From NCBI GenBank assembly GCA_009377495.1, contig WHTZ01000006.1:77211-141210 (forward strand): a stretch of 64,000 bases of DNA, read 5' to 3'. The notes beneath the pieces were generated by a model. The model made no database searches, was not told where the DNA came from, and saw only the letters and a program-made list of their open reading frames with translations. Shown piece by piece: positions 1 through 64,000 of this stretch (position 1 is its first letter; each line of letters starts with the position of its first letter). This DNA is from Luteitalea sp. Its GTDB lineage: Bacteria > Acidobacteriota > Vicinamibacteria > Vicinamibacterales > Vicinamibacteraceae. Both the position numbers and the translations under genes were made by a program.

Positions 1-1
1 G

Positions 2-1339
2 TTCGTCGATTCACAGACCCACCGTACGTTTATCGAGCGGCTCGCACAGGACGGGGCCGTCCGGGATCTACTCTTGCGGCTGCGCCGCATCGACGGCGGC
101 ATTGTTTGGGTCGAGGTGACGGCTCACGCGGAATTGGATGGGGATGCGCTCCGAATGCAGGCGCTGCTGCGGAACGTGAGCGAGCGGAAACGACTCGAAG
201 ACCAATCCCGCGACATCTATCACCAAATCTTACAGACCGAGAAGATGGCCGTGCTCGGTCAGACACTCTCCGGCGTCGCCCACGAGCTCAACAATCCTCT
301 CGCCACCATCCTGACCTTAGCCGAGCGTGTCGCGGGGCAAGACGTCGCACCACGGGTCCAAGACGCGTTGCAGACAATCCTGGCTGAAGCGGAGCGGGCG
401 GCGAAGATCGTCCGGCATCTGCTCACGTTTGCGCGGAAGCGGCACACGACGCGTACGATGGTTGACGTCAACCAGATCGTGCGCGAGGCGCTCGAGCTTC
501 GGTTTTATGGCCGTGGCATCGACAACATCACCGTGACCGACGCCCTGGCGGCAGGTCTGCCCCACACGTTCGCAGACCCGCACCAGCTCCAACAAGTCGT
601 GCTCAACTTGATCATCAACGCCGAGCAGGCTATGCGCACCGCGCACGGTGGCGGCAAGCTTCTGGTTCGGAGCGGGCGCGACCCAGAGCACGACGCGATC
701 GTCCTGGAGGTCAGCGACGATGGTCCGGGCATTCCGCCGGAGGCGCAGTCGCGGATCTTCGATCCGTTTTACACGACGAAAGAGGCGGGACAGGGGACCG
801 GCCTGGGTCTGACCGTCGCATACGCGATCGTCCAAGAGCACGGCGGCCGGATCTCGGTGACGTCCGAGATCGGGCAGGGTACGTCCTTCCTGATCGAGCT
901 ACCAGCGGCGGGTGGACAGCTACGGGCGCCTGCTCGCAAGACGGCACCCGCAGTGCCGTTCGCGGGGGGCTTACGCGTGTTGCTCGTGGAGGATGAGGTC
1001 GCCCTCGCGGCGGCGGTTGCCGATGCGCTAACCGACGCAGGGTTCCTCGTCGATCGCGCCGTCGATGGTCAGCAGGCTCTCGCACGCGTCCAGGCGCAGG
1101 CGCAGGCTTACGATTTGATCGTCTGCGATCTTCGCATGCCGCGCCTCGACGGGCCGTCGTTCTACCGCGCCATCGCCGACAAGACGCCAAGCCTCGCCCG
1201 GCGCGTCGTGTTCGTCACGGGTGACGTGGTCGGCGACGACGCCTCTCGGTTCCTCGAAGAGAGCGGATGCCGCTGGCTCGCCAAGCCGTTCCGCCTCGGC
1301 GACCTGCTGTCTATCGCGCGCGAAGTCGTCTCCGGATAG
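2..1339 (+). CDS. hybrid sensor histidine kinase with C-terminal receiver domain (5' truncated by window)
   Basis: The frame is open from base 2, so the gene starts before the window. The first ~45 residues look like the end of a PAS domain (GGIVWVEVTAHAEL, then ERKRLED). A HisKA dimerisation helix with the phospho-acceptor motif HELNNPLA follows, then a HATPase_c domain with an N box (LNLIINAEQAM), a G1 box (DDGPGIP) and a G2 box (GTGLGLTVAY). The last ~120 residues are a receiver domain with the acidic pair VEDE, the phospho-aspartate in CDLRMP and the lysine in AKPF. It should autophosphorylate and pass phosphate to its own receiver or to a separate regulator. No transmembrane segment is visible in the part present. 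Its 3' end overlaps the convergent sigma-factor ORF by 178 bp. The NtrC-type regulator at 3.1 kb is a possible partner, but that is only inferred from proximity. Confidence 0.93.
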   Translation, partial: FVDSQTHRTFIERLAQDGAVRDLLLRLRRIDGGIVWVEVTAHAELDGDALRMQALLRNVSERKRLEDQSRDIYHQILQTEKMAVLGQTLSGVAHELNNPLATILTLAERVAGQDVAPRVQDALQTILAEAERAAKIVRHLLTFARKRHTTRTMVDVNQIVREALELRFYGRGIDNITVTDALAAGLPHTFADPHQLQQVVLNLIINAEQAMRTAHGGGKLLVRSGRDPEHDAIVLEVSDDGPGIPPEAQSRIFDPFYTTKEAGQGTGLGLTVAYAIVQEHGGRISVTSEIGQGTSFLIELPAAGGQLRAPARKTAPAVPFAGGLRVLLVEDEVALAAAVADALTDAGFLVDRAVDGQQALARVQAQAQAYDLIVCDLRMPRLDGPSFYRAIADKTPSLARRVVFVTGDVVGDDASRFLEESGCRWLAKPFRLGDLLSIAREVVSG

Positions 1340-2190
1340 GGCAAGACGGCACGTTGGCGCGCACGGCCATCGCGCGGTGTAGATGCGGACACGCGGGCGC
1401 GGGCCATCGGGCTCTGCATGTGTGCGCGGTCGACGACAGCCGATCCAGAAGCGGAAGTCGTCGCGATCGCTGATGGGGTCGGTGCCTCACGGTCGGGTGC
1501 CAACGCTTGTCGCAGCCGCGCGACGGCGCGTGCGTGAAGCTGTGATACACGCGACTCATTGACGCCAATTTCTGCGCCAATCTCCTTCATCGTCGCTCCG
1601 CCGTAGTAATACAGGTTGATCAACCGGCGTTCCCGCGCAGGAAGCTGGGCAATGGCGCGATGCAGCGAACGACATCGCTCCGCCGCTTCGAGCTCCGCGT
1701 CGGGTGGCACCGTCTCCGGCGGCAGGCAAATAGCCGGTAGCAGGTAGTCGCCCGTCTCAGGAGCGCCCGCCGCCGACGTGGACTCGATGGTCCGAATGCG
1801 GACAACGGCCCGTCCGAGTCGCTCTTCGGTGGTCCCGAGATGCTCCGCGAGATCGGCGAGCGTCGGCTCGCGGCCGTGCTCGCGGCGCAGCCGGTCGCGG
1901 GCTTCATCGAGCTGTCGCCGCAAGCGCCGCACACCGCGTGGCCATGCCGCGCGTCGGAGCGCGTCAATCATGGCGCCTCGTACTCGCCGCTCCGCGAAGG
2001 TAACGAAACGGATGCCGCGTGACTCATCGAACCGCTGTACGGCATCGATCAAGCCCAACATGCCGTCCTGGACGAGATCATTCAGCTCCACCGAGTTGGG
2101 CATCGACGCCGCGACCCGGCGCGCGAGCGCCTCAACGAACGGTAGATGATCAACCAGGCGAGCCTGCGCGTCCTGACAGAGCGGCTCCAT
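1162..2190 (-). CDS. FliA/WhiG-like sigma-70 family sigma factor with a long C-terminal tail
   Basis: An alternative sigma factor. Region 2 is clear (LVQDGMLGLIDAVQRFDESRGIRF, shown by DGMLGLIDAV and FDESRG), followed by RVRGAMIDALR, a linker/region 3 (GREPTLADLAEHLG) and region 4 with the helix-turn-helix MKEIGAEIGVNESRVSQLH. Region 1 is absent, as in the FliA/WhiG group. The ATG at 2190 follows AGGAG with 5-nt spacing. The family normally ends near residue 235-250. Here ~100 more residues rich in Ser, Arg and Thr follow, and their last 59 codons lie antisense to the receiver domain of the convergent kinase gene. That tail may be read-through sequence rather than a functional domain. No flagellar genes are seen nearby, so the regulon cannot be named. 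Confidence 0.88.
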   Translation of the reverse strand: MEPLCQDAQARLVDHLPFVEALARRVAASMPNSVELNDLVQDGMLGLIDAVQRFDESRGIRFVTFAERRVRGAMIDALRRAAWPRGVRRLRRQLDEARDRLRREHGREPTLADLAEHLGTTEERLGRAVVRIRTIESTSAAGAPETGDYLLPAICLPPETVPPDAELEAAERCRSLHRAIAQLPARERRLINLYYYGGATMKEIGAEIGVNESRVSQLHARAVARLRQALAPDREAPTPSAIATTSASGSAVVDRAHMQSPMARARVSASTPRDGRARQRAVLPYPETTSRAIDSRSPRRNGLASQRHPLSSRNREASSPTTSPVTNTTRRARLGVLSAMAR

Positions 2191-2504
2191 CCTGTCTCCT
2201 CACCCCCGAGGGCCGATGGTTCCCCTCACCGCTCGACCCTCGCCGACGAATACCGCCGGTCCGCTCTCGAGGTCGCAAGCAAGGTGCCAAACCGTCCATT
2301 TTCCGACAGCTGCGTCCTCCGCGGGCGCTGTCTGCCGACAAAGGCACTCTATTCAACAACTTATGTGAGATGTGCGCTAATAGATCGTGGTCAAGCGAGG
2401 GCTCGGAGACCGATGAATCGTCAACGGCATGACAGCAACCCGCAGTGGGCGACGATTCCGTGACGATCCGAGGGGAGAAACGATGCCTGTGATCTTTTCT
2501 TCCG
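2191..2504. other. intergenic region upstream of the sigma factor
   Basis: 314 bp with no convincing gene. It must hold the sigma-factor promoter (leftward), but I could not assign -35/-10 boxes with confidence. Near 2476-2503 there is a decayed palindrome of the GATGCCTGT...ATCTTTTC type, resembling the one at 52731-52760. Confidence 0.5.
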
Positions 2505-2720
2505 CTACTCGTGCGGCGGGCGCAGGGCGTCCCACTGCTCGCGAATCTCACGAGTGGTCGCAAGGGCCTCGAGGGCGCCGCGCACCACCTGTGCGGCCCG
2601 CGACCGGCTCTGGTCGTCGGCGGCGCGTGCCTGGAGCAATTCGGCGTGGGCGAGGATGACGCCGAGCTGGTTGTTCAGGCGATGAAACAATGCAGTCAAG
2701 TCGACGGCGTCGGCAGGCAC
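2505..2720 (-). CDS. small stand-alone histidine-kinase dimerisation-like protein
   Basis: A 71-residue protein from a GTG at 2720 that is preceded by AAGGGA; a longer 95-residue version would start at a GTG at 2792. The core LFHRLNNQLGVILAHAELL looks like the H-box helix of a HisKA domain (compare HELNNPLA in the kinase at the window start), with a second helical segment after it. There is no ATPase domain. It could be a histidine phosphotransfer or dimerisation module, or an adaptor for the neighbouring two-component proteins. Function is inferred from this motif alone. It lies between the sigma factor and an NtrC-type regulator. Confidence 0.6.
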   Translation of the reverse strand: MPADAVDLTALFHRLNNQLGVILAHAELLQARAADDQSRSRAAQVVRGALEALATTREIREQWDALRPPHE

Positions 2721-2852
2721 GCGGTTCCCTTCTGCCTCGAGATTGCCGCGGCAAATGCCTGGTCTAGCGGCTATCAAGCCCGTCCCTCCCACTCTGTCCT
2801 TCAGTGTATCGGTCGAATCGGCGTGGGCATTAGGGAAGGTGCGAGGGGCTCC

Positions 2853-3007
2853 GGGTGCTTAACGGAAATGGGGGTCGCGAGATCTGGAGGGTCGGAAAAA
2901 GGGGACAGGCCCCTTTTTCGAGAACCAACGCCGACGAAAAAGGGGCCTGTCCCCTTTTTCTCCATCGTTCTGGCGATCGTCGTGACCCCCATTTCCGTTA
3001 AGCACCC
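2853..3007. mobile_element. 155-bp MITE-like element, copy 1
   Basis: Perfect 24-bp terminal inverted repeats (2853-2876 and 2984-3007) enclose a GC-rich core. The core has two long arms containing AAAAAGGGGACAGGCCCC and its complement around an 18-bp loop. The element is flanked directly by the 9-bp repeat AGGGGCTCC (2844-2852 and 3008-3016), which is what a target-site duplication would leave. It contains no ORF, so it is non-autonomous. A second copy of the same length lies at 32031-32185. Here it sits in the leader/promoter zone of the NtrC-type regulator. Confidence 0.85.
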
Positions 3008-3063
3008 AGGGGCTCCTCCCTCATTGACGGCGAGGCGTCGGATCGTCAAAATATCGACGGGTC

Positions 3064-4506
3064 GTGGAAATGACGGAAACCAAAACACATCTACTCCTGG
3101 TCGAGGACGAAGCCTCGCTCCGCCTCGCGGTAGCTGACTATCTCACGGGTCAGGGCTTCGCGGTGGAACAGGCGGCTACTGCCGAGGACGCCCTCGCGCG
3201 TCTGGACGATTTCGCCTTCGACGTCGTCATCACGGATCTCCGCTTGCCCGGGCAGAGCGGAACGGCTGTGCTGGACGCGGCGCTCAACCGATACCCAGAC
3301 GTCATTGTCATTGTCGTGACCGGGTACGGCACGGTGAAAGACGCCGTGACGGCCATCAAGAGCGGCGCAGCAGACTTCTTGACCAAGCCCTTTCAGCTCG
3401 ACGAGCTGCAGCTCGTGCTGCAGGGGGCGCTGGCGGTGCGCCGCCTGCGTTCGGAAAACGCCTACCTCCGTGCGCAGCTCCAAGAACGTTACCGGTTCGA
3501 GGGCATCGTCGGGCGCAGCCGACCGATGCGTGTGCTCTTTCATTTGCTCGAAACCGTCGCCGGGACGTCGAGCACGATTCTGATCTCCGGCGAGACGGGC
3601 ACGGGCAAGGAGCTTGTGGCGCGCGCGCTGCATCACAACAGTCCGCGCCGGCACGAGCGGCTCGTCGCCATCAACTGCAGCGCCATCCCCGAAACACTCC
3701 TGGAAGCTGAGCTCTTCGGACACGTGCGCGGTGCGTTTACCGGCGCCGTGACGACACGGAGTGGTCGTCTGGAACAGGCCAACCGGGGCACGCTCTTCCT
3801 TGACGAAGTTGGAACGATGAGTCCGGCGCTGCAAGCGAAGCTGCTGCGCGTACTGCAGGAACGTGAGTTCGAGCGGGTCGGTGACGCGCGCCCGATACGG
3901 GTCGACGTACGAGTGATCGCCGCCACCAACGCAGACCTCGCGCAGTTGGTCAAGACCGGGGCGTTCCGAGAGGATCTGTTCTATCGACTCAACGTGATTC
4001 CGGTGCGCTTACCACCGCTTCGCGAGCGGCGCGAAGATATCCCGCTGCTCGTGCAGCATTTCCTCGAAAAGCTCGGTGCCGAGATGCAACCTCCGCGACG
4101 AGGTGTCGCCTTCTCGCAGGCTGCCATGAGGCGCCTGATGCGCTACGCATGGCCGGGCAACATCCGTGAGCTGGAGAATGCGGTCGAGCGTGCATTGGCA
4201 CTGAGCCCCGGGTCCGCGCAGATCGACGTTGCCGCGCTTCCGCCCTCGCTCCAGGCAGTTGAGCTCGTGCAAGAAGAGCAGGATGTCGTCCTCCCGGAGG
4301 AGGGGCTTGCCATCGAGAGCTACATTGGCCGGATCGAGCATGGGCTGATTCGCCAGGCGCTCGCCCGCACGAGCGGCAACAAGCGGCAGGCCGCGGAGCT
4401 GCTGGGCCTCAAGCGCACGACGCTCATCGAGAAGCTCAAGCGGCTCGAGCGCGCTCTGGTGGAGCAGGATGGCGAGCCGCACCCTTCCGTCGAAGCGGAA
4501 GCGTGA
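3064..4506 (+). CDS. sigma-54 dependent NtrC-family response regulator
   Basis: A three-domain transcription activator. Residues ~5-125 are a receiver (VEDEASLR, phospho-aspartate in ITDLRLPG, lysine in TKPFQ). Residues ~150-390 are an AAA+ sigma-54 activator module with Walker A GETGTGKE, the sigma-54 contact loop GAFTGA, Walker B LFLDEVGT and the arginine-rich WPGNIRELEN segment. The C-terminus is a Fis-type helix-turn-helix (GNKRQAAELLGLKRTTL). It should drive open-complex formation at sigma-54 promoters when phosphorylated. The annotated start is a GTG at 3064; an ATG two codons later at 3070 is an equally good start. The MITE directly upstream may have displaced its native promoter. Its kinase partner is unknown. 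Confidence 0.93.
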   Translation: MEMTETKTHLLLVEDEASLRLAVADYLTGQGFAVEQAATAEDALARLDDFAFDVVITDLRLPGQSGTAVLDAALNRYPDVIVIVVTGYGTVKDAVTAIKSGAADFLTKPFQLDELQLVLQGALAVRRLRSENAYLRAQLQERYRFEGIVGRSRPMRVLFHLLETVAGTSSTILISGETGTGKELVARALHHNSPRRHERLVAINCSAIPETLLEAELFGHVRGAFTGAVTTRSGRLEQANRGTLFLDEVGTMSPALQAKLLRVLQEREFERVGDARPIRVDVRVIAATNADLAQLVKTGAFREDLFYRLNVIPVRLPPLRERREDIPLLVQHFLEKLGAEMQPPRRGVAFSQAAMRRLMRYAWPGNIRELENAVERALALSPGSAQIDVAALPPSLQAVELVQEEQDVVLPEEGLAIESYIGRIEHGLIRQALARTSGNKRQAAELLGLKRTTLIEKLKRLERALVEQDGEPHPSVEAEA

Positions 4507-4514
4507 AAGGCCCT

Positions 4515-4583
4515 GAGCGAGCGAAGCGAGTCGAAGGGAGCGAGCGAAGCGAGTCGAAGGGAGCGAGCGAAGCGAGTCGAAGG
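4515..4583. repeat. three perfect tandem copies of a 23-bp unit
   Basis: The unit begins GAGCGAGCGAAGCGAGTC and is repeated three times without change at 4515-4537, 4538-4560 and 4561-4583, starting 8 bp after the stop codon of the NtrC-type regulator. Similar CTTCGACTCGCTTCGCTC-type repeats are dispersed in many high-GC genomes. Confidence 0.9.
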
Positions 4584-4597
4584 GCCGATTCCTGATC

Positions 4598-5026
4598 ATG
4601 TCGCGCATCGCCTATTGGACGATTCTGGTTGGCACCGAGCCCACGGCGTTTCGTGCGCGCAACGTGGAGGATCTCGTGCCCACGCTGAAGCAACTGCAGC
4701 GCGGCCACCCGAACGCGGTGCTCAAGTGGTTCGAGGCCGGGCGGATTTGGGACTCGCCGGACCACGCGCGCGCTCATCGCGATCGAGGGCGGCGCGAGCT
4801 GCGACGCACACGAGAGCGCGACTGGCGGCCCGGTGGGGAGCATCGCGACCCGCGTGCGCGGCCCAAGGTGCCGCGCACGATCAAACGACGCCTCCTCGCG
4901 AGACGCTATGGCTGGAAGAAGACAGGCGATAGCGGTGAAGGCGGAGACGCGCCCCTCGACCACGCTCGGGCCAAGCCGCGGTTGAACCGACCGAGCGGCG
5001 GGAAAGGACGTCGGGGCAGTCGGTGA
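4598..5026 (+). CDS. small basic protein of unknown function
   Basis: 142 residues. The first ~60 look like a folded domain (SRIAYWTILVGTEPTAF, then LVPTLKQLQR and WFEAGRIW). The remainder is very basic and low in hydrophobic residues (RRELRRTRERDWRPGG; KVPRTIKRRLLARRYGWKK), suggesting nucleic-acid or ribosome binding, although no family is recognised. Its stop overlaps the GTG start of the next gene by 4 bp (GTGA), which implies translational coupling and supports this being a real gene. Confidence 0.65.
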   Translation: MSRIAYWTILVGTEPTAFRARNVEDLVPTLKQLQRGHPNAVLKWFEAGRIWDSPDHARAHRDRGRRELRRTRERDWRPGGEHRDPRARPKVPRTIKRRLLARRYGWKKTGDSGEGGDAPLDHARAKPRLNRPSGGKGRRGSR

Positions 5027-5343
5027 CGGTCCACGTCGTCTTGTATCGGCCACGCGCCGATTCGTCGGCCGAGGAGCGCGAGGCGCTCGTCAGCGCTACG
5101 AGAGCGGCGGCGCAGAGCATCCCCTCCGTCCGGCGGTTTCTCGTAGGTACTCGCGTGGCAAACGCACCAGATTACGTCATCACCGGCTTTCCCGAGTTCC
5201 CCTATGTCGCGCTCGTTGAGTTCGACGACGAGGCGGGATTGCAGGCGTATCTCCAGCATCCGGTCCACGTGAAGCTGGGCCAGCGGTTCAACGCACTCGC
5301 CGAAGCCGCGCTCGTCTACGACTTCAACGTGGAAGCTGTGTAG
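5023..5343 (+). CDS. Dabb-like small alpha/beta-barrel protein
   Basis: 106 residues resembling the stress-responsive A/B-barrel (Dabb) family: an N-terminal strand HVVLYRPR, a helix EEREALVSATRAAAQSIPSV, then FPYVALVEFDDEAGLQAYLQHPVHVKL with the typical Y-x-x-HP-H motif. Dabb proteins form dimeric ferredoxin-like barrels; the substrate is unknown. The GTG start at 5023 overlaps the upstream stop by 4 bp. The 3' end converges on dusB and overlaps its last codons by 28 bp. Confidence 0.8.
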   Translation: MTVHVVLYRPRADSSAEEREALVSATRAAAQSIPSVRRFLVGTRVANAPDYVITGFPEFPYVALVEFDDEAGLQAYLQHPVHVKLGQRFNALAEAALVYDFNVEAV

Positions 5344-6398
5344 CGAAAACGGGGACAGCCCTCGTTTTCGAAGAAGAAGGCTTCAATCACGTCGCGCAGC
5401 TCAGCGATCGACGCGCACTGATTGATGCGGACGCGGAGGTGCGATCCGTTCTCGACACCCTTCGTGTACCAAGACCCGAGGGCCCGAAGCTTGTTGATGA
5501 CCCACCGTTCGCGGCTCCGCGACGGCGCCTGGGCCACAGACGAGGAGGGCGAGGTAGGCGCGGCATGGCGGAAGCCTTCCGCCTCGTTCACGCGCTCGCC
5601 GAGCAGCAAGTCGATGTAGTCCAGCAGAAACCGCCCGCGTTCCTGCATCGTCACGTGGCGCGCTGGACGCCCGGCTCGCAGATCGGAGGCTTGGGCGAGA
5701 ATCCACGGGTTCCGGAGGATGCCGCGGCCGACGAGCACGCCTTGCGGCCCGCGCGCGAGCCGGTCGACGACCTGCTCCGGCTCAACGCAGTCACCGCTGC
5801 CAAAAACGGGGATCGCGACGCGCTCTGCGACGTGGGCAATGAGCCGCCAGTCCGACGCTCCCGAATAGCCCTGCGCGGCGGTTCGGCCATGCACGGTGAC
5901 GGCGGTCGCACCCGCGTCTTCGACCATCCTGGCCAGCAGTGGGGCGTTGATGTCGTGCTCGTTCCACCCAGCGCGCATCTTGACCGTTACCGGAATCCTC
6001 ACGGCCTTGGCCATTGCCCCCACGACCGTCGCCGCGTGCGCCGGCTCCCGCATCAGGCTACAGCCCGCATTGTGCTTGGAGATCTTCGGGACCGGGCAGC
6101 CCATGTTGATGTCGACAATGTCGGCACCCATGCCCTCGACGATCTGGGCTGCCGCAGCCATTTTGTCTGGGTCACCGCCGAAGATCTGGATGGAGACGGG
6201 TCGCTCCTCTTCGGTATATTCAGCGTATTCGAGCGTCCGATCGATGCCCCGCACGAGGCCTTCCGAGCTCACCATCTCCGACACGACGAGGCCGCAGCCG
6301 CCCTGGCGCTTCACCAGACGGCGGAACGCCGTGTCGGTCATGCCGGCCATCGGCGCGACGCCCAGCGGGAGGTCGAGCGCGAGCGATCCTATCTTCAT
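5316..6398 (-). CDS. dusB: tRNA-dihydrouridine synthase, DusB type
   Basis: A flavin-dependent enzyme reducing uridine to dihydrouridine in the tRNA D-loop. The TIM-barrel signatures are clear: GVAPMAGMTDTAFR (FMN site), SIQIFGG, the catalytic-cysteine motif NMGCPVPKISKHNAGC, TVKMRAGW, VHGRTAAQGYSG and GVLVGRGILRNPW. The start is the ATG at 6398, which overlaps the stop of the PPIase gene by 4 bp (ATGA); the upstream extension to 6509 lies inside that gene and has no Dus homology. The last ~18 codons are unusual: a REP-like palindrome supplies FENEGCPRF, and the final residues are antisense to the convergent Dabb-like gene. The native C-terminus was probably different. Confidence 0.94.
   Translation of the reverse strand: MKIGSLALDLPLGVAPMAGMTDTAFRRLVKRQGGCGLVVSEMVSSEGLVRGIDRTLEYAEYTEEERPVSIQIFGGDPDKMAAAAQIVEGMGADIVDINMGCPVPKISKHNAGCSLMREPAHAATVVGAMAKAVRIPVTVKMRAGWNEHDINAPLLARMVEDAGATAVTVHGRTAAQGYSGASDWRLIAHVAERVAIPVFGSGDCVEPEQVVDRLARGPQGVLVGRGILRNPWILAQASDLRAGRPARHVTMQERGRFLLDYIDLLLGERVNEAEGFRHAAPTSPSSSVAQAPSRSRERWVINKLRALGSWYTKGVENGSHLRVRINQCASIAELRDVIEAFFFENEGCPRFRYTASTLKS
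5344..5370. repeat. REP-like palindrome inside the 3' end of dusB
   Basis: A near-perfect palindrome CGAAAACGGGGACAGCCC...TTTTCG. It is one of a set of similar palindromes in the window (inside the 2.9 and 32.1 kb elements, and at 49.2 and 52.7 kb). It starts immediately after the stop codon of the Dabb-like gene and, on the other strand, codes for the FENEGCPRF segment near the end of DusB. Confidence 0.85.
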
Positions 6399-7504
6399 GA
6401 CTTCGTCGCTGACTGCTGCGGCTTCTGCTGCTCGATGGGTTGCTGGATCTTTTTCTGCACCTGCGCGACGGCTTGGTCGTACGCTTTCTTCACCTCGTCG
6501 TTCTTCCACTCGATGATGGCCTGCCCGCGCAGCCGTGCGAGGTATTTTTGAAACTCGGCTCCGCGCCTCGACTCGAAGATCGTCTGGTTGACCTCGTCGC
6601 GTGCCTCCTCGAATGTGGCCACCTTCTCTGGCGTGCGTGATTCAAGCTTGAAGAGCTGCCAACCTTCGTTCGTCTCCATCGCCTCACTTGCCTGGCCAGG
6701 CTTGAGCGTTTCCAGCAATTCCTGAAGGTTCGCCGACAGCTCCTTAGGCGCAAGCGGCCCAATCAGGCCGGCGTTGGCTCGCGACGGAGCATCTGACATC
6801 TCGCCCGCCACCTTCGCGAAGTCCTCACCGGCCTCGAGCCGCGCCTGCACCTTCTCGAGCTTCGTCTGCGCCGCTTGCACGGCATCTGGGTCCGCCGGCT
6901 TGCCCTCTTCAGCTTTGGGTAGCGACACGAGAATCTGACGCAACGTCACCGTCTCCTGCTCCGTGAACTCGTTCCGGTGCGCCTTGTAGTAAGCGCGCAA
7001 CTCGTCTTCGCTGATGTTCAGGCGGCTGTACACCTCTTGCTGCTGCAGCCGCTGCACGATCATCTGCTGTTCGATCTGCTTCCGGAGGGTCTCGACCGTC
7101 AGGCCCTCCTGCTTCAGCGCCGCCTTCCAGTCCTCATCCGACTCGAGCTTGTTCTCTTTGCGGATGCGTGCGAGGACCTCGCCAAATTGCTCGTCGGTCG
7201 GCCGAAGCCCGAGCTCGCGGCCCCGCTGCATCAGCAAGAGCGAGTCAATCGCGTTCAGCACGACCTGCGGCGTGACCTCGGCAACCGCCTTCTTGAACTG
7301 CGCGTCGTCGAGGTCAGATCCCGAACGCGACTGGTTGTTCAGCCGCTGCTCCAACGCCTCGGCCGTTTGTCGCTCCAGTTCCGTCTTGGTAATGATCTCG
7401 CCGTTCACCTTGACGAGAATCTGCTCGAGGATCTCAGCCCTGAGCGGCACCACGACGCTCACGGCGAGCACGCCACCGACCGCCAGGCACCTCAACATCT
7501 TCAT
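6395..7504 (-). CDS. periplasmic peptidyl-prolyl isomerase, SurA/PrsA-like (PpiC)
   Basis: A secreted folding factor of 369 residues. The ATG at 7504 gives a good signal peptide (MKMLRCLAVGGVLAVSVV, cleavage near LRA). Residues ~20-170 are a SurA_N-like helical chaperone domain (VKVNGEIITKTEL is characteristic). A PpiC parvulin domain follows (TVTLRQILVSL, GEDFAKVAGEMSDAP, NEGWQLFKLE). A Gln/Lys-rich tail (QKKIQQPIEQQKPQQ) ends the protein. It should assist folding of outer-membrane or periplasmic proteins. It is downstream of mfd and translationally coupled to dusB. A GTG/TTG start further upstream (7543) would disrupt the signal peptide. Confidence 0.9.
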   Translation of the reverse strand: MKMLRCLAVGGVLAVSVVVPLRAEILEQILVKVNGEIITKTELERQTAEALEQRLNNQSRSGSDLDDAQFKKAVAEVTPQVVLNAIDSLLLMQRGRELGLRPTDEQFGEVLARIRKENKLESDEDWKAALKQEGLTVETLRKQIEQQMIVQRLQQQEVYSRLNISEDELRAYYKAHRNEFTEQETVTLRQILVSLPKAEEGKPADPDAVQAAQTKLEKVQARLEAGEDFAKVAGEMSDAPSRANAGLIGPLAPKELSANLQELLETLKPGQASEAMETNEGWQLFKLESRTPEKVATFEEARDEVNQTIFESRRGAEFQKYLARLRGQAIIEWKNDEVKKAYDQAVAQVQKKIQQPIEQQKPQQSATKS

Positions 7505-7587
7505 GGTTGACTCCAGCCGCCCCGGGGGCGGTAATCCCTCCATTGTAAAGGTTCGAGGGCCAGGGCGCCTCTTGCCCCTTTACCGTG

Positions 7588-10500
7588 TCACCCCGTCGTC
7601 GCGACCGCCTCCAGCTCATTGAGCAATCCCTCGACGCGGGCAACCACCCCGCCTGGCACCAGCGGATCCTCGGCTGGGCGCCTCAGCACCTCCGACTTGC
7701 TGAACCCGCTACGCACCTCCCCTTCCTTCGCGCGCGCGGTCCACCACGATTTGCCCTCACCGGACGTGCGCCCTAGGTCGAGCCTCAGTAGTCCCGGTGG
7801 AACCAGCCGTACATCCGGCCGACTGTTCATCAGGCGAATCAAGCGGCCGGGCTCGAGCGGCGCATCGGGCCTGAATTTAAGGACGATTGTCGACGCCTCT
7901 CGGTCGATCGATTCGACCCGCAGCCGGTCCGCCACGATACGCAAGCGCGCGCACGCCGCCAGATGCAGGAGAGACGAGGGCAGCGGTCCGTACCGGTCTC
8001 GCACGTCGTTCAAGACGCGCTCCAGGTCGTCGATGGATCGCGTAGACGCCATGCGGCGGTAGACACTCAGTCGCTGGTTCATGTCGTCCACATAGCTCTC
8101 GTCGATCCGGATGTCCATCTTGAGATTGAGCGCCGTGCGCCGATCATCGTCGAGCTCTTCCCCCTTCAGCTCGCGCACGGCTTCCTCGAGCAGCTTCATG
8201 TACATTTCGAAGCCAACGGTCTCGATGTGGCCGCTCTGCTCCGCGCCGAGCAGATTGCCCGCCCCTCGAATCTCCAGGTCGAGCGCCGCAACGCGGAAGC
8301 CGGCGCCCAGATCCGAGAACTCTCGGATGGCCGCCAAGCGGCGCCGTGCGACGTCTGACAACGAGTCCGCTGGTGGCACGATCAGGTAGGCGTACGCCCT
8401 GCGATCCGAGCGGCCGACGCGCCCACGCAGTTGATAGAGCTGCGCGAGCCCGTATCGGTCTGCCCGATTCACGACGAGCGTGTTGGCATTCGGAATGTCC
8501 AGGCCGTTCTCGACGATGGTGGTCGCGACGAGCACGTCGAACGTGCGATCGACGAAGCCGACCATCACGCGCTCGAGATCCGCTTCGTCCATCTGACCGT
8601 GCCCGACGCCGACGCGTGCGTCCGGCACCAGCCGCTGGATGAGATTGGCGAAGCTGTAGATCGACTCGACGCGATTGTGCACGACGTAGACCTGACCCCC
8701 GCGCTCGAGCTCTTGCTGGACCGCGTTGGCGACGATCCGGGGATCGAACTGCGTGACGTGCGTTTGAATTGCCTGCCGGTCTTTGGGGGGCGTCTCGATA
8801 ATCGACATGTCGCGGATGCCAACGAGCGACATGTTCAGCGTCCGCGGGATGGGCGTCGCCGTCATGGTGAGGACATCGACACGCTTGCGAAGCTGCTTCA
8901 ACCGCTCCTTGTGCACAACGCCGAAACGCTGCTCCTCGTCGACGATAAGGAACCCCAAATCCCGACAAACGACGTCTTTCGAGAGCAGACGGTGCGTCCC
9001 TACGATGATGTCGACGCGCCCGTCGACGAGCGCCGCGAGCGTGGCCTTTTGCTCGGCGCGACTCCTGAAGCGGCTCACCATGTCAATGCGTACCGGGAAG
9101 GCCGCAAAGCGCGATGTCAGCGTCCTGAAGTGCTGGAGTGCCAGAACTGTCGTGGGCGCGAGGAAGGCAACCTGTTTGCCGTCCATCACGGCCTTGAACG
9201 CGGCGCGCAAGGCCACTTCGGTCTTGCCGTAGCCAACATCGCCGCACAACAGTCGGTCCATGGGCGTCGGCGCTTCCATGTCGCGCTTGATGTCGCTGGT
9301 CGCCGTGTGCTGATCCGGCGTCAGCTCATACGGAAACGCCTCCTCGAACTCCTGTTGCCAATGCGTGTCGGCGCCGAACGTATGCCCGACGATGGCCTTG
9401 CGAGCAGCGTAGAGCTTGAGCAGCTCCTCGGCCATGTCGCGCATCGCGCGCTTGACACGGGTCTTTGTCTTCTCCCAGCTCGCACCCCCGAGGCGATCGA
9501 GCACCGGGCGACCGCCGCCCGTGTGCTTCTGCACGAGGTCGAGGCGATCGACCGGGACGAACAGCTTGTCGTCACCCGCGTAGCGCAGCTCCATGAACTC
9601 GCGCGCTTCGCCGCCGACGTCGATCTTGCGCAACCCCACGAAGCGACCGACACCGTTGTCGATGTGGACGACGAAGTCGCCCACCCTAAGGTCCCGAAAG
9701 TCGGAGAGGAACGCTGCCCGACGCACCTCACCCTTGGACCCCACGCGGCGTCGCCGCTCTCCGCCCACCCGCTCTTCATCGAAGATGTCGGTCTCTGCAT
9801 AGAGGCGCAGCTTCGCGTCGGGCAGCCGGAAGCCTTCAGTGAGGTCCCCCACAACGACGAGGAGCGCCACGGACGGTGGTGTTACGTGCGGTTGCTGGCC
9901 ATCGGATGCCCTCGCGTCCGATGGCCCGTCGATGAACTGCGCGCTTAGCCCGTGCTCGCCCAACAGCTCAATCACACGCTCGGCACGCCCGCTCGTTTCA
10001 GCGACCAGCACCGTCGTTTCGCCCATGTCGCGCGCGCGACGAAGCTCTTCAATCCACTGACCCACGCGGCCATGGAAGTGGACTGACGGCTGGCAGTACA
10101 CATGTCGCAACGCGCCCGCGGTAGGGTCCCCCCTTTGGGACGACGTCGTGTCAGGTTCGTCCAGGCCTAGTGTTTCGAGCCGCGTCGCGCTTGCGAGGCG
10201 CTCGACAATCTCACCCCACGAGAACGCGACCCGATCGACTGGCGGGACACGTTCGCCACGCGCGGAGGCGTCTCGATAACTGGACGCGATCCCATCGGCG
10301 CGTGCTTGACCCAGTCGATCGAGATCCGTCCACTCGGAGACGAACAATCGCGCGTCGGCGCGCGTCCCATAGTCGAACAGCGATGCTGACCTGTCGTCTT
10401 GACTCTCACTGACCCGTTCGGTTAGGGGCAGAATGCGGACGTGGGCCAGTGTCGCCACCGACCGCTGCGTTGCAGGGTCGAACGCACGAATGGACTCGAT

Positions 10501-11127
10501 CGTGTCGCCAACGAACTCGAGACGTACCGGTAAGCGGTCTCCTGCCGGGAACGCGTCGACCACGCCTCCGCGGACACAGAACTCACCATGTTGGTCGACT
10601 GGATCCTCGCGTGTGAAGCCAGCGGCCGCGAGCCGATCCGCAAGATCGGTCGGCGCAATTTCCTGCTCTGGCGTGAGCTCGGTGGCGGCCTCAAGGAGGC
10701 ATGCCGGAGACACGAGGCGGGGCAACAACGCCGCGGCAGATGCCACGACGAGCCGTGCGCGCCTCGACGCGAGCGCGTCCAGCGCACGGGCGCGCGCGGC
10801 CGCCACGTCGAAGTGGGGTGCAAGGCCCCGATAGGGATCAACTTCCGGCGAGGGAAACGGCAGGACCAGCCGTTCGGCCTCGTCCTCGGACACACCCGCG
10901 AGCACACGCAGAAAGAAGCGCGCGTCGGCAACGAGCGGCTCGATGTCACGATCGGCGGGCACCACCGCGAGGGCCGACTGCGCCGGCACCGCAGCGGCGG
11001 CGGCCAGCGCCTTCGCCGACGCCGACAATCCAGAGTACCCGTGTGCAGGTCTCGTGAATCCGGCGCGTTCAACGGCGATCGAGAGGATCGTGCGAAGCGA
11101 AACGGCAGTCGTCGCGGAGAGCATCAT
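7588..11127 (-). CDS. mfd: transcription-repair coupling factor Mfd
   Basis: 1179 residues, normal length for the family. It displaces RNA polymerase stalled at DNA lesions and recruits UvrA. The UvrB-like N-terminal half includes RLEFVGDTIESIRAFDP. A CarD-like RNAP-interacting domain follows (GDFVVHIDNGVGRFVGLRK). The RecG-like SF2 translocase has Walker A GDVGYGKTEVALRA, the DEEQ box (FLIVDEEQRFG), motif III TMTATPIPRTL and motif VI RYGLAQLYQLRGRVGRS. The TRCF C-terminal domain ends the protein. The translation start is ATG-ATG at 11127. It is the first clear gene of a leftward run with the PPIase and dusB. Confidence 0.97.
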   Translation of the reverse strand: MMLSATTAVSLRTILSIAVERAGFTRPAHGYSGLSASAKALAAAAAVPAQSALAVVPADRDIEPLVADARFFLRVLAGVSEDEAERLVLPFPSPEVDPYRGLAPHFDVAAARARALDALASRRARLVVASAAALLPRLVSPACLLEAATELTPEQEIAPTDLADRLAAAGFTREDPVDQHGEFCVRGGVVDAFPAGDRLPVRLEFVGDTIESIRAFDPATQRSVATLAHVRILPLTERVSESQDDRSASLFDYGTRADARLFVSEWTDLDRLGQARADGIASSYRDASARGERVPPVDRVAFSWGEIVERLASATRLETLGLDEPDTTSSQRGDPTAGALRHVYCQPSVHFHGRVGQWIEELRRARDMGETTVLVAETSGRAERVIELLGEHGLSAQFIDGPSDARASDGQQPHVTPPSVALLVVVGDLTEGFRLPDAKLRLYAETDIFDEERVGGERRRRVGSKGEVRRAAFLSDFRDLRVGDFVVHIDNGVGRFVGLRKIDVGGEAREFMELRYAGDDKLFVPVDRLDLVQKHTGGGRPVLDRLGGASWEKTKTRVKRAMRDMAEELLKLYAARKAIVGHTFGADTHWQQEFEEAFPYELTPDQHTATSDIKRDMEAPTPMDRLLCGDVGYGKTEVALRAAFKAVMDGKQVAFLAPTTVLALQHFRTLTSRFAAFPVRIDMVSRFRSRAEQKATLAALVDGRVDIIVGTHRLLSKDVVCRDLGFLIVDEEQRFGVVHKERLKQLRKRVDVLTMTATPIPRTLNMSLVGIRDMSIIETPPKDRQAIQTHVTQFDPRIVANAVQQELERGGQVYVVHNRVESIYSFANLIQRLVPDARVGVGHGQMDEADLERVMVGFVDRTFDVLVATTIVENGLDIPNANTLVVNRADRYGLAQLYQLRGRVGRSDRRAYAYLIVPPADSLSDVARRRLAAIREFSDLGAGFRVAALDLEIRGAGNLLGAEQSGHIETVGFEMYMKLLEEAVRELKGEELDDDRRTALNLKMDIRIDESYVDDMNQRLSVYRRMASTRSIDDLERVLNDVRDRYGPLPSSLLHLAACARLRIVADRLRVESIDREASTIVLKFRPDAPLEPGRLIRLMNSRPDVRLVPPGLLRLDLGRTSGEGKSWWTARAKEGEVRSGFSKSEVLRRPAEDPLVPGGVVARVEGLLNELEAVATTG

Positions 11128-11392
11128 CCGGCGGTTCCACGGCGCATGCGAACCGGCAATCTTACCACGCCGCCAATTTTGGTCGCCAGTCGGTCCAGAT
11201 CATTTCTTTGAACGGAGGGGGCGGCGCAACGACGGGAGAAGAATCCGGCGGCGGTAGAGCTGGGCCGGCGAGGCGGATTGCGCGGCGGGGGTTGCTCGGG
11301 CAGAGAGCCTGTCCCGACTCCTCGTCGTGAGATTGCGCGGAAGGGGGCTCAGGCGCGCGGTGTAAGAGGCGGGGCCATATGGCCGCTGAGGT

Positions 11393-11566
11393 TCAACGCT
11401 CCGAGCGGGTAATGCGTTGATACGAATACGCGGCCAACAACACGCACGCGAAGCCAAGGACGATCTGCCACCAGATTGGTGCTGAGTTCCAGTGCGGGCC
11501 GGCGGAGAGGGGTCGGCTGGCCTGATAACCGATAGCGCCGGTGGTCAGGAAATCTTCGTGGTTCAC
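11393..11566 (-). CDS. possible small single-pass membrane protein (57 aa)
   Basis: A GTG-initiated ORF of 57 codons, below usual ORF thresholds. It encodes a polar N-terminus (NHEDFLTTGAIGYQ) and one hydrophobic helix (WWQIVLGFACVLLAAYSY) followed by basic QRITRSER, a plausible single transmembrane segment with positive-inside end. GGGAGG overlaps the GTG, so the ribosome-binding site is poorly placed. The surrounding ~480 bp between mfd and the DUF3014 gene has no other candidate. No family is recognised. Confidence 0.35.
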   Translation of the reverse strand: MNHEDFLTTGAIGYQASRPLSAGPHWNSAPIWWQIVLGFACVLLAAYSYQRITRSER

Positions 11567-11608
11567 CTCCCTGTGGGCCCAACCACCTCTCTATCGCCTT
11601 TAGCCCCT

Positions 11609-12487
11609 CTAGCTCGTGATCGGTGGCAGGCGGTCGGCCGGAATCCCCAGCGCCCGTGCAAGCTCGCGCAGCTTCTGCTCGACCATCGTCCGATTGCGCG
11701 GGCCCATCCGAATGAGCTGCTTCTGCGCCGACGGCAGCGCTTCGATGTTCTCGTCCGCGAAGATGTAGTTGACGCCTTTCCCCTGGCGCACGGCCATCGG
11801 ACCAGTGACGTCAGGGGTGTCCAGCATTCGCACCAACGCCTGCTCTATCGCCACGTCGAAGTCGCCGGTAGGATTCCCCAGCTCACGATAGGCCTCGTCG
11901 AATCGCGGTTTGAGCGTACTGTAGAGTCGCGCGAGCGCGTCCGCGTCGAGCGACGCCACCGTCGTGGCAAGACCGTTGTACCGATCGTACGACCGCGGGT
12001 CGACGACCATCTGTTGGCCGCTGGTCTCCACGGCGAAGTCGCCTTTGGGCGCGACCGCGCGCACCTGGTTCGCCGGTGCAACGCCGCGGGCGATGTTGTC
12101 GATGGAGACGACGAAGCGCCGCACGAGATCATCGGTGGTGAGAAGCGCGGCGAGCTGTGGTTGAGACGACAGGGGCCCCACGAGCCGCCGGACGAGCGCG
12201 TCGAGCGCGGAGCTGTCGGTGAGCGGCGGCACGTCGACCGGCTCCGCGGGCTGGCCAAGGCTCGTCGGCTCGGGCGCCGGCGGCAAGGTCTCTACCGGTG
12301 CGCTCGTCTCAACTGGCGGCGTCTCGGCGCGCGACCACGGCCGCGTCTTGTAGAGATAATAGGCCGCCCCAATCAGGACGAGGAGCAACACGACCGCCCC
12401 GACGCGCACCAGCAACGAACGGGACATGCCGGACGCCGGCGGCCTCTCTGGCGGCTTCTGCAGCTCGTAGTTGCTCAGCTCGATCAT
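11609..12487 (-). CDS. DUF3014 membrane-anchored protein
   Basis: 292 residues from the ATG at 12487, which follows GGGAGGA by 6 nt. A short cytoplasmic N-terminus precedes one transmembrane helix (VGAVVLLLVLIGAAYYLY), then a Pro/Glu-rich linker and a periplasmic domain with the DUF3014 features LDALVRRLVGPLSSQP, RRFVVSIDNIARG and YDRYNGLATTVASLDA. The family has no established function. Upstream lies a palindromic GGCCGCC repeat. Confidence 0.8.
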   Translation of the reverse strand: MIELSNYELQKPPERPPASGMSRSLLVRVGAVVLLLVLIGAAYYLYKTRPWSRAETPPVETSAPVETLPPAPEPTSLGQPAEPVDVPPLTDSSALDALVRRLVGPLSSQPQLAALLTTDDLVRRFVVSIDNIARGVAPANQVRAVAPKGDFAVETSGQQMVVDPRSYDRYNGLATTVASLDADALARLYSTLKPRFDEAYRELGNPTGDFDVAIEQALVRMLDTPDVTGPMAVRQGKGVNYIFADENIEALPSAQKQLIRMGPRNRTMVEQKLRELARALGIPADRLPPITS

Positions 12488-12510
12488 GGGCGTCCTCCCG
12501 ATCACGGCAC

Positions 12511-12569
12511 GGCGGCCCTAAAGGGCCGCCCTACGAGTTAAGAGGCAAAGGGCCGCCCTACGAGTTAAG
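12511..12569. repeat. GGCCGCCCTA palindromic repeat, two units
   Basis: GGCGGCCCTAAAGGGCCGCC followed by CTACGAGTTAAG, then a second partial unit with AAAGGGCCGCCCTACGAG. The same motif recurs around 18.29 kb and at 21191-21270, and a variant at 59834-59852. The right-hand unit supplies the TAA stop codon (12565-12567) of the methyltransferase gene. Confidence 0.8.
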
Positions 12570-13719
12570 ACGCGGGACGCCTCTCCTCGGTCGTGGCGCC
12601 CGGCTTCCGGGCAACCATCGCGACGAACATGGGCGTCCGCTCGATGACGATGTCGGTGAACCCAGCCCGCTCCGCGTAGATCTGCAGCTCCTCGCCGGTC
12701 GACGACTTGCTCACGTTGGGCGGGCGCAAGGCCGCATCCACCTGCGACGTCTCGAGAAACAGCTTCCAGCCCATTTCACCGCTCAGGCCGAAGTTGTCGA
12801 CATACAGGCGGCCGCCTGGTCGAAGCACACGGTGCGCTTCAGCCACGTAGCGATATCGATCCCATTCGTCGAGGTGCATGAACACCACGGTGCAATACAC
12901 GACGTCGATCGATTCATCGCGTATCCCGTGCAGATCGACACCATTGAGCTGCACGAACGACACGTTGTCAGAGCCCTCGAGCGCCTCCCGTGCGTACCGA
13001 AGCATATTCGGCGAGACATCCGCGCCGATCCACTGCTGGCAGCGCGGCGCGAGCTTCGCGCCGACGCGTCCCGCGCCGCAGCCGATTTCCAGCACGACGT
13101 CACGAGGCCCGATTCCGGTTGCTCTCGTGAGGTCCGACGCGAACAGCTCTCCCGTGCGGTTCCACTCCTCGTCATCGTCGTAGCCAGCCACGGACACCCG
13201 CGCATCGTGGAAGTTCCGCGCCGACCGATCCCACACGTCCTGGTAGGCGAAGCGCGGCAGCATGGAGCGCCCAGGACGCCATCGGACGACTGGCACCGTT
13301 TCCAGTGTCGCCTCTTTCGTCTGCCCGTTCTGTACAGCTCGGGCGGCGCACTTGAGAAAGACCACGCGACTGCTGGGCAAATCGAACGCTTTGACGAAGA
13401 CCTCGAACCCGGAACGTTCGACGCCAGGCACGTGAGGATAGAGCTTGGCGACATCTGGCCTCGGGAGAGACGGCGCGAGCGCTTCGACCTGTTTGCCGGC
13501 CGCGGAGAGCACGACGGTCACGGGTGCACCATCCTCCACGCAGCACCATCCCCGCACGATGATCCAGTCGTGGAACGGCTGCAACGCACGCGGGACATCG
13601 AGCGCACCGTAGAGCCAGCCTATACGAGCACGGCGACGCTGGTTGAAGAGCTCGAGCCCCTTCTGAGTGGCTCGCTCTACGAGACGCGCGCCGAGGCGCC
13701 TCACGTTACCTCTCGCCAT
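12565..13719 (-). CDS. SAM-dependent class I methyltransferase
   Basis: 384 residues from the ATG at 13719, overlapping the upstream rfaE2 stop by 14 bp. Residues ~30-150 form an N-terminal domain of unknown role (WIIVRGWCCVEDGAPVTVV, VPGVERSGFEVFV). The Rossmann methyltransferase domain has motif I VLEIGCGAGRVGAKLAP, an acidic residue in WIGADVSPNMLRYAR, motif IV VVYCTVVFMHL and motif VI HRVLRPGGRLYVDNF. The position between rfaE2 and an O-antigen-type exporter suggests sugar or lipid methylation in polysaccharide synthesis, which is an inference. Confidence 0.85.
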   Translation of the reverse strand: MARGNVRRLGARLVERATQKGLELFNQRRRARIGWLYGALDVPRALQPFHDWIIVRGWCCVEDGAPVTVVLSAAGKQVEALAPSLPRPDVAKLYPHVPGVERSGFEVFVKAFDLPSSRVVFLKCAARAVQNGQTKEATLETVPVVRWRPGRSMLPRFAYQDVWDRSARNFHDARVSVAGYDDDEEWNRTGELFASDLTRATGIGPRDVVLEIGCGAGRVGAKLAPRCQQWIGADVSPNMLRYAREALEGSDNVSFVQLNGVDLHGIRDESIDVVYCTVVFMHLDEWDRYRYVAEAHRVLRPGGRLYVDNFGLSGEMGWKLFLETSQVDAALRPPNVSKSSTGEELQIYAERAGFTDIVIERTPMFVAMVARKPGATTEERRPAS

Positions 13720-14215
13720 AAGTGCCAGCTCCCGCCGCCGTGATGCGAGAGATGAGTCGCGTCGTGGAATGACGCTCCTGGATTGGCACGCGCACGACGC
13801 GGCCGCCACGCGCGAGAATGGTCTCGCGTCCGACGATCTCGTCGGCGGGCCAATCGGCGCCCTTCACCAGCACGTCCGGTTGCAGGCACCCGATGGCACG
13901 GGCCGGGGTCTCGTCGTCGAACAGGACCACGGTGTCGACCGGCACGAGACCAGTTAGAAGCTCGGCGCGCTCTGCCTCTGGAATCACAGGTCTGCGAGGC
14001 CCCTTGTTCGCCCGAACCGAGCGGTCGGAGTTCACGGCAACGACGAGCCGATCGCCTTCGGCCCGTGCGGCTGCGAGATACCGCACGTGACCCGGGTGCA
14101 GGAGATCGAAGACGCCATTGGTGAACACGACGCGACAACCCTCACGCTGCCAGGCCGCGACGCGGGAAGCCGCCTCGTCGAGTGACACGATGGGCGCGTT
14201 GCAGGGGCGGGCCAT
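13706..14215 (-). CDS. rfaE2: D-glycero-beta-D-manno-heptose 1-phosphate adenylyltransferase
   Basis: 169 residues equal to the C-terminal cytidylyltransferase-like half of HldE. It adenylates heptose-1-phosphate for ADP-heptose, the inner-core LPS precursor. The nucleotidyltransferase motif is TNGVFDLLHPGHVRYL; VAVNSDRSVR and ERHSTTRLISRI (the usual E-x-x-STT-x-I/L-I-x-R-I end) are also present. The separate kinase half (HldA) is not in this window. The downstream methyltransferase overlaps its end. Confidence 0.93.
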   Translation of the reverse strand: MARPCNAPIVSLDEAASRVAAWQREGCRVVFTNGVFDLLHPGHVRYLAAARAEGDRLVVAVNSDRSVRANKGPRRPVIPEAERAELLTGLVPVDTVVLFDDETPARAIGCLQPDVLVKGADWPADEIVGRETILARGGRVVRVPIQERHSTTRLISRITAAGAGTYGER

Positions 14216-14221
14216 TCCAAA

Positions 14222-14398
14222 TTCAGGGGCCAGGTCCCAGGAGGTATCAGGATGCAGGGATCAGGGCTCCCGCACATGATGCACTCGACAGGGCGAGAAT
14301 ACCCGAAGGAGCTATTATCAGCCCTGATCCCTCAAGAACTGACCCCTGTTGCCTGAGGCAGCCCTGGGCCCTGGGCCCTGGCCCCTGGCCCCTTCCTT
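14222..14398. repeat. CAGGG-rich dispersed element A
   Basis: Arms of CAGGGNYC-type repeats (GGGGCCAGG..., ...CCTGGCCCCTT) surround a unique core with GATGCACTCGACAGG and CCCGAAGGAGCTA. The core is also found near 16507-16546 and 61437-61477. The right arm enters the 3' end of sodC. Confidence 0.8.
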
Positions 14399-14962
14399 CT
14401 TCTCGACCACGCCGCACGCAATGCGATCGCCGGCATCGCCCGCCGGGTCCGTCGCGTAGTCATCCGGCCCGGCGTGCACGACAACCGCCGTTCCATCCTC
14501 GTCGAAGAGGCTCGTCGCGCCCGCGTTGAGCGTGACACCCTCCGCGAACGCGTCCGCATTCAGCGCACCGTCGGCACCAACGTGGACGTTGGGCAGGTCG
14601 CCCTCGTGCGCGCCTTTCGGGTTCTTGTACCCGTGACTCGCCGAACCGGGATTGTAGTGCCCTCCGGCTGACTTGAAGTCCGGGGCCGCACACTGGCCCA
14701 CCTCGTGCAAATGCAGCGCATGCTGGCCCGCCGGTAAACCCGAGAGCTTCACCGTCAGCAACACGCCGTGAGGTGTCTCGGTGAGCTCCGCGGTGCCGAG
14801 CGACTTACCCTCTGCGTCCTGGACGTCTGCCGCCGCCGTCATTGCTTCAGACTGTACCGCTCGCGCCGCGGCCCGCGCGCCGCTCCGCGCAAGCACCGGA
14901 TTCATGCCTACCACAACCGCTGTCACACTTGCACTTGCAGCCCATAGGCTGAGATATCTCAT
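14318..14962 (-). CDS. sodC: Cu/Zn superoxide dismutase
   Basis: A secreted enzyme dismutating superoxide in the periplasm. The ATG at 14962 follows GGAGG with 6-nt spacing and opens a signal peptide (MRYLSLWAASASVTAVVV). Copper/zinc ligands are in LHLHEVGQC and SAGGHYNPG, with the zinc loop HEGDLPNVHVG, and further ligand/active-site residues in VVVHAGPDDY. The disulfide partner cysteine is in RIACGVV, where the family normally ends. A further ~27 residues (beginning EKKEGARGQGPGPRAAS) are largely encoded by CAGGG repeat element A and are probably not functional. Confidence 0.93.
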   Translation of the reverse strand: MRYLSLWAASASVTAVVVGMNPVLARSGARAAARAVQSEAMTAAADVQDAEGKSLGTAELTETPHGVLLTVKLSGLPAGQHALHLHEVGQCAAPDFKSAGGHYNPGSASHGYKNPKGAHEGDLPNVHVGADGALNADAFAEGVTLNAGATSLFDEDGTAVVVHAGPDDYATDPAGDAGDRIACGVVEKKEGARGQGPGPRAASGNRGQFLRDQG

Positions 14963-15016
14963 CGTTGCCTCCATGTGCTTGATCTTGTGCCACGTCCACG
15001 GCGATGACAAGCGCAG

Positions 15017-15043
15017 CCCCTTCGACAAGCTCAGGGCCGCGCG
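15017..15043. repeat. CCCCTTCGACAAGCTCAGGG dispersed repeat, copy 1
   Basis: 27 bp identical to 51143-51169. The motif is a partial palindrome that recurs in many unrelated bacterial genomes. Confidence 0.8.
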
Positions 15044-15049
15044 TCGTCC

Positions 15050-16423
15050 CTACCGGTTTCGCTCCCAACCGACCGGACCCTCGGCGTGCCGCAGGCGCAC
15101 GCTTTCGGAGAATTCCCATGTGTGCGCCGGGCGGTACACGCCCACATCCTTCACGCGAGACTTCACGCGGAACGTGTAGAGCTGACGATGGTAATCGTAC
15201 GGATACCCGTCCAGCTTGTGCGCAGCAACGTCGAGCTTATAGGTGCCCTCCGTGAGGTCGAGACGATCGATGACGAACCGCACTTCGCCCCGCCCGCGAA
15301 CAAACTCTGGTTGCAGCTGCTCAATGCTCGTGTTCGTCCCGTAGCAACAGACGCGGCCGGCATTGAAGATGGCGACCCCGAACGCGAAGTCGCGTATCTC
15401 ATCGCGCGCGTGGACCGCCAGCCGGACGGTGACGCGATCCCCGCTGTGGAAGACGTGGCCCGGGTGCCCATCCTCGCCCACGAGCGTCACGTCTGCGATC
15501 TCGAGCTCGCGTGATCCCCAGCGACCCTCGGCCGCGAGAAACATGTCCGTCGGTGGTGTGCCCGCTGCGCCGTCTCCTTCACCCGGCACCGCCACAGGCA
15601 GCGCGCGACCCGATGTGTCACCGCGCTCGGCGGCCTCACGCGTTTTCGCGTCCGCCGCCGCCAAGTGCATCTCTTCGCTCGCCTCGACTTCGGTCACGTA
15701 CGCGTCAACGACGTGCTTCGGGTCGCCAAGACCGCAGACCCGGCCATGATCGAGCCACAGTGCCTCGTCGCAGAACCGCTCGATCACGCCTAGCCCGTGC
15801 GTCACCAGCAAGATCGTCTTCCCGCGGCGCCGGAACTCCCCGAATTTATCGAGACATTTGTGCGTGAAGCCTTCGTCACCCACGGCCAGCACTTCATCGA
15901 CGAGAAGCACGTCGGGATCGACGTTGATGGCGACGGCGAAGCCGAGCCGCATGTACATGCCGGACGAATACGTTTTGACCGGCGCGTCGATGAATGACTC
16001 GAGCTCGGCAAACTGCACGATTTCATCGAAGCGGCGACCGACCTCGGCCTTCGACAGGCCGAGCATGATGCCGTTGATGAAGACATTCTCGCGCCCCGAG
16101 ATCTCCGGGTGAAAACCGGCGCCCAGCTCGATGAGCGCAGAAACTCGGCCTCGCACGGCGACGGTGCCGGTCGTCGGCCGGGTGATCCCGGCCACGCATT
16201 TCAGCATCGTGCTCTTGCCCGAGCCATTCCGCCCGATGATGCCAACCGTCTTGCCCGCCCCGACCGTAAACGATACGTCGTCCAGCGCACGGAACGTCTC
16301 ATCGGCGTGCAGCTCGCTGATCAGGCTGCCCGTGATGATAGCGCTCTTCAGCGTCGCGAATTGCCGACGACGCCCGAAGCGCCGGTAGACCTTCGAGACG
16401 TTCGCAGCTTCAATGACATGCAT
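15050..16423 (-). CDS. polysaccharide ABC exporter ATPase, Wzt-like
   Basis: 457 residues. The N-terminal ABC ATPase has Walker A GIIGRNGSGKST, the Q-loop region, the signature KTYSSGMYMRLGFA (SSGM type, typical of polysaccharide exporters), Walker B DVLLVDEVLAVGD and the H-loop VTHG. The C-terminal ~170 residues form a Wzt_C-like carbohydrate-binding beta domain (HSGDRVTVRLAVHARDE, VCCYGTNT, GTYKLDVAAH) that would select the modified O-antigen. Its partner permease is upstream at 16.7-17.5 kb, separated by a CAGGG-type repeat. Together they would export lipid-linked polysaccharide across the inner membrane. Confidence 0.92.
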   Translation of the reverse strand: MHVIEAANVSKVYRRFGRRRQFATLKSAIITGSLISELHADETFRALDDVSFTVGAGKTVGIIGRNGSGKSTMLKCVAGITRPTTGTVAVRGRVSALIELGAGFHPEISGRENVFINGIMLGLSKAEVGRRFDEIVQFAELESFIDAPVKTYSSGMYMRLGFAVAINVDPDVLLVDEVLAVGDEGFTHKCLDKFGEFRRRGKTILLVTHGLGVIERFCDEALWLDHGRVCGLGDPKHVVDAYVTEVEASEEMHLAAADAKTREAAERGDTSGRALPVAVPGEGDGAAGTPPTDMFLAAEGRWGSRELEIADVTLVGEDGHPGHVFHSGDRVTVRLAVHARDEIRDFAFGVAIFNAGRVCCYGTNTSIEQLQPEFVRGRGEVRFVIDRLDLTEGTYKLDVAAHKLDGYPYDYHRQLYTFRVKSRVKDVGVYRPAHTWEFSESVRLRHAEGPVGWERNR

Positions 16424-16435
16424 AACTGATACTTG

Positions 16436-16657
16436 TAGGGGCCAGGTGACAGGGGCCAGGGGCCAGGAGGGATCAGGGATGCAGGGATTAGGGCTCCCTC
16501 ACACGATGCACTCGACAGGAAGAGAACACCCGAAGGAGCTACTCTCAGCCCTGATCCCTGAAGAACTGATCCCTGTTGCCTGAGACAGCCCTGAGACCTG
16601 GCACCTGCCACCTGGCCCCTTGTTTGCCTTGAGACCTGGCCCCTGACCCCTTCCTCT
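16436..16657. repeat. CAGGG-rich dispersed element B
   Basis: The same design as element A: CAGGGGCCAGG arms and a core with GATGCACTCGACAGG and CCCGAAGGAGCTAC, followed by CCTGATCCCTGAAGAACTG. It fills the gap between the Wzm-like and Wzt-like genes. Confidence 0.8.
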
Positions 16658-17452
16658 TCATACCTCTTCGGCGAACGAGTCGCGCAACCGATCGAAGACG
16701 AAGTATCCCACGAAGAACACGAGAACGGACGCGACCGCCAGCGCCACGAGCCACTTCCAGTGGCCGAACGGTCCCTTGTAGAACAGGATCTCCTGATACG
16801 AGATAGCGAGGTGCGTGAACGGATTCAGATTCAGAAATTTTCGGACGCCAGCCGGCACGAATGACATCTCGTAGATGATCGGTGTCGAGAAGAACCAGAA
16901 CGTCAGCAGGTTCGACAGGAGATCCTTGATGTCACGAAAGTGCACCGTCAGCGCGGCCAGGAGCAGGCCGATGCCAAGGGAGAGCACGAGCTGGACGAGA
17001 ACCACGAAAGGGAACCAGACGAGCTCTCCTGCGGTGAGCGGCGTCCGGTCATAGATGAGAAACGCCAGCAAGATAGGAAGCCCGAAGAAGAAGTGCATCA
17101 TGTTGGCCAGGACCGACACAATCGGCAGCACCTCGGCCGGAAAGAGCACCTTCTTGATCAAATTGCCGCCCACGAGCAGCGCGTTCGCCGAGTCCGACAG
17201 CGACGCGCTGAACCAGGTCCAGGGCAGCAGGCCGCAAAAGAGAAACAGGGCGTAGTTCTCGTCCTCAACTTCCATAGGGCGCGGCAGCACCACGCTGAAG
17301 ACGAACGTGTAGACCAGCAAGAGCAGCAGCGGATTGATGAACGACCAGAAGAAGCCGAGCACCGACCCGCGGTAGCGCGCCTTGAGCTCGCGCGCCACGA
17401 GAGCTTGAATGAGGGCTCGGTAGCGCACGATCTGCCGCAGGTTAAAAACCAT
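16658..17452 (-). CDS. polysaccharide ABC exporter permease, Wzm-like (ABC-2 type)
   Basis: 264 residues from the ATG at 17452; the TTG at 17467 is a weaker alternative. It has six predicted membrane segments, starting with the cytoplasmic motif LVARELKARYRGSVLGFFWS and the first helix PLLLLLVYTFVFSVVL, with FFSTPIIYEMSFVP and LNPFTHLAISYQEILF near the end, as in the KpsM/Wzm/TagG family. It is the membrane half of the exporter with the Wzt-like ATPase. Its 5' end overlaps the phosphatase stop by 11 bp, suggesting coupled translation. Confidence 0.9.
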   Translation of the reverse strand: MVFNLRQIVRYRALIQALVARELKARYRGSVLGFFWSFINPLLLLLVYTFVFSVVLPRPMEVEDENYALFLFCGLLPWTWFSASLSDSANALLVGGNLIKKVLFPAEVLPIVSVLANMMHFFFGLPILLAFLIYDRTPLTAGELVWFPFVVLVQLVLSLGIGLLLAALTVHFRDIKDLLSNLLTFWFFSTPIIYEMSFVPAGVRKFLNLNPFTHLAISYQEILFYKGPFGHWKWLVALAVASVLVFFVGYFVFDRLRDSFAEEV

Positions 17453-18176
17453 CGATCTGAAGGCCAATTGCGGTGATGTTGTCGGGGCCGCCCGCGCGGT
17501 TCGCTTCGTCGATGAGCACGCCGGACGCCCGTTCCAAGCTGGCCTCCGCTCCTAGGACGTCGCGGATTCGGTCGTCGTCAACGACCGACGTGAGGCCATC
17601 GGAGCACAAGAGGATGCGATCGCCGACCTCGAGCGTGAATGACGTCACATCGATGGTTGGATCCTCGATGCCGGTCAGGGCGCGCGTCACGATGTGTCGC
17701 CACATGGAGTGTCGCGCTTCCGTGATCGAGAGACGGCCCGCGTCGACCTCTTCTTGCACCCACGAGTGATCCCGTGTGAGCTGGGTCAGGCGACCTTGTC
17801 GGAGTCGATACACGCGACTGTCGCCGACGTGAGCGATGGCCACGTCCGTCCGTCCGACGAGCACAGCGGAGGCAGTGGTGGCCATCCCGCGGAGCCGCGC
17901 TTCGGCGCGCATGGCCCTCGTGAGGCGCTGATTGGCGTGCACGAACGCCGCGCGGAGGTCGCCGCGCGGCATGTTCTCATCCTCGGCGTTCACAGTTGCA
18001 GCGATGAAGCCCTCGATCTCTTCGACGGCGAGCCGCGAGGCCACGTCGCCGGCTGCGTGGCCCCCCATTCCGTCCGCCACGATGAATAGGCCGAGATCCG
18101 GCCGCGCGCCGAAGGCGTCCTCGTTAACGGACCGTCGAAGGCCCGGGTGCGTGGCGGCGGCCCAGGAGATGCGCAT
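17442..18176 (-). CDS. PP2C-family serine/threonine phosphatase
   Basis: 244 residues, a complete PPM phosphatase of the Stp1/PrpC type. Metal-binding aspartates are in VNEDAF, VADGMGGHAAGD, CSDGL and GGPDNITAI; HVGDSRVYRLR and TRDHSW are also conserved. It would dephosphorylate Ser/Thr proteins, opposing Hanks-type kinases, none of which are in this window. It overlaps the start of the Wzm-like gene by 11 bp. Confidence 0.93.
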   Translation of the reverse strand: MRISWAAATHPGLRRSVNEDAFGARPDLGLFIVADGMGGHAAGDVASRLAVEEIEGFIAATVNAEDENMPRGDLRAAFVHANQRLTRAMRAEARLRGMATTASAVLVGRTDVAIAHVGDSRVYRLRQGRLTQLTRDHSWVQEEVDAGRLSITEARHSMWRHIVTRALTGIEDPTIDVTSFTLEVGDRILLCSDGLTSVVDDDRIRDVLGAEASLERASGVLIDEANRAGGPDNITAIGLQIDGF

Positions 18177-18262
18177 GGACCCACAATGGGAACGATGCCG
18201 TGTGGAATGGTGCCTGGCCCCGATCGGTCAGCGGTCCGCTCGACGCGCGTCAGTCAGCGGTC

Positions 18263-18284
18263 GGGCGCGGCTTTAGCCGCGCCC
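18263..18284. repeat. perfect hairpin GGGCGCGGCT / AGCCGCGCCC
   Basis: A 10-bp perfect inverted repeat with a 2-nt loop in the gap between the phosphatase and atpC. It is followed by a GGCCGCC-type repeat. It could terminate transcription from atpC, but there is no T-run. Confidence 0.6.
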
Positions 18285-18331
18285 GGAACGGCCGCCTTAC
18301 AAAGGGCCGCCCTACCGTAGCACGAGGGCCC

Positions 18332-18748
18332 TCAGCGATGGGTCTGCGCGTGTCTGGCCACCCGCACCCGTGTGTTCGCCTTGTCGAGGGCGGCCCGCGC
18401 TCGCTCGTGGTCGAGATCGGCGCTTGGCGTCCTCGAGCGCTCCTCCGCGCGCGCCTTGGCGGCCTGTGCACGCGTCATGTCGATGTCTGCGGCCCGCTCG
18501 GCGAGCTCGGCCAGCACCGTCACCCGGTCGGGCAACACCTCTGCAAACCCGTTGGCGATCGCCACATAAAACTTCTCCTGCCCCTTGCGGTACCAGAGCT
18601 CGCCGATCTTCAGCGTCGCGAGGAGCGGCGTATGACCGGGCAGCACGCCAAAGTAGCCTTCGGCGCCCGGCAGCTCGATCTCGTCCACCGTCTCGTGAAC
18701 GATTTCGCGCTCTGGCATCACGATGCTGAGTGTGAGCTGACCTGCCAT
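18332..18748 (-). CDS. atpC: ATP synthase F1 epsilon subunit
   Basis: 138 residues from the ATG at 18748. The N-terminal beta sandwich is clear (LTLSIVMPEREI, ELPGAEGYFGVLPGHTPLLATLK, YVAIANGFAEVLPDRVTVLAE); the C-terminal helical hairpin is rich in Ala and Arg. It is part of the central stalk and regulates ATPase activity. It is the last gene of the atp operon, 13 bp after atpD. Confidence 0.93.
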   Translation of the reverse strand: MAGQLTLSIVMPEREIVHETVDEIELPGAEGYFGVLPGHTPLLATLKIGELWYRKGQEKFYVAIANGFAEVLPDRVTVLAELAERAADIDMTRAQAAKARAEERSRTPSADLDHERARAALDKANTRVRVARHAQTHR

Positions 18749-18761
18749 CCTCGAACTTCCG

Positions 18762-20222
<1,461 letters not shown>

Positions 20223-21089
20223 CTATGTCCTGGCACCTGAGACGACTTCGATGATCTCCCGCGTGATGGCGGCCTGGCGAACTTTGTTCATGTAGAGCGT
20301 CAGGTCGTCGATCATGTCCGCCGCATTCCGCGAGGCGGCGTCCATGGCGGTCATGCGCGCGGCATGCTCGGCGGCCTCCGACTCCAGTAATGCTCGAAAG
20401 ATCTGCACCTCCACGTACTGCGGCAGCAACCGTGCCAGAATCTCGTCGGCCGACGGCTCGTACAGATAGTCGCCCGGCGGCGCGTTCCCGGCCTCCGTGC
20501 CAGCACCGCGCGGGATCGGCAGCAGTTGCTCGACCACCACCCGCTGCTGCATGACGGTCTTGAACTCGTTGTAGGCAAGGCACACGCGCCCGGCACGCGC
20601 CTCGACGAACTGCTCGATCACCACTCGGGCGATCTGGCGCGCGTGATCCAGCTTCAGCCGTCCGAAGATCTGCGCGCACTCGTACCGAATGTCGACCCGT
20701 CGGCGACGGAAGTAGTCGCGTCCCTTGCGGCCGACGAGCGCGAATGCCACGGCGCGCCCCTGCTGCTCGCGCACGAAGCTGCTAGCGGCCTTCGTCACGT
20801 TGCTGTTGAAGCTGCCGCACAAGCCCTTGTCGGCACTCACGACCACGAGGAGCGTCGGGGCATCGCCGATCGCGTCGAGGCCGCCAAGCAGCGGGTGCCG
20901 TCCCGGCTCGACGCGGGCGGCGAGGCCGTTCAGCACGTGCGCCATCCGCTGGGCGTACGGCCGCGCGTTCACGACACGCTCCTGCGCACGACGCAACCGG
21001 GATGCCGCAACCATCTTCATGGCCTTCGTGATCTGCTGCGTCGCCCGCACAGCGCGCACGCGACGGCGGATATCAATGAGTGAAGGCAT
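20223..21089 (-). CDS. atpG: ATP synthase F1 gamma subunit
   Basis: 288 residues, the rotating shaft. The N-terminal helix is typical (IRRRVRAVRATQQITKAMKMVAASRLRRAQ), as are VVVSADKGLCGSFNSN and the C-terminal helix DAASRNAADMIDDLTLYMNKVRQAAITREI. A ~185-bp gap with a GGTAGGGCGG inverted repeat separates it from atpA. Confidence 0.97.
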   Translation of the reverse strand: MPSLIDIRRRVRAVRATQQITKAMKMVAASRLRRAQERVVNARPYAQRMAHVLNGLAARVEPGRHPLLGGLDAIGDAPTLLVVVSADKGLCGSFNSNVTKAASSFVREQQGRAVAFALVGRKGRDYFRRRRVDIRYECAQIFGRLKLDHARQIARVVIEQFVEARAGRVCLAYNEFKTVMQQRVVVEQLLPIPRGAGTEAGNAPPGDYLYEPSADEILARLLPQYVEVQIFRALLESEAAEHAARMTAMDAASRNAADMIDDLTLYMNKVRQAAITREIIEVVSGART

Positions 21090-21190
21090 CTCTCGGAATT
21101 GATCCTTGCTACTTGAGGCTTGAACGTCGAACCCAAACCCTTATGACTTGTTTCCTCACCCGTGGGCGCGGTGGTGTTGTCACCCTTCAT

Positions 21191-21270
21191 GGTAGGGCGG
21201 CCCTTTAGGGCTGCCACGATCGGCGGGGCGGCCTTCGATTCCACTCAGGCCAGGAAAGCCCCGCCCTACC
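21191..21270. repeat. 80-bp inverted-repeat element between atpA and atpG
   Basis: Ends GGTAGGGCGG (21191-21200) and CCGCCCTACC (21261-21270) are exact inverted repeats. Inside are CCCTTTAGGGC and CGGGGCGGCC. It belongs to the GGCCGCCCTA family seen at 12.5 and 18.3 kb. It ends 4 bp beyond the atpA stop codon. Confidence 0.75.
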
Positions 21271-21274
21271 GGGA

Positions 21275-22804
21275 TTAGGTGATGGTCGCCTCCGTCGCCA
21301 CCACGAAGCTCTGGTTGAACTCCTTGATGGCGTTCGTCAGCTCGGCCTTCAGATCGTCGTCGACGATCTTCTTCCGGGCAAGCGTCGTGAGCATGCCGGG
21401 ATGGCGTGTCTCGAGAAACCGATCGAACTCCTGCTCCCAGCGCCCGACCTCCGGCACCGGGATGTCGTCGAGCAGGCCGTTGGCGCCGGCAAAGAGGATC
21501 GCCACCTGCTTTTCCACGGGAAGCGGTTGATACTGGGGCTGCTTCAGGATCTCGACGAGCCGCGCGCCGCGATGCAACTGCGCCTGCGAGGCTTTATCGA
21601 GGTCACTGCCGAACTGCGCGAACGCCGCGAGGGCGCGATACTGCGCCAGCTCGAGCCGCAGCGTGCCTGCAACCTGACGCATCGCCTTGATCTGCGCGGC
21701 CCCACCGACGCGCGACACGGAATTGCCGACGTTGATCGCCGGCCTGACGCCCTGATGGAACAGATCGGTCTCCAGAAAGATCTGCCCGTCGGTGATCGAA
21801 ATCACGTTGGTTGGAATGTACGCCGAAAGGTCGCCCGCCTGCGTCTCGATGATGGGCAGCGCGGTCAGCGAACCACCGCCGAGCTCGTCGTTCAGCTTGG
21901 CAGCGCGTTCGAGCAGCCGCGAGTGCAGATAGAAAACATCTCCGGGATACGCTTCGCGGCCCGGCGGCCGCCGCAGCAGAAGCGAGATCTCCCGGTAAGC
22001 CTGCGCATGCTTCGAGAGATCGTCGTAGATCACCACGGCATGCCGTCTGCTATCGCGGAAGTACTCACCCATCGCACAGGCGGCGTACGGGCTGATGTAC
22101 AGCATTGGGGCGGGGTCGGACGCAGCAGCCGCCACGACAATGGTGTACTCCATTGCGCCGTGTTCTTCGAGTGTCCTGACCACCTGTGCGATCGTCGACT
22201 GCTTTTGACCGATCGCGTTGTAGATGCAGACGACGTCCAGGCCCTTTTGATTGATGATGGTGTCGACGACGACCGCGGTCTTGCCGGTCTGACGATCGCC
22301 AATGATCAGCTCGCGCTGCCCGCGGCCAATCGGCACCATGCTGTCGATTGCCTTGAGCCCGGTCTGCAGTGGCTCACTCACGCCCTGTCGATCGACGACA
22401 CCCGGCGCGAGACGCTCGATGGGCGCCGTCTTGTCAGTCACGATCGCGCCCTTGCCGTCGATTGGCTGACCAACCGCATTGACCACGCGGCCGAGCAGCC
22501 CCTCACCAACGGGCACGGAGATGATCCGATTGGTACGCCGGACGGTGTCCCCTTCCTTGATGTCCGTGTAGTCGCCCAGCAGCACCACGCCCACACCGTC
22601 CTCTTCGAGGTTCAGCGCAATGGCATAGACGCCATGCGGGAACTCGATCATCTCGCCAGCCATCGCGCGCTCCACGCCGTGGAGGTACGCGATGCCGTCG
22701 CCGACAGACACGACCGTTCCCACTTCCGCGACATCGACGTCGGTCGACAGGCCGCCAATCTGCTCGCGAATGAGTCGCGTGATCTCGTCTGCATTGATCG
22801 TCAT
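21275..22804 (-). CDS. atpA: ATP synthase F1 alpha subunit
   Basis: 509 residues, the non-catalytic nucleotide-binding subunit. The N-terminal barrel has [19 protein letters not shown]; Walker A is [59 protein letters not shown] is the classical central block (shown by [11 protein letters not shown] and [11 protein letters not shown]). The start overlaps the atpH stop by 4 bp (ATGA). Confidence 0.98.
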
Positions 22805-23343
22805 ACTTCTGCGCTCAGCTCCTGCTTGAACCGCCGTAACTGCGTTGTGATACTCCCGTCGAGCACCAGGCTGCCGACACGTGCCACCGCGCCGCCGATG
22901 ATCGCGGGGTCTACCGTGTGCACCAGCGAGACGTGCCGCCCCGTCGCGGCCGACAACCCGGAGCGAATGGCCGCCGCCTGCTCCTCGCTCAGTGGCACGG
23001 CCGTCGTGAGCGCCGCCTCGATGACGCGCTGATGGTCGAGCAGATGGGTGTGAAAGACCGCAGCGATTGGCCGGACAGAAGCGATGCTGTCGCGATCGGC
23101 GAGCAGCCGTACGAACCGATGGCTGATGGACGTGAGCGCGAGCCGCGGGGCGAGCTGATCAATGAGCGCGCATTTGGCGGCCGGGCGCACCATCGGGCTG
23201 GTGAGCGCCTTCTCCAGGTCGCTGTGCGCATCGAGCAACGCGACGACCCGCGCGAGATCATCAGCGACGCGTGCCGGATCGTCCTGGCTGACCGCCACGT
23301 CAAACAGCGCGCGGCCCGCACGCCTGGCCTCCCGCCTAGTCAT
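22801..23343 (-). CDS. atpH: ATP synthase F1 delta subunit
   Basis: 180 residues linking F1 to the peripheral stalk. The N-terminal helical bundle has [16 protein letters not shown]; the conserved C-terminal segment is [33 protein letters not shown] (core [16 protein letters not shown]). Its start overlaps the end of the b-subunit gene by 8 bp. Confidence 0.95.
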
Positions 23344-24028
23344 GCGGCTGCCTCACCTGCGCGACGTACTGCGCGATCAGTCGTTCCTGGTCGGCTGGCG
23401 TCATCGAGGCGCGCAGGTGGCGCGATGCCACGTCGACGGCAAGCGTGGCCGCGTGCGCGCGGAGCTCCTGCTTGGCGACGCGCAGCGCCAAATCGATCTC
23501 CCGTCGCGCCTGCGCGATCAGTCGATGGCGCTCCTCCTCGGCGGCATGGCGAATGCGGGTCTCTTCGGCCGCAATCTCTTCGACCCCGCGTTGCTGGAGC
23601 GCCGCGATCTCACGCGGGAGCGCCTGCAGCTTGGCCTCGATCTCGGCGAGCTGCACGCTCGCCGCCTGACGTGTCGACTCTGCTTCCGCGAGAGAGGTGT
23701 GGATCGCGTCGGTGCGCGCGACGAGATGCCGGGCAAACGGCGTCCGGAGAAAGTAGTAGAGGCCGCCGACAAGCACCGCGAAGTTCAATACGGTCGCGAC
23801 GAGGCGCCACGGGCTCTCGCCATGCGGCTCGTCGGCTTGCGAGGCTTGCGAGCCCTCACCGTGCTGAACAGCGTCAAACCGAGACCTGCCCTCGGCTGGT
23901 TTGTCGGGTGCGACGGGAGCGCCCGCTTGGGGCAGCGCAGGCAACAGGCACAGCATCGCCACGAATACAGCCGTACGCACCGAGGCCTGGCCGCGATTGA
24001 TCCGAATTTCACAAGCTCGCACGGGCAT
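23336..24028 (-). CDS. atpF: ATP synthase F0 b subunit
   Basis: 230 residues. The membrane anchor is VATVLNFAVLVGGLYYFL, followed by a long charged coiled coil (AEAESTRQAASVQLAEIEAKLQALP...). Unusually for a b subunit, the anchor is preceded by ~70 residues including a signal-peptide-like hydrophobic stretch (VRTAVFVAMLCLLPALPQA). A shorter start at a GTG at 23983 is possible. It forms the peripheral stalk with b' encoded just upstream. Confidence 0.9.
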   Translation of the reverse strand: MPVRACEIRINRGQASVRTAVFVAMLCLLPALPQAGAPVAPDKPAEGRSRFDAVQHGEGSQASQADEPHGESPWRLVATVLNFAVLVGGLYYFLRTPFARHLVARTDAIHTSLAEAESTRQAASVQLAEIEAKLQALPREIAALQQRGVEEIAAEETRIRHAAEEERHRLIAQARREIDLALRVAKQELRAHAATLAVDVASRHLRASMTPADQERLIAQYVAQVRQPHD

Positions 24029-24067
24029 TGGCTTCTGGTGTGTGGGCCTCTGGGTGGTTGGACACAG

Positions 24068-24493
24068 TTAGGAAGCGTGGCGGTCGAGCAGGCGGTTCGC
24101 AACGGCAACGCCGAGCTCATGTGCCTCAGCGGCCAGGCGAGCACGCGCGGCCTCGGCGGACGCGCGCAATTCTTCGGCGGCCCGTGCCCGCTCGGTCTCA
24201 ACTTCGCGGCGCGTCTCAGCGACGAGTGCCGCCCGCTTCTCGAGCGCCGCGCGGCGGACTTCGTCCATTTCTCGGTAGACCACCGCGCGCGCGGCCGTGG
24301 TCTTGGCTTCGTACTCCTCCGTGGCGCGCCGGGCCTCGGCCGTCGCGCGCGCGGCCAGCGCGCGAGCGGATTCGATGGCTTCTTCACGCGCTCGTATGAC
24401 GCGCGTCAGGGGCGTGAACAGAAAATGCTGCAAGGCGGTAGCCAGCACAAGGACCGAGAAAATGACCCACAGGACCGACAGGTCCAGCGACAC
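24068..24493 (-). CDS. atpF': ATP synthase F0 b' subunit
   Basis: 141 residues from a GTG. It has an N-terminal membrane helix (LSVLWVIFSVLVLATALQHFLF), then FTPLTRVIRAREEAI and an Ala/Glu/Arg coiled coil to the end. A b/b' pair implies a heterodimeric peripheral stalk, as in photosynthetic and several other phyla. It is the first gene of this operon; the a and c subunits and AtpI are absent here. Confidence 0.88.
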   Translation of the reverse strand: MSLDLSVLWVIFSVLVLATALQHFLFTPLTRVIRAREEAIESARALAARATAEARRATEEYEAKTTAARAVVYREMDEVRRAALEKRAALVAETRREVETERARAAEELRASAEAARARLAAEAHELGVAVANRLLDRHAS

Positions 24494-24584
24494 GCATTGC
24501 CTCCGCAGAAACCAGCCCGAGCGAACGCTCTGGCCGTGGACAGGCCCGTTCGGGCGCGCTCCACGCGGCCCGCCGAAACGTAGC

Positions 24585-24614
24585 TTTATACCACTCCCAC
24601 CAAACTGTCGGCAA
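24585..24614 (-). promoter_or_regulatory. candidate sigma-70 promoter of the atp operon
   Basis: Minus-strand TTGCCG (24614-24609), 18-bp spacer, TATAAA (24590-24585). Predicted start near 24578, about 85 nt before the first atp gene. The -10 matches consensus at 5 of 6 positions and the -35 at 4 of 6. Confidence 0.5.
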
Positions 24615-24616
24615 GA

Positions 24617-24852
24617 GTAGGGGTCAGGTGACAGGGGTCAGGGGTCAGCGCAGTCTCAGGGAACAGGGGCGAGTGCTCAAGGGATCAAGGGCTGGTAGGC
24701 GCTTCTTCGAGCAGTACGGTCTACTGTGCGCGCACCACGATGCATCCAAGGTGCGCCTCGAGCTCGTACGCGCGAGGTAGCTACAACCAGCCCTGATCCC
24801 TGAAGAACTGATCCCTGAAGCCTGAGACAGCCCTGACCCCTGACCCCTGATC
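24617..24852. repeat. CAGGG-rich dispersed element C
   Basis: The ~360-bp gap between the atp operon and selD holds the atp promoter and this element. The arms match elements A and B (GGGGTCAGGTGACAGG; CCTGATCCCTGAAGAACTG; GAGACAGCCCTGACCCC), but the central core differs from A, B and E. No ORF or tRNA is visible in the gap. Confidence 0.7.
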
Positions 24853-24853
24853 T

Positions 24854-25906
24854 CTACTTCTGGAGTCGAATCTTCCACTCGCTCGGAGCACTCACCTGGC
24901 CAATGCGGGACGCGAGGACACCTCCTTCGTGCAGCAGCTCCAGAACGGCGTGCTCCTGCCCGGGCGTCACGGCCGCCAGAATCCCCCCCGACGTTTGCGG
25001 GTCGTATAGCAAGGCCAGGAGCTCGCGGTCAGCATCGTCTGGCACGTCGATGCCCGATCCAAAGTGCGCTTCGTTGGTCTTCCCGCCGCGCGTGACGTAA
25101 CGGGCCACCAGTGGGCGCACATGCGGCAGGAGCGGCACGGCCTCCATCGCCATCTCGATCGTGACGTTGCTGGCAACCGCCATCTCCGATGCGTGACCGA
25201 GCAAGCCGTAGCCGGTGACGTCCGTGCAGGCATGTACGGTGCCGTCGCGCGCGCGCGCGAGCGCCGCGGTCGCCGCGCGATTGAGTGTGGTCATCGAGGT
25301 AACGGCTGCTTGGAGCACCTCGACCGGTGCGCGCTGAAACTTCGCCGCGGTTGTGACCACGCCCGTGCCGAGCGGCTTCGTCAGCAACAGCACGTCACCG
25401 GGCTGCGCTCCGGCATTGGCCCAGACGCGCGCAGGGTCGACCATCCCGGTCACCGCGTAGCCAAACTTCACCTCCTGGTCCTGCACGGTGTGCCCTCCTA
25501 GGAGCGCAACGTCTGCCTCAGCCAGCTTCTCCGCGCCCCCTAGAAAGATGGCGCGAATGATGCTCGGATCGAAATCATCAGCCGGAAATCCTGCCACGGC
25601 GAGCGCTGTGAGCGGGCGCCCGCCCATGGCGTAGACGTCGCTGAGGGCATTGGCCGCAGCAATTTGGCCGTAGAGGTGCGGGTCGTCAACAATTGGCGTA
25701 AAGAAGTCGACGGTCTGCACGAGTGCTTCGCTCGCCCCGATTCGGTACACACCCGCATCGTCCGCGGTCCTGAAGTCCACCAGGACCCGGTCATCAGCAG
25801 CCACGGGCCAATCGCTCAACACGTGAGCGAGCTCGCCAGCGGCGAGTTTGCTCGCTCAACCAGCGCAGGCTGCGTAGTCGGTCAGTCGGCGTTTCTTCCG
25901 GAACAT
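24854..25906 (-). CDS. selD: selenide, water dikinase; selenoprotein read through an in-frame UGA
   Basis: It makes selenophosphate from selenide and ATP. The conventional ORF starts only at residue 29 (GTG at 25822). Upstream, the same frame opens at the ATG at 25906 and reads MFRKKRRLTDYAACAG-UGA-ASKLAAGELAHVLSDW. This matches the SelD N-terminus, with UGA at codon 17 (25858-25856), the catalytic Cys17/Sec17 position of the family, and lysine at position 20. The full protein has 350 residues. Downstream motifs are DDAGVYR, TVDFFTPIVDDP, ANALSDVYAMGG, LLGGHTVQD, TDVTGYGLLGH and DPQTSGG. A SECIS-like hairpin follows the UGA. The start is 7 nt after the parB stop, so the two are probably co-transcribed. 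selA, selB and tRNA-Sec are not in this window. Confidence 0.92.
25824..25858 (-). promoter_or_regulatory. candidate bacterial SECIS element of selD
   Basis: Beginning at the UGA, an 8-bp perfect outer stem (25851-25858 with 25824-25831) and a 6-bp perfect inner stem (25841-25846 with 25832-25837) close a 3-nt loop GCU. CAAA bulges on the 5' side. Fifteen nucleotides separate the UGA from the loop G. Bacterial SelB recognises a hairpin with a guanine in a small apical loop and a bulge just below it, placed shortly after the UGA; this hairpin fits that description. Confidence 0.75.
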
Positions 25907-25913
25907 CTTGGCG

Positions 25914-26888
25914 TCACGTTCTATCTGTTATGCACTCGTAGATTCGATTGAGCTCCTCTTCCGACACGAAGTCGATCTCGATGCGGCCGCCTTTGCCCGT
26001 GCGGAGAATGCGGACGCGTGTGCCGAGCGTGAGGCGGAGTCGTTCTTCGGCCTGCCGGGTGTGCACGTCGCGCGGAGGCTCGCCGCGCGCCGGCTTGGCC
26101 GGGCTCACGAGTCGGCGCACGAGCGCTTCGGTTTCGCGCACCGAGAGACGACGATCAACAGTCTCACGCGCGGCGGTTTTCATGCGGCCCGGGTCTTCGA
26201 GGCTCACGATCGCGCGTGCATGTCCCATCGAGAGCGTGGCGGCTGCAACGAGCTCGCGTACCTCTCCCGGCAGCTTCAGCAGCCGCAGATGGTTGGCAAT
26301 CGACGCGCGATCCTTACCTACGGCATCGGCAATCTGCTCCTGCGTGAGATGGAAATCCTCGACCAGGCGCTTGTAGGCGAGCGCTTCGTCTATCGGGTTC
26401 AGATCCTCCCGCTGGAGGTTCTCGATGAGCGCGACTTCGAGCAGCTTCTCGTCCGGGACGTCGCGGATGACGACCGGCACCTTCAACAGCCCGGCGCGCT
26501 GCGCGGCTCGCCAACGGCGCTCGCCAGCGATGATCTCGTAACGATCGCCACGGCGTCTCGCGACGAGCGGCTGGATGAGACCGTTCGTGCGTAACGAGCG
26601 GGCAAGCTCGTCGAGCCGGGCTTCATCGAAGTGCGCACGCGGCTGAAAGGGGTTGGGGTCGAAGAGGTCGAGATCGATCTCGAGGGCTTGCCCTGAATGG
26701 GTCAACGGCCGATGCAGCTCGTCACGTGGGGCGTCGATCCACGTTGGAGAGCGCGGCTCAATGGCCCGTGACACGGACGCCGCCGGGTCGCGCGCCCCGG
26801 CTGGTGGCGAGGCAGCGGCGTCGGCGGGCCTCTCGGGGATGAGCGCGCTCAGACCGCGACCGAGCGCAGGTCGCTTCTCGGCTGCCAT
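25914..26888 (-). CDS. parB: chromosome partitioning protein ParB
   Basis: 324 residues from the ATG at 26888 (an ATG at 26903 is also possible). It begins with the typical [14 protein letters not shown], a segment that contacts ParA. The CTPase/ParB fold has [31 protein letters not shown] and the C-motif [16 protein letters not shown] with [20 protein letters not shown]. The helix-turn-helix is [26 protein letters not shown]. The C-terminal dimerisation domain ends [17 protein letters not shown]. It should bind parS (found at 28051 in rsmG) and work with ParA next door. Confidence 0.97.
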
Positions 26889-26930
26889 ATGCGTGACTCC
26901 CATAGAGTTATACTGATTGCCCTATCCACA

Positions 26931-27716
26931 TCATGACACTGACCCGTTTCGCGACAGCAGCTCCTGTGCGAGGTTCGTGTAGGCTTCGGCCCCGCGGGAG
27001 CGGGCGTCGTAGAGTACAACCGGCATGCCATGACTTGGCGCCTCGGCAAGGCGGATATTGCGCGGGATCACTGTTTCGAAGACTTTGTCGTCGAAGAAGC
27101 CGCGTATCTCGCGGGCGACCTGCTGGCCGAGATTCGTCCGGTCGCCATACATGGTGAGCAATACCCCCTCGATGTCCAGTCGAGGATTGAGGGCCGAGCG
27201 AACACGCTTGAGTGTCGCCAAGAGATCTGCCAGCCCTTCGAGCGCAAAATACTCGCAGTGCAAGGGGATGAGGACCGTGTCGGCGGCAACGAGCGCGTTG
27301 AGCGTGAGTAGCCCCAGAGACGGCGGTGTGTCGACCAAGAGGAAGGCGAACTGATCTCGAAGCGGTTCAAGCAAGCGGCGTAGGCGGCCTTCACGATCCG
27401 ATTGATTGACGAGCTCGACCTCGGCTCCCGCCAGATCTCGGTCCGCGGGGACGAGCTTCAGGCGCTCAATGGGCGTCTCGAGAACGGGCAGCGTCCAGCC
27501 CTGGTCGCTAGCCGCGGCGACGCCCATCACCGCATCGTAGATGGTCGGCCCTTCGTACTGTTTCTGGCCGACACCGCTGGTGAGATTCCCCTGGGGATCA
27601 GCGTCAACGGCAAGCACCTGGTGGCCAGCTCGGGCCAGACAGGCACCGAGATTGATGGCTGTGGTGGTCTTGCCCACGCCGCCCTTCTGGTTGGAGATCG
27701 CGACGATCTTCCCCAT
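26931..27716 (-). CDS. parA: chromosome partitioning ATPase ParA (Soj)
   Basis: 261 residues from the ATG at 27716. The deviant Walker A is ISNQKGGVGKTTTAINLG; VDADPQGNLTSG, LLVDTPPSLGLLTLNAL (Walker B region) and IPLHCEYFALEGL are also conserved. This ATP-dependent DNA-binding ATPase positions the origin with ParB. It is 42 bp upstream of parB and in the same orientation. Confidence 0.97.
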   Translation of the reverse strand: MGKIVAISNQKGGVGKTTTAINLGACLARAGHQVLAVDADPQGNLTSGVGQKQYEGPTIYDAVMGVAAASDQGWTLPVLETPIERLKLVPADRDLAGAEVELVNQSDREGRLRRLLEPLRDQFAFLLVDTPPSLGLLTLNALVAADTVLIPLHCEYFALEGLADLLATLKRVRSALNPRLDIEGVLLTMYGDRTNLGQQVAREIRGFFDDKVFETVIPRNIRLAEAPSHGMPVVLYDARSRGAEAYTNLAQELLSRNGSVS

Positions 27717-28041
27717 TTTCAATGGTTTAGGGCTCTTCGCGCTCGACTTGATGACCGGCGGCGACCAGCCGATACACAGAAGATAACACAGGCGAGGGCT
27801 CAGGAGTAGAGATGGGTAAGCCGCGCCTTTGGCGTGGCGATGGCCTCTCGTTACCTGTGGTCGAACCCGCCCCTTCCTTACCTCTTTACGCCAATGCCCA
27901 CACTACGTCGCCAGGCGTCTTTAGAACCCCTCGCGCGTGAGACCCCTCGCGCGCGCGGCCTGCCCGCCTTCGCCAAGGCTACGGCGGGTCCGCCGAAGCG
28001 CGGAGCGCGGAAAGGCCGCGCGCTACGTACGGCCCTTCACC
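27717..28041. other. parA-rsmG gap with a dispersed repeat
   Basis: No gene is visible. From about 27957 to 28030 it holds a repeat (CGCCTTCGCCAAGGCTACGG, GGTCCGCCGAAGCGCGG) related in inverse orientation to those at 40930-41100 and 59882-59975. The remainder must carry the parA promoter, for which I see no strong match. Confidence 0.6.
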
Positions 28042-28719
28042 CTATTCAACTGTTCCACGTGGAACATTCACCTTACGCAAGACTAAGAGTCGACTCCCTA
28101 GTGCAGGCACCAGGGCACCCTCGGCCGCGACCTGAAGGACCGGTACGTCCGGAATGCGGTCTTCGTCGGCCTGCCCGCGGAACCATAGCAATAGCCCCCC
28201 CGGACGCAGAAAGTTCTGAAGCCCGTGCAGTTGCGGTGTGCCTACACGCACGGCGCGAATAGTCAGAAGATCCATTCGGCCGGCAAAATCCGGATCCCTC
28301 GCCAAATCCTCAAACCGCGCGCGCTCGACGCGAACGTCTTTCAGGCTGAGGCGCCGGCTCGCTTCACGAAGAAACGCGGCCTTTCGGACCCGTGCCTCCA
28401 CCATCACGACCGCTAGACGCGGCAGCGCCAACCTGAGAGGGATCGCGGGCGACCCTCCGCCGGATCCAATGTCGATCAGCGATGCGGCATCCGCCGGCAC
28501 CCATTGGACCGCCAACAATGGCTCAATGATCAATCGGTCGATTGCTTTGTCCGCGTCATCAAACGCTGCGAGGTTGATGCGGCGGTTCCAGTGGCAGAGT
28601 AGTGAGAGGTAACTCGCAAGCCGCCGGCACAAGTCGGGATCGAGCTCCAGCCCGACTATGCGCGCGCGCCTCTCGATGCGCGCTTCCGCCCTTTCCGCCT
28701 GTGCCAATGGCACTGCCAC
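28042..28719 (-). CDS. rsmG: 16S rRNA (guanine527-N7)-methyltransferase RsmG
   Basis: 225 residues from a GTG. The GidB fold has LSLLCHWNRRINLAAF, a SAM-binding motif LIDIGSGGGSPAIPLRL, VMVEARVRKAAFLREASRRL and VTxRA-like LLTIRAVR. The C-terminus ends NVPRGTVE, encoded by the parS site. It lies in the usual jag-rsmG-parA-parB order; mnmE and mnmG, often adjacent, are absent. Confidence 0.94.
   Translation of the reverse strand: MAVPLAQAERAEARIERRARIVGLELDPDLCRRLASYLSLLCHWNRRINLAAFDDADKAIDRLIIEPLLAVQWVPADAASLIDIGSGGGSPAIPLRLALPRLAVVMVEARVRKAAFLREASRRLSLKDVRVERARFEDLARDPDFAGRMDLLTIRAVRVGTPQLHGLQNFLRPGGLLLWFRGQADEDRIPDVPVLQVAAEGALVPALGSRLLVLRKVNVPRGTVE
28051..28066. other. parS centromere site
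   Basis: The 16-bp perfect palindrome TGTTCCACGTGGAACA matches the chromosomal parS consensus (TGTTNCACGTGNAACA). It lies within the last codons of rsmG, 335 bp from parA and about 4 kb from the origin. No second perfect match was noticed in the window. Confidence 0.92.
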
Positions 28720-28728
28720 GTCAGTAGG

Positions 28729-29214
28729 TCATTCACCAGATACCTGGCGACGCCTAAGCGCGATGATGACACGCTTCGCCGCGCCGTCCCCTTGACTCTC
28801 CGAGCTCAGGTCGGGATCGTTCGCAACCTCGAGATGCACGGTGCGACGGCTGTAAGAATTCAGCGGTCCGATCTCCTGCGGTCCGCCGGTCGTCTTCGCG
28901 CGTTCCATCAAGAAGCGCGCCATCTGGCGCAGCTCGTTGTCCTTTCCTTGTCGGAAGCCGCACGCATCCACGACAATTCGATGCCCTTCTTCGAGATCGC
29001 GCCGGTACGCGGAGTTCACGACCTGTTGCAGCGCATCCAACCCCTCTCCCTTGCGCCGCAGCAACACCTCGGTCTCATCCCCATTCAGCTCGACACACAA
29101 ACCATCCGGATGATCGCGAGTCTCCGCCTCGAGATCGAGCCCCAACGCGCTCACCATGTCTTGTACGAACGTGCAGACCTCACGCCGAAACTGCGTCGCG
29201 CGCTCCGTGTCCAT
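28729..29214 (-). CDS. RNA-binding protein Jag/KhpB (KH-R3H), short form
   Basis: 161 residues. An N-terminal KH-like domain (LCVELNGDETEVLLRRKGEGLDALQQVVNSAYR, with the GxxG-type RRKGEG) and an R3H domain (ELRQMARFLMERAKTTG, then PLNSYSRRTVHLEV) are visible. The Jag_N extension found in many homologues is missing. It probably binds RNA in a KhpA/KhpB-type complex. Its location between yidC and rsmG is the classic one. Confidence 0.9.
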   Translation of the reverse strand: MDTERATQFRREVCTFVQDMVSALGLDLEAETRDHPDGLCVELNGDETEVLLRRKGEGLDALQQVVNSAYRRDLEEGHRIVVDACGFRQGKDNELRQMARFLMERAKTTGGPQEIGPLNSYSRRTVHLEVANDPDLSSESQGDGAAKRVIIALRRRQVSGE

Positions 29215-29244
29215 CGCTGCCGCTCCTCATCGCTCGTGCCCTGC

Positions 29245-31044
29245 TCACTGCGCCGGCCGGTCCCGCTTCCGTGCAACCGCCGGCTTCACCAACCGCTCCG
29301 CCGCCGGTCTCAACGCCTGCACCTGTGGGGGACCAATCAGCTTGTTCGTCAGCAACTGCTGGCCGATGGTCCACACATTGCTGAGCAACCAGTAGACAAC
29401 CAACCCGCTCGGCACCCACAAGAAGAAGACGGTGAACATGACCGGCATCATCATCATCATCTTCTGCTGTACCGGATCCATGCCGACCGTGGGCGTCATG
29501 CGTTGCTGCAAGATCATCGACGCTCCCATCAGGAGCGGCGTCACGTAGTACGGATCGTGAACCGAGAGATCCTGGATCCACAGCATGAACGGTGCACCGC
29601 GCAGCTCGATGGCCTGCGAGAGGAGGGAATAGAACGCAAACAAGACGGGGAACGTGGCCACCATCGGCAAGCAGCCGCTGGCTGGGTTCACGCCTTTCTC
29701 ACGATAGAGGTTCATGAGCTCCGTATTCATCTTCTGCCGTGCGGGGTCGGTGACCTTGAGCTTCTTGTAGCGCTCTTGAATGGCCTTCACCTGCGGCTGG
29801 ATCGCCTGCATCTTTCGCATCGAGGTGACGCTCTTGTGCCGGAGCGGAAACAAGACCACGTTGATGATGACCGTGAGGATCACAATCGACCAGCCGTAGT
29901 TGCCGACGAACGAGTGCACCCACTTGAGCGCATGCAGTAGCGGCACGGCCAGAAACGCAGAGAAGCCGAAGTTGATGGCGCGAACCAACTCGCGATCGGT
30001 GGCTGCAAGGAGGTCGAAGTCCTTCGGCCCGAGGAACACGTCGAGCGGTCCAGGCTCGCCGTTGAGTTGCAGCGCGTACGACACGAGCTCGCGCTCCTCT
30101 TCCGGTCCCGGCAGCGGCACGACGCGATAGTCGACGCGCGCCGGTTGCTTCCCCGGTAGAACGGCCCCCAGGAAGTAGTGGTCGTCCATCCCGACGTAGC
30201 GGAATGTGCCCTGGTGCACAGCCTCCGTGCGCAGCGTGCCCGTGGGCAGGCGAGTGACCTTCTCGTCCTTGTAGAAGATGCCTTGAGGTGGCTGGAAGTA
30301 GGCGACGAACAAGAACCCCCCGCCACCGCCCCGCGTCAGATCGCCAATGCCCAAGCCGCTGTGAACCGTCAGGGCGGTGGGCTCGCCGTTGTTCGTCACG
30401 GACGCCTCGAAGCCGAGCAGGTAAGGCTGCCGATCTTTCTGGATCGTGAACGTCTTCTTCGCGCGGAGACCGCCGTCCTGGTAGTCGAAGACGAGGCGCG
30501 CGGCTTCCCCCGGCCGCACCTTCGCTACGCGTCTGCTCGGCTGAAAGAGCGCGTCGGTCAACGTCGCCGTGAGCGCCTTCTCGTCGGGCGTCGTAATCGC
30601 GAACGCCGGTTCCAGCACGTCGACTGCGATGTCCTGTGGGATTAGATCCACGGGCTGCCCGTGGTCGTCGAGATACTTCTTCAACTGCCATCGCGTCAAC
30701 ACTGCGCCACGCGTGTTGAACTCCGCACGCACGGCGTCGGTTTCCACGACCACCCTCTCGCCGCGGGACGCGATGCCTTGAGCGGGAGGAGACGTTGCGG
30801 TGGGCGACACAGGCTCACTCGCGGCGGGCGGTGTCGTCGCCTCGGTGCTCCCCGGTCCCGCGCCCGCGCGCTCATCCGGCTCGACGCGGCTCTCGGCTGG
30901 CACGCGACCGCCAGGTGCGGCGCGACCTTCGGCTGTGGCGCTCGGGGACGAACGCCCGGTTGGTCGCCGAGGCACCAGCAACGCCTGATACGCGTAGAGC
31001 ACCACGAAGGACAGGAGAAACGCCAGAAGAACTCGCTTTTCCAT
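29245..31044 (-). CDS. yidC: membrane protein insertase YidC
   Basis: 599 residues. The first membrane helix is EKRVLLAFLLSFVVLYAY, followed by a Pro/Ala/Thr-rich linker, a large periplasmic beta domain (VLTRWQLKKYLDDHGQPVDL; VHSGLGIGDL) and the conserved 60KD_IMP core: WSIVILTVIINVVLFPLRHKS, the cytoplasmic helical hairpin MRKMQAIQPQVKAIQERYKK, REKGVNPASGCLPMV and VFFLWVPSGLVVYWLLSN. The long periplasmic domain indicates a Gram-negative type. It is 3 bp downstream of yidD. Confidence 0.97.
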   Translation of the reverse strand: MEKRVLLAFLLSFVVLYAYQALLVPRRPTGRSSPSATAEGRAAPGGRVPAESRVEPDERAGAGPGSTEATTPPAASEPVSPTATSPPAQGIASRGERVVVETDAVRAEFNTRGAVLTRWQLKKYLDDHGQPVDLIPQDIAVDVLEPAFAITTPDEKALTATLTDALFQPSRRVAKVRPGEAARLVFDYQDGGLRAKKTFTIQKDRQPYLLGFEASVTNNGEPTALTVHSGLGIGDLTRGGGGGFLFVAYFQPPQGIFYKDEKVTRLPTGTLRTEAVHQGTFRYVGMDDHYFLGAVLPGKQPARVDYRVVPLPGPEEERELVSYALQLNGEPGPLDVFLGPKDFDLLAATDRELVRAINFGFSAFLAVPLLHALKWVHSFVGNYGWSIVILTVIINVVLFPLRHKSVTSMRKMQAIQPQVKAIQERYKKLKVTDPARQKMNTELMNLYREKGVNPASGCLPMVATFPVLFAFYSLLSQAIELRGAPFMLWIQDLSVHDPYYVTPLLMGASMILQQRMTPTVGMDPVQQKMMMMMPVMFTVFFLWVPSGLVVYWLLSNVWTIGQQLLTNKLIGPPQVQALRPAAERLVKPAVARKRDRPAQ

Positions 31045-31047
31045 GGA

Positions 31048-31350
31048 TCAGTTTCCGGACGAGTCCTCAGCTCGGCTCGCGGACCCGCCCCAAACCCTGT
31101 CGAGAGCCGCGGCGGCTGGCGGCACCGGATCCCAGCCTGCCGACCCGAGCGGGTGACAACGGCCGAAGCGTCTCAACGCGAGCCAGCCGCCTTGCAAGAA
31201 TCCGTGGGTGATCAACGCGTCCACCGCGTACTGCGAGCACGTTGGGTGGAAGCGGCACGTGCCACCCGCGATCGGCGACAGCAGGACTTGGTAGGCGCGG
31301 ACAGCGGCCACAGCAAGGGTCACGAGCGAGACGTGGAGGATGTGCGTCAC
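31048..31350 (-). CDS. yidD: membrane protein insertion efficiency factor YidD
   Basis: 100 residues. It has the family signature [35 protein letters not shown] (shown by YQVLLSP and [11 protein letters not shown]) and [16 protein letters not shown]. It is a small amphipathic, membrane-associated protein that helps YidC/Sec insertion. The start overlaps the rnpA stop by 4 bp. Confidence 0.96.
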
Positions 31351-31703
31351 GGAGGCGTCGATCGTTGCCGACCGCCGCTGCGGCGGAGCATCGTTCCGAA
31401 TTCGGTCTCGAGGCGGGTGAACGACTGGGTCAGGAGCTCACGCTTCGGCACGATCACGACGTCCGTCCCACGATTCGGCTTGTGCCGCCGGAACAGCTCC
31501 CGCGCCAGGCGCTTCGCCCTGTTGCGCTCTACGGCATTGCCAAGCTTTCGTGTCGCGGCCACGCCGAGCCGCGCGCCGGGCGCATCGGTCGCGAGCACGA
31601 ACATCGTCATGAAGCGCCCGTGCAGCTTCTGTCCTCGGGTATAGATGCGCTGGAAGTCAGCGCGCCGCTGAACGCGCTCGTTCGGCCTGAACGTTTGGCG
31701 CAT
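31347..31703 (-). CDS. rnpA: ribonuclease P protein component
   Basis: 118 residues. The RNA-binding motif [18 protein letters not shown] is diagnostic; [19 protein letters not shown] and [10 protein letters not shown] also fit. It is the protein cofactor for tRNA 5'-end maturation. It is 60 bp downstream of rpmH and overlaps yidD by 4 bp; the gap includes GATTCCT tandem repeats at about 31740-31763. Confidence 0.95.
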
Positions 31704-31763
31704 GGTGGCCCGCCCGGCTTGCCAGGCATCGGGAACTCCTGATTCCTGATTCCTGATTCCTGG

Positions 31764-31937
31764 CTAGCGCCGCGGCCCCACTGTCCCCGGCCGCGTCGTG
31801 CCAGAGACGGTCAACCGCTTCCGTCCCTTGGCTCGACGCCGTGTGACCACCAGGCGGCCGTTCTTGGTCCGCATGCGCACGAGAAACCCGTGCGTGCGCA
31901 ACCGACGACGTCGGCTCGGCTGATAGGTGCGCTTCAT
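31764..31937 (-). CDS. rpmH: 50S ribosomal protein L34
   Basis: 57 residues, too short for ordinary ORF thresholds. It begins [20 protein letters not shown] and continues [20 protein letters not shown], the standard L34 sequence. The ~15-residue tail after KGRKRL ([15 protein letters not shown]) is longer than in most L34 proteins. It is the first gene of the leftward rpmH-rnpA-yidD-yidC run next to the origin. Confidence 0.96.
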
Positions 31938-32030
31938 GATGCCTTTCTCCGATCAACGCTCACGTCACGAATAAGAACCAGCTATCGTACCCGCACCGAA
32001 ACAACACTGTCAATCCGCGTGGTTCGTTGG

Positions 32031-32185
32031 GGTGCTTAACGGACATGGGGGTCGCGAGATCTGGAGGGTCGGAAAAAGGGGACAGGCCCCTTTTTCGTCG
32101 GCGTTGGTTCTCGAAAAAGGGGCCTGTCCCCTTTTTCTCCATCGTTCTGACGATCGTCGTGCCCCCCATGTCCGTTAAGCCCCCG
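32031..32185. mobile_element. 155-bp MITE-like element, copy 2
   Basis: The same length and ends as the copy at 2853-3007 (TIRs with CTTAACGGACATGGGG and its complement; 22 of 24 bp match between the two ends). It is flanked by GGTTCGTTG (32022-32030) and GGTTCGTCG (32186-32194), a 9-bp duplication with one change. Its 18-bp central loop is the reverse complement of that in copy 1, while the outer parts are in the same orientation. It lies between rpmH and the DnaA-box cluster upstream of dnaA. Confidence 0.85.
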
Positions 32186-32311
32186 GTTCGTCGGGGGTTC
32201 GCCTTGACATTCGTCCTGCCAGAGGTTGCACGCCAACGTAGACCATGATAGCGTTCGGCGCTCCTTCACGGCCGCCTCCTAACGACCCAACTGAATGGTT
32301 CTCAGGCGGAG

Positions 32312-32343
32312 TTTTCCACACCTGTGGAAAAAACTGTGGAAAT
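32312..32343. other. DnaA-box cluster upstream of dnaA (oriC part 1)
   Basis: Three 9-mers in 32 bp: TTTTCCACA at 32312-32320, TGTGGAAAA at 32323-32331 and TGTGGAAAT at 32335-32343. All carry the TCCACA core of the DnaA box. The gap 31938-32574 otherwise holds the MITE, a short AT-richer patch near 32400-32440 and the dnaA leader. Such clusters serve in origin function or dnaA autoregulation. Confidence 0.75.
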
Positions 32344-32574
32344 TTCAGGGCCTTCGCCTTGGCGCGCGCAGCAGAGCGCGGAGTAGAGACCACTTTCGCC
32401 ATAGACTCAGGTAGATACGACTGGTATTTACCAACTTTCGCCTTGGCTAGCGAGCCGCGCGACTCCACGGTGAGATCGCTTGGGATGGCGAAAGGTGAGG
32501 CGCGTCATCGAGTAAGATCGACTCTCTCAGCGTGCACGTCCGCCGTTGTGATGCAAGGCGGTTACAGAGCTGTC

Positions 32575-33900
32575 ATGAGCGTTGTTATTTGGGATCAGGT
32601 GCTGGCTCTGGTCGAGACACGCGTAAACCGGCATATCTTCGACACCTGGTTTCGGCCCACGGCGTTCATTCGGGACGAGGGCACCCGGTTGCTCGTCGGC
32701 GTCCCAAGTAAGGTGTTCGGCGACTGGCTGACAAGACACTACAAGGGAGTATTGGCGGAAGCGCTCACAGCCGTCGGACGCTCCGGTATCGAGATTGCGT
32801 TCGTAGCACAAGATCCCCCGCCCGACATGGAGCCGGACTCTCTCGATCATGAATCGTTCCTTCCTGGAGACCAGGGCCCCGTCTCTGGTGCCCGTCTCAA
32901 CCCGCGATACACCTTCGATACCTTCGTCGTGGCCTCCTCGAATCAGTTCGCGCACGCCGCTTGCCGCGCCGTCGCCGAAGCCCCGTCCCGCTCGTACAAC
33001 CCGCTCTATATCTACGGTGGGGTTGGTCTCGGCAAAACACATTTGATGCACGCGGTCGGCCACTATGTGCTGTTCTACATGAAGCGTGCGCGCCTGACCT
33101 ACATTTCAGCCGAGCGCTTTATGAACGAGATGATCAACGCGCTCAAGCTCGAGCGGATCATCGAGTTCCGCGAGCGCTATCGGAACGTCGAGGTCCTCCT
33201 CATCGACGACGTGCAGTTCATGGCGGGCAAGGAGGGCACCCAAGTGGAGTTCTTCCACACGTTCAATGCGCTGTACGACGCGTCGAAGCAAATCGTCATC
33301 ACCAGCGACTGCCCGCCGCATGAGATCCCCCAGCTCGAGGAGCGCTTGCGCTCACGGTTCAACTGGGGCCTCATCGCCGATATCCAGCCGCCCGACCTCG
33401 AGACCAAGATCGCGATTCTGAAGAAAAAGGCCGAAGCCGAGGCTGTTCCCCTGCCCGACAACGTCGCACTCTACATTGCAAGCAAGATCAAATCGAACAT
33501 CCGCGAGCTGGAAGGATCGCTCATTCGACTCGTTGCCTACGCGTCGCTGACGGGACGCGAGATCACCGTCGCGCTCGCCCACGATGTGCTCAAGAACGTC
33601 TTGAGCAGCGACGAGCGGGCTGTCACTATTGACGCTGTGCAGAAGTTCGTCGCCGACTACTACCAGCTCCGACTCAGCGAGCTGCGATCCAAAGACAACT
33701 CGAAGTCGGTCGTCCTGCCGCGACAGATCGCGATGTTCTTGTCGAAAGAACTTACCAAGGCCTCGCTTCCCGAGATTGGTCGCGCCTTCAACAAACATCA
33801 TTCGACCGTCATTCACTCAATTGGGAGGGTCGAGGAGGTCCGCCAAAGGGACGCCGATTTCAACAGACTTATCAACAGCTTCATTGACAACTTTCGATAG
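32575..33900 (+). CDS. dnaA: chromosomal replication initiator DnaA
   Basis: 441 residues from the ATG at 32575 (MSVVIWDQVLALVETRV); the ORF stays open upstream to 32245, but that part has no homology and contains the DnaA boxes. Domain I includes FDTWFRPTAFI. The AAA+ domain III has Walker A GGVGLGKTHLMHAVG, Walker B VLLIDDVQFMAGKEGTQ and the arginine finger region LRSRFNWGL. Domain IV binds the DnaA box through GRAFNKHHSTVIHSI. It is the first rightward gene at the origin. Confidence 0.97.
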   Translation: MSVVIWDQVLALVETRVNRHIFDTWFRPTAFIRDEGTRLLVGVPSKVFGDWLTRHYKGVLAEALTAVGRSGIEIAFVAQDPPPDMEPDSLDHESFLPGDQGPVSGARLNPRYTFDTFVVASSNQFAHAACRAVAEAPSRSYNPLYIYGGVGLGKTHLMHAVGHYVLFYMKRARLTYISAERFMNEMINALKLERIIEFRERYRNVEVLLIDDVQFMAGKEGTQVEFFHTFNALYDASKQIVITSDCPPHEIPQLEERLRSRFNWGLIADIQPPDLETKIAILKKKAEAEAVPLPDNVALYIASKIKSNIRELEGSLIRLVAYASLTGREITVALAHDVLKNVLSSDERAVTIDAVQKFVADYYQLRLSELRSKDNSKSVVLPRQIAMFLSKELTKASLPEIGRAFNKHHSTVIHSIGRVEEVRQRDADFNRLINSFIDNFR

Positions 33901-33919
33901 CACCCTCGAGAACCTGAAA

Positions 33920-34124
33920 CTAAGGATTCGTCTGGAAATACGTGTCCCATTCTGGGCGTCGAGGCGCCCGCCCTGGCAAGGCGCGAGGAGCGCGCATACC
34001 GGGCGTATGTAAGCGACGAGCAACGCCGCCAGGCCCGGGGTCCCCAGCGCGGCAGCCGCGCTGGGGTGGAGGAGGGATGCCTCGGCGGCCAGAATGGCAC
34101 ACGTATTTCCAGACGAGTCCTAAG
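33920..34124. repeat. 205-bp inverted-repeat element downstream of dnaA
   Basis: Arms of ~45 bp (33920-33964 and 34080-34124) share TCGTCTGGAAATACGTGT and CCATTCTGG with few mismatches. The interior is highly structured, with CATACCGGGCGTATG and CCCCAGCGCGGCAGCCGCGC. No ORF and no clear target duplication are seen. It looks like another non-coding dispersed palindromic element. Confidence 0.7.
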
Positions 34125-34290
34125 CTCGCGCCAGGATTTCAACAGGTGCTGCGCGACGCTGTGTGGACCACCTGTCGATGGCCGGGGCGCCGGGCGTATT
34201 CCACAACCCGCAGAAGAGTCCGCTCATCGCTGGATCCACAGATCGAGAGTGGGTTAAGTGGCTGAAAAACAAGCATTAATTGATGATGTC
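34125..34290. other. candidate oriC part 2: DnaA-box-like sites and AT-rich stretch
   Basis: Sites with the TCCACA or TGTGGA core lie at 34162-34170 (TGTGGACCA), 34197-34205 (TATTCCACA) and 34232-34240 (GGATCCACA). The following ~100 bp (34253-34360) is clearly AT-richer than its surroundings (AAAAACAAGCATTAATTGAT; TTGTTATAATGC). A dnaA-dnaN gap of 569 bp with boxes followed by an AT-rich unwinding-like stretch is a normal position for an origin. Confidence 0.6.
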
Positions 34291-34294
34291 CAGC

Positions 34295-34323
34295 TTTTCA
34301 ACACGCCTTATTCTTGTTATAAT
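34295..34323 (+). promoter_or_regulatory. candidate dnaN promoter with extended -10
   Basis: TTTTCA (34295-34300), 17-bp spacer, and a perfect TATAAT (34318-34323) preceded by TGT, the extended -10 motif. It lies about 140 nt before the dnaN start, inside the AT-rich stretch. Confidence 0.6.
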
Positions 34324-34469
34324 GCTTTGTTGGTTTATCTCTTGACTAAGATCACTAAGAGACACTAAACAACCGATACCTGCCGTCCTGCCACACGCCC
34401 CGGGTGCGCTGAGCCCAGCGAAGAGCGTTGCAGGCCGAGGGACGCAAACAGACCAAGGACAGCACGTTC

Positions 34470-35588
34470 ATGGAACTCGTCGTGCGCAAGAGTGACCTGC
34501 TTCGCGAGCTGCAGTTCTTCCAAGGCATCGTGGAGCGAAAGACCACGTTGCCGGTGCTGGCCAATGTCCTGATGCAGGCAGACGGCGAGAGCGTCGAGCT
34601 TGCCGCCACAGATACGGAGGTTGGGCTCCGGAGCCGCTGTGCCGCCTCCGTAACCAAGAGCGGTGCATCGACGCTCCCAGCAAAGAAGCTGTACGAGATT
34701 GTCAAAGCACTGCCCGAGACGGACGTGCGCATCGAGCAGGACAAGAGCGGCGTCAAGGTTGCGGCAGAGCGATTCGAGTCGCGGTTGTCGACACTCCCGC
34801 GCGACGAGTTCCCGCAGTTGCCAGAGGGAGGCGACCGAGTGGCCACCTTGCCCCGAGAGTCCCTCAAGCACATGGTGGAGAAGACGCAGTTCGCGATGAC
34901 GGGGGAAGATACACGGTACTACCTGAATGGAGCGCTGTTCGTGCTGAAACCGGATCAGATGAGCCTGGTTGCCACTGATGGCCACCGCCTTGCGCTCGTG
35001 ACCGTGCCGCGAGACCGTTCGGATGCGACGACGTCGGAAGAAGACGAGGGTGTGAAGGTTCTCTTGCCGAGAAAGACCACGCTCGAGCTGAGTAAGCTGC
35101 TCGGCGAGGGTAAGGAGGCGATTACTTACGAACGATCAGAAAACCACCTCTTCTTCCGCGTGGAGGGCCGCACGCTCATCTCGAGGATGATGGACGCGCA
35201 GTTTCCGGCCTACGAGCGCGTGATTCCGAAGGGGAATGACAAGAACGTGACATTCGACCGCGAGCGCATCAACAACGCCGTCCGCCGCGTAGCGCTCCTC
35301 TCGAACGAGCGCTCACGCGCCGTCAAGTTTCAGATTACGTCTGGCAAGGCAGAAGTCACGTCGAGTAGCCCGGAAATCGGCGAGGCACGTGAGGAGCTGC
35401 TCGTCGACTATGAGGGTTCGGAGCTGCAGATTTGCTTCAACGCGCAGTACGTGCTCGACTTCCTCGGCGCGGTGGAGAGCGACACCATCAGCCTCTCGCT
35501 CAAAGATGACGCGAGCCAGGCCCTGCTGAAGCCGGTGGGTGTCGACGGCTACGACTATACCTACGTGATCATGCCGATGCGCATCTAG
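34470..35588 (+). CDS. dnaN: DNA polymerase III beta sliding clamp
   Basis: 372 residues from the ATG at 34470 (MELVVRKSDLLRELQFFQG). Three repeated clamp domains are recognisable: TTLPVLANVLMQADG, then LNGALFVLKPDQMSLVATDGHRLAL in the middle domain, and the C-terminal YVLDFLGAVESDTISL with the ending YTYVIMPMRI, which forms part of the clamp-binding pocket. Upstream in-frame codons to 34428 have no homology. It precedes gyrB by 52 bp. Confidence 0.97.
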   Translation: MELVVRKSDLLRELQFFQGIVERKTTLPVLANVLMQADGESVELAATDTEVGLRSRCAASVTKSGASTLPAKKLYEIVKALPETDVRIEQDKSGVKVAAERFESRLSTLPRDEFPQLPEGGDRVATLPRESLKHMVEKTQFAMTGEDTRYYLNGALFVLKPDQMSLVATDGHRLALVTVPRDRSDATTSEEDEGVKVLLPRKTTLELSKLLGEGKEAITYERSENHLFFRVEGRTLISRMMDAQFPAYERVIPKGNDKNVTFDRERINNAVRRVALLSNERSRAVKFQITSGKAEVTSSSPEIGEAREELLVDYEGSELQICFNAQYVLDFLGAVESDTISLSLKDDASQALLKPVGVDGYDYTYVIMPMRI

Positions 35589-35631
35589 CAGTCCCTATAC
35601 GGACGGCTAAGCCCTGTTTCCGTCCCGCTAG

Positions 35632-38229
<2,598 letters not shown>

Positions 38230-38347
38230 AGGTGTCAGGTGTCAGGGGTCTCAGGGTTCAGGGACCAGGCGGCCCTGATCCCTACTGACACCTGACGCCT
38301 GATACCTGATCCCTGAGACAGCCCTGACCCCTGACACCTGACCCCTC
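38230..38347. repeat. CAGGG-rich dispersed element D between gyrB and gyrA
   Basis: About 118 bp made almost entirely of GGTGTCAGGTGTCAGGGG and CCTGACCCCTGACACCTG units, in both orientations. It lacks the central core of elements A, B and E. It could form a long hairpin in the gyrB-gyrA transcript. Confidence 0.75.
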
Positions 38348-38353
38348 GTTCTT

Positions 38354-40903
38354 ATGACCACCCCCGTCCGTATCCCCGTCGCCATTGAAGATGAGATGAA
38401 GCGCTCGTACCTGGATTACGCGATGAGCGTGATCATCGGGCGCGCGCTGCCAGACATTCGTGATGGGCTCAAGCCGGCGCATCGCCGCGTGCTCTATGGG
38501 ATGCGACTCATGGGGCTCGGCGCGAACCGCGCGTATCGCAAGTGCGCCAAGATCGTCGGCGAGGTCATGGGCAACTTCCACCCGCACGGCGATCAGTCGA
38601 TCTACGACACACTCGTGCGGCTCGCCCAAGACTTCAACATGCGATATCCGCTGGTGGACGGCCAGGGGAACTTCGGATCGATGGACGGCGACCCGCCGGC
38701 GGCCATGCGGTACACCGAGGCACGGCTGGAAGCGCTGGCCGAAGGGATGATGGCCGACCTCGGGCAGGACACGGTCGACTTCACCGCGAACTACGACGAG
38801 ACCAGCGAAGAGCCGAACGTTCTGCCGACGCCGTTTCCGAACCTGCTCGTCAACGGATCGTCAGGAATCGCGGTGGGCATGGCAACGAACATCCCACCGC
38901 ACAACCTGCGTGAGGTCGTCGATGCCATCATCGCCGTGACCGAGCCCACGCTCGAAGGGACGCGGCTTGCGCGCGACGACCGTCAGCGCCGCCTGCTCCA
39001 GCTCGTGCCAGGTCCCGACTTCCCAACCGGCGGCTTCATCGTCGGGAAACGTGGGATCTACGAGGCTTATCGGAGCGGTCGTGGCGCGATCACGCTGCGG
39101 TGCCGGACCACGATTGAAGATCTGCCGCGCAGCGACCGGGAGGCGATCGTCATCACCGAGATCCCATACCAGGTCAACAAGGCCAAATTGGTTGAGCGCA
39201 TTGCGGATCTGGTGCGTGAGAAGACGCTCGAAGGCATTTCGGATCTCAGAGACGAGTCTGACCGCGACGGCCTGCGGATCGTGATCGAGCTCAAGCGCGA
39301 TGCGCTGCCGGATCTCGTCCTCAACAATCTCTACAAGCACTCGGCGCTCCAGACGACATTCGGCATCATCATGCTGGCAGTGGTGGGTGGACGGCCGCGG
39401 GTGCTGCCGCTCGTCGATCTCATCGACCACTTTGTCGAATTTCGGCGCGAGGTGGTACGCCGGCGCACCGAGTTCGAGCTGAAGAAGGCAGAGGCGCGTG
39501 CGCACATCCTCGAAGGCCTCAAGATCGCCCTCGATCACCTCGATGCGGTCATCGCACTCATCCGCGGAGCCACGAGCCCGGCGGAGGCGCGCGAGGGCCT
39601 CATGGGGCAGTTCGGGCTGACGCAGATCCAGGCGCAGGCCATTCTGGACATGCAGCTCCAACGGCTGACCGGCCTCGAGCGCCAGAAGATTCTCGACGAG
39701 CTCGCCGAGGTCCTGAAGACCATCGAGCGGCTGCGTACCATTCTCGCCAGCGATCGGTTGGTGATGGAGATTGTCCTCGAGGAGTTGCGCGAGGTCCGCG
39801 AGACGTACGGCGATGACCGACGGAGTGAGATCCTCGAACAGGAGGGTGAGGACTTCCGGATGGAGGATCTGATCCCGGACGAGGACATGGCCATTACGGT
39901 GAGCGGAACCGGGTACATCAAGCGGACGCCGATCTCCGCTTACCGCGCGCAGGCGCGTGGGGGCAAAGGTCGCCGCGGGATGACGCTGCGCGGAGAAGAC
40001 TACGTCTCGCATCTGTTCGTCGCATCGTCACACGCCTACCTGTTGGTGTTCTCGGACCGCGGCCGCGCGTACTGGTTGCGCGTCTATGAGATCCCGGACG
40101 TCGGGACGGACGGCAAAGGGAAGGCCATCGCGAATCTCGTGCAGATGGCACCCGAAGAGAGGCTCGCTGCTATTGTCGCGGTGCGGGAGTGGCCCGCCGA
40201 GGAGGGCGAGCAGTTTATCGTCATGGGGACGCACAAGGGCGTCATCAAGAAGACCGACGTGTATGCGTTCCGTCACCCGCGAGCTGGGGGCATTATTGCG
40301 ATGGGCGTCGACGCGGACGACCGTGTCATCGCGGCGCGACGCACGGAGGGCAGTCATGAGATCGTGCTCGCGACGCGTGAGGGCATGGCCATCCGGTTTC
40401 CGGAGGCGGACGTGCGGCCAATGGGCCGGACGGCCTACGGCGTCCGCGGCATCTCGCTACGCGAGGCAGACGAGGTGGTCGGGCTAAACGCGGTGAAGCC
40501 CGGCGGCGCGGTCCTGACCGTGACGGCACACGGGTACGGGAAGCGCACCTTGCTGGACGAGTACCGGCTGCAATCCCGTGGCGGATTCGGCGTGATTAAC
40601 ATCCAGGCCACCGAGCGCAATGGACCGGTGGTCGGCATGGTCTACGTGACCGTCGAGAACGAGCTGATGCTCGCCACGCAAAAGGGGAAGGTGTTGCGCA
40701 TGCCGACCGCGACGCTTCGGCCTATCGGCCGCGCGACTCAGGGCGTCTGCCTCATCGATATCGAGGAGGACGATCGCGTGGTTGCTCTCGCGCGCCTCGA
40801 CATCGTCCAGGAAAACGGCGAGAACGGCGAGAACGGTGCGACCCCCGAGACCGCCGACCACGACGATGCCGCCCCACCGGATGGCGAGCCACCGGAGGAG
40901 TAG
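38354..40903 (+). CDS. gyrA: DNA gyrase subunit A
   Basis: 849 residues. The breakage-reunion domain has [17 protein letters not shown] and the active tyrosine Tyr123 in AMRYTEARL. The quinolone-determining segment reads [17 protein letters not shown]; Gln81 occupies the position of Ser83 in the E. coli protein and Ser82 that of Ala84. The C-terminal beta-pinwheel carries a GyrA-box-like QARGGKG, which supports gyrase rather than topoisomerase IV. The protein ends in an acidic, Asn/Gly/Glu-rich tail ([13 protein letters not shown]). The ATG is 6 bp after repeat element D. Confidence 0.97.
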
Positions 40904-40929
40904 GGCGCGGCGCGCGACGTACCACAAAA

Positions 40930-41100
40930 TTCGTTTGTAGCGCGCGGCCTTTCCGCCTCCGCGCTCCGCGCTTCGGCGGACAAGTCCGCCGTAGCCTCGG
41001 CGAAGGTGGACCGCCACGGCGGCCCGCGAGACGCGGGCCGCTAGCCAGCACTGGCTTGTCGGGTCCCGATGGGACCCGACCGGGGCGAAGGCGGGCAGGC
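40930..41100. repeat. dispersed GGCGGACAAGTCCGCC repeat region
   Basis: TTCGGCGGACAAGTCCGCC and GCGAAGGTGGACCGCC also occur at 59882-59975 and, in inverse orientation, near 27957-28030. A palindrome GGGTCCCGATGGGACCC lies inside. It occupies the convergent gap between gyrA and the aldo/keto reductase gene and may help termination. Confidence 0.75.
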
Positions 41101-41117
41101 CGCGCGAGCTGACACCT

Positions 41118-42104
41118 CTACCGCCCGACCATCCGCATCATTGCTTCCGAATACCGCGGGCCAACGACGGCGCCGCGCGGGCAGATGGCTTCAATCTCCT
41201 TGAGGTCTTGCTCGGTGAGCAGCACGTCGAGCGCGGCGAGGTTCTCTTCCAGGTAGCTCCGACGCTTCGTGCCCGGGATCGGGACGATATCGTCTCCTTG
41301 CGCGATGACCCAGCGCAAGGCCAGTTGTGCAGGGGTCACGCCTTGGCTCTGGGCCAGCTCGCGGATCTTCTCCACCAGCGCCAGGTTCTTTTGGAAGTTG
41401 TCACCTTGAAAGCGTGGCGAGTTGCGACGGTAGTCATCCGGCGCAAAGTCCTCGAAGCGGCGGATCTTCCCCGCGAGAAAGCCGCGGCCGAGCGGACTGT
41501 AGGCCACGAAGCCAACACCGAGCTCGCGGCACAGCGGCAGCACAGCATCCTCCGGGTCGCGGCTCCACAGCGAGTACTCCGACTGCAGCGCAGAGATCGG
41601 ATGCGCGCGGTGCGCGCGACGGAGCGTCTCCAGCCCCGGCTCGGAGAGGCCTAGATATCGCACCTTGCCCTCCTCAACGAGACGCCCCATGGTGCCAACA
41701 GTGTCCTCGATCGGGACGTCCGGATCGACGCGGTGCTGGTAGTAGAGATCGATGACGTCCACGCCCAAGCGCTTCAGGCTTCCTTCGCAGGATGTGCGGA
41801 CGTACTCTGGTCGCCCGCACACGCCGCGGTAGGTGGGGTCGTCGGTGCGCACGACGCCGAACTTTGTCGCGATGATCACCTGATTCCGGCGATCGCGAAG
41901 GGCGCGTCCGACGAGCGCCTCGTTCGTGTAAGGCCCGTACATGTCAGCCGTGTCGAGCATCGTGACGCCCAGCTCGAGCGCGCGATGAATCGTCGCGATG
42001 GCTTCTTGCTCGTCGTGCGGACCGTAGAACTCCGACATGCCCATGCAGCCGAGGCCGATACCCGACGTGACGAGCCCCTGAGTCCCGAGAGGTTTGGTGT
42101 CCAT
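41118..42104 (-). CDS. aldo/keto reductase
   Basis: 328 residues, NADPH-dependent reductase fold. The tetrad is visible: Asp in [14 protein letters not shown] with the Tyr, Lys in IIATKFGV, and His in [22 protein letters not shown] and [11 protein letters not shown] are characteristic of the AKR13/YakC-like group. The coenzyme-binding end is [19 protein letters not shown] (IPGTKR core). The substrate cannot be predicted. It is a single gene, convergent with gyrA. Confidence 0.93.
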
Positions 42105-42121
42105 ATGTTTGACGCTACATC

Positions 42122-44380
42122 CTACGCCGGCGCCAGCCGCGCGTAGCGAGCCATCAGCTTCTTCTGACCGAAGTCCACAAAGCGCACGGTGAGCTTGAGC
42201 TTGTCATCGGCGCCCTCGACGCTGAGAACAGTCCCGACGCCGAAATCCGGGTGCCGGACCCGGAGGCCCGGGCGAAGTTCCCTTGCTGACTGGTCCTCGT
42301 CTTCATACGCATAGCTCGGCGGCGCCTCGCGCACCGTCCGGTGGCCGTCCAGTGTGCGTCGGTACTCGAACGCCGCACGACGCCGCGAGGGCTCCGGCAC
42401 GCCAAACGCGGGCATCTGCTCGACCAGCTCTTCCGGAATCTCCTCGAGGAATCGTGACGGTGTCGTGGCCTGGTACTCGCCAAAGACGCGGCGTCTATAG
42501 GAGCCGGTCAGCACGAGCTGCGACTGCGCTCGCGTCATGCCGACGTAGCAGAGTCGGCGCTCCTCTTCGAGCTCCTCACGGCTCTCGAGCGCCCGCATGT
42601 GCGGAACGAGGCCTTCCTCCATACCGGCAATTGCGACCACCGGAAACTCGAGACCCTTGGCTGCGTGCAGCGTCATCAGCCAGACACGCGCGCTCTCACT
42701 GCCCTCGGCTTCGTCGGTTTCGGAGAGCAGCGACAGCTTGTCGACGAAGCCGCCGAGGGAGGCCTCTGCGTCACGCTGCTCGTACTCGCGCGCGGCTGAG
42801 ACGAGCTCCTTCAAGTTTTCGATGCGGCTGCGTGCGTCTTCGCCCTGGTCCTCTTCGAGCATGTGGAGGTAGCGCGACTCCTCCAGGACGTCGACGATGA
42901 CGTCGGCCACGGTGGCGTGCTGCCGGGCGGTTGCGCTGAGCCGCTCGAGAAGCGTGACGAATGCGCCGAGCGCCGAGGCGCTCCTGGCGGGGAGTCGCCG
43001 CGACGACAGGAGCTGCGCGCTGCGCGCCCACAGAGACTGAGAGGAGGCGATGTCAAAGAGGCCTGCGGTGACGAGCGGAGGCGCGTCCGACATCGAGGTT
43101 TCTGCCGCGTCGAGGCCGTCCATCACCGCTTTCCCAATCCCGCGGGCCGGTGTGTTCACCACGCGCCTAAAGCTCACATCGTCATGCGGGTTGAGCAGAA
43201 GCTTCAGGTACGCGAGCGTGTCTTTGATTTCCTTGCGCTCGTAGAAGCGCACGCCGCCGACAATGCGGTACGCGATGCTCTCGCGCATCAGCGCCTCCTC
43301 GATGGCGCGGGATTGAGAGTTGATGCGGTAGAGAATGGCCATGGTCGCGGACGGAGCCGTGGACGGGCCGCTTCGAACCATCCGGCGCAGAAAATCCGCC
43401 TCTTCGAGCTCGTCGGCTCCCCGGAAGTAGAGAACCTTTGCACCGCCCGCGCGATCTGTCCAGAGCCGCTTCTCCTTGCGCTCGCTGTTCTGACGAATGA
43501 CCGCCGATGCGGCATCGAGAATGATCTGTGTCGACCGATAGTTGCGCTCGAGGCGCACGACCGTCGCGTTTGGATAATCGCGCTCGAAGTCGAGGATGTT
43601 ACGGATGTCAGCGCCGCGCCATTTGTAGATGGACTGGTCAGGATCCCCAACAACTGCGACGTTGCCGTGCGCGGCCGTCACGTGGCGAACGAGCAAGTAC
43701 TGCGGACGGTTCGTGTCCTGGTACTCGTCGATCATCACGTAGCGGAATTGGCGGGCGTACCGCAGTCGCACGGGCTCCGCATGGTCGAAGAGCTCCACCG
43801 TCTTGAGGAGGAGGTCGTCGAAATCGAGGGCGCTAGCCGCGGTCAGCGCGCGCTGGTACGCCTTGTAAATCTCAGCAATTTTCTCGTCGCGGAAGCTCCA
43901 GTGACTACCCTCCAACGCGTCTGCGCCGTGCCGTCGATTCTTTGCCTCGCTGATGCGTGCCTGCGCCGCACGCGGCTGAATCTGCTTGTCGTCAATGCGC
44001 AGATCTCGCATGAGCCGCTTGACGAGGGCGAGCTGATCGGCCGCGTCGTAGATGACGAAATCCCGCGAGAGGCCAATCGCGGGCGCCTCGCGTCGCAGTA
44101 AACGTGCGCAGAGGGCATGAAACGTCGAAATCCAAAGACCACGGACATCTGCGCCAAGCAATCGCTCGACGCGTTGACGCATCTCCTCGGCCGCCTTGTT
44201 CGTGAACGTCACCGCCAACACCTCGTGCGGCGAGGCGAGGCCGCTGCCGACGAGGGTCGCGATGCGATGCGCGATCACGCGCGTCTTACCCGACCCCGCG
44301 CCCGCGAGGATGAGCAACGCGCCTTCCGTGTGCAACACCGCTTCGCGCTGCTCCGGATTGAGATCGTCGAGGAAGTTCAT
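42122..44380 (-). CDS. pcrA: UvrD/PcrA-type 3'-5' DNA helicase
   Basis: 752 residues from the ATG at 44380. SF1A motifs run in order: Q-motif [11 protein letters not shown], Walker [16 protein letters not shown], Ia [75 protein letters not shown] and [17 protein letters not shown]. The C-terminus has a Tudor-like RNA-polymerase-binding domain ([19 protein letters not shown]), typical of PcrA. Roles are in repair and removal of transcription-replication conflicts. Confidence 0.95.
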
Positions 44381-44711
44381 GGGAATCGGCAATCGGGAAT
44401 CAGGGAACGACGAGGGCGTCGCCTTTCATGAAGTATAGCGCGGGGAGGAATGTGCGAGGGACGGACTTTGCATTGGCTAACGCGAACGTTCCGCGGAAGC
44501 TTGTGGTCAATCACGGCATAGAGCGGCGCAACCGAGCTGGGGCGGCAGTTCAAGAACCCGGTGAGCGCAAGAGATGTCACCGGGGCCGTGTTGGAGTTGG
44601 CAGAATCTGCGTACACGCGCACGGAGCAACCGATGAGCGCTGTGACCTCGTTCCGAGGCTTGGAGGTTGCGGTTTTCTCTCGACTCCTGATTCCCGCTTC
44701 CCGCTTCCCGC
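44381..44711. other. gap between pcrA and glmS
   Basis: 331 bp without a convincing gene. Both ends carry short GGGAATC/GATTCCC repeats (44381-44410 and 44689-44712) of the same style as 31740-31763. ORFs on both strands here show no recognisable motif. Presumably it holds the pcrA promoter. Confidence 0.5.
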
Positions 44712-46556
44712 TCACTCCACGGTGACGCTCTTCGCGAGGTTCCGCGGTTGGTCGACGTCGCAGCCTCGCCGCACGGCCACATAGTACGCGAGTAACTGCA
44801 GCGGCACGACCATCACGACGGGTGAAAGCAGCGGGTCGGTGGCGGGAAGTTGCAGGTTCACGTCCAACACAGGTGACAACAGCGCTTGAATCCGTGTGTC
44901 CCCTTCGGTGGTGAGCGCAATCACGCAGCCGCCGCGCGCTTTGACCTCCTGGACGTTTCCCACCATCTTCTCGAACACGTGATCGCCGGGCGCCAGCGCG
45001 ACGACGGGAAGATCCTCGTCGATGAGGGCGATCGGGCCGTGCTTCATCTCGCCGGCGGGGTACCCCTCGGCGTGGATATACGAGATCTCCTTCAGCTTGA
45101 GCGCACCCTCGAGCGCAATCGGGTAATGGATACCGCGCCCCAAGAACAAGAAGTCTCGCCGCGAGTGGAACCGGCGCGCCACTTCCTCGATCGTTGGCGC
45201 GAGCTGCAGCACTTTCTCGACGGTGAGCGGCAACTGTGTGAGCCCCTCGACCTGCGCACGGATCTCTTCCGGCGTCAGCGTGCCGCGGCCCTGCGCGAGA
45301 TACAGCGCCAGCAGGTGCAGCGCCACGAGTTGTGCGGTGAAGGCCTTGGTCGACGCGACGCCGATTTCCGGGCCGGCATGTGTGTAGATGGTGCCGTCGG
45401 TCTCGCGCGTGGCCATGCTACCGACGACATTGCAGATGGCGAGTGTGCGTGGACCGCTGCGCCGCGCTGCACGCAGCGCCGCGAGGGTGTCTGCGGTCTC
45501 GCCCGACTGCGTGATGACAACCACGAGATCGCGGTCCGAGACGATCGTCTGCCGGTAGCGGTACTCAGAGCCATAGTCCACTTCCACTGGTACACGCGCA
45601 AGCTGCTCGATCAGGAACTTGCCGACCAGGGCCGCGTGCCATGAGGTGCCGCACGCCAGAATCAGGACCCGTTCGATGCTGCGCACGGCGGCCTCACCCA
45701 AGCGTGCTTCGTCGAGGAACACCCGCGCCTGCTCGACCGACGTCCGCCCGAGCACCGTCTCGCGGATTGCCCAAGGCTGCTCGAAGATCTCCTTGAGCAT
45801 GAAGTGCTTGTACCCGGCCTTCTCGGCCATGACCGGGTCCCAAAGGATGCGTTGGGTGACCTTCGACACGGTTCCACCGGCATAGTCGGTAAACTGCACG
45901 CCCGTCCGTGTGACGACAGCCATCTCCTCATCATCCAGGAAGATCACATCGCGAGTGTGGCTGAGAATGGCCGGGATATCCGACGCGACAAAGAACTCGC
46001 CCTCGCCCAGACCGACCACAATGGGCGGCCCGTTGCGCACGGCCACGATCTTGCTCGGATCATCGGCCGAGATCAGCACCAGCGCGAACAGGCCGCGCAG
46101 GGACAACAAGGCACGCCGCACGGCATGCTCCAGCCCGTCGCCACGCATCTCGCGCTCGACGAGGTGCGCGACAACCTCGGTATCGGTCTCCGTGACGAAG
46201 CGATGACCCTCGCGCTGGAGCTCGTGTTTCAGCTCGATGTAGTTCTCGATAATGCCATTGTGAACCACCACCAGCCGGCCAGTGCAATCGCGGTGAGGAT
46301 GTGCGTTCTCTTCGGTGGGCCGGCCGTGCGTGGCCCACCGAGTGTGGCCCACGCCGTAATCGCCGTCGAGGGGGGCAAGCGAGAGCGCCTCCTCCAGGCA
46401 GGCGAGCTTGCCTGCGCTGCGTCGGAGGTGCACTACACCGTTGTGCACGACCGCCACGCCAGCGGAGTCGTACCCCCGGTATTCGAGCCGGCGCAGCCCG
46501 TCGAGGATGACGGGCACGACCGGCTTCTCACCAATGTAACCGATGATGCCGCACAT
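44712..46556 (-). CDS. glmS: glutamine-fructose-6-phosphate aminotransferase
   Basis: 614 residues from the ATG at 46556, which places the nucleophile Cys at position 2 (MCGIIGYIG). It makes glucosamine-6-phosphate for cell-wall and LPS sugars. The glutaminase domain has [16 protein letters not shown] and [19 protein letters not shown]. The two SIS domains have [30 protein letters not shown] and ASTKAFTAQ. The C-terminus ends [15 protein letters not shown]. It is downstream of glmU, giving UDP-GlcNAc pathway clustering. No glmS ribozyme is seen. Confidence 0.97.
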
Positions 46557-46576
46557 AAGCTTGTGGAGGCCTGTTA

Positions 46577-46773
46577 AATGCCCAATGCTCAATGCCCAAT
46601 GGCGGGTTCACCCACGGCGGTGCCGTCCGTTGCGCATCGGCCGTGAGCGACGATGGTGTCCGCATCGCGCTGTCGATAGGCGCGCTTGGTGTCCTGCTGG
46701 GGGAGGACGATACACAACGTAAACCCGTACGCCGGCGAACCGCCATTGGGCATTGTGCATTGTTCATTGGGCC
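46577..46773. repeat. GCCCAATG inverted-repeat element between glmU and glmS
   Basis: The left arm AATGCCCAATGCTCAATGCC...GGCGG and the right arm CCGCCATTGGGCATTG...CATTGGGC are imperfect inverted repeats around a ~120-bp centre. The right arm runs into the 3' end of glmU and supplies its stop codon. Confidence 0.75.
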
Positions 46774-48155
46774 TTGGGCATTTTCTTCCGTCTCTCCCGT
46801 GCCCACCCTTCCTTGTTGACTTGCCGGCTGCGCGCGACGGCCAGAGCATCCGCCGGCACGTCCTCCGTGATCGATGAACCGGCCGCGACATACGCGTTGC
46901 GGCCGACACTCACGGGTGCGATGAGCTGCGAATCGCTGCCGATGAACGCCTCGTCCTCGATGGTCGTCTGGTGCTTGGTCGTGCCGTCGTAGTTGCACGT
47001 GATCGTCCCCGCGCCGATGTTCACACGCTCACCGACGGTCGCGTCACCCAGGTACGTCAAGTGGTTTGCCTTCGAGCCACGGCCAAACGTGGTCTTCTTG
47101 AGCTCGACGAAGTTGCCGATCTTCGCGTCGGGTCCGATGTGCGTTCCCGGTCTGAAATGAGCAAACGGCCCGATCGTCGCATGTGGGCCAATCTCCGATT
47201 CCTCGATGACACAGTGGTTGAGCACCACCGCGTGATCGGCCACCGTGGAGTCGACGAGGCGCGCGCCCGAGTGGATCTCGCACGCCCTGCCCACGCGCGT
47301 GCGGCCTTCGAGGAAGACATTCGGGTGCAGCACCGTGTCCGGCCCCACTTCCACGTCTGGGCCCACGTAGGTGGTCGCCGGGTCCTCGAGGGTGACGCCC
47401 GCAGCCATCAACTCTTCGTTCTTGGCTTGTCGCATGAGAGCACCTGCTTCGGCGAGCTGAGTCTGCGAGTTCACGCCCAACAACTCACCGGAATGAAGGA
47501 CCTCGACGGTGTGAACGTAGAGGCCACGTTTTTTGAACAGTGCCACCAGATCGGGCAACGTGCGGTCCCGCTCACCCTCGCGCCAGTCGAGCGTCCCCAG
47601 AAGCTCTTGAAGAGGGTCTGCCGCAAACGCGCACACGCCGCTCGTGATCTCGCGAATGCGGCGGTGCTCGGGTGCGGCATCCCGTTCCTCGACGATCCGC
47701 GCGAGGCGACCGTCCTGGCGGAGAACGCGCGTATAGCCATAGGGTTGGCTGACCACCGCCGTCGCAAGGGTCAACGCGGCTGCCGACCGGGCGTGCTCGT
47801 CGACTAGCCGCTTCAGCGTCGCGGCCCGGACGAGGGGCAGATCCGCTGGAATGACGAGCCGAGTCTCGCGGGTCTTGGCGAGGCTTTCCACTGCGTGGGC
47901 GAGGGCGTGAATAGGGCCAAGGAGCGGCTGCTGGACGACAATGCGAACCTCCGGCCACGCCGCGAGCGCCGGACGCATCAGTTCTGTCTTATGACCAATA
48001 ACTGCTGTTGTCGAGGAGGCTCCCGCGCCAGCCGCAGCTCTGAGGGCCAGGCCTAATAGGTCAATACCCCAAAGTTTATGAAGCGGCTTGGGACGCGCGC
48101 ACCGCATCCGAGAGCCGGGACCCGCGGCCAGCACGATCGCATGAAGTTCAGGCAT
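46764..48155 (-). CDS. glmU: GlmU-like bifunctional acetyltransferase/uridyltransferase; uridyltransferase motifs divergent
   Basis: 463 residues. The C-terminal left-handed beta helix is well conserved: FAHFRPGTHIGPDAKIGNFV, the catalytic-His segment SKANHLTYLGDA and GAGTITCNYDG, so acetyl transfer to GlcN-1-P is likely. The N-terminal uridyltransferase half keeps LAAGPGSRM, the lysine in RPKPL and the metal-binding Asp (PADLPL) and Asn (GVNSQ). However, the usual GTGHA reads GPIHA, EINTG reads EITSG, and GEYYLTD is not recognisable. The uridyltransferase activity may be altered. It overlaps the rsmI stop by 8 bp. The last few codons lie in a dispersed repeat. Confidence 0.9.
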   Translation of the reverse strand: MPELHAIVLAAGPGSRMRCARPKPLHKLWGIDLLGLALRAAAGAGASSTTAVIGHKTELMRPALAAWPEVRIVVQQPLLGPIHALAHAVESLAKTRETRLVIPADLPLVRAATLKRLVDEHARSAAALTLATAVVSQPYGYTRVLRQDGRLARIVEERDAAPEHRRIREITSGVCAFAADPLQELLGTLDWREGERDRTLPDLVALFKKRGLYVHTVEVLHSGELLGVNSQTQLAEAGALMRQAKNEELMAAGVTLEDPATTYVGPDVEVGPDTVLHPNVFLEGRTRVGRACEIHSGARLVDSTVADHAVVLNHCVIEESEIGPHATIGPFAHFRPGTHIGPDAKIGNFVELKKTTFGRGSKANHLTYLGDATVGERVNIGAGTITCNYDGTTKHQTTIEDEAFIGSDSQLIAPVSVGRNAYVAAGSSITEDVPADALAVARSRQVNKEGWARERRKKMPKAQ

Positions 48156-49026
48156 GACTGTCGATATCGGACCGCTTCATGCGTTCGACGGCCGCGTACG
48201 CCTCTTTCTGGCTGATACTATAACGTTTAGCCACGGCCGCGATCGCTTGCCGACGAGAGAGGCGAACTGGACCCCGATTGGTCATTTGATAGAATTCAGT
48301 CGCGATCTCGTCATCGCTGACGTGAAGGTCATTCACAACGGCATCGTGAGGAGCCGCGAATAGATCGAATACCAGAGTAAACTCACCAACCGGTTGCTTG
48401 AGAGCGCTAGAAGTCAGGACGCTAGAAATTGGGCCTCTGACCAATTCCTCGTGAATCTTCGTCAGCTCGCGGCAGACCGCGACCGAGCAGTCTCCAATGA
48501 GGCGAGCCACGTCCTCGAGGGTCTGCCGAACTCGATGGGGTGCTTCGAAACAAATCACCGTGCGGCGTTCCTGGGCCAGCGTCTGGAGCCAGGTTCGGCG
48601 CGCTTTGCCCCGCGCCGGTGGGAAGCCGAGGAACGTAAACTGGTGTGTCGGCATCCCGGACATGACGAGGGCGGCAAGCACCGCGCTTGGGCCGGGCACT
48701 GGCTCGACGGGGAGCCCGACGTCGAGCGCCTGGCGAACGAGGGTGAGGCCCGGGTCGGACAGGAGGGGCGTACCGGCGTCGCTCACGAGCGCGACGTCGC
48801 GACCGGCTGAGAGCTCCGCCAGCACCCTAGCCGTTGCCGCCCGCTCGTTGTGGCCGTGCAGGCTGGTCATGCGCGTATCAATCCCGGCGCGCGTGAGCAG
48901 GCGTCGAGTCCGGCGGGTGTCCTCGGCCGCGATGAGCGCAACCGTGCGGAGAACGTCGAGCGCCCGAAGTGTGACATCCTCCAGGTTACCAATGGGCGTG
49001 GAGACGACATACAGGCGGCCCCCCAT
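48148..49026 (-). CDS. rsmI: 16S rRNA (cytidine1402-2'-O)-methyltransferase RsmI
   Basis: 292 residues from the ATG at 49026 (MGGRLYVVSTPIGNLEDVTLRAL); the upstream extension to 49125 has no homology. Conserved tetrapyrrole-methylase-like motifs are IAAEDTRRTRRLL, LVSDAGTPLLSDPG, PVPGPSAVLAALVMSG, CFEAPHRVRQTL and CRELTKIHEE. The final ~45 residues (LSRRQAIAAVAKRYSISQKE) form a small helix-turn-helix-like domain seen in many homologues. It overlaps glmU by 8 bp. Confidence 0.95.
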   Translation of the reverse strand: MGGRLYVVSTPIGNLEDVTLRALDVLRTVALIAAEDTRRTRRLLTRAGIDTRMTSLHGHNERAATARVLAELSAGRDVALVSDAGTPLLSDPGLTLVRQALDVGLPVEPVPGPSAVLAALVMSGMPTHQFTFLGFPPARGKARRTWLQTLAQERRTVICFEAPHRVRQTLEDVARLIGDCSVAVCRELTKIHEELVRGPISSVLTSSALKQPVGEFTLVFDLFAAPHDAVVNDLHVSDDEIATEFYQMTNRGPVRLSRRQAIAAVAKRYSISQKEAYAAVERMKRSDIDSHA

Positions 49027-49398
49027 GCTGGCAAGATCCTTCGGCACGCGAATCGGGCTGATCAGCGTGGGTCGAGGCGGGAGGCCACGGGCCGCATGCG
49101 AAATGCCAAGACCAACGCAGAGCACGTATTGTACATTGCAGGGTAGGCTCCGCCTTGTCGTGCCACTGAGGTGGGCACGCGGGATTGTGAGATGACCAGG
49201 AAAAACGGGTAAGGAGGCGGGGACAGCCCCGGACAGCCCTCGTTTTCCCAGAAAACATGCGGAAAACGAGGACAGTCCCCGTTTTCCGCACTGCGCTACC
49301 TACGTCAACTCACAATCCTGGCGTGTACCCCGCCGGGGTGCCGCTAAAGTCGCCGCCTAGGTCAACCGTCAAACAGAACAAGACTGAAGAACCATACC
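49027..49398. other. divergent gap between rsmI and the DUF885 gene
   Basis: 372 bp without a gene. It contains REP-like palindromes (49201-49290) and must hold the two divergent promoters, which I could not assign. Confidence 0.5.
49201..49290. repeat. REP-like palindrome pair
   Basis: A perfect-arm palindrome GGAAAACGAGGACAGTCCCC...GTTTTCC at about 49261-49287, next to a second, partly duplicated unit (GGGGACAGCCCCGGACAGCC, CTCGTTTTCCC). Same family as 5344-5370 and 52686-52723. Confidence 0.8.
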
Positions 49399-51093
49399 GT
49401 GACTCGTCAACCCAAAGGCTCCTTAGGAAGAGCCGCTGTCGCCGAATCGCTTCCCCATTTCGTCGAGGACTACTTGCGCTGGCGCTATGAGCACGAGCCC
49501 ACGGGCGCGACGTTCGACGGCGTCCACGCGCACGATGATCTCCTCGAAGACCTGTCGCGTGCGGCCATCGATCGCCAAGCGCGCGAGCTCGGCGGATTCG
49601 CTCGCCGGCTCGCAGCGATCAAGACGGCGGTGTTGAATGACGAGGAGCGTGTGGAGGCGGACGCGCTGTCCGGCAATATCCAGGCTCGCGTGCACGAGCT
49701 GGAAACGATTCGCACCTGGGAGCGCGACCCGCAGCTGTACGCCGAGGTGCTGGCGGTGAGCCTAGCCGCGCAGGCAATCTTCCCCTACGCACCGGCCTCG
49801 GAACGTGCACGCCGGGTCGTGTCCAAGCTTCGGCAGGTGCCGCGACTCTTCGAGGCGTTGCGCGCGAACGTCACAGATCCCCCCGGCATCTTCGTTCGGA
49901 CCGCGGTCGAGACGCTGCGCGGGCTCTTGCAGTTCATCGAGCGCGACCTCCCGCGAGCATTCGGCAGCGTCGACGAGCTCTCCTTGCTCGGCGATCTCGC
50001 GGATGCTTCGTCCGAAGCCACTCGTGCCGTTGAAGCGACCGTGCAGTATCTCGAGGAGGAGGTCGGCCCCCGCGCGCGTGCGTCGTTCCGCCTCGGGCCC
50101 GAGCGCTTTCTGCAGAAGCTGCGTCATAGTGAGGGTGTCACGCTGGATGCCGATCGGCTGTTGGCCATCGCCCTGCGAGAGATCGAGTCCACCAAAGAGG
50201 CGTTTCGTCGCACGGCGGCACAGCTCGGTCGTGACGAGCCGCGGCAGGTGTGGGAAGCCGTCAAGCGTGCGCACCCGCAAGCCGGCCAGATCGTCTCGCG
50301 CGCACGCGAGCAGGTCACGGCGCTCGGCGATTTCCTGCGGACGCGAAATCTCGTGTCTGTGCCGGAGGACGCCGTGCTCGAGGTGCGACCCACGCCCCCG
50401 TTCTACCGATGGACGGTTGCGAGCCTCTGGGCGCCCGGACCCTTCGAGCCTCGGCCAATGGCTGCCAGCTACTACGTCACGGACGTCGATCCGGCGTGGT
50501 CCGCGGAACGGCAAGAGGAGCACCTGCGCGACTTCAGCGACGCCAGCTTGTGGGCCATCTGCATGCACGAGGCGTACCCCGGCCACTTCTTGCACTTTCA
50601 GCACCTGCGTCGGGTGTCACGTAAACAACGGCGCTCGGTGCTCCTCGCGCCAATGTCGTTCGTCGAAGGGTGGGCACACTACGGTGAGCACATGATGATC
50701 GAGGCCGGTTTCGGCGAGCGGGAACCCGCCGTCGTGCTCGGCCAGCTCGTCGAAGCGCTCGTGCGCCTGTCGCGCCTCGTGGTTGGCGTGCGACTCCACG
50801 CGGACGATTGGTCGGTCGAGCAGGGCGTGCGCTTCTTCCGTGACGAGGCGTTGCTCGAGGAGGGCTCGGCGAGGCGTGAGGCGGAACGCGGCACGTTCGA
50901 TCCGGGATATGTGACGTATGCGATCGGCAAGCTCATGCTCCTCAAGCTGCGCGACGACTACCGGCGGCACGCGGGCAACGGCTTCTCGCTGCGACAGTTT
51001 CACGATGATCTCCTGGGTCAGGGGACGCTGCCGTTTGCGGCACACCGTCAGCTGCTCCTCGGTTCGGCTGACGACGGCATTGCGCTGGAGTGA
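49399..51093 (+). CDS. DUF885 family peptidase-like protein
   Basis: 564 residues, mostly alpha-helical. The family metal-site motif is CMHEAYPGHFLHFQH (HEAYPGH), followed by SFVEGWAHYGEHMM, both typical of DUF885. EEHLRDFSDASLW precedes it. No signal peptide is visible, so it is probably cytoplasmic. Members resemble M-type metallopeptidases, but the substrate is unknown. The start is a GTG at 49399; no better ATG is present before the conserved VEDYLRWRYEHEPT. Confidence 0.88.
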   Translation: MTRQPKGSLGRAAVAESLPHFVEDYLRWRYEHEPTGATFDGVHAHDDLLEDLSRAAIDRQARELGGFARRLAAIKTAVLNDEERVEADALSGNIQARVHELETIRTWERDPQLYAEVLAVSLAAQAIFPYAPASERARRVVSKLRQVPRLFEALRANVTDPPGIFVRTAVETLRGLLQFIERDLPRAFGSVDELSLLGDLADASSEATRAVEATVQYLEEEVGPRARASFRLGPERFLQKLRHSEGVTLDADRLLAIALREIESTKEAFRRTAAQLGRDEPRQVWEAVKRAHPQAGQIVSRAREQVTALGDFLRTRNLVSVPEDAVLEVRPTPPFYRWTVASLWAPGPFEPRPMAASYYVTDVDPAWSAERQEEHLRDFSDASLWAICMHEAYPGHFLHFQHLRRVSRKQRRSVLLAPMSFVEGWAHYGEHMMIEAGFGEREPAVVLGQLVEALVRLSRLVVGVRLHADDWSVEQGVRFFRDEALLEEGSARREAERGTFDPGYVTYAIGKLMLLKLRDDYRRHAGNGFSLRQFHDDLLGQGTLPFAAHRQLLLGSADDGIALE

Positions 51094-51142
51094 GGAGCCG
51101 GCGCCGGAGGGGCGCCGCGTTCTTGGGGTACGTCGTGCACGG

Positions 51143-51169
51143 CCCCTTCGACAAGCTCAGGGCCGCGCG
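51143..51169. repeat. CCCCTTCGACAAGCTCAGGG dispersed repeat, copy 2
   Basis: Identical over 27 bp to 15017-15043. It lies in the short gap between the DUF885 gene and fmdB. Confidence 0.8.
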
Positions 51170-51235
51170 CGAGACGCCATGTTGCGCGGCCAAGGAAGAG
51201 AAGGTACAATTGATGGGCTATACAGGTAGCTACCT

Positions 51236-51628
51236 ATGCCGCTCTACGAGTATCAATGTGACCGATGCGGTCACCGCTTCGAGGTAATCCAAAAATTCTC
51301 GGATGCGCCCCTCGCCGATTGTCCCCAATGCGCAGGAGCGATTCGCAAGCTTCTGTCGTCACCCGCCATTCAGTTCAAGGGAACGGGCTGGTACATCACC
51401 GACTACGCGCGGAAGGGCGGTAACGGCAGCTCGACGGACGCCGACCGCGCCAAGGAGGACGGTAGCCCGAAGCCCGAGGCCAGTCCCAAGGGCGACGGCG
51501 GTACGAAGGTCGACGGCGGTGCGAAGAGCGACGCGGTCACCAAGAGCGACGGCGGTGCCAAGAGCGGCGGCGGTGCCAAGAGCGGCGGCGGTGCCAAGAG
51601 CGGCGGCGCCTCAACTCCCTCCTCATAG
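51236..51628 (+). CDS. FmdB-type zinc ribbon protein with repetitive tail
   Basis: 130 residues. The N-terminal ~55 are the FmdB domain: MPLYEYQCDRCGHRFEVIQ with CxxC, then DCPQCAGAIRKLLSSPAIQFKGTGWY with the second CxxC. The rest is low-complexity Gly/Lys/Ser (DGGAKSGGGAKSGGGAKSGG) encoded by ~18-bp tandem repeats. Such tails vary in length between FmdB homologues. A zinc-binding regulatory role is assumed for the family but not proven. Confidence 0.9.
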   Translation: MPLYEYQCDRCGHRFEVIQKFSDAPLADCPQCAGAIRKLLSSPAIQFKGTGWYITDYARKGGNGSSTDADRAKEDGSPKPEASPKGDGGTKVDGGAKSDAVTKSDGGAKSGGGAKSGGGAKSGGASTPSS

Positions 51629-51671
51629 TTGGGGTCTTGGCGCTCGCCGCACCAAGAACCCTTGAGAACCG

Positions 51672-51699
51672 GAAACTTGACGCATTTGAGTCAAGTTTC
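51672..51699. terminator. hairpin between convergent fmdB and galU
   Basis: GAAACTTGAC and GTCAAGTTTC form a perfect 10-bp stem with an 8-nt loop. No long T-run follows, so it could be a bidirectional terminator or just a repeat; related TTGAGAA..CCGAAACTTGAC sequence recurs near 57300. Confidence 0.5.
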
Positions 51700-51760
51700 G
51701 GGGCTCGCAAGTGAGCGTCGGGGGGCGTGGGCGAAGGCCGCGGCCCGCTAGAACCACGAG

Positions 51761-52636
51761 CTACGTCCGTAGCGTCGTCAGGCCCTGGAGATACTCGCGG
51801 AACGCCTCGGCGAGCTCCGGCCGCTTGAGGGCGAAATACACCCCGGCCTTCAGGAACCCCAGCTTGTTGCCCGTATCGTGGCGGACACCCTTCACGTGAC
51901 ACGCATAGATCGGCCGGGTTTGGAGGAGGGCACGCAAGCCGTTCGTGAGCTGGATTTCGCCTGTCTGATCCTCGCGCGTGGCGGCTAGCGCGTCGAAGAT
52001 GTCCGGCGTGAGCACGTATCGGCCAATGATGCCTAAGTCAGAGGGTGCCTCGTCTGGCCGCGGTTTCTCGACGAGATCGCGGATTTTGAAGACGCCGTCG
52101 CCGATGGGCTCGGCGTCGATTACGCCGTAGCGACTCACGTCCTCGTGTGGTACTTGCTCCACGGCTAGCACCGGCCCGTGTACTCGAGCAAAGACATCTG
52201 TGAGCTGTTGGATCGCCACGGGCTCCGCGTCGATGACATCGTCGGCGAGGATGACCGCAAACGGTTCATTGCCGACGAGATCGCGTGTGACCAGGACGGC
52301 ATGCCCCAAGCCGAGGGGCTCGCCTTGACGCACGTAGGCGACGTTGATGAGATCGGAGATGGCGCGAATCTCCTGGAGGAGCGCCTTCTTGCCGCGCGCC
52401 TCGAGGAACGTTTCGAGCTCCACGTTCACGTCGAAGTGGTCCTCGATCGCATTCTTCCCCCGACCGGTCACGAGGAGGATGTCATCGATGCCGGCCGCGA
52501 CCGCTTCTTCGACGCCGTATTGGATGATGGGCTTGTCGACGAGCGGCAGCATCTCTTTCGGCTGCGCCTTGGTCGCGGGCAGGAACCGGGTGCCGAGACC
52601 GGCGACGGGGAAGACAGCTTTGCGAACGATCGACAT
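51761..52636 (-). CDS. galU: UTP-glucose-1-phosphate uridylyltransferase
   Basis: 291 residues. It makes UDP-glucose for envelope polysaccharides. The nucleotide-binding loop is PVAGLGTRFLPATKAQPKEMLPLVDKP (GLGTRFLPATK core); IDDILLVTGRGKNAIEDHFD, the Mg-site ILADDVI, VEKPRPDEAPSDLGIIGRYV and GVRHDTGNKLGFLKA all match GalU. It is complete, with an ATG at 52636. Confidence 0.97.
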   Translation of the reverse strand: MSIVRKAVFPVAGLGTRFLPATKAQPKEMLPLVDKPIIQYGVEEAVAAGIDDILLVTGRGKNAIEDHFDVNVELETFLEARGKKALLQEIRAISDLINVAYVRQGEPLGLGHAVLVTRDLVGNEPFAVILADDVIDAEPVAIQQLTDVFARVHGPVLAVEQVPHEDVSRYGVIDAEPIGDGVFKIRDLVEKPRPDEAPSDLGIIGRYVLTPDIFDALAATREDQTGEIQLTNGLRALLQTRPIYACHVKGVRHDTGNKLGFLKAGVYFALKRPELAEAFREYLQGLTTLRT

Positions 52637-52685
52637 GGCTCAGTAGCATAACAGGGACGCGAAGCGGGACAACAGGAAACAGATC

Positions 52686-52723
52686 CGAAAAACGGGGACT
52701 GTCCGGACTGTCCCCGTTTTTCG
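52686..52723. repeat. REP-like palindrome upstream of serS
   Basis: CGAAAAACGGGGAC and GTCCCCGTTTTTCG are 14-bp perfect inverted arms around TGTCCGGACT. A second, weaker palindrome (GAAAAAGATG...CATCTTTTC) lies at 52731-52760. Confidence 0.85.
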
Positions 52724-52779
52724 CTATCGCGAGAAAAAGATGACAGGCATCTTTTCCTCTTCGTCGTTACAATCCAAGC

Positions 52780-54069
52780 ATGCTTGACACGGCGTTACTG
52801 CGTGATCGCTTCGACGAGGTGCAGCAACGGCTGCGGACACGTGGTCCTGGCGCGGAAGAAGGGCTCACGCGGCTGGCGGCACTCGATGCCGCGCGGCGCG
52901 ACATCCTGCCGCGTGTCGAGACGATGAGGGCAGAGCGAAAGCGCTCTGGCGAGGCGATTGCCCGTGCGAAGCGCGCGGCCGAGGACGTCGGCCCACTGGT
53001 CACCGCGAGCAGTGAGCGATCGGCTGCAATCAAGCGATTGGATGCCGAGCTGGCTAGCATCGAGGCGGAGCGCGACGCGCTCCTGCTGACGATTCCGAAC
53101 GTGCCGCACGGCACCGTGCCGGTCGGGCAGAGCGCCGCGGAGAACCAGGAGGTGCGCCGATGGGGTGAGCCGCGCAGGTGTGACTTCACACCAAAACCGC
53201 ACTGGGAGCTGGGGACTGCACTTGGGATCCTCGATTTCGAGCGCGCGGCGCGCATGTCGGGTGCGCGCTTCTCGGTGCTGCTCGGCAGCGGCGCACGTCT
53301 GGCGCGTGCGCTCACGGATTTCATGCTCGACCTGCACACGCGCGAGCACGGTTACGTCGAGGTCGAGCCCCCATTCCTCGTCGGCAGCGCAGCTTTGCGT
53401 GGCACGGGCAACCTGCCGAAGTTCGAGGAAGACCTCTTCAAGATCGCAGGTGATTGGGATCTGTATCTCATCCCGACCGCGGAGGTCCCGCTGACGAACT
53501 TGCACCGCGACGAGACCCTGGATGAAGCCATGCTGCCACTGCGCTACACGGCGTACACACCATGCTTCCGCAGCGAGGCGGGATCCTACGGGGCGGACGT
53601 GCGCGGTCTGATGCGGCAGCATCAGTTCGACAAAGTCGAGCTCGTCAAGCTCACGACGCCCGAACAGTCGTACGACGAGCTGGAGTCGCTGACGACACAC
53701 GCTGAGGAAGTCTTGAAGCGGCTCGAGCTGCCGTTCCGGACGGTCATCCTCTGCACGGGTGACATGGGCTTTGCAGCGGCCAAGACCTACGACATCGAGG
53801 TGTGGCTACCCAGCCAGGAGACGTACCGGGAGATCTCCTCTTGCAGTAACACGGAGGCGTTTCAGGCGCGGCGTGCGGGCATCCGCTATCGGCCGACCGG
53901 CGGCAGTAAGTTGGGGTTCGTGCACACGCTGAACGGATCCGGTCTCGCGGTGGGCCGCACGCTCATCGCGCTCCTCGAGCACGGCCAGCAGCGCGACGGT
54001 AGCGTCATCCTTCCCGAGGCGCTGCGACCTTACATGCGAGGCGTGGAAGTCTTGGAGCCAATGAGATAA
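52780..54069 (+). CDS. serS: seryl-tRNA synthetase
   Basis: 429 residues. The N-terminal antiparallel coiled coil has [15 protein letters not shown] and [22 protein letters not shown]; the start [14 protein letters not shown] is typical. Class II motif 1 is [16 protein letters not shown], motif 2 [29 protein letters not shown] (core FRSEAGS..RHQF-like) and motif 3 [15 protein letters not shown]. The cognate tRNA-Ser gene follows 58 bp after its stop. Confidence 0.97.
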
Positions 54070-54127
54070 TCGACGTGAGGCGTTGGGGCAGCGGTCAAGC
54101 TGATCCTGATCCCTGACCCCTCGTATC

Positions 54128-54217
54128 GGAGGGATGGCCGAGCGGTCGAAGGCGGCGGTCTTGAAAATCGCTGTAGGGGTAACTCTACCGGGGGTTCGAA
54201 TCCCTCTCCCTCCGCCA
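54128..54217 (+). tRNA. tRNA-Ser (anticodon UGA)
   Basis: 90 nt including an encoded CCA. The acceptor stem GGAGGGA pairs with TCCCTCC; the anticodon stem GCGGT/ATCGC encloses the loop CTTGAAA (anticodon TGA). A long variable arm, as in class II tRNAs, lies between the anticodon stem and the T arm (GGGGGTTCGAATCCCTC). Confidence 0.96.
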
Positions 54218-54298
54218 CCCTCCGCTCGCCTTCGGCGAGCTTCGGGTAGCCGGAGCGACTCGGTTTCCAGCCCTCCGCGGCTCGCGCCGCTCCGGGCG

Positions 54299-54324
54299 CG
54301 AATCCCTCTCCCTCCGCCACCCTC
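54299..54324. repeat. duplicate of the tRNA-Ser 3' end
   Basis: 26 bp (CGAATCCCTCTCCCTCCGCC then ACCCTC) identical to 54197-54222, the T-arm/acceptor 3' end of the tRNA plus 5 bp beyond CCA. The two copies are 102 bp apart. Duplicated tRNA ends of this type are left by integrative elements (attL/attR) or by tRNA-gene decay. No integrase is present. Confidence 0.8.
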
Positions 54325-54460
54325 GCTTTGCTCGCGTGGCGCTCGCAGATGAGCTCCTGGAGGCCCTTCAGGTGTTAAGAGGCATGCGGGGACACGGACA
54401 GATCGACGTCATCACTGACTCAGGACAACGTCGCGAGCGTCCGCTCAGCTGTCGTGAGGT

Positions 54461-54937
54461 TCAGGCCCCGCGTTCGAGATCGCGGAACTGTCGTCTGAGG
54501 TCGTACTCGCTCGAAGTAACGGCGCGCTCCATCTGTGCGATCCGCTCGTCGAGCGCACGGAAGCGATGCTTCAGGGCGGAGACCGTCGCGGCCGGGCGCG
54601 CGGAAAACGTTCGCCAGAAGCGTTCTTCGTCGGCGGACTGATACACCGGATCGTCGTTGCGCGCCGGCTTCATCACAATCGCCAGCACGCCGTACGCGAT
54701 GAGCGGCAGCGGAAAGAAGAAGATGGCCGCAAGAATCCAGGCGCAGCGGAGGACGTTGACGTTCCAGTCGAAGTAATCGGCAAGCCCGGCTGAGACTCCG
54801 GCGACCTTGCCGCGCTGTGTGTTGCGGCGAAGGCGGTGGCGGTTCGGACCTGGTCCCGGCTCGCCCGCGTGATACGCGTAGCGGTCGCGGTCGCGATAAT
54901 AGTGGTGATGATGATGGTGATGGCGGCGGTCAGGCAT
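54461..54937 (-). CDS. pspC: PspC-domain membrane protein
   Basis: 158 residues. An unusual His-rich N-terminus (MPDRRHHHHHHHYYRDRDRY) precedes the PspC domain: RNTQRGKVAGVSAGLADYFDWNVNVLR, then a hydrophobic segment (CAWILAAIFFFPLPLIAYGVLAIVM). The C-terminal ~60 residues form a coiled coil (ALDERIAQMERAVTSSEYDLRRQFRDLE). It is the last gene of the psp operon and would sense envelope stress together with PspB. It overlaps pspB by 8 bp. Confidence 0.92.
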   Translation of the reverse strand: MPDRRHHHHHHHYYRDRDRYAYHAGEPGPGPNRHRLRRNTQRGKVAGVSAGLADYFDWNVNVLRCAWILAAIFFFPLPLIAYGVLAIVMKPARNDDPVYQSADEERFWRTFSARPAATVSALKHRFRALDERIAQMERAVTSSEYDLRRQFRDLERGA

Positions 54938-55175
54938 GAGACCGCTCCTTGTAGTCCTCGCGCCAACTCGGAGCTTCTTTGTCCAGAATCGTCTCCAGGG
55001 CCTCGACCCGCCGCTCGAGCCGCTGCGCCGTTTTCCACAGATCGTCGACGAGACGCTCGTCGTCAGCCGAAAACGATCTGGTCTTCCGCCATTCCGTCAC
55101 ATAGTGGAGCAAGATCGACGGTAACACGATGAAGACGATCGCGACGATCGTCACGATAAAGACTCTTTCAGGCAT
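54930..55175 (-). CDS. pspB: phage shock protein B homologue
   Basis: 81 residues. One N-terminal membrane helix (VFIVTIVAIVFIVLPSILLHYV) is followed by a cytoplasmic coiled coil with the PspB-like motif RLERRVEALETILDKEAPSWRE (compare LESILD...PNWR in enteric PspB). It is located between pspA and pspC as in enterobacteria. Confidence 0.9.
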   Translation of the reverse strand: MPERVFIVTIVAIVFIVLPSILLHYVTEWRKTRSFSADDERLVDDLWKTAQRLERRVEALETILDKEAPSWREDYKERSHA

Positions 55176-55205
55176 CAGGCCGCCCCTTCTTTGTTCCCGA
55201 GCCCG

Positions 55206-55880
55206 TTACGGATTGCTTGCGCGCGAGGCGACGCGCTTCTTCAACGCTTCGAACTCCGCGTTCACCTCGTCCTCGGCGGCGAGCTCTCTGAACTCTTCCT
55301 CCAGCGATTTCGGCCGGCCGAGCACGTAACTTTCTGCTTCGGCTTCGAGCTCGTCGATCCGGCGCTCGTAGCGCTCGTAGCGTGCCATCGCCTCGTCGAT
55401 GCGCCCGTCATGGACGTGACGGCTCACCCGCACGCTGTCGAAGGCGGCGCCGTGGCGGATTTCGAGCGAGCGTTGCTTGGCCTTTGCCTCCTTCAGCTTC
55501 GCCTGTAGCTTTTCGAGATCTTCGTTGGCTTTGTCGAGACTCTTGTCGATCGCGTGGAATTCCTTGTCGAAGAGCTCGACCATTTCCTGCGCCTTACGCC
55601 TGGCTGCAATGGCGCCTTTGGCGAGATCGTCGCGGCCCTTGGCAATCGCGAGCTCGGCCTTCGATTCCCACTCGTTCGCGCGGGCGGCAAACTCGGCCTT
55701 CTTGCGCTCCACCTCTTTCTTGTCGGCGATGGCACGCGCCGCGCGGCTTCTCACCTCGACAAGGGTGTCCTCCATCTCCTGAATGATGAGGCGCACGATC
55801 TTTTCCGGATCCTCGGCCTTGTCGAGCATCGCGTTGATGTTGGAGTTGATGATGTCGCCTAGTCTGGAAAAAACGCGCAT
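55206..55880 (-). CDS. pspA: phage shock protein A (PspA/IM30 family)
   Basis: 224 residues from the ATG at 55880 (MRVFSRLGDIINSNINAMLDKAEDP), the normal PspA beginning with an amphipathic membrane-binding helix. The rest is a long coiled coil (IIQEMEDTLVEVRSRAARAIADKKEVERK ... LEKLQAKLKEAKAKQRSLEIRH, cores shown by EMEDTLVEVRS and QRSLEIRH). It protects the inner membrane and inhibits PspF. It is 11 bp after the small gene at 55892. Confidence 0.95.
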   Translation of the reverse strand: MRVFSRLGDIINSNINAMLDKAEDPEKIVRLIIQEMEDTLVEVRSRAARAIADKKEVERKKAEFAARANEWESKAELAIAKGRDDLAKGAIAARRKAQEMVELFDKEFHAIDKSLDKANEDLEKLQAKLKEAKAKQRSLEIRHGAAFDSVRVSRHVHDGRIDEAMARYERYERRIDELEAEAESYVLGRPKSLEEEFRELAAEDEVNAEFEALKKRVASRASNP

Positions 55881-55891
55881 GGTCGTTCCCC

Positions 55892-56029
55892 CTAGAAGAT
55901 AACGCCGCCAAGGACGAAGCCAATCAGGAAAGCGCCCCACGCGAAGCCCTCGCGGCTGCGGCAGGCGCGGCGAAAGCGGCTCTCCCAGTCAGAGTCGCGG
56001 TCGTCGTAGTGGTAACGGTAGTAGCTCAT
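55892..56029 (-). CDS. 45-residue membrane protein at the head of the psp operon
   Basis: Too short for normal ORF thresholds. The ATG at 56029 follows AAGGAG with 7-nt spacing (another ATG lies two codons upstream). The protein begins MSYYRYHYDDRDSDWES, has a basic stretch RFRRACRSREG and ends in a hydrophobic segment FAWGAFLIGFVLGGVIF. It is the first gene after the candidate sigma-54 promoter and 11 bp before pspA. I recognise no family; it may be a small membrane component of the stress response. Confidence 0.75.
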   Translation of the reverse strand: MSYYRYHYDDRDSDWESRFRRACRSREGFAWGAFLIGFVLGGVIF

Positions 56030-56079
56030 GTTCATGCTCCTTGGTTTTGCGCCCTGCAGCGTTGGTCAACCCCGTCCCT

Positions 56080-56095
56080 TGCGAGAGCCGTTCCA
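56080..56095 (-). promoter_or_regulatory. candidate sigma-54 promoter of the psp operon
   Basis: Minus strand TGGAACGGCTCTCGCA: TGGAAC, 5 bp, TCGCA, compared with the consensus TGGCAC-N5-TTGCA. The invariant GG and GC are at the correct spacing. Transcription would start near 56068, about 40 nt before the first psp gene. A sigma-54 activator gene (pspF) is divergent next door, supporting this assignment. Confidence 0.65.
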
Positions 56096-56231
56096 GTTTG
56101 GAGCTGTTCTTATAAGGTGTTGATTTTACTTACGTTTATCTCCACAGCCTGGTTCCACGTGCCAATCGCAAAGGGTATCTCACACCTATCTAGAGGTATG
56201 TATCACCGTTTCCGATTGGTATGATTAGCCT

Positions 56232-57353
56232 ATGGATCGTCTGCGCACGCCGCCGGAACTCGTGGGGCAGGCTCCCGCCTTTCTCGACGCGCTCGCCCAC
56301 GCGTCGACCGCGGCGGGTCTCAACCGACCGCTCCTCATCACAGGCGAGCGCGGCTCCGGCAAGGAGCTCCTGGCCGAGCGGATCCACTTCCTCTCGCCGC
56401 GCTGGGACGGCCCCTTGGTCAAGGTCAACTGCGCGGCGCTGAGTGAAGACCTCCTCGAAAGCGAGCTCTTCGGCCATGAGGCGGGCGCCTTCACTGGGGC
56501 CGCGCGGCGCCATCATGGGCGGTTCGAGCGGGCGGAAGGCGGCACGCTCTTTCTCGATGAAATCGCCTCGGCGAGCGTGCGCGTGCAGGAGAAGCTTCTG
56601 CGGGTGATCGAATACGGCGAGTACGAACGGGTCGGCGGCGAGGCAACGGTCGCCGCGGATGTGCGCGTCGTCGCCGCGACGAATGTCGATCTGCCCGCTC
56701 GCGCCGCCACCGGGCTCTTCCGCGCCGATCTGCTGGACCGCCTCGCCTTCGACGTCATCGTCGCGCCGCCCCTGCGCGCCCGCAAGGAGGACATTCCTCT
56801 CCTTGCCGCGCACTTCGCTGCGGCTCTCGCGCAGGAGCTCGTCGAAGACAAGCCCGACGTGCTGTTTGAAGGTTATACACCGACCGCGATGGCGACGCTT
56901 CACACCTACGACTGGCCCGGCAATGTCCGTGAGCTGAAGAACGCCGCCGAACGCTCCTTCTATCGCTGGATTGCCGCTGACCGGACCGGACCCATCGACG
57001 AGGTCGTCATCGACGCTTTCGATCCGGCGTATCGTCCTGCGGCGACCGTCGACATGGGTGTCCCGCCGCCGGCAGCAACGCCTGAACCGCCGCCGCCGTT
57101 CACGAGCCCGTCAGGCGGCCCCTTTGATCTCCGCGCGCGCCTTGATGAAGTTGAAAGAGAATGGGTGAGGCGGGCGCTGGCGGCGAACGGCGAGAGCCAA
57201 AAGCGCACCGCGGAATACCTTGCGCTCACCTACGACCAGATTCGTGGACTGGTCCGCAAACATCGCCTTCACCCGCGCCAGCGATCCACACGAGAACCTT
57301 TGAGAATCCGAAACTTGACCGAGAACACGACAAGTCGTCGAGGTTCCCATTGA
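56232..57353 (+). CDS. pspF: PspF-like sigma-54 activator
   Basis: 373 residues without a receiver domain, as in PspF. The AAA+ domain starts almost at once (LVGQAPAFLDAL) with Walker A ITGERGSGKELLAERIH, the sigma-54 contact loop GAFTGA, Walker B GTLFLDEIAS and YDWPGNVRELKNAAERS. A Pro-rich linker (near residues 275-300) leads to a Fis-type helix-turn-helix (NGESQKRTAEYLALTYDQIRGLVRKHRL; core QKRTAEYLALTYDQ). It is divergent from the psp operon and should activate its sigma-54 promoter when released by PspA. Confidence 0.92.
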   Translation: MDRLRTPPELVGQAPAFLDALAHASTAAGLNRPLLITGERGSGKELLAERIHFLSPRWDGPLVKVNCAALSEDLLESELFGHEAGAFTGAARRHHGRFERAEGGTLFLDEIASASVRVQEKLLRVIEYGEYERVGGEATVAADVRVVAATNVDLPARAATGLFRADLLDRLAFDVIVAPPLRARKEDIPLLAAHFAAALAQELVEDKPDVLFEGYTPTAMATLHTYDWPGNVRELKNAAERSFYRWIAADRTGPIDEVVIDAFDPAYRPAATVDMGVPPPAATPEPPPPFTSPSGGPFDLRARLDEVEREWVRRALAANGESQKRTAEYLALTYDQIRGLVRKHRLHPRQRSTREPLRIRNLTENTTSRRGSH

Positions 57354-57366
57354 GGACTTCACTCAT

Positions 57367-57468
57367 ACCGCGGGCATTCCCACACCCGTGCAGCGGGCCC
57401 AGCACGTCGAGCGTCTTGAGCACCATCAGCGCCAACGTGCCCTGCTGGACATCCATCCCTTCTTTCAT
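57367..57468 (-). pseudogene. N-terminal remnant of a PadR-family regulator
   Basis: The first ~34 codons (MKEGMDVQQGTLALMVLKTL, then DVLGPLHGCGNARG) match the winged-helix start of PadR regulators (typical form LLQGTLALMILKTL...GPLHGYGIA). Homology stops abruptly; the frame continues with unrelated sequence to 57226. In related genomes such PadR genes precede large ABC permease genes; none is left here. Confidence 0.7.
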
Positions 57469-57590
57469 AGGACGGCTCTTTTAGGTTTCCAATAGGGATG
57501 ATGGTACACTGTCTTTTGGAAAGCAACAGGAGCAAGCCGAGTGCACCGTTAGGCGGACGACGTCACCCGACTCGAACGCCGTCACCTCCA

Positions 57591-58238
57591 TCAATACTGC
57601 GTGAGCACGGGCGACAGCACGGGCCTGAAGTCTGGCAGCACGTCCGATTGCAGTGGGTCGGTCCACGGAATCGAGACCGTAGTCTCGACGGCGCCCCCTT
57701 CAAACTTCACGACATCTGTGCGCTGCTCCCTCTGGCGAACGACCCAACATTCGCGCACATCGTACTCCGCGAACCAACGCAGCCGTTCCATGACTTCACT
57801 AGGCCGCTGACTGGGTGACAGCACCTCAATGACGAGGTCTGGCGGCACGCATATCCGATCCGTCACGCTTGGCATGCGCTGCGTCGAGATGAAGAACATG
57901 TCGGGCTGCACCACGAGCCGGCGCCTGTGGTCGAGCGTCACGCTCAGCGGAGCAAACCAGACATTGCCCAGTCGTCGCTCGCGCACAAACGGCGCGAGCA
58001 GCAAGTACAGATCGCCGAGAATCGATTGGTGGTGGAGCGACGGCGCGTTTTCCGCTACACGGAGTTGCCCAAACACCAACTCGGCGCCGTAGAGCGGCCT
58101 CGGGATGTCATAGAACTCATCGGTTGCCATGTACTCTGGTACAGACACACGCTTCCCGTTCCGGTCCACGTACTCCACACGTCCCGTTCCGGCGCCTTCC
58201 GGATAGGGGTTCTCTCGAGTCATCACGCGCGCTCCCAT
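57591..58238 (-). CDS. Uma2 family protein (DUF820, predicted restriction-endonuclease fold)
   Basis: 215 residues from the ATG at 58238, preceded by GAGAGGAGG. The PD-(D/E)xK-like core is VVQPDMFFIS (Asp), then DLVIEVLSPSQRPSEVMERLRWFAEYDVRECWVV with the E-V-L-SPS motif and the Y-x-x-x-x-V-x-E-x-W-V-V block. Uma2 proteins are common in cyanobacteria, Deinococcus and Acidobacteriota; their biological role is not established. The upstream extension to 58466 includes low-complexity Arg runs and is not part of the gene. Confidence 0.9.
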   Translation of the reverse strand: MGARVMTRENPYPEGAGTGRVEYVDRNGKRVSVPEYMATDEFYDIPRPLYGAELVFGQLRVAENAPSLHHQSILGDLYLLLAPFVRERRLGNVWFAPLSVTLDHRRRLVVQPDMFFISTQRMPSVTDRICVPPDLVIEVLSPSQRPSEVMERLRWFAEYDVRECWVVRQREQRTDVVKFEGGAVETTVSIPWTDPLQSDVLPDFRPVLSPVLTQY

Positions 58239-58408
58239 CGATGCCTCCTCTCGGGCATCCCTGCCCACGATCCATCTCCCCCGACGACGACGATGCCATC
58301 GTCGGCGACGACGACGCAAGGGAAAAATAATGAGGGCGAACGCCTGCCAGAGTGAGCGCCTCGAAGGGCGCATGTTAAGATCGATTGTTAGCGCGCAAGC
58401 GATGTCGG

Positions 58409-59827
58409 ATGGGTAAAACACTTCTGCAGAAAGTCTGGGACGCGCACACGGTCCGCGTGCTGCCAACGGGGCAGACGCAACTGTTCATTGGGCTGCACCT
58501 TGTCCACGAGGTGACCAGTCCGCAAGCCTTCGCAGAGCTGCGCGCTCGCGGCTGGAAGGTACGATTTCCCGAACGCACGTTTGCCACGGTGGACCACATC
58601 GTGCCGACGCGCGATCTCGAGCGACCGTTCGCCGACCAGATGGCCGAGGCCATGCTCTCGGCGCTCGAGGCCAACTGCCGTGAGTTTGGCGTGCCGCTCT
58701 ACGGTCTTGGCGACTCCCACCAGGGCATCGTGCATGTGATTGGGCCGGAGCTCGGTCTCACGCAGCCTGGGATGACCATCGCGTGCGGCGACTCGCACAC
58801 GTCGACGCATGGCGCGGTTGGGTCGGTCGCATTTGGCATCGGCACGTCACAGGTCCGCGACCTGCTGGCGTCACAGTGTCTGGCCCTCGAGCCGTTGAAG
58901 GTGCGACGGATCAACGTGGAGGGCACTCTTCGGCGCGGCGTTTACGCGAAGGATGTCATTCTCGAGATCATTCGCCAGCTCGGCGTGAAGGGGGGCGTAG
59001 GGTACGCCTACGAGTACGCGGGCTCGACGGTCGCGCGCATGTCGATGGACGAGCGGATGACCATCTGCAACATGTCGATCGAGGGTGGCGCGCGCGTGGG
59101 TTACGTCAACCCGGACGAGACGACGTTTGCGTTCATCGAGGGACGGCCGTTCGCGCCAGCGGGCGACGCGTTCGACCGCGCCTGCCAATGGTGGCGGTCG
59201 ATAGCGTCCGACCCTGACGCCGCGTTCGACGATGAGGTGGAGATTGATGCGAGCCGACTCGCGCCGGTGATCACGTGGGGGCTCAACCCCGGGCAGTCGA
59301 TTCACGTCGACGAGCGCATTCCTGGACCAGACGCATACCAGTCCAACGAGCGTCCGATGGTGAGCGAAGCGCTGTCCTTCATGGGCTTCACGGGGGGCCA
59401 GGCCATTACGGGCACGAAGATCGATGTCGCATTTCTCGGCTCCTGCACGAACTCGCGCCTCTCTGATCTCCGCGAAGCTGCGCGTCTCGTTGCGGGACAG
59501 AAGGTGGCGCCACATGTCAAGGCGCTGGTCGTGCCCGGCTCGCAGGGCGTGCGGACGGCCGCCGAGCAGGAGGGTCTGCACGACGTCTTTCGGCAGGCAG
59601 GCTTCGAATGGCGCGGCGCCGGTTGTTCGCTGTGCCTCGGCATGAACCCGGACAAGCTCACGGGCCGAGAGATCTGCGCCTCCTCATCGAACCGCAATTT
59701 CAAAGGACGAATGGGGAGCCCGACTGGCCGCACGCTTCTCATGAGCCCGGCGATGGTGGCTGCCGCCGCGATTGCCGGTGAAGTGGTGGACGTCCGCAGA
59801 GTACTCGACGCCGCGCTGACCGCATGA
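58409..59827 (+). CDS. leuC: 3-isopropylmalate dehydratase large subunit
   Basis: 472 residues from the ATG at 58409 ([15 protein letters not shown]). An aconitase-family enzyme of leucine synthesis. The 4Fe-4S cysteines are in [11 protein letters not shown] and [39 protein letters not shown] and [23 protein letters not shown] are the classical LeuC blocks. The small subunit follows 178 bp downstream, after a dispersed repeat. Confidence 0.96.
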
Positions 59828-59881
59828 CTGATTGGCGCCCCTAAAGGGGCGCCGTACTAACGAAGGTGCTGCGTACCTGCG

Positions 59882-59975
59882 GTAGGGCGCGGCTTCCGCC
59901 TTCGCATAAAGCTTCGGCGGACAAGTCCGCCATAGCCTTGGCGAAGGTGGACCGCCGTAGCCTTGGCGGAGGCGG
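59882..59975. repeat. dispersed GGCGGACAAGTCCGCC repeat between leuC and leuD
   Basis: TTCGGCGGACAAGTCCGCC and GCGAAGGTGGACCGCC as at 40930-41100. Just before it, GGCGCCCCTAAAGGGGCGCC (59834-59853) is a palindrome of the GGCCGCCCTA type. Confidence 0.8.
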
Positions 59976-60005
59976 TTAGCCATGCCGGTGAACCGAGACA
60001 GCGCA

Positions 60006-60614
60006 ATGACTTCAGAGTCTCCTCGCATTCAGCGCCTGAGTGGCACGATGCTGCCGCTGCCAGGCAACGACATCGACACCGACCGCATCATTCCCGCGCG
60101 GTTCTTGCGCGCCATCACCTTCGAGGGTCTCGAGCGGCACGTGTTCGAGGATGACCGCGCGTCGGCCCATACGGGGCAACCCCACCCGTTCGACAACCCG
60201 GCGTATAGCGGCGCGTCCATCCTCGTCGTGAACCGCAACTTCGGCTGCGGCTCCTCGCGCGAGCACGCCCCGCAGGCGCTGCGTGGCTGGGGCATTCGCG
60301 CGGTGGTCGGGGAGTCGTTCTCGGAGATCTTCTTTGGGAACTCGGTGGCGCTCGGCATCCCGTGCGTGACAGTTTCAGCAGAGGATGCTTCAGGGCTGAT
60401 GGATCTCGCCGAAAGCTCACCGTCAACGTCTGTCGACGTCGATCTCGAGGGTCTCGCACTGACGGCTGGTGATCGCGTGATCACGCTCACCATGTCGCGC
60501 GCCGCGCAGGGCGCACTGCTGTCTGGCGCTTGGGATGCGACCAGCCTCCTGCGCGATGACGTCGAGCAAGTGAAGGCGACCGCCGCGCGCCTCCCATACG
60601 TCAGCGGTTTCTGA
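60006..60614 (+). CDS. leuD: 3-isopropylmalate dehydratase small subunit
   Basis: 202 residues from the ATG at 60006; an in-frame ATG at 59982, preceded by GGAGG within the repeat, would add eight residues. The swivel-domain motifs are LPLPGNDIDTDRIIPARFLR, VVNRNFGCGSSREHAPQALRGWGIRAVV and ESFSEIFFGNSVALGIPCV. It pairs with LeuC. Confidence 0.95.
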   Translation: MTSESPRIQRLSGTMLPLPGNDIDTDRIIPARFLRAITFEGLERHVFEDDRASAHTGQPHPFDNPAYSGASILVVNRNFGCGSSREHAPQALRGWGIRAVVGESFSEIFFGNSVALGIPCVTVSAEDASGLMDLAESSPSTSVDVDLEGLALTAGDRVITLTMSRAAQGALLSGAWDATSLLRDDVEQVKATAARLPYVSGF

Positions 60615-60637
60615 TCGGGACCACCGCCTTTCCTCAT

Positions 60638-60757
60638 TCACGCTCCGGCGGCGAGCAGCAGGCGGCGGATGCGGTCGTCCCCTTTTCTTCCGCCACCGTG
60701 AGCGCCGTCCAACCGTCCGCGTCCGCCATGCACGTCGGCGCCATGCTCGAGGAGCCA
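60638..60757 (-). pseudogene. ankyrin-repeat remnant with two compensating frame changes
   Basis: Reading leftward, one frame gives LLEHGADVH, the next frame gives ADADGWTALTVAEEKG, and the first frame resumes with DDRIRRLLLAAGA and a stop. Joined, these make a typical ankyrin repeat and C-terminal cap. The rest of such a gene is missing upstream. The gap 60615-60908 holds nothing else recognisable. Confidence 0.65.
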
Positions 60758-60908
60758 CCGCCGGCATAATAGAGGAGTAGGACTAATACCCTGTACTTGT
60801 ACTGCAGAGCTTTGCCGTGATAGCGTCGGGGCTGGTCTGAGTAGCCGCGCCATTTTAGGCCTAAGATAGTGTTTTGGAGCAGCGCTTGGTCAAGAAGGAA
60901 ACCCACAC

Positions 60909-61373
60909 ATGTCGCTCGTCAGCCCGGCTCGGTCCGTCACGCGTATCCTGCTTCTCGTTCTGATCACGGCGGTCACGTCGGTGGCCCAGACCACGAAGCC
61001 CGTTGCCGTCACGGTTTACAAATCCGCCACGTGCGGTTGTTGCGCGAAGTGGAACGATCATCTCAGCGCCAACGGCTTCGAGGTGACGTCGAACGACGTG
61101 GGCAAGGAGGAGCTCCAGTCCATCAAGGACAAGCACGGCGTCCCAGCCGCGACGCACTCTTGCCACACTGCGCTGATTGGTGACTACGTCGTTGAAGGGC
61201 ACGTGCCCGCGGACGTCATTCGCAAGCTGCTGCAGGAGCGACCGAAAGTGTTGGGCATCGCGGTGCCGGGAATGCCGATGGGATCGCCGGGCATGGAGGG
61301 TCCGCGCAAGGACGCCTATCAGGTGCTGACCTTCGACGCGCAGGGAGCGACGGAGGTCTTCGCTTCGCGATAA
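60909..61373 (+). CDS. DUF411 secreted metal-binding protein
   Basis: 154 residues. A signal peptide (RILLLVLITAVTSVAQ) precedes a thioredoxin-like DUF411 domain with the CxCC motif (KSATCGCCAKWNDHL), the conserved HSCHTALIGDYVVEGHVPAD and the C-terminal GMPMGSPGMEGP. Family members are linked to copper or other metal handling. It is monocistronic here, followed by CAGGG repeat element E. Confidence 0.93.
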   Translation: MSLVSPARSVTRILLLVLITAVTSVAQTTKPVAVTVYKSATCGCCAKWNDHLSANGFEVTSNDVGKEELQSIKDKHGVPAATHSCHTALIGDYVVEGHVPADVIRKLLQERPKVLGIAVPGMPMGSPGMEGPRKDAYQVLTFDAQGATEVFASR

Positions 61374-61375
61374 GA

Positions 61376-61566
61376 AGGGGTCAGGTGTCAGGGGTCAGTA
61401 GGGATCAGGTATTGAGGAATCAGGGCTGCCGGATGGGGTGCACTCGACAGGACAAGTATGCTCGAAGGAGCTACGACCAGCCCTGTCCCCTGGGCAACTG
61501 ATCCCTGTGCCCTGAGACCTGACCCCTGACACCTGACCCCTACGTTTGCCCTGACCCCTGTCCCTG
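61376..61566. repeat. CAGGG-rich dispersed element E
   Basis: Arms GGGGTCAGGTGTCAGGGG and CCTGACCCCTGACACCTG; the core has GGGTGCACTCGACAGGAC and GAAGGAGCTACGACC, matching elements A and B. It fills the convergent gap between the DUF411 gene and the secreted-protein gene exactly. Confidence 0.8.
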
Positions 61567-63027
61567 TCACCAGACGCCCGGTCCGATCTCCAGAACCCAA
61601 CGCGCATAGTCGATGGGGTCGAGACCGTTGAATCGCACGCCGAGACGGACACCGCCGAAGCGCGAGCCCAACGTCAACCAACGGGCCCTGCCCGAGGCCT
61701 GCACCCGAAACTTGAAACCCACCTCGCTCACGAACGCGCTCCGTCGCTCCACGTCCGACCCTCGGGAAGGATTGAAGGCATCGAGCTCGACGCCCAGGCT
61801 GACATACGGGTCCATCCACCGTGACGCCGACCGCGTGACCAGCAGCTCGGCGCTGAAGCCATTGGCCAGGCCGAATCGCGGCACGATCCAGCCCTCGCCG
61901 AAGTCGATGCCTCGCAGCGTCACGAAGAAGCCGGCGTTGCCACCGTCGACGCGCGCGCCGATGCCGGCCAGCAGGCCTGTTGGTGAGCCCAGCTCCAGAT
62001 CGTGGGGCGCCACCTCGCGGTGCTGGCGGGTCGCATGCCCGGCGCCGAAGCGGTTCACCTGCATCAAGCGTGCGAGTGAGGTCGCCTCCGAGGCCGAATC
62101 GCAGGCGCGGACGGCTCTCGCCGGGCGCAGCTCGTATTGGCCCAGCGAGGGTTCGCCCGGGTGGAGGGATCGCTGGCCCTGGGCGACGCAGGTCAGAGGG
62201 GCATCCGGTGGGCGAAGCCGGAAGTCAAGCCGCCGCGCCTTCGACAGCTCCGCGCGATATCCGCTGCTCAGGAGTCGTCCGGTTGCCATCACGTCTCGGA
62301 CGCCCCACGCGTCGTTGACGCGTGCGTTGACGTCGTAGCCGGGCGTGTACTGGCCGTCGGCGTTCCGGTCGGGACAGCTCGCGTGCTTTCCCTCCTCCAC
62401 GAGCACGGTGAGGGGGAACTTCATGTCCGGCTCCGCTTGAAGGATGTTCGAGTACCAGTCGAGGCCGTGCGCGAGCCCGGTCACGCGCCTGACACGCACG
62501 TCCGAGCAACCGGTCGGATGCCGATCCAGGGAGACCTCGACGTCGATCGCTTCGAGGTCGTGCTCATGGGGACTGAGCCCTCGATCTTCCGGGTAGTAGA
62601 AGAAGTACCGCACGACGAAGCCGCGTGCCTTCCGGGAGAGTTCCGGATCGTCCTCGACCGGGAGTGTCACCTCGCGGCCGCCCAACAGATGAACGTCAGT
62701 GATTTGGTAGTACACGACGGCGCGATCGCTTGGGCGATCGCACGGATGCGGCGCTGGAATGGTCGTGCCTTCCTCCCTCAAGAGCGGCTCGTCGGGCGAA
62801 AACCACAGAACCGGCGCTAGCATGCGCGCGATTTCTTCGATGCTGGGCGGTGTCACGCCCCGCCACACCATGCCCGGAGGCTGACTCTCGTCGGATTGCG
62901 ACGGGCAGGAACACGTCGCGCCCGCAAGCGGCCGACTGCGGCTCGTCTGAGGCGATTGCGCTCTCACCTGCCCCGGCCATGCGAGGATGACGAGGACCAC
63001 GGTCCATACCCCTAGCGCGATCTTCAT
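61567..63027 (-). CDS. large secreted protein, Vps62-like N-terminal part and possible outer-membrane C-terminus
   Basis: 486 residues from the ATG at 63027. A signal peptide (MKIALGVWTVVLVILAW, cleavage near VRA) is clear. Residues ~60-230 contain APVLWFSPDEPLL, VVYYQITDVHLLGG, YFFYYPEDRGLSPHEHDLEAIDVEV and VEEGKHASCPD, reminiscent of Vps62/DUF946 proteins (water- and His/Asp-rich blocks), but I am not certain of the family. The last ~130 residues alternate polar and hydrophobic (GFFVTLRGIDFGEGWIVPRF; SEVGFKFRVQASGRARW) and end in Trp, suggesting an outer-membrane beta-structure. Function unknown. Confidence 0.75.
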   Translation of the reverse strand: MKIALGVWTVVLVILAWPGQVRAQSPQTSRSRPLAGATCSCPSQSDESQPPGMVWRGVTPPSIEEIARMLAPVLWFSPDEPLLREEGTTIPAPHPCDRPSDRAVVYYQITDVHLLGGREVTLPVEDDPELSRKARGFVVRYFFYYPEDRGLSPHEHDLEAIDVEVSLDRHPTGCSDVRVRRVTGLAHGLDWYSNILQAEPDMKFPLTVLVEEGKHASCPDRNADGQYTPGYDVNARVNDAWGVRDVMATGRLLSSGYRAELSKARRLDFRLRPPDAPLTCVAQGQRSLHPGEPSLGQYELRPARAVRACDSASEATSLARLMQVNRFGAGHATRQHREVAPHDLELGSPTGLLAGIGARVDGGNAGFFVTLRGIDFGEGWIVPRFGLANGFSAELLVTRSASRWMDPYVSLGVELDAFNPSRGSDVERRSAFVSEVGFKFRVQASGRARWLTLGSRFGGVRLGVRFNGLDPIDYARWVLEIGPGVW

Positions 63028-63055
63028 TAGGGCTCCACCGCTCCGCTGTAAACTG

Positions 63056-64000
63056 TTAACACCGTACGGGTAACGCATCCGGAGCGTCCCGAGGGACCAT
63101 CCGGCGAGCGTGCAACGCATCGTACACGCCAAAAATCACGCGCGCCACGTGCGTCCAGTCGAACCGTGCAGCCGTGGCACGTGCGCACGCAATGCGTTGA
63201 GCGCGACGCACGCCTGGCTGGCACGCGGCACCGACCGCTGTCGCAAATGCTTGGCCGGTTGGCTCAGCGAGCCACGCGTTGCCATCGCTGGCATACGAGA
63301 GCAGCCCGCCCGCCGCGGGGGCGACCAGCGGGATGCCGGACGCCATGGCTTCCAGCGGTGCGATGCCGAACGGCTCGTGCGGGTTCGGATGCACGAAGAC
63401 GTCACAGCTCGCGTAGAGCTGCGCCAGTGTGTCGCGCGCCGCGACGTGCCCCCACATCAGCACACGCCCGGGCGCGCGCCGTGCCGCGTCGTCGCGGAAC
63501 GCTGCCGCCATTGGGCCATCGCCCGCCACGACGAGCCGCCACGTGCGTCTGGCGTCGTCAAGCTGCGCCAACATGTCGACGAGCAGCGACAAGTTCTTCT
63601 CCACCGACAGACGGCCGGCATACAGCAGCCAGGTGATATTGTCGGCCGTGGTGCCGCCGATGCGGCGCCTCAGATCCGCGCGCAATGCCTCGCTGCGGCC
63701 GTGCGGGCCGAGACCGTCGAGGCTCACGCCCATCGGGATGACGTGCACGTCTCGCCAGTGCTTGGGCCACATGTTGTCGGCGAGCTCTCGCGCGGTGTAC
63801 TCCGAATTGGCGAGGTGATAGTCGAACTGCCCCGCGTAAATCCGCCCGATGTACCAGCGGGCGAATCGCCGACCAAGGGATGCGGGGCTGATGGCAGCGG
63901 CGACGTTGTCATCCAACCGCTCACAGCTCAGACCGACCAACGTCGGCCGTGGAATCGTCTCGCACCAGCCACGGCGCAGCAACCCCGCCAGATAGCAGAG
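63056..64000 (-). CDS. GT4-family glycosyltransferase (5' end beyond window)
   Basis: The frame is open to the right-hand window edge, so the N-terminus is missing. About 315 residues are present: the end of the acceptor domain (YHLANSEYTARELADNMWP; VIPMGVSLDGLGP) and the GT-B donor domain (LLYAGRLSVEKNLSLLVDML, VVAGDGPMAAAF, VDVFVHPNPHEPFGIAPLEAMASGIPLVAP with the E-x7-E motif). It probably adds a sugar to a lipid or polysaccharide in the envelope; donor and acceptor are unknown. Confidence 0.9.
   Translation of the reverse strand, partial: LCYLAGLLRRGWCETIPRPTLVGLSCERLDDNVAAAISPASLGRRFARWYIGRIYAGQFDYHLANSEYTARELADNMWPKHWRDVHVIPMGVSLDGLGPHGRSEALRADLRRRIGGTTADNITWLLYAGRLSVEKNLSLLVDMLAQLDDARRTWRLVVAGDGPMAAAFRDDAARRAPGRVLMWGHVAARDTLAQLYASCDVFVHPNPHEPFGIAPLEAMASGIPLVAPAAGGLLSYASDGNAWLAEPTGQAFATAVGAACQPGVRRAQRIACARATAARFDWTHVARVIFGVYDALHARRMVPRDAPDALPVRC

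Follow-up and report, generated by a model that had tools for sequence, protein, structure and literature searches.

An undescribed small membrane protein encoded ahead of pspA in many alphaproteobacterial psp operons

The window analysed here, a stretch of 64,000 nucleotides from a Luteitalea species, contains a complete psp locus in which a short gene is the first cistron of a divergent pspF / small gene-pspA-pspB-pspC arrangement. The small gene (55892..56029, minus strand) encodes a 45-aa protein, MSYYRYHYDDRDSDWESRFRRACRSREGFAWGAFLIGFVLGGVIF, with one C-terminal membrane helix. It is followed on the same strand by pspA (55206..55880; 224 aa; PF04012, 1.6e-39), pspB (54930..55175; 81 aa; PF06667, 1.3e-22) and pspC (54461..54937; 158 aa; PF04024, 1.3e-15), the last of which overlaps the end of pspB. 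The gene for the sigma-54 activator PspF (56232..57353; PF00158, 1.1e-58) lies divergently on the plus strand. The pspA-pspB-pspC order, the divergent pspF and a sigma-54 promoter in the intergenic region mark a PspF-regulated psp operon and are shared with the canonical pspF-pspABC(DE) operon of the E. coli type. The window locus differs from the latter in having a small membrane-protein gene before pspA, with the promoter placed for that gene; pspD and pspE are absent after pspC in the window.

The sigma-54 (-24/-12) promoter, TGGAACGGCTCTCGCA (56080..56095, minus strand), is the single match to the pattern TGGMACGNNNNTYGCA in the 64 kb, where 0.06 would be expected by chance, and it aligns with TGGCACG-N4-TTCGCA-like elements of Parvularculaceae. 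Its -24 element starts 66 nt 5' of the small-gene ATG. Candidate PspF-binding enhancer sites are seen in two inverted repeats of the form ACC-N8..10-GGT, at 56184-56197 and 56205-56220, as judged from direct reading and from partly conserved columns of the intergenic alignment. At the other end of the small gene, an SD-like AGGGGGA for pspA overlaps the stop codon TAG, and 11 nt separate the stop from the pspA ATG.

The minus-strand frame spans 47 aa from its first ATG (55892-56035) or 45 aa from its second (55892-56029). The shorter form is favoured because a ribosome-binding site, AAGGAG (56037..56042, minus strand), can be read directly 7 nt 5' of the second ATG, and because this ATG alone is kept in frame in a sister species (genome G001, locus L033), where the first is out of frame. 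The sister species shares the promoter and the operon, and its small protein is 89% identical to the window copy. The reading frame is under strong purifying selection: dN and dS are 0.058 and 0.485 between the window and the sister copy, and 0.051 and 0.824 between the window and an alphaproteobacterial copy (locus L042), giving dN/dS of about 0.06-0.12. Changes at the three codon positions number 37/19/85 over six sister pairs (third-position excess, p ~2e-11). When the same changes are placed at random, a stop codon is expected in 57% (L033) and 43% (L042) of trials, and amino-acid changes as few as those seen occur in <0.1%. Conservation in the intergenic alignment falls on the small ORF and the promoter, together with some short stretches close to pspF. 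That the small gene is a real, conserved member of the psp operon is practically certain. An earlier note on this DNA had described a short membrane-protein gene upstream of pspA, preceded by a sigma-54 promoter and an excellent ribosome-binding site, and all three features hold up in the present analysis, the gene by its intact frame, its purifying selection and its retention in the sister species.

Loci from other bacteria were gathered with pspA as bait, and 44 besides those of the window and the sister species carry the small gene upstream of pspA. The window gene belongs to this family (alignment A3) by sequence similarity and by its location between pspF and pspA. On a PspA tree, the small gene is present in 13/13 rows of the window's clade and in 44/44 rows of the wider clade. 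In a set of 80 named pspA loci, a related small gene precedes pspA at every locus of the clade of Parvularculaceae, Hyphomonadaceae and Robiginitomaculaceae, and those of Kiloniellaceae and Azospirillum also carry it; other alphaproteobacterial members of the set include one locus without the gene (L061) and one with an unrelated-looking small gene instead (L070). It is missing at all 34 gammaproteobacterial loci of the same set (Vibrionaceae, Idiomarinaceae, Shewanella, Rhodanobacteraceae and others), and a PspA search of viral contigs found no relatives.

Linkage to PspB was assessed across the family-level group of Amphiplicatus (the Parvularculaceae group), with 60 genomes. The small gene occurs in 38 of these and PspB scores above the cut-off in 37, all within the 38 (Fisher p ~1e-15, a value uncorrected for phylogeny); in G807 the small gene is accompanied by a PspB that is only weak and partial, and G797 lacks the small gene but shows a weak PspB-like match. 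The small gene and pspB lie on the same strand in 38/38 cases, separated by 717-1148 bp, roughly the length of pspA. The frame is thus kept in relatives with the same operon, and there is good support for the "new small component" of the earlier note, both as a member of the operon and as a conserved protein.

Profile searches extend this distribution. Seven loci outside the profile-building set score 22-57 bits, against 6.1 for the best of 850 shuffled sequences. A class-wide search of 337 genomes, in which 20 candidates per genome were scored, gives at least 10 matches, and 40 of 60 genomes from the order of Azospirillum have a profile match. Inspection covered 26 profile-match loci, a few of which coincide with named loci; pspA lies just 3' and a divergent pspF 5' at 25/25 alphaproteobacterial ones. 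The one match among 185 genomes of Gammaproteobacteria (L182) is spurious, sitting within a 667-aa frame with pspA absent nearby. In an unselected sample of 35 alphaproteobacterial PspB loci, picked irrespective of the small gene, about 10 carry the family, the seven loci scored above among them, about 17 show only a short gap between pspF and pspA with no family gene, and the remainder contain small ORFs of other kinds that go unrecognised by the profile. The small gene is therefore common in Alphaproteobacteria but not universal.

Promoter placement follows the presence of the gene. In loci that have both the family and a clear sigma-54 site, the distance from the start of the -24 element to the small-gene ATG is usually 58-82 nt, with 45 nt in Azospirillum. 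Loci without the family mostly have the site 50-71 nt upstream of pspA, and Photobacterium L074 has it at 136 nt. Since the site is positioned for the small gene in the first case and for pspA in the second, the small gene holds first place in the transcript. The gap from the small gene to pspA is 9-14 nt in most Parvularculaceae loci and reaches 98 nt elsewhere. In the Litorimonas/Hellea/Algimonas branch, the small gene is retained, no good sigma-54 site was found and PspF is diverged (34-44% identity). At loci L053, L055-L057, L060, L062-L067, L069, L077, L080 and L092, a diverged PspF-like gene (where in the fetched DNA) is combined with the lack of a good sigma-54 site before either the small gene or pspA, which suggests altered regulation.

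PspB is found in the window's genus and in 0/58 other relatives' genomes searched, with weak matches elsewhere in the phylum. The nearest PspA proteins, at 70-84% identity, belong to Parvularculaceae and their relatives, and in a quick tree the window PspA nests inside their clade on a starred branch. Patchy presence, nearest relatives and tree position together indicate that the psp operon, small gene included, entered this genus by horizontal transfer. The donor was probably a Parvularculaceae-like alphaproteobacterium, a direction that rests on the tree and the patchy presence. Contamination can be dismissed as the source of the operon because serS, a neighbour of pspC at about 0.4 kb on this contig, shows the identities of a native gene (85% to the sister species, 66-73% within the order), and because the sister species also has the operon. 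The apparent acquisition from Alphaproteobacteria, where the small gene is common, could not be seen by the earlier note from the window's letters. A tRNA-Ser(tga) gene (54128-54217) adjoins pspC, and a 31-nt copy of its 3' end, 94% identical, lies 102 bp further on (54294-54324), possibly a trace of integration at the tRNA gene.

The small protein is an undescribed membrane protein heading many alphaproteobacterial psp operons. Searches with 45 members gave no meaningful match to any Pfam or NCBIfam model, those for PspD and PspG included, and Pfam gave no LiaI/LiaF-type membrane domain match. PspD and PspG also belong to the PspF regulon and are likewise small and membrane-associated; the window protein differs from them in its position and in the lack of an NCBIfam/Pfam match. 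PDB sequences include no convincing relative, the matches, mostly PsaJ and mannose-permease helices, being weak (E 0.018 or worse) and read as chance. Relation to PspB (hhalign probability 0.2%) and to PspC (2.3%) was rejected, each comparison resting on a shallow two-sequence profile on the PspB or PspC side. Term searches of two broad Psp surveys (PMC11237479, PMC9239133) turned up no such gene, and literature searches, with most subscription papers outside their scope, gave no description of it. It appears that domain-based surveys have missed short genes before pspA.

AlphaFold2 predicts two helices with modest confidence (residues 10-24 and 28-44; mean pLDDT 67.5). The first is weakly amphipathic beyond chance, 5.7% of shuffles scoring as high. 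The membrane helix has a conserved W-x2-F-x2-G core, with W31, F34 and G37 invariant in a 45-sequence alignment, and small-x3-small spacing in 46/46 members; the N-terminus is variable across the family and often Tyr/acidic. On the N-side of the membrane helix the median net charge is +3, and the C-terminal tail has at most one residue and is uncharged, a distribution that, by the positive-inside rule, suggests an N-in, C-out, C-terminally anchored protein.

Psp serves as a model system for the control of membrane stress, but little is known of its small components outside Gammaproteobacteria, and there is continuing debate over how PspA reaches damaged membranes and is retained there; the small protein offers a concrete and easily tested partner. 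The explanation tentatively preferred here, at somewhat short of even confidence, is that it is a membrane partner that anchors or recruits PspA in the manner of LiaI. Envelope stress would release PspF, and the small protein would be made with, and just ahead of, PspA. It would have a variable cytoplasmic N-terminus, then a short helix of positive charge, and a single membrane helix at the C-terminus; embedded in the inner membrane, it would help recruit PspA oligomers to it or hold them there, as LiaI does for LiaH. Translation under stress, topology, PspA binding and anchoring are predictions of this model. PMC9239133 describes LiaI, encoded together with LiaH in the liaIH operon of Bacillus subtilis, as the LiaH membrane anchor, and the likeness is that a stress-induced operon encodes a small membrane protein alongside a PspA homologue. 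The Lia system differs in its regulator, LiaRS, and LiaI is of a different size with no sequence relation found to the small protein, so that the analogy is functional only. Several further points count against anchoring. PspA has its own N-terminal membrane-binding helix, with PspB and PspC as additional membrane partners. Many alphaproteobacterial psp operons, like the gammaproteobacterial ones, are without the small gene, which is therefore dispensable for PspA function in general, and in some Robiginitomaculaceae the gene persists although no sigma-54 site can be recognised.

Less likely is a regulatory role, in which the small-x3-small helix would pack against PspB or PspC and tune the release of PspF from PspA, with feedback arising because the small protein is the operon's first product. 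The universal small-x3-small spacing is weak evidence for this role, as the pattern is common in membrane helices; the presence of the small gene in 37/37 Parvularculaceae-group genomes with clear PspB and its first place in the transcript also fit. Against it stand the many pspFABC operons that do without the gene, and nothing favours PspB or PspC over PspA as the partner. An independent membrane effector resembling PspG, stabilising the bilayer or the proton-motive force without touching PspA, is improbable: in the genomes checked the small gene is always beside pspA, unlike E. coli pspG, which is located away from the psp operon. A short, strongly hydrophobic product of a stress operon would nevertheless suit such a function, and PspG, which serves the E. 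coli Psp response as an effector in the inner membrane (PMC2763126), provides the precedent. The overlap of the small-gene stop with the pspA ribosome-binding site, and the short gap to pspA in most Parvularculaceae loci, would accord with a leader cistron that is translationally coupled to pspA and in this way determines its expression, the peptide as such being of little importance. Selection at the amino-acid level, a motif conserved across distant lineages and the far longer gaps elsewhere make this very unlikely. A chance frame or annotation artefact, suggested by the shortness of the ORF and the lack of database-family matches, has next to no probability, being ruled out by coding selection and opposed by the profile matches at independent loci and the co-occurrence with PspB.

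Membrane anchoring of PspA, if correct, has a wider and slightly more tentative form: the undescribed Psp protein widespread in Alphaproteobacteria may be a dedicated PspA membrane receptor, a LiaI-like solution reached separately in the PspF/PspBC system, and several unrelated small membrane proteins may share the first slot. The slot before pspA is indeed filled by small genes of more than one kind: in Sphingomonas-type psp operons (L160, L165, L168, L176:3323-3469) the first gene is also small but of another type, and hydrophobic or signal-peptide-like. A Sphingomonas plasmid record likewise has a different small ORF there, annotated as a hypothetical protein. Oleisolibacter-type operons (L142, L143, L070) have yet another small first gene (MTDFTF...VPVEAWIILAVATGLSNLFIALA), undetected by the profile. 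The Sphingomonas-type and Oleisolibacter-type pspF-pspA intergenic genes resemble the window gene in position, shortness and hydrophobicity; they differ in being missed by the profile, and are either unrelated or too diverged. In Robiginitomaculaceae, a second conserved ORF, some 50 aa long (MTFRTIDID...ARSRRRSA...RIAGFGF) and with no Pfam match for the two examples searched, lies upstream of the small gene at loci L053, L056, L057, L060, L063-L067, L069, L080 and L092.
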